From positions 1-40,452 of the forward strand of contig WGFU01000029.1 in the NCBI GenBank assembly GCA_015492075.1: a stretch of 40,452 bases of DNA, in the 5' to 3' direction. Origin of the DNA: Gammaproteobacteria bacterium. GTDB taxonomy: Bacteria; Pseudomonadota; Gammaproteobacteria; GCA-2400775. Positions 1-40,452 of this stretch are shown here, piece by piece. The notes under the pieces are model-generated. The model did not search any database. It saw only the letters and a program-made list of their open reading frames with translations, and was not told the origin of the DNA. A program made the translations under genes and the position numbers. Within the stretch, counting starts at the first letter, position 1. Every line of letters begins with the position of its first letter.

Positions 1-453
1 AAGATCGAGCAATTGCTGGATCGTATCGTGGATGCAGAATCAACGGCTGTCATCAGCGCCTATGAAAAACGTATCGGAAAACTCCAGCTCGAAAAACAGA
101 TAATGCAGGAAAAAGTCACCAATTGTGGCCGTCCGTTAAGAGACTTTGATGAAAGTTTTCGAACCGCGATGGATTTTCTCTCAAACCCGCATGAACTCTG
201 GGCTTCAGGGCGTATTGAAGACCGTCATGCAGTGATGAAACTCACTTTTGCAGACAGATTGGCGTATGTGCGTGGAGAAGGTTTTCGAACCCCCGAAACC
301 ACCTTACCTTTCAAGGCTTTAGGTAGCTTTTGCGGGGGTGAAAACAAAATGGCGCGCCCGACAGGAGTCGAACCTGTGACCTTCGGCTTCGGAGGCCGAC
401 ACTCTATCCAGCTGAGCTACGGGCGCTTATGCAAATGTTGCAGCGCAATATAG
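1..453 (+). CDS. Large serine recombinase, C-terminal fragment (5' end outside window)
   Basis: The frame is already open at base 1, so this is the tail of a longer gene; the first in-window TTG (13-15) is not a start. The visible part has a charged coiled-coil-like helix (about residues 10-40), then the segment FLSNPHELWASGR and the EGFRTPE / FKAL motifs typical of the C-terminal region of large serine recombinases from proteobacterial integrative elements. The catalytic serine domain would lie upstream, outside the window. The last 35 or so codons run antisense through the tRNA-Arg gene and stop at TAG 451-453, so the extreme C-terminus is dictated by the tRNA sequence. Likely role: integration and excision of an element lying to the left, using the tRNA 3' end as attachment site. 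Family call is by motif recall; the integration role is inferred. Confidence 0.75.
   Translation, partial: KIEQLLDRIVDAESTAVISAYEKRIGKLQLEKQIMQEKVTNCGRPLRDFDESFRTAMDFLSNPHELWASGRIEDRHAVMKLTFADRLAYVRGEGFRTPETTLPFKALGSFCGGENKMARPTGVEPVTFGFGGRHSIQLSYGRLCKCCSAI
350..426 (-). tRNA. tRNA-Arg (anticodon CCG)
   Basis: Reverse complement folds as a 77-nt cloverleaf. Acceptor arms GCGCCCG / CGGGCGC pair perfectly (420-426 with 354-360). The D-arm has AGCTCAGCTGGATAGAG, the anticodon stem is TCGGC/GCCGA with loop CTCCGAA (anticodon CCG, reading CGG), and the T-arm has GGTTCGACTCC. The discriminator is G and the 3' CCA is encoded (350-352). The tRNA 3' end abuts the recombinase gene, the usual geometry of an integrated element. 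The antisense strand reads as a plausible peptide (MARPTGVEPVTFG...), a well-known false protein in databases. Confidence 0.97.
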
Positions 454-469
454 TAGCAGAAACGCCTGT

Positions 470-2608
470 TTATCGGGTTGGATTCTTATCGAGAAAGCCA
501 TAGTGCTGAATACCTTCCAATACTCCCTCGGCATATTGCCCCTCGGCAAAGTAAATCTGTTCCCGGCCACGCAGTTTTTTTAGCTCGGGGCTGTGATTGC
601 CGACGACGACACCCAGGGTGTGCCCACTTAGCATTTCTTCATCATTACCCGAGTCGCCTGCCACTAATACCTGATCCAGTGGAAACCCCCATTTCAAGGC
701 GACATGACGTACCGCTGTACCTTTGGAGGTGCGGATCGGCAGGATATCAAGATAGGCCTGGTGTGAATAAATCAGTTTGACGTGGATATCTTTTTGACGC
801 AGGTGTTGGCGAATTTCTCGTATTTTGGGGGCCTTTTTAGGGTCAACATTAAAACTGATTTTATGTCGGCGCTGCTCGCCGGAATGTTGTAACTTAAGCC
901 CGCTAAACTCTCTCATGGCATCATAGACCGCGCGCGGTTGCCAGCGATAATCATTATGCTGTTGCCAGCCAAAATCTTCGGTGAGCTTGCTGCCATAGCG
1001 AATCTCGCTGCCCACCGAAGTAATAAATACATCAGGCGTGGGAGCACCCCATTTTCTCAATTCGCGCAAGGTACTCTCAATTGTGCGCCCCGTGGCCACG
1101 CCAAAGGCAACTCTATCACCCATACAGCGAAGCTGATCACTTAATTTCCTTAAGGCGGCGTTGTCACCCACCAGGGTATTATCAATATCACAAACGAGTA
1201 AACGCTCTGCTGTTGCCAATCTGCTTTTCGCAACAACGGTGCGTGTAGCTTGCTGATGTTTACTGATACGCTCCTTGACGATATTGATATAGCTATCCAC
1301 ATGCCCCGTCCATGTATAATGCTGGGCAACACCCGCTATTCCGTTAAGCGACCATTGCTGCCAGGTCGCTTTATTGCTGATCGCTTTAAGTATCTGCACA
1401 GACATATTTTTGCTGTCCAGCGGGTCGATGAGTACGCCGTTTTTGCAATGAGCCAGAATGTCACGCGGGCCACCATCGTTAGGCGCAATAATAGGCAGGC
1501 CACTGGCTGCGGCCTCGAGCAGCGTCAAACCAAAAGGCTCAGTCAACGCTGGATTAACAAACACGCCTCGGCTTTGTGCAGCAAGACGATACAGCTCAGG
1601 CACATCATCAGCTCGGTGCTTTTTCGGATAAGCCACCAATCCGTGAAGGTCATAGTAGTCGATTAGTAATAATAACTCTTGCAGTACTCGCCGCGAAGTT
1701 TTCTCCATCGACATGATATCTTCACGCTCACCCGCCACTATCACCAGGTTAGCCTTTTTTCTTAGCGCTTGATTTTCGCCATATGCCCTGACCAAGGTCG
1801 CAATATTTTTGCGTGGATCCGCTCGCGATATCGTCAGCACCATTGGCTTGTCGGGGTCTTTCAAAAAACGAGAAAGTTCTGCCTCAATACTGGTGTTTTT
1901 ACGAAGCGAAGTTGGGGGAGAAAACCGAGTTAGATCGACACCCGGGGGAATAACCGATATTCGCTTGGGAGTATAATTATCGTAAATCTCATATTGCTCT
2001 TCAACCTCTTGCTGGGTGCTGGCAATAACGGCAGCGGCATTATCCAGCGCCATCTCTTCTGCCTCGATACGCTGCGTCATGGCATATTGTGTTTCTATCG
2101 CATGAGCGCGCAAACCTTTATCGAGCAACCGCTGCCGCTTTACACGGCCGAGAGAATGGCCGGTATGCACCATGGGTACGCTCAGCAAACTCGAAACCGC
2201 TGATGCAACATAACCGGCATCGGCATAATGGCTATGAATAAGATCAGGAATACGGCCGATTTTTTTAACATGCTGTAAAGTGGCATCAGCGAAACTATCG
2301 AGGTAAGGCCATAAAGCCTCTTTACGCAAGTAACGCTTCGGCCCGCATGCAAGACGAACAATATTGGCGCCTTTAGCCAAAGGCTCTGTTTGCGTCGCGT
2401 AGCCTGGATCGAGCTTGTTTGAAAATACCTGGCGTGTCAGCAAATCTACACGCTCAACGTCCGGGTGCTGAGCCAACGCAGTGGCCAATTCCAACACATA
2501 CTTGATTTGGCCGCCGGTATCGGCATCACGCCCCAATTCCAAATTGTGCGCGCGAATCAATCCATGAATGCTGATTAACTGTATATAAAATCCATGTTGT
2601 TTTGACAA
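470..2608 (-). CDS. Sucrose-phosphate synthase with C-terminal HAD phosphatase domain
   Basis: Makes sucrose-6-phosphate from UDP-glucose and fructose-6-phosphate, and probably dephosphorylates it. The N-terminal two thirds is a GT-B glycosyltransferase of the SPS/GT4 type: IHGLIRAHNLELGRDADTGG near the start, HSHYADAGY, VHTGHSLGR, and the nucleotide-sugar motif TEPFGLTLLEAAASG. The last 220 or so residues form a HAD IIB domain with DIDNT (DxDxT nucleophile), a conserved Lys in TSKGTAV and GDSGND, so the phosphatase residues are intact and the protein may be bifunctional. I prefer TTG at 2608, 1 nt after the fructokinase stop, because the family N-terminus begins there; a GTG at 2680 would add 24 unrelated residues inside fructokinase. 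Neither start has a strong ribosome site. Co-transcribed with the upstream kinase. A compatible-solute role is inferred. Confidence 0.88.
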   Translation of the reverse strand: MSKQHGFYIQLISIHGLIRAHNLELGRDADTGGQIKYVLELATALAQHPDVERVDLLTRQVFSNKLDPGYATQTEPLAKGANIVRLACGPKRYLRKEALWPYLDSFADATLQHVKKIGRIPDLIHSHYADAGYVASAVSSLLSVPMVHTGHSLGRVKRQRLLDKGLRAHAIETQYAMTQRIEAEEMALDNAAAVIASTQQEVEEQYEIYDNYTPKRISVIPPGVDLTRFSPPTSLRKNTSIEAELSRFLKDPDKPMVLTISRADPRKNIATLVRAYGENQALRKKANLVIVAGEREDIMSMEKTSRRVLQELLLLIDYYDLHGLVAYPKKHRADDVPELYRLAAQSRGVFVNPALTEPFGLTLLEAAASGLPIIAPNDGGPRDILAHCKNGVLIDPLDSKNMSVQILKAISNKATWQQWSLNGIAGVAQHYTWTGHVDSYINIVKERISKHQQATRTVVAKSRLATAERLLVCDIDNTLVGDNAALRKLSDQLRCMGDRVAFGVATGRTIESTLRELRKWGAPTPDVFITSVGSEIRYGSKLTEDFGWQQHNDYRWQPRAVYDAMREFSGLKLQHSGEQRRHKISFNVDPKKAPKIREIRQHLRQKDIHVKLIYSHQAYLDILPIRTSKGTAVRHVALKWGFPLDQVLVAGDSGNDEEMLSGHTLGVVVGNHSPELKKLRGREQIYFAEGQYAEGVLEGIQHYGFLDKNPTR

Positions 2609-2609
2609 A

Positions 2610-3533
2610 CTATATATTCCATTTTTCCCTAAAGTCTTGATAGAGCAATTTATCGCTCGTTGTTGCGCCGCTGATTCCACATATCGCTGCGGCGAACTCT
2701 TGCGCTCTGTCTAGAATTTGCTGTGGCGCCCAACCCTTAGTGATGCCAAGAATACACACTGAACTAAACGAGTCACCTGCACCAACAGGATCACCACCTT
2801 CGACAACATTTGCAGTTATACCTGCTTCCACAGTCTCTTCTTCGCTCAGAATAACCGCGCCACGCTCACCTTTGGTAAGAATAACCAGCTCAGGCTCGTA
2901 TTCTTTCAATAAGGCTTGTTCTCTCGAGTCGGACTGATCAGCACCTGAAATATCTATTTTGGCCAATTCCTCTTCATTTAGCTTGACCCAAGCCGTGCCC
3001 GTCAATACTTGATGAACCAGCTGCGCGTCCCACCAAGGTGCACGCAAGTTAAGGTCTACAAAGGAGGGCAAATTCATTTGCTCGATAAAAATACTCAACG
3101 ATGACATCGCTTCTGGCTGGCGTAAGCCTAGCGTTCCGTGGTAAAGCAAACCGTAGTGACCGCCCATGGCAGCACCGTATATCTCGCCGGGACGAATATA
3201 ATCATAGGCCTGGCCTTCGGCGATATCGTAACTAGGCTGGTTATGTTCATCCAAAATGACATTGACCACACCGGTAGGGCGAAAGTGGTCACGCTGAACG
3301 GCACTGATATCCATTTCCCATTGTTGCATGGCATCAATGACTGCATTACCACGCTCATCGCTGCCAACGCGGCTAACAAAGAGGGGGTTCAGACCAAAAC
3401 CATTCAAGTGCCAGGCAACATTAAAAGGGGCGCCACCAAGGATCTCTCGCCCGTTCGCAAAACAATCGTAAAGCACTTCACCAAAAACAACGGGGCGCGC
3501 AGTTAATCGGGCGCGTTGTGATTTATCCAGCAT
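2610..3533 (-). CDS. Fructokinase, PfkB/ribokinase family
   Basis: Phosphorylates fructose to fructose-6-phosphate with ATP. The 307-residue protein shows the PfkB fold signatures: GGAPFNVAWHL near the N-terminus (substrate-binding glycines), NLRAPWW mid-protein, VILTKGERGAV, and the C-terminal GDPVGAGDSFSS, in which the Asp of GAGD is the catalytic base. ATG at 3531-3533 is preceded by AAGGAG at good spacing. It is the first gene of a two-gene unit with sucrose-phosphate synthase 1 nt downstream. In methanotrophs and other halotolerant gammaproteobacteria the same pair makes and recycles sucrose, fructokinase returning the fructose released on sucrose breakdown. Fructose specificity rests on this pairing and on close resemblance to bacterial fructokinases; another sugar is possible but less likely. 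Confidence 0.88.
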   Translation of the reverse strand: MLDKSQRARLTARPVVFGEVLYDCFANGREILGGAPFNVAWHLNGFGLNPLFVSRVGSDERGNAVIDAMQQWEMDISAVQRDHFRPTGVVNVILDEHNQPSYDIAEGQAYDYIRPGEIYGAAMGGHYGLLYHGTLGLRQPEAMSSLSIFIEQMNLPSFVDLNLRAPWWDAQLVHQVLTGTAWVKLNEEELAKIDISGADQSDSREQALLKEYEPELVILTKGERGAVILSEEETVEAGITANVVEGGDPVGAGDSFSSVCILGITKGWAPQQILDRAQEFAAAICGISGATTSDKLLYQDFREKWNI

Positions 3534-3899
3534 GCCTGCTCCTTAAATGATCATGCAGTAATAAAGGTGGCCAATTATAGCCTAAGCCGACGTACCAGTT
3601 AGGGGGGCTACAAACGGCATTACCCTTGCCAACACTAAGCACAATGCTATGAATCTAATGAAGGCACATTAGCACGTTATAGACAGCGCTTGGTAGTGAA
3701 CAAAACAAGGGTGATAAAATATTATGGTCACTGACTGACGCTGACAACAGTTAAAGGATAATAGAGTCTCGCTTCAAGCGCACAGCCGAAAAGGAGGGCG
3801 AACTTCTCGCCTGTGCCGCGCCAAGCTTGTTCGGGATTATTTCCTGCAATTTTCTCAATACAATTTGTCGCTATATAGCGCTAACAATTCTGGCTGGCG
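3534..3899. other. Gene-free spacer, fructokinase promoter / glmS 3' side
   Basis: No credible ORF. It should carry the minus-strand promoter of the fructokinase-sps unit and the 3' end of the glmU-glmS transcript. Two structures are visible: an imperfect inverted repeat (arms 3781-3793 and 3803-3815, 11 of 13 positions pairing, 9-nt loop) and a perfect 12-bp palindrome CGCTATATAGCG (3869-3880), 20 bp beyond the glmS stop. Neither is followed by a T-run, so I do not call a terminator. Confidence 0.5.
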
Positions 3900-5732
3900 C
3901 TACTCAACGGTAACGGACTTCGCTAGATTGCGCGGATGGTCGACATCAGTGCCCTTAAGCACGGCAACGTGGTAAGCCAATAGTTGTAAGGGTACCGTAA
4001 ATACAATAGGCGAGATAACATCATCGGTCGGCGCCACATGTAACACTTCAACATTAGGCCCCGAACTGACTCCGGACTCGGAATCGGCAAAAACAACCAG
4101 CTCGCCGCCGCGAGTGCGCACTTCCTGTAAATTGGATTTCAGCTTTTCGAGTAAACTATTATTCGGTGCTATCGACACCACTGGCATATTGGCATCGACC
4201 AGGGCCAAGGGACCGTGTTTGAGCTCACCCGCGGCATAGGCCTCGGCATGGATATAGGAAATCTCTTTTAACTTTAACGCGCCTTCCATTGCTACCGGGT
4301 AATGAGCCCCGCGACCGAGAAACAAGGCATGCTCCTTATTGGCAAAGCGCTCAGAAAGTTGCTTGATTTGTTCGTCAAGGCCAAGCGCGTCTTCGAGCTT
4401 GCGGCTAAGGCTGCGTAATTCGTTAACCAGGTGCGCTTCGGTTGCATCATCAATTTGATGGCGGCGACCTAACGCGATCACCAATAAAAGCAGTGATACC
4501 AATTGGGTGGTAAACGCTTTGGTCGAGGCAACACCAATCTCGGGACCTGCGCGTGTCATTAAACACAAATCGGATTCTCTAACCAGCGAGCTTTCTGGCG
4601 CATTACAAATCGTTAACGAATGACCAAAACCACGTGTCTTGGCTTCTTTTAAGGCGGCCAGCGTATCGGCGGTTTCACCTGACTGGGAAATCGTCACCAA
4701 TAATTGGTTTTTACGCGCAACCGGTTTGCGATAACGAAACTCGCTGGCAATCTCAACATTACAAGGTATACCGGCAATAGCTTCAAACCAGTAACGCGCT
4801 AACAAACCTGCATGATAACTTGTACCGCAGGCGATAATATTGACGCCTTCTATCGTGTCGAATATCTCACTGGCACCATGACCGAAACTTTCTTCCATCA
4901 CTTTCGTCTGCGTAATGCGGCCTTCCAGTGTTTGTGTAACGGCATAGGGTTGCTCGTGAATCTCTTTTAGCATGTAGTGGCGATAGCCATTTAGCTCAAC
5001 TGCGGCACTTGTCAGCTGACTAAGATGCTCTGGGCGCTTAACCACCTTGCCTTGATTATCATAGATCGTTACACCATCAAGGCTGATGCAGGCAAAGTCA
5101 TCATCCTCAAGAATAATAAAGCGGCGAGTAACGCCAATCAGCGCCGTCATATCTGATGCCAAATAGTATTCGCCATTACCGATACCAATAACCAACGGGC
5201 TACCACGCCGCGCAGCAATAATTTGCTTAGGGCTGCGCTGGCTCACAACAGCCAAAGCGAACGAACCACCAAGACCTTGAACTGCCATTTTGACTGCCGT
5301 CAAAACATCATGATCTGCATCTTTAAGATGCATATGAATCTGATGCGCAATAACTTCAGTATCCGTATCCGAATCAAAGGCGTAACCAGCCTTCTTTTGT
5401 TGCGCCCTTAAGGCTTCGTGATTTTCTATTATTCCGTTGTGAACAATAGCGATCTCATCGGCGCTAAAGTGTGGGTGTGCATTCGCCTCACTGGGAGCGC
5501 CATGTGTTGCCCAACGCGTATGAGCAATACCTAAAGTCGCGCCAACTTGTTCTGAGGCAATGCGTTGTTCCAGCTCTATTACCTTGCCTACTGCGCGGTA
5601 ACGCTTAATAGCGCTATTATCTACAATAGCGATACCTGCTGAATCATAACCACGGTACTCTAACTTCTTCAAACCAGCGATAAGCAGGGGAACGATGTTA
5701 TTGCTTGATACGGCTGCGACGATTCCACACAT
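3900..5732 (-). CDS. glmS: Glutamine--fructose-6-phosphate aminotransferase (isomerizing)
   Basis: Makes glucosamine-6-phosphate from fructose-6-phosphate and glutamine, the first step to UDP-GlcNAc for peptidoglycan and LPS. The start at 5732 gives MCGIVAAV, placing the catalytic Cys at position 2 after Met removal; the longer open frame to 5771 would bury this Cys and lies in glmU. An N-terminal class II amidotransferase domain (HTRWATHG, NGIIENH) is followed by two SIS domains (CGTSYHAG, SQSGETADT, ASTKAFTTQ) and the expected C-terminal tail DHPRNLAKSVTVE. Length of 610 residues is standard. The start is 1 nt from the glmU stop, so translation is probably coupled. No glmS ribozyme-like leader is possible in this 1-nt gap, and regulation is not evident here. 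Confidence 0.98.
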   Translation of the reverse strand: MCGIVAAVSSNNIVPLLIAGLKKLEYRGYDSAGIAIVDNSAIKRYRAVGKVIELEQRIASEQVGATLGIAHTRWATHGAPSEANAHPHFSADEIAIVHNGIIENHEALRAQQKKAGYAFDSDTDTEVIAHQIHMHLKDADHDVLTAVKMAVQGLGGSFALAVVSQRSPKQIIAARRGSPLVIGIGNGEYYLASDMTALIGVTRRFIILEDDDFACISLDGVTIYDNQGKVVKRPEHLSQLTSAAVELNGYRHYMLKEIHEQPYAVTQTLEGRITQTKVMEESFGHGASEIFDTIEGVNIIACGTSYHAGLLARYWFEAIAGIPCNVEIASEFRYRKPVARKNQLLVTISQSGETADTLAALKEAKTRGFGHSLTICNAPESSLVRESDLCLMTRAGPEIGVASTKAFTTQLVSLLLLVIALGRRHQIDDATEAHLVNELRSLSRKLEDALGLDEQIKQLSERFANKEHALFLGRGAHYPVAMEGALKLKEISYIHAEAYAAGELKHGPLALVDANMPVVSIAPNNSLLEKLKSNLQEVRTRGGELVVFADSESGVSSGPNVEVLHVAPTDDVISPIVFTVPLQLLAYHVAVLKGTDVDHPRNLAKSVTVE

Positions 5733-5733
5733 T

Positions 5734-7104
5734 TTATTTTTGCTTCTTTTTGAGCGGGCGCTGCCAACCACGCAGTGTGCTCTGTTTGGCGCGCGTCAGT
5801 GTTAACTCTCCCTCAGGCGCATCTTTATTGATGGTTGAGCCGGCACCGATTGTCGCATCTTTACCAATAGTAAGCGGCGCAACCAGTGCCGTATTAGACC
5901 CTATAAAGGCGTTATCGCCGATTATGGTTTTATGTTTATTGGCGCCGTCATAGTTGCAAGTGATGGTACCAGCACCGACATTCACCTCGCTGCCCAGCTC
6001 TGCATCACCAACGTAGCTGAGATGGTTAACTTTGCTGCCAGCACCAATCTCGGCATTCTTGGTTTCAACGAAATTACCGATCTTGGCTTTATTCTTTAAC
6101 ACCGTGCCAGGGCGTAATCGCGCAAAGGGTCCTATGTGACAGTCCTCACCTATAATCGAATTATCAAGAACACTGTGACTGTCAACATGGCTATGACTAC
6201 CTATTATGGAATCCTTGATAATACAATTGGCGCCAATGTGAACACCATCGGCTAAACTTACCTCACCTTCAAAGATAACATTAATGTCGATAACAGCATC
6301 CCGACCTACACTCAAACTGCCACGAATATCAACACGCGATGGATCAACCAGGGTGGCGCCATCTATCATTGCCCGCCACGCAGCTCGCTCTTGATAATAA
6401 CGCTCAACTGTTGCCAATTGCACTCTGTCATTGACTCCGAGAATCTCCTCCTCATCGTCGATTACCGATGCATAAACCGGCACGCCATCGGCAACTGCCA
6501 GGGCGATAATATCCGTTAGGTAATATTCCTGCTGGGCATTCGCGGCATCGATACGCGCATAGGTCGATCTAAAATAGCGCGCCGGTATGGCCATAATTCC
6601 GGTATTGATTTCGCCAACGGCAAGCTGCTCCAGACTGGCATCTTTATGCTCCACAATAGCCAACACTTGATCGTCAGCATCTCGGATAATGCGACCATAG
6701 CCATCCGGATCTTGTAACTCGCAGCTTAACAAGGCAATAGATCTGTCATCGCAAAAGCGCAGCAACTGCTTCAATGTTTGCGCTTGTATCAGCGGCACAT
6801 CACCATAGAGTACAAGCAGGGTAGTATGGTCATCAACCGAGGCCAAGGCCTGTGCAAGCGCGTGGCCGGTTCCTAATTGTTCGGCTTGCTCAACCCAGAT
6901 GATATCGTCGCCATCAACGACCGCCTTAACCGTGTCACCACCATAGCCGTGGACGACAATAATAGAATCAGGTTTTAGCGAACGCGCGGTATCGACGACA
7001 TGGCTTAGCATTGGCCGACCCGCGACGGGGTGTACCACTTTAGGTAAATTGGAACGCATGCGCGTGCCTTTACCAGCAGCTAAAATAACAACAGACAGTT
7101 TCAT
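5734..7104 (-). CDS. glmU: Bifunctional GlcNAc-1-P uridylyltransferase / GlcN-1-P acetyltransferase
   Basis: Performs the last two steps to UDP-GlcNAc: acetylation of glucosamine-1-phosphate, then uridylyl transfer from UTP. The N-terminal half is a pyrophosphorylase domain with the signature LAAGKGTRMRSNLPKVVHPV at about residues 8-27, plus LYGDVPL and GEINTGI. The C-terminal half is a left-handed beta-helix of hexapeptide repeats with the acetyltransferase motifs RPGTVL, GNFVETKNAEIG, HLSYVGDA and CNYDG. 456 residues is standard. ATG at 7104. It lies downstream of atpC on the same strand, the common gammaproteobacterial atp-glmU-glmS order, 120 bp after atpC with an inverted repeat between. 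Confidence 0.98.
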   Translation of the reverse strand: MKLSVVILAAGKGTRMRSNLPKVVHPVAGRPMLSHVVDTARSLKPDSIIVVHGYGGDTVKAVVDGDDIIWVEQAEQLGTGHALAQALASVDDHTTLLVLYGDVPLIQAQTLKQLLRFCDDRSIALLSCELQDPDGYGRIIRDADDQVLAIVEHKDASLEQLAVGEINTGIMAIPARYFRSTYARIDAANAQQEYYLTDIIALAVADGVPVYASVIDDEEEILGVNDRVQLATVERYYQERAAWRAMIDGATLVDPSRVDIRGSLSVGRDAVIDINVIFEGEVSLADGVHIGANCIIKDSIIGSHSHVDSHSVLDNSIIGEDCHIGPFARLRPGTVLKNKAKIGNFVETKNAEIGAGSKVNHLSYVGDAELGSEVNVGAGTITCNYDGANKHKTIIGDNAFIGSNTALVAPLTIGKDATIGAGSTINKDAPEGELTLTRAKQSTLRGWQRPLKKKQK

Positions 7105-7170
7105 GTAACTAAACAGATGAGTCCAGCAGGCTAATAGTAAAACTATAGCACGCCAGGCTAAGCAGGCAGA

Positions 7171-7205
7171 CTGTAGCGACTATCAATAACACCCTATCGC
7201 TACAG
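7171..7205 (-). terminator. Inverted repeat between atpC and glmU, possible attenuator
   Basis: CTGTAGCGA (7171-7179) and TCGCTACAG (7197-7205) pair perfectly around a 17-nt spacer, 20 bp past the atpC stop. A second alternative pairing, TATCAA (7181-7186) with TTGATA (7206-7211), overlaps it. There is no U-tract, so this may be an RNA-processing or attenuation hairpin separating the atp operon from glmU rather than a strong terminator. Confidence 0.45.
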
Positions 7206-7224
7206 TTGATAGATCAAACGGGGG

Positions 7225-7644
7225 CTAGCGCCGACCCCTAAGACGCTTGATGGCGCTGAGCTGCGCAACGGCCTGTGCCAGTTCAACTTGCGCTTGTGCG
7301 TAATCAATTTCAGCGGCTTTATCCTGCAGGGCACGCTCGGCTTCCTCTTTCGCTTGAATCGCTGCCGCTTCATCCAGGTCATGTGCACGTACCGCTGTAT
7401 CGCTAAGCACGGTAACTGCGTGTGGCTGAACTTCGAGCATGCCACCCGATACGTAGTAGAAGTTTTCTTCGCCATCCGGTGTGATAACGCGTACTTCACC
7501 CGGCTTAAGCTGAGTCAGAAATGGGGTATGACGTGGCAAAATTCCCACTTCACCCATCACTGCCGAGGCAAAAACACGCTCTGCAGGGCCTGAAAATATC
7601 GCTTCTTCAGCGCTTACTATGTCGACATGCATGGTCATAGCCAT
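7225..7644 (-). CDS. atpC: ATP synthase F1 epsilon subunit
   Basis: Central-stalk subunit that couples gamma to the c-ring and inhibits ATP hydrolysis. The 139-residue protein has the N-terminal beta-sandwich ([37 protein letters not shown]) and the C-terminal helical hairpin rich in Ala/Glu/Gln (about 90-139) that regulates the motor. ATG at 7644 follows AGGA at 9 nt; the ATGs at codons 3 and 5 are less well placed. It is the last gene of the atp operon, 27 nt after atpD. Confidence 0.97.
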
Positions 7645-7671
7645 AAATCTGCGTCCTGGTTTAAACCCTGA

Positions 7672-9066
<1,395 letters not shown>

Positions 9067-9122
9067 CTATGTTTAACCGCACGGGACTCACCCGAACTTA
9101 AAATCTTCTATGCCCAGCAGCG

Positions 9123-9986
9123 CTAGCTCAGCGCTGCTGCACCACCGACAATCTCGGAAATTTCCTGTGTAATAGCTGCCTGGCGCGCTTTGTTGTAGAT
9201 CAATTCCAGCTCGTTGATCAAATCGCCGGCATTATCCGAGGCCGACTTCATGGCAACCATACGTGCAGCCTGTTCACAAGCCAGATTTTCCACCACACCC
9301 TGATAAACCAATGACTCGATATAACGCGTCAACAACTGGGTCATCACTATCTTAGCCTCTGGCTCATAGATGTAATCCCAATGGTGACTGAGCTGTGCGT
9401 CTTCTTTGGGCTCAATCGGCAGCAACTGCTCTACCTTTGGGTCTTGCGTCATGGTATTAACGAAATCGTTATAGACCAGAAACAACTGATCGATCTCGCC
9501 ATTATCAAAGGCGTCCAGCATCACCTTAACGCTACCGATTAAGTCAGCCAGCTGCGGCGTATCACCCAAATGCGCCGTTTGCGCACTAATATTACCGCCT
9601 ATACGCTTGAAAAAGCCACTTGCCTTGGTGCCGATAGTGCAAAACCGCATTTCAATTTTCTGCTCGTCGAACTCTTTCATTGTGACGACAGCCTTTCTAA
9701 ACAGATTACTGTTCAAGCCGCCGCAAAGACCACGATCAGAAGAAATGATGATAAAGCCAGCACGCTTAACATCTCGCACCTGCATATAAGGGTGCTTGTA
9801 TTCTGGATTAGCATGAGCAAGATGATCAATGACAGTGCGCATCTTGTCCGCATAAGGACGTGATGCAATCATGCGATCCTGCGCCTTGCGCATCTTGCTG
9901 GCAGCAACCATTTCCATAGCACGCGTAATCTTTTGCGTATTTTTTACGCTCTTGATCTTCGTACGGATTTCTTTACCTACAGCCAT
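9123..9986 (-). CDS. atpG: ATP synthase F1 gamma subunit
   Basis: Rotating shaft of F1. The N-terminal helix carries [20 protein letters not shown] and the C-terminal helix ends [20 protein letters not shown], which are the two conserved coiled-coil strands of gamma. The central Rossmann-like part has [11 protein letters not shown]. 287 residues is standard. It sits 23 nt after atpA and 74 nt before atpD. Confidence 0.98.
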
Positions 9987-10009
9987 GATTGTCTCGCAGA
10001 GTGTTTACT

Positions 10010-11551
10010 TTACCAAGTACCAGTAGACTTAAAGCTGCTGATTGCAGATTTCAAGCTGTCTTTGATTGCATCACTGAAATCACCAGACTCGTTAATCTTA
10101 TCAAGCAGATCACTGTGTGAAGATTTCATATAGCTATGCAGTGCGGCTTCGAAGTTAACAATCTTGTTGAGCTCTACATCATCAAGAAAACCTTCATTAG
10201 CGGCGATCAATGAAACAGCCTGCTCAGCAATACTCAAAGGCGAGTACTGCGGTTGCTTCATCAACTCCGTCACACGCTGACCGCGCTCCAGCTGGGCGCG
10301 AGTGGCGTCATCAAGATCAGAAGCAAACTGAGAAAATGCGGCCAACTCACGATACTGCGCCAAATCAAGACGCACACCGCCACCGAGCTTTTTAATAATC
10401 TTGGTCTGCGCAGCGCCACCAACTCGTGATACCGACAAACCGGCGTTAATCGCGGGACGAATACCAGAGTTAAACAAGTCACTTTCCAGATAAATCTGGC
10501 CATCAGTAATCGAAATCACGTTAGTCGGAACGAAGGCGGACACGTCACCACCTTGTGTTTCAATGATGGGTAGCGCGGTCAACGAGCCGGTTTTACCTTT
10601 GACTTTACCGTCAGTAATCTTTTCAATATGTTCAGCATTAACACGTGAAGCACGCTCAAGTAGACGTGAATGAAGATAGAACACATCACCAGGATAGGCC
10701 TCACGACCTGGTGGTCGACGCAGCAACAAAGACACTTGACGATAAGCCCAGGCCTGCTTGGTTAAATCGTCATAAACAATCAGCGCATCTTCACCGAGGT
10801 CACGGAAATATTCGCCCATCGAACAACCGGAGTAGGGTGCAATAAACTGCATCGCAGCCGAGTCAGCGGCGGTGGCAGCCACTACAATGGTATGCTCCAT
10901 CGCACCGTGCTCTTCAAGCTTACGTACTACGGCGGCGACCGAAGAGGCCTTTTGGCCAATCGCCACATAGATACATTTAATGCCGGTGCTTTTCTGGTTG
11001 ATAATGGTATCAATTGCCACCGCTGTCTTACCGGTCTGACGATCACCAATAATCAGTTCGCGCTGACCTCGACCCACTGGCACCATGGCATCAATCGCTT
11101 TCAGGCCGGTTTGCACTGGCTGATCAACCGACTGCCGGGCAATCACGCCTGGCGCCACTTTTTCAATCGGTGAGCTGTACGGTGTCTCAATCGCGCCTTT
11201 ACCATCAATCGGCACACCCAGGGCGTTAACAACACGACCCAGTAGCGCTTCACCTACAGGCACCTCCAGAATGCGGCCGGTACATTTAACGCTGTCACCT
11301 TCTTTTAAATGGAGGTAGTCACCCAGCACCACGATACCAACAGAATCGCGCTCGACGTTCAGGGCCATACCGTAGGTATCACCTGGAAATTCGACCATCT
11401 CGCCCGACATAACGTCGGCAAGACCGTGAACACGAACGATGCCGTCAGTGACACTGACGATGGTACCTTCGGTACGGGCTTCGGTCGCGGTATCGAAATT
11501 CTCGATACGCTTTTTAATGAGTTCGCTGATCTCTGAGGCTGATAACGCCAT
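10010..11551 (-). CDS. atpA: ATP synthase F1 alpha subunit
   Basis: Non-catalytic nucleotide-binding subunit of F1. P-loop GDRQTGKT at residues 169-176, Walker [18 protein letters not shown], and the arginine-finger segment [10 protein letters not shown] are present; the N-terminus [19 protein letters not shown] matches the delta-binding helix. 513 residues is standard. ATG at 11549-11551, 24 nt after atpH. Confidence 0.99.
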
Positions 11552-11575
11552 GATTTGATCCCCTTAATAACGTGT

Positions 11576-12112
11576 TTAGTGGCCTAGAGCCAGATTAAGT
11601 TTGTTCAGTTTACTGGTGACAGAACCATCGATAACCAGGTCGCCGGCGCGAATCACCGCACCGCCAATCAGCGATCGGTCTACATGGCAGGTCAATACAA
11701 CATCTCGGCCTAGCCGTGCCTTCAACGCTTTTTTAATCGCATTTTGCTGGTCAGCGCTAACCTCATAAGCAGAGGTCACGCTCGCATCCACGACACGTTC
11801 GGCATCGGCGCGGTATTTGGCGTAGAGCGCAATAATCTCTGACACCACATTGAGCCGACGATTTGCAGCCAACAAGCGCACAAGGTTGCGCAACTTGTCG
11901 TTGGCTACCGCGCCAACCGCTTCCATAATTATGTCAACCAGCTGCGCATTGCTAACCCTGGGATGACCCAAAATCGCCTTTAGTGGCGCAGTGTTCACCA
12001 CGTCAGCCAAGGCATTGAGAGCCTCACCCCAACCCGCGTAATCATTAGCTTCTTTGCCCAGGCTGAATACAGCCTGGGCATAGGGGCGAGCGAGTGTACT
12101 GTTTTCTGCCAT
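11576..12112 (-). CDS. atpH: ATP synthase F1 delta subunit
   Basis: Peripheral-stalk subunit that ties b to the top of F1. 178 residues starting ENSTLARPYAQAVF, the conserved N-terminal helix, with LVRLLAANRRLNVV mid-protein and the C-terminal IGGAVIRAGDLVIDGSV motif that defines the family. Start is 9 nt after the atpF stop. Confidence 0.97.
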   Translation of the reverse strand: MAENSTLARPYAQAVFSLGKEANDYAGWGEALNALADVVNTAPLKAILGHPRVSNAQLVDIIMEAVGAVANDKLRNLVRLLAANRRLNVVSEIIALYAKYRADAERVVDASVTSAYEVSADQQNAIKKALKARLGRDVVLTCHVDRSLIGGAVIRAGDLVIDGSVTSKLNKLNLALGH

Positions 12113-12121
12113 AAGTAAAAC

Positions 12122-12592
12122 CTAGATCTGTTTAGCCAGATCGTTCATCAGATCCGCATGAGCTGACTCGTTGATTTCCTTGTTCAGGATTTTGCCGGCA
12201 CCGGCAATTGCTATCGATGCCACAGAAGCGCGAAGCGTTTCACGAGCACGGTTCGCTTCCTGATCAATCTCTGCGCGCGCGGCATTAAGCAAACGCTCAC
12301 CTTCAACACGAGCATTGGACTTAGCCTCTTCAACAATCTCGCCTGCGCGTTTTTCAGACTGGGCAATGATTTCTGCTGCTTTATGCTTGGCTTCTACGAG
12401 TTTCTCAATCGCACCTTTTTCTGCCAATTCCAGCTCATGCTTGCCTTTTTCAGCCGCGGCCAAGCCATCGTCGATACGCTTTTGGCGTTCGGCCATCATG
12501 GTCGTCAACGGCCCCCAGAGGTACTTGTTGACAAACCATATCAACAGCACAAAGGCGACGATCTGAGCAAGTAGTGTAGCGGTAATATTCAC
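12122..12592 (-). CDS. atpF: ATP synthase F0 b subunit
   Basis: Peripheral stalk. One N-terminal membrane helix (about residues 4-25, [20 protein letters not shown]) is followed by a long, charged Ala/Glu/Lys-rich helix that dimerises. 156 residues, as in E. coli AtpF. Lies between atpE and atpH in the usual order. Confidence 0.97.
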
Positions 12593-12627
12593 GTATCGCT
12601 CCTTAAATACTTACGCGTAACGCGTTT

Positions 12628-12915
12628 TTACAGTGCGCCAATCGCGCTGGCAAGAGCGCCAACAAACGGGTTAGCAAACAGGAACCACATAGCGAAGGCG
12701 AGAATAATGAACGGGAAAGATTCCATTAAACCAGCGAAGATGAACATATTAGTCATCAAAGCAGGGCGCATTTCCGGTTGACGTGCAATACCTTCCAGTG
12801 TTTTGGCGCAAATCAAGCCCCAGCCAATGGCAGAACCCAGACCTGCAGCAGCCAAAATTACACCAACCCCAACGGCGGTATAGGCATAGATTTGAGCAAG
12901 TATTTCGGCATTCAT
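12628..12915 (-). CDS. atpE: ATP synthase F0 c subunit
   Basis: Forms the proton-carrying ring. Two hydrophobic helices joined by the polar loop ARQPEM; the ion-binding carboxylate is the Glu in FAGLMESFPF of helix 2. Helix 1 keeps the Gly-rich packing motif (AAAGLGSAIGWG). At 95 residues it is longer than E. coli AtpE (79) because of extra N- and C-terminal residues. A Ser follows the Glu, as in Na+-binding rings, but the matching helix-1 Gln is absent, so proton use is the simplest reading. Confidence 0.97.
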   Translation of the reverse strand: MNAEILAQIYAYTAVGVGVILAAAGLGSAIGWGLICAKTLEGIARQPEMRPALMTNMFIFAGLMESFPFIILAFAMWFLFANPFVGALASAIGAL

Positions 12916-12984
12916 GGTTTTATCTCCTAAGTTAAGCCCGTACTTCAGTTCAAAATGAATACTAAATAAAAATGGTGGTAAAAA

Positions 12985-13851
<867 letters not shown>

Positions 13852-13862
13852 TCAATCTTAAA

Positions 13863-14255
13863 TCAGTCACTTGCGCGCCGTGTACCCAGCCCGACGAAGA
13901 TGTAGGCCAGTTGCGCTAGCACAAAGCCTACAATCATTGCCGGTGGATCAAGCTTGAAATAGCCGATCCCGAACGCAAACAAAGCCACAGCCAACATAAA
14001 CCGCCATGCTGCACCCACATATAAAATTCGCATACTCTTACGAGGATCAAGTCGCGCTTGCTGCCCGGCACGTAACATGCGCCAGCCCAGCAGCAGCGTT
14101 GCAATAATGGTTACAGCGCCACCATAAGCCGCTGCCATTGCTGCGTCGCTCCCTCGTAACAACCACCAGACCAAGGCCGCCAAGCCTGTCAACACAACCT
14201 GATAACGTAATAATGTTCGATTCTTGCGGGCCAACGCCTCGGTTGTCGGATTCAC
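13863..14255 (-). CDS. atpI: ATP synthase subunit I
   Basis: Small membrane protein that assists c-ring assembly and, with AtpZ, has been linked to Mg2+ uptake in other bacteria. 130 residues with four predicted membrane segments (about 17-34, 37-58, 73-93, 98-121) and conserved internal GGAVTIIATLLLGWRM. GTG start at 14253-14255, only 1 nt past the atpZ stop, so translation is likely coupled. Poorly conserved family; the call leans on position directly before atpB as well as on sequence. Confidence 0.9.
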   Translation of the reverse strand: MNPTTEALARKNRTLLRYQVVLTGLAALVWWLLRGSDAAMAAAYGGAVTIIATLLLGWRMLRAGQQARLDPRKSMRILYVGAAWRFMLAVALFAFGIGYFKLDPPAMIVGFVLAQLAYIFVGLGTRRASD

Positions 14256-14256
14256 A

Positions 14257-14457
14257 CTAGCCCAGCTTGCTCAACATTTTATAGACTTTGAGCATGCCCC
14301 CCACAAAACCAAGTGCGCCAAACAACAACAAGAACAGTGGTGTTGTCTCCAGCCAGCGGTCGGTTATATAACCCAGCAGGAAGCCAGACACCACCATCGA
14401 GGTCAACATCGTGCCAACCCCCAACATCAGGGGTGAAATACGACCTGACTTAGACAC
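14257..14457 (-). CDS. AtpZ-like (AtpZ/AtpI family) F0F1-ATPase accessory protein
   Basis: 66-residue protein with two membrane helices (about residues 10-31 and 39-58) and the Gly-rich second helix LFGALGFVGGMLKVYKML typical of the ATPase_gene1/AtpZ family. The open frame extends to a TTG at 14472, but GTG at 14457 has GAGGG 8 nt upstream and is the better start. It is the first gene of the atp operon. AtpZ and AtpI are reported to act together as a divalent-cation transporter that supplies Mg2+ to the synthase in some bacteria; that role here is inference from family and position. Confidence 0.78.
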   Translation of the reverse strand: MSKSGRISPLMLGVGTMLTSMVVSGFLLGYITDRWLETTPLFLLLFGALGFVGGMLKVYKMLSKLG

Positions 14458-14532
14458 GGGGGGAACCCTCAAAAACCCGCGGCGAGTATAGCGATGGGGC
14501 TCTTTCTGCGCAAGCTATTTCTCTATTCGCCA

Positions 14533-15411
14533 CTAGCGCAGGCGCCCGATCACACCTTCGAGTTGGTCGAGATTATTATAGTGAATGGTTAGCGTGCCCT
14601 TACCTTTGCTGGAATACTTGATATTAACCGCAGCTCCAATAATCTCGGACAACTCCGATTCCAGACCGGTAATATTGGGGTCTTTGCTTTTCACCGCGCT
14701 ACCAGTTTTAGGTCGGGACAGCCGTTGCACCAGCTTCTCTGCCGCGCGTACTGACATGCCGTCTTTGACAATCGTCAAGGCAGCTGGGTATTGCTGCTCA
14801 CGCGCTAAAGCCAGCAAAGCACGTGCGTGTCCCATTTCGATCTCTCGGCTGACCACCAGCGTCTTGACTTCTTCTGACAGAGCCAGCAGGCGCAGCAAAT
14901 TACTGACCGCGCTGCGTGAACGACCAATGGCTGACGCTGCCTGCTCATGGGTGAAGCCAAATTCATCGATCAAACGCTGTAACGATTGCGCTTCTTCCAG
15001 CGGGTTAAGGTCTTCACGCTGTATATTTTCGATCAGCGCCATGGCAATCGCAGCGCGATCATCGACCTCGCGCACAATCACTGGCACTTCCTGCAAGCTG
15101 GCCAGTTGCGCAGCGCGCCAGCGCCGTTCACCGGCGATAATTTCATAGCCACCACTATCGATCGGCCGCACTACAATGGGCTGAATCACCCCTTGCGCTG
15201 TTATCGATTCTGCTAGTGCTTGCAAGGCCTCTTCACGCATGTCGCGACGCGGCTGGTAGCGCCCGGGCTGAAGCTGCTCTATGGGCATCTGCCGTAGCGC
15301 ATTATCATGGCGCTGCGCCACCTGCTCATCAGCAGCCATGGCGGCAATACCCGTATCACCCAACAAGGCCTCAAAACCTCGGCCGAGGCCGCGTTTTTTC
15401 TTAGTTGCCAT
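14533..15411 (-). CDS. parB: Chromosome-partitioning protein ParB
   Basis: CTP-dependent clamp that loads at parS and spreads. 292 residues from ATG at 15411, whose product begins with the family's basic tail KKKRGLGRGFEALL. The CTP-binding N-domain has RYQPRR and AGERRWRAAQLA (the GERR motif); the central HTH is FTHEQAASAIGRSRSAVSNLLRLL, and the C-terminal dimer domain ends in the expected short motif. The longer open frame back to 15534 lies in parA and lacks homology. The start overlaps the parA end by 11 nt, giving tight coupling. Its sites are the two parS sequences in recF. Confidence 0.97.
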   Translation of the reverse strand: MATKKKRGLGRGFEALLGDTGIAAMAADEQVAQRHDNALRQMPIEQLQPGRYQPRRDMREEALQALAESITAQGVIQPIVVRPIDSGGYEIIAGERRWRAAQLASLQEVPVIVREVDDRAAIAMALIENIQREDLNPLEEAQSLQRLIDEFGFTHEQAASAIGRSRSAVSNLLRLLALSEEVKTLVVSREIEMGHARALLALAREQQYPAALTIVKDGMSVRAAEKLVQRLSRPKTGSAVKSKDPNITGLESELSEIIGAAVNIKYSSKGKGTLTIHYNNLDQLEGVIGRLR

Positions 15412-16240
15412 TAGCTTCCTTTGTTTTCGTTTCATGCTGGCGTGAATGGGCAGCACTGCGTTCTTTGGCATCACGGCGCAAAATTTCGCCGGCCAGAGCC
15501 AAATAACAGATCGCACCACGCGAGCTCTTGTCATACTTCATCACCGGCAAACCGTGGCTCGGCGCTTCGGCCAGGCGCACATTACGCGGCACAATAGTAC
15601 GGTAGACCTTATCACCAAAGTGTGAAATCAGTTGATCAGAAACCTCATTGGCCAGGTTGTTACGCGGATCAAACATGGTGCGTAGCAATCCTTTAATTTG
15701 CAATCGCGGATTCAAGCCACGGCGCACATTTTCCACTGTCTCCATCAAGGCTGACAAACCCTCCAGCGCATAGTATTCGCATTGCATGGGAACAATCACG
15801 CCGTCAGCGGCGACCAAGGCATTGAGTGTCAAAATGTTCAGCGCCGGCGGGCAATCAATCAAAATATAATCAAATTGACCCAGCATCGGCACCAATGCTG
15901 TTTTCAGCCGGGTTTCGCGCAGATCTTGCGTCATCAGGCTAACCTCTGCCGCAGTGAGGTCAGAGTTCCCGGCCAAGACATGATAACCGGCGCTGTCAGA
16001 ACCAATCATGGCCTCGGCAACCGCCACGCCATCGATCAACACATGATAAGCGGAGTGCGCCACGCCTTTTTTATTGACACCACTGCCCATGGTGGCATTG
16101 CCCTGGGCATCAAGATCAACCAAAAGCACCTTACGCTGTGTCGCCGCCAGCGACGCCGCCAGATTGATCGTCGTGGTGGTTTTGCCGACCCCGCCTTTCT
16201 GGTTGGCAACAGCAAATACCTGCGCCTTAGTCTCAACCAT
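15401..16240 (-). CDS. parA: Chromosome-partitioning ATPase ParA (Soj type)
   Basis: Deviant-Walker ATPase that moves ParB-parS complexes over the nucleoid. P-loop KGGVGKTT at residues 15-22 with both signature lysines; switch-like DLDAQGNAT and Walker B YILIDCPP follow. 279 residues; the last 20 residues are charged and variable. ATG at 16240 overlaps the rsmG stop by 8 nt. Genes order rsmG-parA-parB is the standard origin-proximal arrangement. Confidence 0.97.
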   Translation of the reverse strand: MVETKAQVFAVANQKGGVGKTTTTINLAASLAATQRKVLLVDLDAQGNATMGSGVNKKGVAHSAYHVLIDGVAVAEAMIGSDSAGYHVLAGNSDLTAAEVSLMTQDLRETRLKTALVPMLGQFDYILIDCPPALNILTLNALVAADGVIVPMQCEYYALEGLSALMETVENVRRGLNPRLQIKGLLRTMFDPRNNLANEVSDQLISHFGDKVYRTIVPRNVRLAEAPSHGLPVMKYDKSSRGAICYLALAGEILRRDAKERSAAHSRQHETKTKEANGN

Positions 16241-16868
16241 GACCTATGTCCGCTTTGGGGGTAAAACACACTAGGTGGCGCTCGGCCGTCATGGTTGGAA
16301 CAGTCAGCGCAATTACTTCGGTCTTAATATCGCCCAGCTCGGCCAATTCTTCATGTGGATATTTTCCCTTCATCGCCAGCAATTGCGTGCTGGTATCACA
16401 TAGATGCAAGACGCCATCGGCAAACCGGCGCAGACTGGCAAAGGCGCGACTGGTAATCTGCTCGGGCGTGGCATCTGGCCGGTAGGCTTCGATACGGTTA
16501 CACGTCACTTCTACATTATCAAGTTCGAGTTCAATCACGGCCTGCTGCACAAAACGGGTCTTTTTAGCGTTCGAGTCCAATAAAACAAATTCGATATTCG
16601 GTAACAGAATAGCCAGGGGTATGCCCGGCAAACCACCGCCCGTGCCAACATCAAGCACACGCGGCCCACTAACATACGGTGTCAGCGACACACTGTCGAG
16701 CAGATGTTCGCTTAGCATCTGTTTGGGATCGCGAATCGCAGTCAGATTATAGACCCGGTTCCACTTCGCTAATAGCGCCAAATACTGTCCTAGCCGAGCA
16801 CATTGACCCTCTGAAGCCTGCACAGACATAGAGGCGAGCAAATCAGCCAGGCGGGCATCCGGGTTCAT
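16233..16868 (-). CDS. rsmG: 16S rRNA (guanine-N7)-methyltransferase RsmG
   Basis: Methylates N7 of G527 in 16S rRNA using SAM. The SAM-binding motif VLDVGTGGGLPGIPLAI and preceding KWNRVYNLTAIRD are diagnostic, as is VTCNRIEAY with the later SRAFASLRRF. I choose ATG at 16868 (211 residues) because GAGGA lies 8 nt upstream; the frame is open to a TTG at 16895 with no ribosome site. It normally follows mnmG, but here two extra genes separate them. Confidence 0.96.
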   Translation of the reverse strand: MNPDARLADLLASMSVQASEGQCARLGQYLALLAKWNRVYNLTAIRDPKQMLSEHLLDSVSLTPYVSGPRVLDVGTGGGLPGIPLAILLPNIEFVLLDSNAKKTRFVQQAVIELELDNVEVTCNRIEAYRPDATPEQITSRAFASLRRFADGVLHLCDTSTQLLAMKGKYPHEELAELGDIKTEVIALTVPTMTAERHLVCFTPKADIGHG

Positions 16869-16920
16869 TGTCTTTGTCCTCGTCATGAAGGTCAATTGCG
16901 ATCCAAATCTAAGCTGTCAA

Positions 16921-17526
16921 TCACTTGGGCAGCCCAGACAGCAGGGCCGCCAACATCTCGTCCATGTGTTTCGCAAAGAAATGACCTGCGCTTTCAATAG
17001 GATATAAAACAGCGTAAGGAAGTGTCTTCACCCACGCCTCGACTTGATTATACGTCACGATCTGATCGTCCGTGCCATGCGCTACCGTCAGCGGCCGCTG
17101 CTCATGATCCCAGAAAGAAAAGTCATATAACGATACGGCTGGCGCCACAGCGAACAAACGTTCAACACGCTTATCATCCGCAGCGGCTTTTAGTCCCGCA
17201 TAGGCACCGAAGGAAAACCCCGCCAACCAAATCCTTGAATGTTTTTCAGCCAGCCAATTAATACATGCTTTCGTGTCATCCACCTCACCCTCGCCATCGG
17301 CCCATTCACCCTCGCTAAGATCAACACCGCGAAAGTTAAATCGCAACACGGCATGACCTTTATCAGCGAATGCCTTGGCAATCCGGTAGGTGGCTTTATT
17401 GTGCATGGTGCCACCATATTGAGGGTGGGGATGACAGACCAACACCGCAGGTTTATCAAATGACGACGGCCGATAAATGTTCTGCAAACGACCGGCAGGA
17501 CCGTTGATAAAATCATGCTGTGACAT
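16921..17526 (-). CDS. Alpha/beta hydrolase, COG2945-like
   Basis: 201-residue cytoplasmic alpha/beta-hydrolase-fold protein of the kind found beside many proteobacterial genes, substrate unknown. The N-terminal strand gives VLVCHPHPQYGGTMHNK (oxyanion region), followed by RFNFRGVDLSEG, the nucleophile elbow GFSFGAY (GxSxG), Asp in AHGTDDQIV and His in ESAGHFFAKH, so a complete Ser-Asp-His triad is visible. No signal peptide. ATG at 17526. It stands upstream of rsmG with a 52-nt gap and could be its promoter-proximal neighbour. A general esterase or peptidase role cannot be separated by sequence. Confidence 0.85.
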   Translation of the reverse strand: MSQHDFINGPAGRLQNIYRPSSFDKPAVLVCHPHPQYGGTMHNKATYRIAKAFADKGHAVLRFNFRGVDLSEGEWADGEGEVDDTKACINWLAEKHSRIWLAGFSFGAYAGLKAAADDKRVERLFAVAPAVSLYDFSFWDHEQRPLTVAHGTDDQIVTYNQVEAWVKTLPYAVLYPIESAGHFFAKHMDEMLAALLSGLPK

Positions 17527-17628
17527 TACGTCGGACTCGTTGCGATAAAGGAGCTAAATAATTGCTCTTTATGATTGATCAAATGGCATGTTTCCAGGGT
17601 AAAAAGTGATTAAACTCAGACTGGAAAC

Positions 17629-18697
17629 TCAATTTTCTTGGTTCACAATCAATTGCACCAACGGCTCATTAACAAAGTAATTCGTACGCCCTAATTTGTG
17701 CTTACTGACAAAGCCCTTATCACTTAACTGATTTAGATACTTAGTTGCAGTAATTCGATTTACTCCCAGTTGGTCAATCAAAAACTGAGCCTTAGTGTAA
17801 GGCTGAGAAAACAGATTATTTAATAAATCCTGGCTATAGATTGTTGGTAGCTCGGTGCGCATACGTTGTGTGGTCTGCATCACTAACTCGCGAATCTGCT
17901 TAACAAATGTAATCGTTTCTTCTGCTGTGATCTCAATACCACGAACAATATAACTTACCCAATCTGACCAGTCATTGTGGTCGCGCACAGACTGCAATAA
18001 GCGATAATAATCGTCTTTATTTTGAACGATGTAGCGACTGAGGTAGAGAATAGGCAAATCCAGTAAGTCCTTCTTGACGAGATAAAGAATATTGATAATG
18101 CGGCCCGTGCGGCCATTGCTATCATAAAAGGGATGAATGCTCTCAAATTGATGGTGCATAATAGCCATTTTGATTAGCGGATCGAGACCGGACAAGCTAT
18201 CATCGGTAATATAATCAACCAGGTTTGCCAGCAATGACTGTATCTCATCAGGATGCTGCGGTGCGGTATAAATAACCTTTTTGGTTTTTACATTACTAAT
18301 TACTGTGCCTGGAATTTTTCGAATACCTGATTTGTTAGGTTCCATTATTGCCTGTGTACGTAAAATATCATCAAGCCGAATCAACTTTGTATCACGAGTT
18401 TGCTGATAACCCCGCCAGAGTGCAGCACGGTAATTTTCTACTTCTTTCGCGGCGCTATTGCTTTGCTGTGCATCCAACACTTCAGCCTGAAACAATTCAT
18501 CGTGAGTCGTAATAATATTTTCTATAGCAGAACTAGCCTTAGCCTCCTGCAGGCCCAAGGTAGAAATCAAAATCGATTCATTGGGAATAGTCTTGGCGAC
18601 CCCCTTTAGTTATGAGCTGTTTTAGCAGCGGCGTAGATCCGAGTTTGGCTTCATTATCCAAGGGCAGCGAGGCCAGCTTGAAATCCGTATGAATCAC
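17629..18697 (-). pseudogene. Frameshifted Fic-family protein (AMPylase type, C-terminal wHTH)
   Basis: Most of a class II Fic protein is readable from 18570 to 17629. It has an N-terminal inhibitory-helix motif SSAIEN, the Fic core HPFYDSNGRTGR (the family consensus usually has Gly where this has Ser), and a C-terminal winged HTH (YTKAQFLIDQLGVNRITATK). The true N-terminus lies in another frame: GTG at 18697, with AGGAAA just upstream, opens a product resembling the family start, which meets the body frame at a run of five G (18600-18604, C on the plus strand). Upstream of 18612 the body frame has a TAA. Removing one G joins the two frames, though about 8-10 codons of the family consensus also seem missing. 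A TTG-initiated 313-residue short form is possible. Fic AMPylates target proteins; whether this one still works is uncertain. Confidence 0.75.
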
Positions 18698-18729
18698 TAT
18701 TTTCCTGACTATATTTAAGTTTAGGGGCC

Positions 18730-18784
18730 ATTATATGTATAGATTTCTGCATTTTCTATACATTTAAATAACCATATGTATAGA
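18730..18784 (-). promoter_or_regulatory. fic promoter overlapped by three ATGTATAGA operator-like repeats
   Basis: On the minus strand a perfect -10 TATAAT (18730-18735) and a -35 TAGAAA (18753-18758) are spaced by 17 bp. Three copies of the 9-mer ATGTATAGA lie across it: 18735-18743, 18755-18763 (inverted) and 18776-18784. Copies 1 and 2 form an inverted pair covering the -10 and -35. This is what an autorepressing DNA-binding regulator would use; the C-terminal wHTH of the adjacent Fic protein is the obvious candidate, by inference. Confidence 0.65.
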
Positions 18785-18905
18785 TTATGGCTAGATCAGC
18801 CGTCCCTACATAATTGTTGGCTGGCAGCGCAGAGAATCTTGGGACAATTGCCTGCAGTGCATTGATATGAGAACTTTTCTAAACGGCACAAAAGCCTAGC
18901 CGCCG

Positions 18906-20798
18906 TCACGCACTCTCACTAAGGCCAACCTGCGTTTTCTTAAGATAGATACGCAAAACGGATAAGGCCGCTGGCGTTACACCGGATATACGCGCCATTT
19001 GTCCAAGGGTTTCAGGGCGTTGTTCGCTGAGTTTTTGACGTAGCTCTGATGACAGGCTGGTGACATTGGCATAATCCAGCGTCTTTGGAATTTGCATGGT
19101 TTCGTAATGTTTTTGGCGTTCAATTTCGGCTTTTTGGCGTTCAATGTAGCCCGCGTACTTAGCATCGATATCGATTTGTTCAATCACAGCAGCGTCTATT
19201 TCGGCAGTGTCGACACCAGCGAGACTCATTAATTGTTCATAACTAATATTAGGTCGTTTTAATATCTCACGCGCTTTGATTTTTTCTGTAAGCGTTGAAC
19301 CTAATAATTCCTCGACCTGTGCTGCATCTAATTTATTTGGATCTAAATCACATGCGTCGAGATCGGCGTTCACTTTAGCTAACTCTTCACACTTGGCGGA
19401 ATATTTCTGCCAACGCGCATCATTAATTAAACCAAGTTCTCGGCCTTTTTCCGTGAGACGCAAATCTGCATTGTCTTCGCGCAACAATAAGCGGTACTCC
19501 GCGCGACTGGTGAACATGCGGTAGGGTTCCAGGGTGCCACGGGTGACGAGATCATCGATCATGACACCGATGTAAGCTTGATCACGACCCGGACTCCATG
19601 CATCCAATTCGCGTGCTTGACGTGCGGCGTTTAAGCCGGCGATTAAGCCTTGTGCAGCAGCCTCTTCATAGCCAGTAGTACCATTGATTTGGCCAGCAAA
19701 ATAGAGGCCGTTGATAAATTTGGTTTCTAATGAGACCTTAAGGTCACGCGGATCAAAGTAATCGTATTCAATGGCATAACCTGGGCGCGTGATATGCGCT
19801 TTGGCAAAGCCGTCCATCGAACGAACAAAGGCCTCTTGCACATCAAATGGCAGACTGGTCGAAATGCCGTTAGGATAAACTTCGGTTGAATTCAACCCTT
19901 CGGGCTCGATAAACATTTGATGTGAGTCTTTATCGGCAAAGCGGCGCACTTTGTCTTCAATCGAGGGGCAATAGCGTGGGCCGGCACCTTCGATGGCGCC
20001 GGTGAACATGGGTGAATCTTTATAGCCTTGGGCGATGATGTCATGCGTGCGGCGATTAGTGCGGGCAATATGACAACTGATTTGTCGTGGGTGTTGAGCC
20101 TGATCGCCAACAAAAGAGAAAACCGGGCGCGGATCATCCCCCGCTTGCTCGTCGAGTTTTGAATAATCAATCGAACGGCTATCTATTCGCGGCGGTGTGC
20201 CTGTCTTTAAGCGACCGACTCGAAAAGGGTGTTCACGCAGCCGTTTTGACAAGGCATTGGCCGGCGGATCGCCCGCGCGGCCACCTGCGTAATTCGACTG
20301 GCCAATGTGAATGCGGCCACCAAGAAAAGTGCCAACGGTTAACACTACACATGGCGCATAAAACTCTACCGCCATTTGCGTGATAACGCCTTTTATGGTG
20401 TCACCTTCAACAATCAGGTCATCAACTGCTTGCTGAAAAATACTAAGATTTGGCTGTTGTTCCAGCGCGTTACGGATAAAGGCTTTATATAAGGAGCGGT
20501 CTGCCTGTGAGCGAGTAGCGCGCACGGCAGGGCCTTTGCTGGCATTGAGGCGACGAAAATGGATGCCGGCAGCATCGGCAGCGCACGCCATGACACCACC
20601 AAGCGCGTCAATCTCCTTCACCAAATGGCCTTTACCGATGCCGCCAATAGCAGGGTTACAGCTCATCTGCCCCAAGGTATCGATATTATGCGTCAACAAT
20701 AAGGTACGCGCACCGCTACGAGCCGAGGCCAACGCAGCTTCGGTTCCGGCATGGCCACCCCCTATGATGATGACCTCGTAATGGCGTTGTGGATTCAT
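18906..20798 (-). CDS. mnmG: tRNA uridine-5-carboxymethylaminomethyl modification enzyme MnmG
   Basis: FAD-dependent partner of MnmE that adds cmnm5 to wobble U34 of several tRNAs. FAD-binding [15 protein letters not shown] at residues 13-27, [28 protein letters not shown] and [11 protein letters not shown] are all present. 630 residues is standard, with the helical C-terminus that binds MnmE and tRNA. ATG at 20798. In this window it is separated from mnmE by four other genes, although the two usually adjoin. The 107 nt below its stop hold no clear terminator. Confidence 0.98.
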
Positions 20799-20911
20799 GG
20801 CAACAGACTACTGCTTAAATTTTGATCAGTTATTCAGTATGACGCGCGATAATAACCGGATTATCGATTGCTGGCTATTTTATCGGTCTTTTACAGGATT
20901 TTGCTATACAT

Positions 20912-20937
20912 AAAAAAAGCCCCCGAAAGGGGGCTTT
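20912..20937 (-). terminator. Rho-independent terminator after secreted protein A
   Basis: On the minus strand AAAGCCCCC (complement of 20929-20937) pairs with GGGGGCTTT (complement of 20916-20924) around a TTTC loop, followed by a run of seven T (complement of 20912-20918). It is 25 nt past the stop of the gene at 20962-21210 and is a textbook terminator. It is conserved with the second copy at 21422-21447. Confidence 0.92.
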
Positions 20938-20961
20938 AGTAGACCGAAGTCCGGGACTTTA

Positions 20962-21210
20962 TTAAGAACGGTAAGCGTTCAGACGACCTTCACTGCTAAC
21001 GGCAATCTGGGTGTCGCCTTTTACTACCTCGTCAGAGGGCGCATAAGCATTCAAACGGCCTTCAGCAGGTACTGTCACCTGCACTCCTGTCGATGCCGCT
21101 TCGTTGGTGTTGACTAGGGCGTAAGGACCAAAGTTACCCACAGTTGCGGCCTGAGCTGCAACAGAAGCGAAAAGAGTCAAGCCAGCAAGTGTCATAGAAA
21201 TATTTTTCAT
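20962..21210 (-). CDS. Small secreted protein A with duplicated EGRLNAY motif, unknown family
   Basis: I do not recognise the family. 82 residues with an apparent Sec signal peptide (residues 1-21, cleavage after AQA), leaving a mature protein of about 61 residues that starts ATVGNFGPYA. The mature part carries two copies of a Q-x-x-V-x-x-EGRLNAY motif (44-56 and 68-80), exactly 24 residues apart. No Cys, no membrane helix after the signal. The start at 21210 is fixed by GGAGATTGATC before the ATG, a leader shared with the paralogue at 21472. It has its own terminator, 25 nt below the stop. Function unknown; periplasmic or exported location inferred. Confidence 0.85.
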   Translation of the reverse strand: MKNISMTLAGLTLFASVAAQAATVGNFGPYALVNTNEAASTGVQVTVPAEGRLNAYAPSDEVVKGDTQIAVSSEGRLNAYRS

Positions 21211-21290
21211 GATCAATCTCCAAAAATTATAAAAAAATAAAAACCAAAATTAAGTTCAGGTTTAGTATCTATAAAATCTATCGATATGTG

Positions 21291-21307
21291 AAATTGTATT
21301 TATTTAT
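21291..21307 (-). promoter_or_regulatory. Conserved upstream element of secreted protein A
   Basis: The minus strand reads ATAAATAAATACAATTT. The same 17-mer, with one change, lies upstream of the paralogue (21804-21820), at nearly the same distance from the ATG (81 against 84 nt). A second shared block, GATTTTATASAT (S = G or C), lies nearer each gene (21267-21278 here). They look like promoter or regulator sites conserved after the duplication; I cannot assign a clean -35/-10 pair. Confidence 0.5.
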
Positions 21308-21421
21308 ACAATCAGTAGGTTTTTTCTAAATTGTGTGACTTGCTTTTATTCAGCGCACTGTTTCAGCGTATCTCGCCATCTGAAATACGTGCCAAATAGC
21401 GAGCTGGGCTTTATGACAGAC

Positions 21422-21447
21422 AAAAAAACCCCCAAAGAGGGGGCTTT
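21422..21447 (-). terminator. Rho-independent terminator after secreted protein B
   Basis: On the minus strand CCCCC and GGGGG (complements of 21439-21443 and 21429-21433) pair around a 5-nt loop, followed by seven T (complement of 21422-21428). It is the homologous structure to 20912-20937, with a weaker stem, and lies 25 nt past the stop of the gene at 21472-21720. Confidence 0.88.
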
Positions 21448-21471
21448 CGTGGACCGAAGCCCAGGACGTTA

Positions 21472-21720
21472 TTAAGAATGGTAAGCGCTGAAATGGCCTT
21501 CGCTGCTGGTAGCAAGCTCGGCAGCGCTCTTAGGCGCTTGGGCAGCAGGCGCATAGGCATTCAAACGGCCTTCGGCTGGGATAGAAACCTGGGTGCCAGT
21601 AGTCGCTGCGTGGTTGCTGTTCGCTTGTGCGTAAGGACCGAAGTTACCAACGGTAGCAGCCTGAGCAGAACCGATAAGCAAAAGACCAAAACCCGCTATT
21701 GCCATAGTGATGTTTTTCAT
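21472..21720 (-). CDS. Small secreted protein B, tandem paralogue of protein A
   Basis: 82 residues, gapless against protein A with 49 of 82 positions identical by my count. A Sec signal (1-21, ending GSAQA) precedes a mature ATVGNFGPYA start. The first motif copy (44-56, ending PAEGRLNAY) is preserved; the second has drifted to SSEGHFSAY (72-80). The mature linker (57-70) is Ala/Pro-rich here and charged in A. ATG at 21720 with TTGGAG upstream. The stop is exactly 510 bp from that of A. It lacks Cys. Family unknown to me; a possible structural or surface role is a guess. Confidence 0.85.
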   Translation of the reverse strand: MKNITMAIAGFGLLLIGSAQAATVGNFGPYAQANSNHAATTGTQVSIPAEGRLNAYAPAAQAPKSAAELATSSEGHFSAYHS

Positions 21721-21767
21721 AATATAAATCTCCAAGAGAAAGTTAAAAGTAAATGTATAAAATCAGC

Positions 21768-21787
21768 TTGCGGACAAGTATCCGCAA
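21768..21787 (-). repeat. Hairpin in the leader of secreted protein B
   Basis: TTGCGGA (21768-21774) and TCCGCAA (21781-21787) pair across a 6-nt spacer. It lies between the two conserved upstream blocks of protein B, in the roughly 27 nt that are absent from the leader of protein A, so it may account for different expression of the two genes. Confidence 0.45.
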
Positions 21788-21803
21788 AAGCCTTGTCTTG
21801 GTA

Positions 21804-21820
21804 AAATTGTATGTATTTAT
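21804..21820 (-). promoter_or_regulatory. Conserved upstream element of secreted protein B
   Basis: Minus strand ATAAATACATACAATTT, 16 of 17 identical to the element at 21291-21307 before protein A. The nearer shared block is at 21753-21764. Its placement 84 nt before the ATG matches A, suggesting common control of both genes. Confidence 0.5.
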
Positions 21821-21859
21821 CCTGTCATTAGTTTTTCTTAATGATGAATAGTTGCCGCG

Positions 21860-23239
21860 TTAATAGATCAACTGGGTATGCGAATAAGCTGAAAACCAAC
21901 CGAACCAAAAAGCCCGATGGGCAGGCAAGCGGAACAACTGTTTACCATCAGCGGCCTCTAAGCGACTTTCGCTCAAACGCCATTTCTGGCCACTTTCATC
22001 AATGGCAGTAGTGTTTTGATCCCAAGACTGGAAATGAACGCCTTGCGCATCGTAGACGCGATTCGCACCACTAGCATCGGTGAATACCACAAAGTTCATA
22101 TCTTCAACGCGGTTTTGATACACCGGGTGCCTGGCAAGATAATCTGCAGAGATTGCTAACGGTTTATCCGGGCTGTCAGCAAACAATAAACCCAATACCT
22201 CGCTCTTATTTTTTAAGCGGGTGTCTACTTTAGGCACGCCAAACATCAGTTTATCGGTGGCAAAATATTCTCTATACGCAACACCTTCATCATAATCACG
22301 ATTATGTCCCGTATCGAGTGAGAGTACTTTTGTTTGCGGGTGACGTCGTTTCCACTCGCGCCAGGTAGTGGTAACAATACTTAAACGCTCCAACTCAATG
22401 CCTTTGCCCACCAAAGGGCCGATGACGGGTTTACCCCATAGGGTATTCCACAACGATTGCGTCTTCTTGTCATACATGAGTTTGTTGGAACGATAGAGAA
22501 AACCACTGGTGCCAATGTCGTAGTTCTCACCGTCAATAACGGTGTGATACAAAATCATGCTACCGCAAAGAGTACAATAAACCCCCGCTACCGGCTTGCC
22601 ACCCACTTCATCAACAAACATTTCATGCCAGGCCATAATACGCTTTGGATAAGCGCGCGCATCACCATTCACCTCAACGGAAAAAACGATATGGCTATCG
22701 TCAAGGTAATCCGCATCATCAGCATCCACCATTTTTGGATGACGTAACGGTGGAATACCGTCTTGTTGTACACCACCCCAGACCACTTCATCGAGGCGAA
22801 TGGTTGTTTTTCTCTTATCACTAAAGTAACCCGCGAATAGTGGATCAATATATTGATAGAGTTTAGATTTAAACTGAGCATAGTGAGCGTAGTCATTTTC
22901 GGGCTGATTCCATAACCATTGCCGCCAACGCTGTATATCAAAACCGAAATTCTGCCCGCTATTTTGCTCTAGCAAGTTAACCAGATGCGTAACCTGTTTT
23001 CTATCACGAAGCAGTGTTATCACTTCAACCACCATAATGGCAAAACCCGGCTGCCAGTCAGTCTCGATTTTATTGAGCGCTTTCTTTATTGACTCCCTAT
23101 CAGTCCCTAATAAAGTTATAAACTCGTCCGCTGTTATGCCAACAACGTCGTCTTCGCTTTGCACAGTGGTGCTAATAAGCACTACCCCAACACAGACAGT
23201 AAACGCGAAGACCACGTTAGCAGCAATAAATCGTTTCAT
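21860..23239 (-). CDS. DUF3179 domain-containing exported protein
   Basis: 459 residues from ATG at 23239, chosen because a signal peptide (MKRFIAANVVFAFTVCVGVV...) starts there; the frame is open to 23308 but without a signal-like start. The DUF3179 domain lies at about residues 150-400: VNGDARAYPKRIMAWHEM, GVYCTLCGSMILY (CxxC at 222-225) and the WNTLWGKPVIGPL stretch are the family marks. The CxxC suggests metal or redox binding but the biochemical function of DUF3179 is not established to my knowledge. A helical N-terminal region (30-130) precedes it. Exported or membrane-anchored. Standing alone between small genes, with no operon partner evident. Confidence 0.85.
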   Translation of the reverse strand: MKRFIAANVVFAFTVCVGVVLISTTVQSEDDVVGITADEFITLLGTDRESIKKALNKIETDWQPGFAIMVVEVITLLRDRKQVTHLVNLLEQNSGQNFGFDIQRWRQWLWNQPENDYAHYAQFKSKLYQYIDPLFAGYFSDKRKTTIRLDEVVWGGVQQDGIPPLRHPKMVDADDADYLDDSHIVFSVEVNGDARAYPKRIMAWHEMFVDEVGGKPVAGVYCTLCGSMILYHTVIDGENYDIGTSGFLYRSNKLMYDKKTQSLWNTLWGKPVIGPLVGKGIELERLSIVTTTWREWKRRHPQTKVLSLDTGHNRDYDEGVAYREYFATDKLMFGVPKVDTRLKNKSEVLGLLFADSPDKPLAISADYLARHPVYQNRVEDMNFVVFTDASGANRVYDAQGVHFQSWDQNTTAIDESGQKWRLSESRLEAADGKQLFRLPAHRAFWFGWFSAYSHTQLIY

Positions 23240-23414
23240 GACAATAATCTCAGAACAAAATGACTCTCCCGAGTCGAGTCTGCGTAACAAAGCCAGAAAA
23301 ATCATCACGGCTTGGTCACATAATCATGCAGGCTGAGCGCGAACAGATGCTTCTTGAGTTTCGAGATTTATCTTAAGGGGACGTTAACCAGCCACCGGCT
23401 AAAAACCCGTGGCG

Positions 23415-23798
23415 CTATAAATCATTTTTGTCGTTGACATCGCTGTCAGGTGTTGGCTTGTTTCTTGATAATTCACTTGCAGCAATCATGCAGGCCAACG
23501 CCACCATGAAAAAGATCCCATACATGGTTGCTTTGATATTGCTTGGCATTGGCAAGGGGTCAGCCCATATTCTAAGGCTATCGTTGACTAAAAATAACCC
23601 GACAATAACAATAATTAGTGTTGCATTAAAATGATTTTTTCTGCACCTGCTTACCGAAAACACGGCAAACACCAAGGCGCCCAATGACGCCATAAAACCC
23701 AGAATAGACATGGCGCCCGGTACAACACTTGGCAGCAAAGACAACAGGGCCAACAATATGGCCGTCCATCCTGTTATTTTTTTATCTTTATGGCGCAC
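23415..23798 (-). CDS. Hypothetical four-helix membrane protein
   Basis: 127 residues, family not recognised. Four hydrophobic helices (about 11-30, 31-50, 57-77, 90-110) separated by short polar turns, with a hydrophilic C-terminal tail ending in Asp/Asn/Lys. The start is a GTG (23796-23798) with no proper ribosome site, so the true start may be a later codon. It lies 49 nt before mnmE's end and 175 nt from the DUF3179 gene. A plus-strand frame on the same bases is less convincing. Role unknown. Confidence 0.6.
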   Translation of the reverse strand: MRHKDKKITGWTAILLALLSLLPSVVPGAMSILGFMASLGALVFAVFSVSRCRKNHFNATLIIVIVGLFLVNDSLRIWADPLPMPSNIKATMYGIFFMVALACMIAASELSRNKPTPDSDVNDKNDL

Positions 23799-23847
23799 TC
23801 CGGTGATGATCTAAGAGGGCAGAGTCACTGCTGTCCCACTAATAATT

Positions 23848-25191
23848 TTATTTGCCAATACAAAAACTGGAAAATATTTTTCCGAGCAAATCGTCGCTGC
23901 TGAATTTGCCGGTGATTTCACCTAGACATGCTTGCGCGATTTTAAGCTCTTCGGCAACCAGTTCACCTGCCTTGCTACTTAAATGAGTTTGACTACATTG
24001 AATGTGAAATAAGGTGCGCTTCAATGCATCAAGGTGGCGGCGACGCGCGCTGAATATGCCTTCGTTGTTTTCATCAAAACCAATAGTTTGTTTTATAGCT
24101 TTATTGAGTTGATCCAAACCTTGACCGGTTTTTACTGAGACAAATACGGCATTATCTTGTGTTTCTTGTGAGGGCGTAGCAATATCAATTTTATTGTAAA
24201 CATCAATACAAGGTATTGTTTCGGGTAACAGCGTAAGCGAACTGTCATCTTGATTAATCCCATTGAATGTCTGGGTGCAATCGATGATATGCAAAATCAT
24301 ATCGGCATGTTCAATTTCCTTCCACGCTCGGTCAATACCTTGTTGCTCTATTGGATCATCGCTTTCTCTCAAGCCCGCCGTATCGACCAAATGCAAAGGA
24401 ATACCATCGATACTAATGGCTTCACGCAAGACATCGCGTGTTGTGCCCGGGATATCAGTAACGATAGCCGCCTCACGTTGAGCAAGTCGGTTCATTAAAC
24501 TGGATTTACCGGCATTAGGCTTGCCAGCAATAACCAAAGTTATGCCCTCGCTCAAAATACTGCCTTGTCGTGCGGAATGAAATACCGTGAGGGTCGCATC
24601 ATAAATCGTATTAAGCTGTTGTGCGACTTTACCATCGGAGAGAAAATCAATTTCTTCTTCGGGAAAATCTATAGCGCTCTCGACATACATGCGCAGGTGA
24701 ATCATTTTCTCTAACAACTGATTAACGGTGTTAGAGAATTCACCATCTAAAGAACGCAAAGCCGCTCGTGCCGCAGTTTCCGAGCTACTATCGATAAGAT
24801 CAGCAATCGCTTCGGCCTGGGCCAGGTCAAGTTTATCATTGAGATAAGCGCGTTCAGAAAACTCGCCAGGTCGTGCCATGCGCGCGCCCAAGCCAAGCAC
24901 AGATGTCATTATCAGATCCAGCACTACTGGGCCACCATGTGCTTGCAGCTCTATAACGTCTTCGCCAGTAAAGGAGCGGGGTGCCGGGAAATATAGGACA
25001 AGACCATGATCGATGACCTGACCCTTGATTGACTTAAAATCTACCAAGGCGGCATAACGCGGTTTTGGCAACATTCCCGTAATAGACTCACCAATCGCCG
25101 CAGCCTTAGAACCAGAGAGTCGAATAATGCCGACACCTCCTCGACCGGGTGGGGTGGCAATAGCGGCGATGGTGTCAGTTGATTGCGACAT
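23848..25191 (-). CDS. mnmE: tRNA modification GTPase MnmE
   Basis: GTP-hydrolysing partner of MnmG in cmnm5U34 synthesis. N-terminal tetrahydrofolate-binding region ([21 protein letters not shown]), G1 P-loop GKPNAGKS at 223-230, G2/G3 IPGTTRD and DTAGLRE, NKID as G4, and the essential C-terminal CIGK. 447 residues, standard. ATG at 25191. Upstream is a 427-bp spacer and then yidC. Confidence 0.98.
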
Positions 25192-25618
25192 AGCAATACG
25201 GTGGGCAACCTATACTTAAGTGTGTAATAGCCAACCCGGGCTAAAACTGGAGATGAATATACCTAGGCTTAATCAAAAAATCAGAAAATGTTTGATATTT
25301 ATTATCACTACAATCCCACATAAGCTAGGGATCTTTTCTTTTTGACAGCGAAGCCAAAGATCGATCGCATAAAAGGGCAAGATCCTGAAATGAGGAAAAA
25401 TAGTAGGTGGCTACTAAAACCTTGTCAATAAAAAACCCTTTGTGGAAAAAATGATTTTTCTATTGACTGTAGATGCTATCTATCATGAGTACGAAACACA
25501 TCATTACGTGCAAACAATTATGTCGCGATGAGTCCTGTAGAAAGAAGTCAAAAGCAATTTATTATTAGACCCTCACCCCCTATAGCCCTTCCCCTAAAAT
25601 GGAAGAGCGTACAAAAGT
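25192..25618. other. Gene-free spacer between yidC and mnmE
   Basis: 427 AT-rich bp with no convincing ORF. It holds an inverted repeat TAGTAG-GTGG-CTACTA (25401-25416) which on the minus strand is followed by five T (25396-25400) and so could be a weak terminator for the rpmH-yidC transcript. A DnaA-box-like TTTTCCACA (complement of the segment near 25441) is one mismatch from consensus. A mnmE promoter must lie here but I could not pick one with confidence. Confidence 0.5.
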
Positions 25619-27304
25619 CTAACCAGCCTTTTCAATCTTCCTCGTAATATGCCACTGCTGTGCAATCGACAGGACGCTGTTGGATACCCAGTACAGTACT
25701 AAGCCTGATGGGAAGAAAGCAAAGAACAGGGTAAATACGTAAGGCAATGCGCCGAGAATTTTCGCCTGCATGGGATCGGGTGGTTTCGGATTAAGACGTT
25801 GTTGAAACCACATGGTGACACCCATGAGTAATGGCAACACGTAATAAGGATCTTTAATCGATAGATCCTTAATCCATAAAATAAACGGTGCCTGGCGCAG
25901 TTCAACACTTTCAATTAATACCCAGTAGAGTGCGATAAAAATCGGGATCTGTATCAACATGGGCAAACAGCCACCGAGCGGGTTGATCTTCTCGGTTTTA
26001 TAGAGGGCCATCATGTCCTGGCTCATTTTTTGGCGGTCATTACCGGCGCGTTCACGAATCTTTTCTATGCGCGGTTGCAATTTTCGCATATTGGCCATGG
26101 ATCGGTAGCTGGCCGCAGATAAGGGAAAGAACACCAGTTTTATAACAATAGTAATAATGATGATGGTCCAACCCCAGTTACCGACCAGGTTGTGGATTTT
26201 TTCCAGCAACCAAAAGAGCGGTTGCGAGAAAATAGCGAAAATACCATAGTCGACAGTAAGCTCTAAACCGGGAGCGATGGCTTCTAGCACATGTTGTTCT
26301 TTAGGGCCAATATAAAGTTTATCGACCATACTGCCTTGAGCACCGGCAGCAACACTAACGGTCGGCGCGATTAAACCCAGAATATAACGGCCATCATCCA
26401 ATGCCTTAGTAAAGTAATGATTGCTTTGCTCTGGGTCAGGCACCCAGGCCGCGAGAAAGTAATGTTGAATCATGGCTGCCCAGCCGTGAGCGCTGTCTAT
26501 TTTGACATCTTTGCTGCGCATGTCACTGAAATCTACTTTCTCGTATATTTCTTGTTCGCTCGATATCACACCACCGGTGTAGGTATGGATCAGCCTAAAA
26601 CCACTGGCATCACTGGGTTCCGTGCGTTGAAACTGGCGATAAACACCGCCGCTCCAGACAGCATCGCTGTTATTTTTCACACGGTGTTCAACCTCGATGA
26701 GGTGACTACCACGCGTAAAGGTAAAGACCTTTTCAACATTGATACCGTCATTGCTTTGCCAATATAAAACGACCTCAAGTGTGTCCTCACCGTCGGCCAG
26801 GCTAAATTCACTGGCATCCGCACTATAAATAGCGTGATGATCAGGCGCAGCAGATTTTGACAACAAACCACTTTGAGCAATAAAAAGATTGTTTGGGTCA
26901 GTAGACATCAGCTTGAACGGCTTGTCCGGCTCATCAATACTGACGGGATAAGCGCGCAGATCGGCGCGGCGAATATCTCCGCCTGCCAGCGCAATATCAA
27001 TATCAAATTTATCAGTGATAACGCGAATATGGCCTGCATCAGCCAGTGCCTGAACAGCGGGTTTATGCTTCGCTATATTCGAAGCACTAGTATCAGGAGC
27101 AAGCTCTCGAGGCGTAACATAGTTGGTAGGACTGCTTGGCACATCAGCCTCTACTGTTGGCAAGGCCAATTGGCCCTCGCTAATTTGCGCTGCGGGTGAG
27201 CTTGGCGTAACAGGCTGTGGGCCATAATCGGTCTGCCATGCCTCATATAACAGGACGACAACAGCGGCGAGCGCGAAAAACAACAATAGACGACGAGTTT
27301 CCAT
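25619..27304 (-). CDS. yidC: Membrane protein insertase YidC
   Basis: Inserts membrane proteins, alone or with SecYEG; F0 subunits are known clients. 561 residues: an N-terminal signal-anchor helix (about 5-22), a large periplasmic beta-sandwich domain (about 60-340), then five conserved helices with NWGWTIIIITIVIKLVFFPL and the hydrophilic-groove Arg region YRSMANMRKLQP. ATG at 27304. The gene follows yidD by 6 nt in the rpmH-rnpA-yidD-yidC unit. Confidence 0.98.
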   Translation of the reverse strand: METRRLLLFFALAAVVVLLYEAWQTDYGPQPVTPSSPAAQISEGQLALPTVEADVPSSPTNYVTPRELAPDTSASNIAKHKPAVQALADAGHIRVITDKFDIDIALAGGDIRRADLRAYPVSIDEPDKPFKLMSTDPNNLFIAQSGLLSKSAAPDHHAIYSADASEFSLADGEDTLEVVLYWQSNDGINVEKVFTFTRGSHLIEVEHRVKNNSDAVWSGGVYRQFQRTEPSDASGFRLIHTYTGGVISSEQEIYEKVDFSDMRSKDVKIDSAHGWAAMIQHYFLAAWVPDPEQSNHYFTKALDDGRYILGLIAPTVSVAAGAQGSMVDKLYIGPKEQHVLEAIAPGLELTVDYGIFAIFSQPLFWLLEKIHNLVGNWGWTIIIITIVIKLVFFPLSAASYRSMANMRKLQPRIEKIRERAGNDRQKMSQDMMALYKTEKINPLGGCLPMLIQIPIFIALYWVLIESVELRQAPFILWIKDLSIKDPYYVLPLLMGVTMWFQQRLNPKPPDPMQAKILGALPYVFTLFFAFFPSGLVLYWVSNSVLSIAQQWHITRKIEKAG

Positions 27305-27310
27305 GACAAC

Positions 27311-27598
27311 CTATAAGGGTTTGTGGGGGTGGTTGCAAACGGCATCGCGTGCCAAGAGCCTGTCACCAACAGCGGCCTCTTGGTGGCGAAGCGGGACTAG
27401 ATCGACACCGCCTTTATGCCATGGGTGACAACGGCCGAGCCGGCGCAGACTGAGCCAACCTCCGCGCAGAGCACCATGCTCACGCACAGCCTCCTCACAA
27501 TAACAGGAACAACTAGGGTAGAACCGGCAACTTGCAGGCAGCAGCGGGCTAATCAAATAGCGGTAGCCACGGACTAAAAACAATAAGAGTTTTTTCAT
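27311..27598 (-). CDS. yidD: Membrane protein insertion efficiency factor YidD
   Basis: Small membrane-associated helper of YidC. 95 residues: N-terminal hydrophobic/basic helix [19 protein letters not shown], Cys-rich motif [19 protein letters not shown], and [12 protein letters not shown], all family marks. The third Cys region has one more Cys than usual. ATG at 27598 lies 5 nt after the rnpA stop. C-terminal 25 residues are variable. Confidence 0.95.
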
Positions 27599-27603
27599 GG
27601 TCT

Positions 27604-28056
27604 TTATCCCTCAAGCGCCTGCTCCCGACCCGAGCGGGAAGCTCGTTGTTGTCGTTGTAATTTTCGCCATGCTTGCTCAAGCCAGTGCCTCACTTGAGCG
27701 CGACTTTGCTGAGCAATGCCAGGCTTAGCTAAAATCAGATAATCGCAACTGGCCAAGGACCCTCGTCGCAGACGAAACTCCTCTCGCACAATGCGCTTGA
27801 ACCTATTACGTTGCACAGCAAGTTTAGCTGAGCGCTTGCCTACAATCACGCCCAGACGCGCATAGCCCTGCGAATTGGCTCGAGCCAACATCGTTATATA
27901 ACGACTGCCCACCCGCACTGGCTGGTCAAATACACGTTGAAAATCGTTTTGGTGGACAAGCCTGTAACAGCGACTAAACCGAAAACAGGGCGACGCCGTA
28001 TCAGCAACCGGTACAGGCGAGACCGGTGTCGCCGAATTAGGCGCTGAGTCGGACAC
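27604..28056 (-). CDS. rnpA: Ribonuclease P protein component
   Basis: Protein cofactor of RNase P. 150 residues with the RNR-type motif [17 protein letters not shown] and [17 protein letters not shown]. It is longer than usual because of a roughly 25-residue Ser/Pro/Ala-rich N-terminus, and the only in-frame start before the core is GTG at 28056, which lies inside rpmH (20-nt overlap). The overlap suggests coupling of rpmH and rnpA translation. The C-terminus is basic. Confidence 0.95.
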
Positions 28057-28171
28057 GGCCTTTGGCGCGACGGCGTTTAATCACCATACGACCAGCGGCG
28101 GTACTCATGCGGGAACGAAACCCATGGGTGCGTTTACGCTTAAGATTACTTGGCTGAAATGTTTGCTTCAT
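28037..28171 (-). CDS. rpmH: 50S ribosomal protein L34
   Basis: 44 residues: [20 protein letters not shown] and the basic tail [24 protein letters not shown] are diagnostic. ATG at 28169-28171; the frame is open to 28276 without homology. A canonical promoter lies about 50 bp upstream. First gene of rpmH-rnpA-yidD-yidC. Confidence 0.98.
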
Positions 28172-28226
28172 TGCGGCTATTCCTAAATCGTGCCGTGTAC
28201 CCCAAGGGCACGTCGAAAAGCGCATG

Positions 28227-28255
28227 ACAATACTGAAACACCCCATCACTGTCAA
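28227..28255 (-). promoter_or_regulatory. Sigma-70 promoter of rpmH-rnpA-yidD-yidC
   Basis: Minus strand -35 TTGACA (28250-28255), 17-bp spacer, -10 TATTGT (28227-28232). A start about 7 nt below the -10 leaves a leader of roughly 50 nt before rpmH. The -35 is a perfect consensus and the spacing is ideal. Confidence 0.85.
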
Positions 28256-28327
28256 GCAAAACCGGCTCGCCAACATAGTGTAAAGTCACGGTAAAACGCT
28301 AGCGAAGCCAGGCCAAGGAGGTTAGAC

Positions 28328-28402
28328 TTGTCGGTTCACGCTGCCTGTTCCAGGCGCGAGCTAACAACTCTTAACATCAAATGGGAGGTCATCCAGCTTT
28401 GA
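28328..28402 (+). CDS. Possible dnaA leader peptide (24 residues)
   Basis: A short frame with TTG start at 28328-28330, preceded by the perfect Shine-Dalgarno AAGGAGG (28315-28321) at 6 nt, runs for 24 codons and stops at TGA 28400-28402. The stop overlaps the likely dnaA start TTG (28399-28401) as TTGA, the usual sign of translational coupling. The peptide itself looks unremarkable. Such a strong ribosome site without another start nearby argues it is used. It could instead be chance; no homologue is known to me. Confidence 0.5.
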
Positions 28403-29748
28403 GCGATTCGCTCTGGCAACGCTGCCTGCGTCAGCTCGAAAACGAGATGAGCGCACAAGACCTCAATACCTGGATACGTCCTCTACAACCTGTTGAAGAC
28501 GGCAATCTCTTGCGCTTGCTGGCGCCCAATCATTTTGTCCTCGACAAAATCAACGAGCTTTTTATCTCACGCATTTCTGTTCTGGTTAAGCAACTCGACA
28601 GCAATGCCAGCGTCAGCGTTGAAGTCGGCAGTTCGCAAACCCCATCCAGCCCTGCTCGCACCAACACCCAGACCATGGCCAGTAACGCATTCTTCAACCG
28701 CGAAGGCAATAAAGCAGGCAAAGGCTTTCGCAGCGGCCTGCAAACCGGTTTTACCTTCGATAATTTCGTCGAAGGCAAATCCAATCAACTGGCTCGCGCG
28801 GCCTCGGCGCAGGTAGCTGAAAACCCGGGAACGGCCTATAACCCCTTGTTTTTATATGGTGGTGTCGGCCTTGGCAAAACTCATTTAATGCATGCTGTCG
28901 GTAATATGATGTTTGAGCGTATGGATAACGCCAAGATCGTTTATCTGCATTCAGAGCGCTTTGTCGCCGACATGGTCAAAGCACTGCAGCACAACACCAT
29001 TAACGAATTCAAGCGCTATTACCGCAGTGTTGACGCTTTGTTAATCGATGATATTCAGTTCTTTGCCAATAAAGAACGATCGCAAGAGGAATTTTTTCAT
29101 ACCTTTAACTCGCTAATTGAGGGCCATCAGCAGGTCATCATGACCTGTGATCGCTACCCGAAAAAGGTCGATGGTCTAGAAGAGCGGCTTAAATCCCGTT
29201 TCGGCTGGGGCCTGACGGTAGCTATCGAGCCGCCGGAGCTGGAAACACGCGTCGCTATTTTAATGAGTAAAGCCGCCCAGATCGATGTTGATATCCCCAG
29301 CGAGGTAGCGTTTTTAATCGCCAAGCGCTTCCAATCGAATATTCGCGAAATGGAAGGGGCGCTGCGCCGTGTCGTTGCCAACTCACGTTTTACCGGCCAT
29401 CGAATCACCCTAGAGTTTGCCAAAGAGGCATTACGTGATTTGCTCGCACTGCAAGACCGTTTGGTGACCATAGAAAACATTCAGAAAACGGTGGCGGAAT
29501 ACTATAAAATCCGGGTAGCAGATTTGCTGTCAAAACGCCGCTCTCGCTCAGTAGCACGACCAAGGCAGCTAGCGATGGCGCTAGCCAAAGATATGACCAA
29601 TCACAGCTTGCCAGAGATTGGTGACGCGTTTGGCGGCCGAGACCATACAACGGTGTTGCATGCCTGCCGCAAGATCGCTGAATTAAAGGCTGAGGATGAC
29701 GTGATTAACGAGGATTATTCAAACCTGTTAAGAGCCCTACAAACATGA
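28399..29748 (+). CDS. dnaA: Chromosomal replication initiator DnaA
   Basis: AAA+ initiator that binds DnaA boxes and melts oriC. Domain I begins [17 protein letters not shown]-loop GGVGLGKT at 154-161, Walker [10 protein letters not shown], and the domain IV HTH signature [16 protein letters not shown] are intact. I take TTG at 28399 (449 residues) as start: GGGAGG sits about 10 nt upstream and family members begin at this residue. ATG at 28381 would add 6 residues and has no ribosome site. Next is a spacer with DnaA boxes, then dnaN. Confidence 0.97.
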
Positions 29749-29933
29749 TATGGATAAGCTGTGTATAAATCATAACCTTTCAAAACTTGCCAAGTTATGG
29801 TCATGTTATCCACAGCTAAACTACAGTGATTTTGAGAAATTAAAAGAAAATAACTTATTGAAAATTAATATAAAAGTAGAGATTTTTAGCCTTTTTTTCA
29901 AGTTATCTACTGCCTTTGTAATAGGTTTTTTAT
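29749..29933. other. Putative oriC between dnaA and dnaN
   Basis: 185 bp with a perfect DnaA box TTATCCACA (29806-29814, plus), TTATACACA (minus, 29760-29768), a one-mismatch TTATCCATA (minus, 29749-29757) and a weaker TTATCTACT (29903-29911). From about 29825 the sequence is very AT-rich, fitting a DNA-unwinding element beside dnaN. I see no GATC in the spacer, so there is no SeqA/Dam-type cluster. Gene orientation diverges around 28.3 kb, which is consistent with this being the origin. Shared upstream control of dnaN also lies here. Confidence 0.75.
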
Positions 29934-31034
29934 ATGAATATAAATTTAAATAAAGACGTACTGCTCAAACCATTACAGCTTATCAACGGGGTCGTTGAGC
30001 GGCGTCAAACGCTACCCATCCTGGCCAATGTACTGATTGAAGTTGACCATGGAGTGTTATCGTTGACTGCTACTGATCTTGAGGTGGAAATCATAGTCCA
30101 GCTTGGTGTTGATGGTAAAGACAGTGGACGAATCACTTTGCCAGCGCGCAAACTGTTCGATATTTGTCGTAGTCTTACTGACGGTGCTGATGTCAGCATA
30201 CAAACAGAAGGAGAAAAGGCGACGGTGCGTTCAGGCCGTAGTCGTTTTGTTTTAACCACTCTCCCCGCGGATGATTTTCCCGATATCGGTGAGATGGAAG
30301 ATTCACGTAGCTTTAGCCTCAAGCAGGGCGAGTTAAAACGGTTGATAGATCAAACCGCCTTTGCTATGGCGCAGCAAGACGTTCGCTATTATTTGAATGG
30401 CATGTTGTTTGAAATGGGTAGCGATCAGTTACGTATGGTGGCAACGGATGGTCATCGTTTGGCGATGGCGGAAGCGGCTGTCAATATCGGCTGGGATGAG
30501 AAAACGCAGGTCATTGTGCCGCGTAAAGGCGTTATGGAGTTACTGCGTTTACTGGAAGAACCGGATAAGGATATCAAAATAGAGTTAGGGGTTAACCATA
30601 TTCGTTTTACTACTGACGGCATGAGTTTTACATCCAAGCTGGTTGATGGCCGTTTTCCCGATTATGAGCACGTAGTACCAAAGAACGGTGACAAAATCCT
30701 CATTGCTGATCGTGATGCTTTGAAACAGGCATTGGTTAGAGCCTCGATTCTGACCAATGAGAAATTCCGCAGTATCTCAGTGCAAGTCAAGCCTGGCAGT
30801 ATTGTTATCCATGCCCGTAACCCCGAGCAGGAGCACGCAGAAGAAGAAGTCGAAGTTGACTACTCCGGCGATGAGTTTGAGATAGGTTTTAACGCTGCCT
30901 ATGTGCAGGATGCCCTAGCTGCAATGAGTGAACAGCAGGTACAAATGATTTTTACCGATCCTAGCAGCAGTTGTTTATTACATGGGGTCGCTAATGAGTC
31001 ATCACGCTATGTGGTGATGCCAATGCGTATCTAG
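29934..31034 (+). CDS. dnaN: DNA polymerase III beta sliding clamp
   Basis: Ring clamp giving processivity to DNA polymerases. 366 residues: LLKPLQLINGVVERRQTLPI near the start, three repeats of the clamp fold, MVATDGHRLAMAE in the middle, and the C-terminal YVVMPMRI. ATG at 29934 has only a weak ribosome site (AATAGG). It follows the origin spacer and is followed by recF after 49 nt. Confidence 0.98.
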   Translation: MNINLNKDVLLKPLQLINGVVERRQTLPILANVLIEVDHGVLSLTATDLEVEIIVQLGVDGKDSGRITLPARKLFDICRSLTDGADVSIQTEGEKATVRSGRSRFVLTTLPADDFPDIGEMEDSRSFSLKQGELKRLIDQTAFAMAQQDVRYYLNGMLFEMGSDQLRMVATDGHRLAMAEAAVNIGWDEKTQVIVPRKGVMELLRLLEEPDKDIKIELGVNHIRFTTDGMSFTSKLVDGRFPDYEHVVPKNGDKILIADRDALKQALVRASILTNEKFRSISVQVKPGSIVIHARNPEQEHAEEEVEVDYSGDEFEIGFNAAYVQDALAAMSEQQVQMIFTDPSSSCLLHGVANESSRYVVMPMRI

Positions 31035-31083
31035 TGTTTTTTGGCTATGGCTCGGAGCATAGTCTTCGATCTATCCTCACCCA

Positions 31084-32166
31084 ATGCATTTACGAAGACT
31101 GCGCACCGTACAGCTTAGGAACTTGATCGATGTTGATCTCGAACTGAGCCCAAAATGTAATCTTATCTGTGGCCAAAACGGCAGCGGTAAAAGCAGTTTG
31201 CTTGAAGCGATCTATTTGTTGGCTCGTGCGAAGTCTTTTCGTACCAATAAGCTGTCACGTTTAGCCCACTTTAGTGAGAACGCTTTTGCCATCAGCGGCG
31301 AGATAGAACACGATCAAGGTGTGAATAAGCTGCATGCGCGTTATGAACAACGAGCGTTAAAGCTCATGAATGGTGATCAAATCATTAAACGTTCATCCGA
31401 TTTATCCACCTTGTTGCCACTCACACTCGTTAGCACCGACAGCCATAAACTGTTCACTGACGGGCCAAAGCAGCGACGCAGATTTATGGATTGGGGAGTG
31501 TTTCACGTGAAACAACCTTTTCTTGATATGTGGCGTGGTTACTGCCGAGCCTTAGGGCAGCGTAATGCCTTGCTGCGTCATGGCAGTGATGGCAGCACCT
31601 TGGAAAGTTGGAACCATGAACTCGAGAGAATGGCGGTCGAAATCGACGCCTGGCGTAGTGATTATATTACTTCTCTAAGAATCCATTTTTTACCGATGCT
31701 TGCCGCATTAATTGATTTGCCAGAGCTATCTATAGAATATCAGCGTGGGTGGCCGCTCGATATTTCCCTGACGCAACATTTACTGAATAAGCAGGAGCGG
31801 GATCTAGGCTTGGGTTATACTCGCGATGGTCCCCACACTGCTGACTTGGTGATTAAAGTTGCGGGCGTGCCGACACAAGAATGTGCCTCAAGGGGGCAAC
31901 AAAAGTTGATTATCTCCGCCTTGCATCTGGCGCAGGCGGTATTGTTCTCTGAGCAATTAGACAAGTCTAGTATTGTTTTGGTTGATGATTTACCCGCCGA
32001 GCTTGATGCTGAGCGTAGAATACGCTTGTTACAGTTGTTGAACAGTTTGCAAGCCCAGGTGTTTATCACTGCGATCGATGAGCGAGATATAGATATGAGA
32101 GTATTTGACCACAGTAAAGTGTTTCACGTGAAACAGGGTGTGTTCAGCAGGGGTGATAATCACTAA
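31084..32166 (+). CDS. recF: DNA replication and repair protein RecF
   Basis: SMC-like ATPase that loads RecA with RecO and RecR at gaps. P-loop GQNGSGKSSLLEAI at about residues 29-42, the RRRFMDWGVFHV motif, and signature motif with Walker B LVDDLPAELD are present. 360 residues. Two short segments reading VFHVKQ are encoded by perfect parS 16-mers (31499-31514 and 32120-32135): the first in the conserved RecF motif and the second near the C-terminus, which is variable in the family. Confidence 0.97.
   Translation: MHLRRLRTVQLRNLIDVDLELSPKCNLICGQNGSGKSSLLEAIYLLARAKSFRTNKLSRLAHFSENAFAISGEIEHDQGVNKLHARYEQRALKLMNGDQIIKRSSDLSTLLPLTLVSTDSHKLFTDGPKQRRRFMDWGVFHVKQPFLDMWRGYCRALGQRNALLRHGSDGSTLESWNHELERMAVEIDAWRSDYITSLRIHFLPMLAALIDLPELSIEYQRGWPLDISLTQHLLNKQERDLGLGYTRDGPHTADLVIKVAGVPTQECASRGQQKLIISALHLAQAVLFSEQLDKSSIVLVDDLPAELDAERRIRLLQLLNSLQAQVFITAIDERDIDMRVFDHSKVFHVKQGVFSRGDNH
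31499..31514. promoter_or_regulatory. parS site 1
   Basis: TGTTTCACGTGAAACA, a perfect 16-bp palindrome identical to the bacterial chromosomal parS consensus, lying in the recF reading frame as ...VFHVK. ParB (14533-15411) is the expected ligand. Distance to the dnaA-dnaN origin is about 1.7 kb. Confidence 0.92.
32120..32135. promoter_or_regulatory. parS site 2
   Basis: A second perfect TGTTTCACGTGAAACA near the recF 3' end, 621 bp from site 1. With site 1 it makes a small parS cluster on the right of oriC. I found no third copy in the window. Confidence 0.92.
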
Positions 32167-32197
32167 ATTAATCGCTAAACCCTTGTTTACGTGGTAA

Positions 32198-34681
<2,484 letters not shown>

Positions 34682-34702
34682 TTTGTAGCTGAAGTTGATC
34701 AA

Positions 34703-34721
34703 GGCGAAAGGACTTTTCGCC
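34703..34721 (+). terminator. Hairpin after gyrB, weak terminator candidate
   Basis: GGCGAAA (34703-34709) and TTTCGCC (34715-34721) pair around GGACT, 22 nt past the gyrB stop. No T-run follows, so termination at this place is possible but not strong. Confidence 0.4.
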
Positions 34722-34767
34722 GCACCGATTTATGCGTTGGCCTATCTTGAGGAAGGAGTCTTGCACT

Positions 34768-35658
34768 ATGAAAAAATACCTCGTTTTAATATTTGCTTTG
34801 TTATCCGGCAGCGAAATAATTATGGCAGAGGGCTTCGACGACATCACACTTAAAACCAGCAAAGTAAGTGGCAACGTTTATATGCTGGAAGGTGTGGGAG
34901 GTTTTGCGGGTGGCAATATTGCGGTGTCAGCTGGTAAGGACGGCATTTTGATTGTGGACGATCAATTTGCCGCCATGGCAGAAAAGATAAAAAACGCTGT
35001 GGCAGATATCAACACTGGTGAGCTACGCTTTGTGTTAAATACCCATTGGCATGGCGACCATACCGGTGCTAACGCGATATTTGGTAATAACGCGATAGTG
35101 ATTGCGCACAACAATGTACGCAAGCGTTTACAAGCACCGCAAGAAAATGATTTCGGCCAGTCGCCGGCGCAGCCAAAAGAGGCGTGGCCGCTGATTACTT
35201 TTGATGAATCATTAACCCTGCATATGAATGGTGAAGCGATAGACTTTGTTCATTTTGCTAATGGCCACACTGACGGTGACGGTGTCGTCTTTTTCACTGA
35301 ATCCAATGTTATTCATGTCGGTGATCATTTTTTTGTTGATGCTTTTCCGTACGTTGATATAAGAACCGGTGGCAACGTTCTGGGTTACACCAATAATGTA
35401 AAAAACCTTATTGAGCGCATGCCTGAGGATGTCAACATCATTCCAGGGCATGGCGCCTTGGCAACGTTGGCGGACTACAAGCGTTTCTACGATATGTTAG
35501 TGAGCACAACAGATTACGTAAAAACCAAAAAGAACGCGGGTATGTCGCTGGCGCAAATTCAAGGCGACGGGCTGCCGAAAAAATGGGATAGCTGGGGCCA
35601 TGGTTTTATCAAGGCCGATAAGTGGATTGCGTTTATTTATCAAAGCCTGGATAGTTAG
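34768..35658 (+). CDS. Secreted metallo-beta-lactamase-fold hydrolase
   Basis: 296 residues from ATG 34768, with AAGGAG upstream and an N-terminal signal peptide (KKYLVLIFALLSGSEIIMA). Zinc-binding motif HWHGDH at 93-98 is followed by a further His in FANGHTDGD, an Asp-containing VIHVGDHFF and PGHGAL near the C-terminus, so the two-metal site is complete. Belongs to the broad MBL superfamily of exported hydrolases; a beta-lactamase activity is not implied and the substrate is unknown. A 12-residue longer frame from 34732 lacks a signal start. Convergent with the PilZ gene, 6 nt apart. Confidence 0.88.
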   Translation: MKKYLVLIFALLSGSEIIMAEGFDDITLKTSKVSGNVYMLEGVGGFAGGNIAVSAGKDGILIVDDQFAAMAEKIKNAVADINTGELRFVLNTHWHGDHTGANAIFGNNAIVIAHNNVRKRLQAPQENDFGQSPAQPKEAWPLITFDESLTLHMNGEAIDFVHFANGHTDGDGVVFFTESNVIHVGDHFFVDAFPYVDIRTGGNVLGYTNNVKNLIERMPEDVNIIPGHGALATLADYKRFYDMLVSTTDYVKTKKNAGMSLAQIQGDGLPKKWDSWGHGFIKADKWIAFIYQSLDS

Positions 35659-35664
35659 TGTCAA

Positions 35665-36042
35665 TTAGTCTTGAAAGCCAATTTGCCTAACCAGTAATTG
35701 ACATAGTTTTTTATAGTCGTCTACAGGCTCGATAACATGATAACCAGTAAGCTCATAGCTAGGGTTGGCATCGTCTTTATGCCAACGGGCTTCGGCTTCG
35801 AACTCGACGTTACTGTATTGCTGACAACTCTCTGGCAATTTAAACGTTAAAAGATTATGTTCGTGCAAGGGTAGTTTGGACGGGCTTGCAATCATTAAAC
35901 CCTCGGTTGAGATATCCGCTAGCCGACCGATTTCTTCACCTGTTGCGACTTTCAAGACGGCGATGTTATAAATTAAATGACGTCGTTTCATGTCGCGACG
36001 ATCATCCTCGATGAGGGCGGCAGTAATATTATCGGTAGACAT
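35665..36042 (-). CDS. PilZ domain protein
   Basis: 125 residues, single PilZ domain for binding cyclic di-GMP. RDMKR (RxxxR) at about 16-20 and DISTEG (DxSxxG) with GLMI following are the nucleotide-binding marks. No other domain or membrane segment. It is the last gene of the pgl-glk-pilZ run, 15 nt after glk. Effector partner unknown. Confidence 0.85.
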   Translation of the reverse strand: MSTDNITAALIEDDRRDMKRRHLIYNIAVLKVATGEEIGRLADISTEGLMIASPSKLPLHEHNLLTFKLPESCQQYSNVEFEAEARWHKDDANPSYELTGYHVIEPVDDYKKLCQLLVRQIGFQD

Positions 36043-36057
36043 AGTAAGCTCCTGGCG

Positions 36058-37023
36058 TTAGAGGCGACTGGCAGCAACTGCGGCGCCCAGTAATCCACAA
36101 TGTTCATTGGTAACGATATGCACGGGAAACAGTGGCATTAGCCGTGACATTTTTCCCTTCTGGTGAAAGGCATCGATAAAGGCATGCGATTGCAACCATT
36201 CACTATTCTTAGCGGCCACACCGCCGGTTAAATAAACCCCGCCGTAGGCCAGATTAGTGAGGGCCAAATTGCCGGCGACAGAACCATATATCGCGGCAAG
36301 AATTGTCATGGTTTTTTTTGCCGCGATATCGTCTCTACAGGTGGCGATAGTCGCGGCGTCGCTATCGGCTGCAAGCGAGCTTGGATAATCGCCGTTACAG
36401 CAAACGAATTGAAAGATGTGGCGGATACCTGGGCCCGACAAGACGTGTTCAATAGAGCAATGGCCGAGTCGGCTAATATAATGGTGACTGAGGGCGGCGC
36501 TATCGTCATCAAAGGCGGCAAAATCGCTATGCCCGTATTCTGAGGCAATGGCATGGTATTGGCCCTTGACAGAAATTAGCTGGGCCACGCCCAGGCCGGT
36601 GCCGGCGCCCAGTACCATACAATGTCCGTTGGCACGTACCTGCCCCGGCTGTAGAGTGATCAAATCGCTATCTTTTAATGTGGTGACGCCGTATGCCATG
36701 GCGACAAAGTCATTGATTAATAGAACCTTGGCGATAGCGGTCTGCTTGGATAAGGCGCGACTATCGATCAGCCAGGGCAAATTGGTCGTTCGCGCCGTAC
36801 TGTGGCCGTTTTCGACAGTGATTGGACCGGCGATTCCCAGCGCCAGCGCCGCGATTTGTTGATTGCCGATCTGCGTCATAAAGTCTGACATCAAATCATC
36901 GAAACATTCATAGTCGCCGCTGCTATAACGCCGAGAAAACAGAGTCGTAAAGCCCGCGTCACTGGTCTCAAACAGGCTCAGCAGGGTTTTCGTGCCGCCA
37001 ATGTCGCCGCCGAGTAACAGCAT
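36058..37023 (-). CDS. glk: Glucokinase
   Basis: Phosphorylates glucose with ATP. 321 residues of the Glk family (not ROK): LLLGGDIGGTKTLLSLFE as phosphate-1 motif, VLINDFVAMAYG, and GAGTGLGVAQL are visible. ATG at 37023, 3 nt after the pgl stop. Supplies glucose-6-phosphate for the pentose-phosphate or Entner-Doudoroff route with the neighbouring Pgl. Confidence 0.93.
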   Translation of the reverse strand: MLLLGGDIGGTKTLLSLFETSDAGFTTLFSRRYSSGDYECFDDLMSDFMTQIGNQQIAALALGIAGPITVENGHSTARTTNLPWLIDSRALSKQTAIAKVLLINDFVAMAYGVTTLKDSDLITLQPGQVRANGHCMVLGAGTGLGVAQLISVKGQYHAIASEYGHSDFAAFDDDSAALSHHYISRLGHCSIEHVLSGPGIRHIFQFVCCNGDYPSSLAADSDAATIATCRDDIAAKKTMTILAAIYGSVAGNLALTNLAYGGVYLTGGVAAKNSEWLQSHAFIDAFHQKGKMSRLMPLFPVHIVTNEHCGLLGAAVAASRL

Positions 37024-37026
37024 TGT

Positions 37027-37779
37027 TTACGCAGCGTGCCGGATGTATTTGGCGGCGTCGGCGTCAACAAACCAGGTCAAGTCAGCACGTGGTTGAAGAC
37101 GATGAACGGGCAGCAGCGTGCTGCTTTCACCGGCTTGTTCGCCCAATACCGAGCGCAGAACGTCCGCTTTCGCTTCGCCGCTGGCAAAAATAATAATATG
37201 GCTGGCATTATTAATGACCGGGTAGGTCAGGCTGACACGCCAACTGTCGAATTGCTCGACATAAACCGCTGTGGTTAAGCGGTTCACTTCATCCAGCGCC
37301 GGGGTGTCGGGAAACAGAGAAGCGATATGGCCGTCGGTGCCAATACCCAGCAATATCAAGTCGAACATTGGCAGCTTATAGGTGCAGGGGACGTGATGGG
37401 TCAAGGTTTCTGCGTAGCGTTGAGCGGCCGCGTCGTGGTCATCCAGCTCAGCAGGAATACGATGGATGTGGGTCTCGGGAATCGGTACATGTGACAACAA
37501 GGTGTCAGATGCCATCTTGAAATTGCTGTCGTCATGATCGGGGGCGACACAGCGTTCATCGCCGAAATAAACATGGAATTGTTGCCAATTTATTCCTTCT
37601 TTATAGGGTGGTAGGGCTAGCAGCGAATAGAGCATGCGCGGTGTACTGCCCCCCGCCAAGGCGATGTGAAACTCACCCTGATCGGTGATCGCATCTTCTG
37701 CCAGTTCCATTAAACGATTAGCCGCCGCCTGGCATAAGGCGCTGGCATTGGCATAGACTTCTAACCCGGTGTGATGCAT
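37027..37779 (-). CDS. pgl: 6-phosphogluconolactonase
   Basis: Hydrolyses 6-phosphogluconolactone. 250 residues of the DevB/Pgl family, with ALAGGSTPRMLYSLLA, VYFGDERCVAPDHDDSNFKM, and LLGIGTDGHIASLFP as conserved motifs. It opens the pgl-glk-pilZ unit; zwf, usually next to pgl, is not in the window. ATG at 37779. Confidence 0.95.
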   Translation of the reverse strand: MHHTGLEVYANASALCQAAANRLMELAEDAITDQGEFHIALAGGSTPRMLYSLLALPPYKEGINWQQFHVYFGDERCVAPDHDDSNFKMASDTLLSHVPIPETHIHRIPAELDDHDAAAQRYAETLTHHVPCTYKLPMFDLILLGIGTDGHIASLFPDTPALDEVNRLTTAVYVEQFDSWRVSLTYPVINNASHIIIFASGEAKADVLRSVLGEQAGESSTLLPVHRLQPRADLTWFVDADAAKYIRHAA

Positions 37780-37961
37780 GGCTAACTCCCTGTGTCGCTA
37801 TAATACTACCATTTGTCTAAGTTTAGCGGCGCTTTCAGCCGTAATTCCACTATCAGATAAGTGCTTGTTAACAGCACCGTAATTCGCCCTGCTATTTCCC
37901 CATCTTATATGCCAAAATAACGCTTATAGAAAGTCGATTCACTATTCGCATCGAGGGATAT

Positions 37962-38411
37962 ATGGGAACCACTGTTATTATTGCTGGCCTTTTGTTTATT
38001 GCAGGACTCACCGTGGGCGGCATTGCCGGCCGCTGGCGTGGTCAGCACGACAATAAATCCAGGGAGCTGGAAAAAGAGGTTGATCTGCTACGCGCCGATA
38101 TGACCCGGTATCGCGATGAAGTGGGCCAGCATTTTAATAAAACAGGCGAGCTGCTTAACGCCATGACCCGGAATTACCGAGATATCTACGAGCACCTCGC
38201 CACCGGCGCACAAAAACTGTCGAATGACAAAACAGATGTGTTTCAACTCGAAGGTTTTAACGATAGCCTCAAATTGAAAAAAGACGACACTACTGATGCA
38301 CCTATGCCCCAGGCGCCGAGTGATTATGTCAAACATGAGTCTGTTGTCCATGACGCGGGGCAGCCGAAAAACCCAGACCCGGAAAGTGACCGCGAGCGAC
38401 AGCCCGCTTAA
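37962..38411 (+). CDS. zapG: Cell division/envelope protein ZapG (YhcB, DUF1043)
   Basis: 149 residues with one N-terminal membrane helix (about 4-22) followed by a coiled coil and the DUF1043 motif YRDEVGQHFNKTGELLNAM; RDIYEHLATGA also fits. The C-terminus is disordered, rich in Asp, Pro and Glu. YhcB links cell division and envelope growth in enteric bacteria. ATG at 37962 follows GAGGG. Its stop overlaps the folA stop on the other strand (TTAA at 38408-38411). Confidence 0.85.
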   Translation: MGTTVIIAGLLFIAGLTVGGIAGRWRGQHDNKSRELEKEVDLLRADMTRYRDEVGQHFNKTGELLNAMTRNYRDIYEHLATGAQKLSNDKTDVFQLEGFNDSLKLKKDDTTDAPMPQAPSDYVKHESVVHDAGQPKNPDPESDRERQPA

Positions 38412-38908
38412 TCGCTCGCGGTACGCTCCAGCGTTAAAAAAGTAACGTTGTAGGCGTTTTTCTCATCGGCGGCCTGTTCCTGGTGATCGGCTTCCGTCCA
38501 CTCGTTATGGTTTATCTCAGGGAAGAAGGCATCGCCATTAATAGCAGTGTCTACCAGGGTTAGATAGAGCCTGTCTGCCAGCGGTAACATCGCCGCATAA
38601 AGCTGCGCACCGCCGATAACCATGAGTTCTTTGGCACCAAGTTTCGCAGCGTGAGCGCATGCTTGGTCAATTGAATGCGCCACTAGACAGCCGCTGGCGA
38701 CAAAATCCGCCTGGCGCGTGAGTACAATATTGTCGCGGCCCGGTAAAGGCCTGCCAATCGACTTATAGGTCTTGCGGCCCATTAAAATCGGTTTGCCCAT
38801 AGTAAGCGTCTTAAAGTGCTTTAGGTCAGCAGGCAAATGCCAAGGCAAGGCATTGTCGGCACCAATCACCCGGTTGTTATCCATGGCGGCTATGAGAGAG
38901 ATTTTCAT
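38408..38908 (-). CDS. folA: Dihydrofolate reductase
   Basis: Reduces dihydrofolate with NADPH. 166 residues: SLIAAMDNNRVIGADNALPW near the start, MGRKTYKSIGRPLPGRDNIV, and MVIGGAQLY are conserved. Catalytic acid region LPWHLPADLKHFK is present. ATG at 38908. Converges with zapG; the 3' ends overlap by 4 nt. The protein looks like a chromosomal FolA, not a plasmid resistance form. Confidence 0.97.
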   Translation of the reverse strand: MKISLIAAMDNNRVIGADNALPWHLPADLKHFKTLTMGKPILMGRKTYKSIGRPLPGRDNIVLTRQADFVASGCLVAHSIDQACAHAAKLGAKELMVIGGAQLYAAMLPLADRLYLTLVDTAINGDAFFPEINHNEWTEADHQEQAADEKNAYNVTFLTLERTASD

Positions 38909-38983
38909 GAATCATGGTCCGATTAAATATGCATTGAGAGATTGGCATGCCAAGCTTGGGTGGTCAATGGCGGCAGACTCGAA

Positions 38984-39572
38984 TTAATCATCATCTTTTG
39001 CCTTATTCCGCGGCCTGCCTTTCGGTTTCGGCGACGCTCGTCGACCAGATAATCTCGCGACCTTTTCACGAAAACGATCATTACCCAAGACCCACTGGTA
39101 TTGGTTGCCGCCCAGATAGCAGCCAGCGCCCCCTGGCCAAGCGTGGCCCTGAATAATCGCCGATAAGCATGCCGTCGCCGGTGGGTTCTGCCCCAGGCGT
39201 CGATACGGCACATGTGGCACCAGCAGCTCATTTTATTCATCCCAGGCATTGGCTGCGAAACTGCTCCGGGTGTATTTCCTTGGGTGTTTGACCCTCCCAC
39301 CGCGCACGGGGTTCGGTTCAATTGGCGGAGCGCATACAGGTCAAGAGATAGCGTTCGCTGTCGATCAGTGTGGCACTTGTAGCGCCTTTTCCATAAGATG
39401 CCCGTGCGATCTACCTGGTGTTGAAATACTGCACATAACGCCTTCACAGCAATTGCAGAGTGTTGCTGATAATTTGCTCTGCATCATCTGAAAAAATAAG
39501 CGCGCGGTTATTGCCACGCTGAATAATGTGTTGTGGCGGCACTTTAACAAAGTAACGGGGTAATCGTGCTAT
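38984..39572 (-). pseudogene. Decayed REP-associated tyrosine transposase (RAYT, Y1_Tnp)
   Basis: Homology jumps between frames, read on the minus strand. It starts ARLPRYFVKVPP with the initiation codon changed to ATA (39570-39572). Next come QHIIQRGNNRALIFSDD, an in-frame TGA, and RRYVQYFN. RTGILWKRRYK follows in the next frame, then LIDSERYLLTCMR back in the first, SSFAANAWD after further stops, and finally NDRFREKVARLSGRR and a basic tail KPKGRPRN. The central HUH-bearing segment (usually MPNHVHLL) is missing between the first and second blocks, so transposase function is lost. I saw no REP hairpins beside it. RAYTs mobilise REP sequences; this one is a remnant. Confidence 0.85.
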
Positions 39573-40113
39573 GCCAACCCTCCATGACAATAGGTTTGGG
39601 AAGTATAGTCAAGCTAATATAGTTAATTCGAGTCCGACACCAGTGGCAAGGTTATTGTTTCTCCGTGAACGAACACTGTATATTTATACACACTAATTTA
39701 TTTAGAAACAATGGCATGTTTAGTTATTAGCAATCACTATAGAATTTTCTATAGTGAGTAAGAAGGATAAACGGATTCCATGTTTCGCACTGAATGGATT
39801 ATTGTTTCTTTAGTGTAAGCAATTGAAATACAAAAATATTGTTAGTATTTTTATGGCTAAATAACGATGGTATAAGCCGACCAGCAGTAGATTACACTTC
39901 CGTTTTACCACCTTAAAATATACTATGGCTTTTCAATAATAAGATATTGAATTTAAAAATATAACTATTGAGAATAATGGAGCTATTCGCAGAAGGATAA
40001 GCCGACACGGGATGATAACTCGATTCCATATAATAATCTGTTATGCCTTGAAAACCTAATCCTGTCACAAAAGGCTGCTGAGATAGAAATACAAATTATT
40101 CCATAAGGATTGT
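39573..40113. other. AT-rich gene-free spacer
   Basis: About 540 bp, clearly more AT-rich than the genes to its left, without a credible ORF. It contains a perfect inverted repeat CACTATAGA-ATTT-TCTATAGTG (39735-39756). AGAAGGATAA occurs twice (near 39761 and 39990), and similar ATAAGCCGAC strings occur nearby. The 3' part must carry the promoter for the hydrolase gene at 40114. Composition suggests transferred DNA. Confidence 0.5.
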
Positions 40114-40452
40114 ATGAAAATGTCGTTTAAAAATAATATTTATAATTATTTGATAAATATTGTCAGAAGAAGTGCGGGGCTTGAGCGATTTAGCATATCA
40201 ATAAATGCAGGAAATATCGTATATCTTGATAACATCAATCGATCTAAAAAAACAAAAAAAATATTAGTCTTGTTGCATGGTCTTGGGGCTGACAAGGATA
40301 CTTGGCTTCAACTGTCAAAATGTTTAACAGATGATCACAGAATTATTATTCCTGACTTGCCTGGGCACGGCGAAAGCATTCAAGATGTTTCTCTAAATTA
40401 TAGTGTCGAGTATCAAGCGGACCGCATATTTGAATTGTTAAAAGTCTTAGAA
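40114..40452 (+). CDS. Alpha/beta hydrolase, N-terminal part (cut by window end)
   Basis: Only the first 113 codons are in the window. ATG at 40114 with AAGGAT upstream. The strand-loop LLHGLGADKDTW is the oxyanion-hole motif and IIIPDLPGHGES is the next conserved block of alpha/beta hydrolases; the nucleophile elbow lies beyond the window. The N-terminus is Lys/Asn-rich. The gene is more AT-rich than its neighbours and lies beyond the transposase remnant, so recent acquisition is plausible. Substrate unknown; lipase/esterase-like. Confidence 0.75.
   Translation, partial: MKMSFKNNIYNYLINIVRRSAGLERFSISINAGNIVYLDNINRSKKTKKILVLLHGLGADKDTWLQLSKCLTDDHRIIIPDLPGHGESIQDVSLNYSVEYQADRIFELLKVLE

Follow-up and report, generated by a model that had tools for sequence, protein, structure and literature searches.

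An attachment site very likely located inside the gene of a tRNA-targeting large serine recombinase, with a conserved native tail at the far end of related elements

Introduction

In Dehalococcoides, the gene of DsiB, a serine recombinase of the ssrA islands, overlaps attL at its 3′ end (McMurdie 2011, PMC3146451), and its stop codon lies outside the island or in the ssrA antisense. In the same work, it was speculated that full function of DsiB may require the circular form, or a neighbouring island that carries the lacking 3′ fragment. The archaeal suicidal (SSV-type) integrases, reviewed in PMC8371274, are tyrosine recombinases with the att site in their own gene, which is split into two inactive parts; according to a 2021 review, recombinases disrupting their own gene occur only in archaea. 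In mycobacteriophage BPs, attP lies within a reading frame, integration changes the C-terminus of the repressor by 33 residues and alters its behaviour, and the longer repressor form is degraded via an ssrA-like tag (PMC4557955).

To our knowledge, no large serine integrase has its attP inside the integrase coding region. As regards the joining of genes by excision, that of Tn916 joins the transfer genes to an upstream transcription unit, and the recombinase is not known to be altered by the joint. None of the titles and abstracts returned by our literature searches dealt with bacterial elements that target tRNA genes and carry a conserved recombinase tail at their opposite end; many subscription journals were outside the scope of this search.

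Results

A recombinase frame running through a tRNA-Arg gene

The window (the whole stretch of DNA analysed, 40,452 bases) is contig C29 from its first base, in a MAG of 1.65 Mb with 80% completeness. Nothing further is available to the left, and therefore only the 116 recombinase residues that precede the att core are present (Table 1). This part of the protein shows 49–93% identity to 15 aligned relatives. The core was placed by homology with the element ends of relatives and with attL, attR, and attB of Tritonibacter mobilis.

Table 1. Features at the left end of the window
Feature	Position	Strand	Remarks
Serine recombinase ORF	1..453	+	Open frame, 150 aa, 5′-open at the contig end
Large serine recombinase 3′ end	1..348	+	116 codons, element DNA, cut by the contig end; from similarity of relatives
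att core ATGGCGC (GCGCCAT on the tRNA strand)	349..355		Common to the element and the tRNA 3′ end; covers codons M-A of the recombinase frame
34 recombinase codons and stop	349..453	+	Past the core: host DNA, i.e., tRNA antisense and upstream flank
tRNA-Arg(CCG), integration target gene	350..426	-	ARAGORN; CCA encoded at 350-352
131 bases that also open contig C32 without mismatch (L002 1-131)	354..484		Exact overlap of contig ends

The initial annotation of the locus had proposed that the recombinase frame continues through a tRNA-Arg(CCG) gene on the opposite strand, and that integration at the tRNA 3′ end would supply its last 35 or so residues from host DNA. The first claim was confirmed, and the second is supported by relatives. 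The host-read residues are 34 (MARPTGVEPVTFGFGGRHSIQLSYGRLCKCCSAI), beginning with the ATG at 349-351 and followed by the stop codon at 453. Positions 1-355 very likely represent attL of an integrative mobilizable element with a recombinase that targets tRNA 3′ ends, an assignment that is part of the main reading discussed below. The far end of the window's own element was not found when the MAG was searched for a native tail, an empty answer that alone shows little.

The same junction in related elements

A first set of 20 relatives came from a scan of genome contigs. A full tRNA directly abuts the recombinase 3′ end in 18 of them; one of the two exceptions has a tRNA 3′ fragment (L009), and the other, which is eroded, has neither (L026). 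The targets in this set are tRNA-Arg with four anticodons, tRNA-Leu, and tRNA-Phe. A profile search on 385 genomes of the class of Rhizobium albus (G006) then gave relatives in 25 genomes at E 1e-8 or better, R. albus included, with 36 matches altogether. Among 29 further loci scanned, the tRNA is in place at 26 (ARAGORN found none in L077, L078, and L089), adding Val, Tyr, Ser, Thr, and Ala tRNAs to the target types. When 33 recombinase ends were read, 31 passed in the same phase into a peptide of the tRNA- or tmRNA-antisense type; the exceptions are L084, where the frame is lost, and L089, without a tRNA. Homologues ending before the tRNA at a conserved stop, named in advance as a refutation, were not met among the 20 and the 33 ends, barring the broken L026 and L084.

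The openness of the antisense tRNA frame is by itself weak evidence, because the stops of the relatives fall at many places, within the tRNA or well past it; the fixed spacing and the phase exceed chance. Since the stops are so scattered, the tRNA-derived tail does not look selected. The idea that the antisense-tRNA peptide is a conserved functional C-terminus was dropped, as the stop positions vary too much. A search with 118/144 positives returned mostly tRNA-antisense matches, the query having included the tRNA part, and these were not counted as relatives. The recombinase matches on Devosia and Phaeobacter plasmids look like fragments. A distant relative (L047 1180-1532, 31% identity) reads antisense into tmRNA, which could tie the recombinase family in habit to the ssrA islands.

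A separate observation concerns L009, where the intact tRNA is separated from the serine element by a 3.1-kb stretch (5350-8533) with a 45-bp repeat of the tRNA-Arg(ACG) 3′ part; this stretch may be another type of element that uses the same target. This repeat had first suggested an att identity block over the tRNA 3′ half, which we rejected because the repeat flanks the separate stretch and the core of the serine element is short.

An empty site within one species

Plasmid p2 of T. mobilis A3R06 carries an element of ~18 kb at tRNA-Thr, and in T. mobilis F1926 the site is empty: two adjoining stretches of that strain match L133 1-1938 (98.4% identity) and 20052-22501 (96.5%). The core GCACCAT is common to attL, attR, and attB. 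In A3R06, the recombinase open frame has only 282 codons. The direct repeat that the initial annotation expected on the other side of the element thus held in relatives, with an empty site in the same species, and it is only ~7 bp long, as a serine integrase would lead one to expect.

A conserved in-phase tail at the far end

At the far ends of the elements, past the ~7-bp core, we found an in-phase frame with the tail M[AV]....E[ST][SL]N.LF..L..W...L. This native tail, which goes beyond what had been proposed for the locus, is present in 19 of 29 related element sides (6/8 in a first set and 13/21 in a second), with 20 tail copies. The first set comprises sides from eight of nine relatives, G007 being left out with 4.3 kb available; the second comprises sides from 21 of the 36 profile matches, mostly on longer contigs. 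A DNA stretch ending in GTGCGCCA is common to five of the first eight sides. The sixth tail, that of R. albus at tRNA-Phe, was recognized when proteins were compared (41% over 27 residues, E 0.002); a mobC-like gene follows directly downstream of it. In the first-set tails, the recombinase frame runs on past the core for 34-36 residues to a stop; overall, the tail length is 25-44 residues. The three plasmid records examined, among 12 matched by relaxase, all have the native tail, one of them partial.

Five of the 19 tail sides were recovered by a profile built without them, with E from 2.5e-13 to 8.7e-6; one of these, G257, had already been read before the profile search. Among 26,212 frames, the profile matches below E 1e-4 are all on the expected strand, and all start at the core TGG except that of G257, where the core is altered. 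Against 4013 control frames, the best match of the tail profile had E 3.3.

The first ten tail codons act as a conserved DNA site and are uninformative on the protein. Past this att arm, codons 11-24 differ by 0.48, 0.32, and 0.64 at codon positions 1, 2, and 3, respectively (161 pairs, not independent; G243b was excluded for an insertion and pairs above 85% identity were skipped), and Leu16, present in 19/19 tail copies, is encoded by six codons. In the relatives, therefore, substitution in codons 11-24 is of the coding type.

The tail stop overlaps an ATG in 13 of the 20 copies, all in elements with a mobC-like match, and no ATG lies over it in the other seven. A mobC-like gene occurs in 16 of the 29 element sides, with the tail directly upstream in 15; in G161, it does not adjoin the tail. 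The terminal residues differ among tails, and the hypothesis that the conserved tail end is a degradation tag was rejected on this basis.

No recognizable tail was found in 10 of the 29 element sides. Less than 24 kb had been fetched for six of these, and four (G005, G008, G483, and G252) lack a tail despite 36-40 kb fetched. An intact attP, with recombinase and native tail in one piece, is absent from all 33 recombinase ends read. Viral contigs, scanned for the junction by sequence pattern and by protein, gave no intact one, only two recombinase loci without native tail; a junction search with a 76-residue query, in which the tail begins at residue 43, gave four records, all ending at or before residue 47. 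No phage match was found.

As an observation in its own right, one element (G379a) has two native-type tails 1.3 kb apart, at joined coordinates 22086 and 23446 of L099+L100, reversed. Nested or tandem insertions are a possible origin, and tandem copies could restore a tailed recombinase.

Recombinase identity and element content

In a full-length relative (L031:977-2548), the recombinase matches Resolvase (PF00239, 1.6e-23) and Zn_ribbon_recom (PF13408, 1.8e-9), while PF07508 reaches 18.6 bits, below its cut-off of 21.1. The domain make-up of the large serine recombinase family is thus shown in a relative, as no more than the final 116 residues are encoded in the window. For one relative, the structure of the integrated form was predicted, and the model is weak (mean pLDDT 73.5, pTM 0.34). 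In this model, the last helix ends at residue 503 and the core codon is at about residue 510; residues 500-525, which include the tRNA-coded part, have pLDDT < 50, as do four other short stretches. Among PDB structures, it comes closest to serine integrases, Bxb1 and PhiC31 among them, at TM-scores that are low (0.19-0.38).

Most proteins of one 23.7-kb element (G002) were searched. They include the recombinase, a VirD4-like coupling protein, a relaxase, and ArdA; the MobC/NikA match is weak, below the Pfam cut-offs, and the cargo matches models of type III restriction-modification, SIR2, HerA, and UvrD-like proteins. Relaxase and mobC-like genes are present in all six elements compared, with differing cargo, and mark the elements as mobilizable islands. 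In relatives, an integrase and a relaxase on a delimited element are shown, as expected for an integrative mobilizable element; transfer and excision are inferred. Five elements measure 23.3-30.6 kb and that of R. albus ~17.4 kb. In G306 and G349, the tail is only ~2 and ~5.6 kb from the tRNA/recombinase side and the recombinase frame is short, and these are remnants or very small elements.

A T-loop motif shifted by 5 bp

Using a regular expression, we found that the T-loop motif begins 19 nt from the core in 47/47 tRNAs. The expression was confined to the surroundings of the expected T-loop position, and the set did not include L009, L023 (on the same contig as L045), L026, and L065 (on the same contig as L019). 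In the far-end arms, the motif lies 24 nt from the core in 18 of 20 by regular expression, and the remaining two have the same register on reading. In tRNAs, the motif is hence 5 bp nearer to the core than it is in the far-end arms. For serine integrases, Rutherford et al. (PMC3783163) described a zinc-ribbon motif that lies 5 bp further inward in attB. The short core and the 5-bp shift agree with the large serine recombinase family, the zinc-ribbon reading of the motif being inferred. It is possible that the recombinase reads the T-loop via its zinc ribbon, as inferred from spacing with no binding data. If so, the many tRNA targets would be explained, the motif being common to tRNA genes.

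A fork between two contigs of the same MAG

Contig C32, whose start overlaps the window (Table 1), departs from C29 at the tRNA discriminator base and then continues into other DNA. The overlap looks like an assembly fork, possibly from an occupied and an empty site in one sample. In a genome of the same genus (L049), matches to the C29 flank (349-1876, 76%) and to C32 (59-311, 90%) lie around one tRNA-Arg; therefore, the left end of C29 represents the site with the insertion, and C32 the site without it. The discriminator base is G in C29 and L049 and A in C32 and the same-genus L052, so the two contigs could derive from different strains.

Separately, on C32 (L005), the segment at ~136-312, after the uninserted tRNA-Arg, closes with the tRNA 3′ end repeated. 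It is 90% conserved in L049, which diverges beyond it, and may be an old insertion remnant at the same hotspot.

Discussion

The reading that we consider very likely, with a probability of about 0.87, is that attP lies inside the 3′ part of the recombinase gene and that integration swaps a native tail for a tRNA-antisense tail; the circular form is inferred. On the circle, the recombinase gene would read through attP into the native tail of 25-44 residues, the stop of which would often overlap the start of the mobC-like gene, followed by the relaxase gene. The coupling protein, recombinase, mobC-like, and relaxase genes would thus lie in this order on one strand. Recombination at the CCA end of the tRNA would leave the tail, mobC, and relaxase at the other element end, and the integrated recombinase would acquire a new, unselected tail from the tRNA antisense strand.

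The sequences of relatives show the junction geometry, the short core, the empty sites, the in-phase tail of coding type, its coupling to mobC, and the 5-bp T-loop shift. The native tail of the window's own element is inferred, as is the translation of the joined gene in the circle. The proposal, already made for the locus, that integration and excision could change the recombinase C-terminus is supported and largely holds, on the basis of the ends of relatives. Its extension, that the form of the recombinase is coupled to the integration state, is supported as regards the tail exchange; a different behaviour of the two protein forms is inferred, with no difference in activity shown. That gene joining would raise the expression of the mobilization genes only after excision is likewise inferred.

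Among the alternatives, the one that survives best is a suicide variant of the main reading, in which the tRNA-encoded tail inactivates the recombinase and exit needs an enzyme from another copy or from an incoming circle. It remains possible, by analogy with the archaeal suicidal integrases (PMC8371274), and the two tails of G379a suggest repeated insertions. Against it, the predicted last helix ends before the core codon, and no folded domain seems to be cut, with the caution due to a weak model.

It is very unlikely that the overlap is incidental, i.e., that the recombinase merely lacks its own stop at attL, the tail is irrelevant, and the far end is an attP arm plus a mobC leader. In favour of this explanation, neither the length nor the sequence of the integrated tails is constrained, conservation in the first ten tail codons is that of a DNA site, and a Shine-Dalgarno-like sequence precedes the tail stop in 7/20 copies, including the five closest relatives. 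However, codons 11-24 present the third-position excess and conserve LF..L..W...L with varied codons, and tails without an adjoining mobC-like gene exist (G389, G379a, G306, and G161). Equally improbable is that translation starts at the core NTG and makes the far-end tail a small protein of its own rather than the recombinase C-terminus: the core codon is ATG, GTG, or TTG in 19/20 tail copies, but the tails read keep the phase of the recombinase frame across the core. In attR, moreover, the preceding 20 nt are host DNA that differs each time, so that no conserved ribosome site is found there, and G257 has CAA at the core.

Returning to the main reading, in which the tail is exchanged, the locus resembles DsiB in that the recombinase 3′ end overlaps attL and the stop lies outside the element. 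It differs in the target, tmRNA (ssrA) there and tRNA-Arg in the window, which therefore does not qualify as an ssrA insertion, and in that the relevant text of PMC3146451 does not show a native tail conserved at the opposite end. As in the archaeal suicidal integrases, the att site is inside the recombinase gene, which is met in the 19 tail-bearing sides of 29 with the joined form inferred; those are tyrosine enzymes with a split gene, whereas here a serine recombinase exchanges only a short tail. With BPs, the locus shares an attP in a reading frame and a C-terminus altered by integration, although in BPs the altered protein is the repressor, not the recombinase, and the tails described here share no terminal tag. 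The large serine integrases (A118/LI, Bxb1, and SPbeta; PMC3783163) are similar in domain make-up, in the short core, and in a zinc-ribbon motif whose position differs by 5 bp between attP and attB. Finally, as in Tn916, excision would join the mobilization genes to an upstream unit, with expression inferred, but the joint would here alter the recombinase.

A bolder reading is that attP in its own gene serves as a built-in state sensor of the recombinase. The circle form, with the conserved tail, would favour integration and be co-expressed with mobC and relaxase for transfer, and the tRNA-tailed form would have another directionality or none. Taking these three claims jointly, we lean slightly against them. 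If they were true, directionality and the coupling of excision to transfer would come from gene architecture, replacing a directionality factor or acting besides it.

The tail-swapping elements look like a widespread bacterial counterpart, built on a serine recombinase, of the archaeal suicidal integrases, with relatives in 25 of the 385 sampled genomes of the class of R. albus, that genome included. The native tail, here in tRNA-targeting elements, is a 3′ fragment of the sort whose existence had been no more than a guess for DsiB, and its exchange would explain the tRNA-antisense peptides that end the predicted recombinases of this serine-recombinase family. The two defined protein forms make the question of directionality testable.
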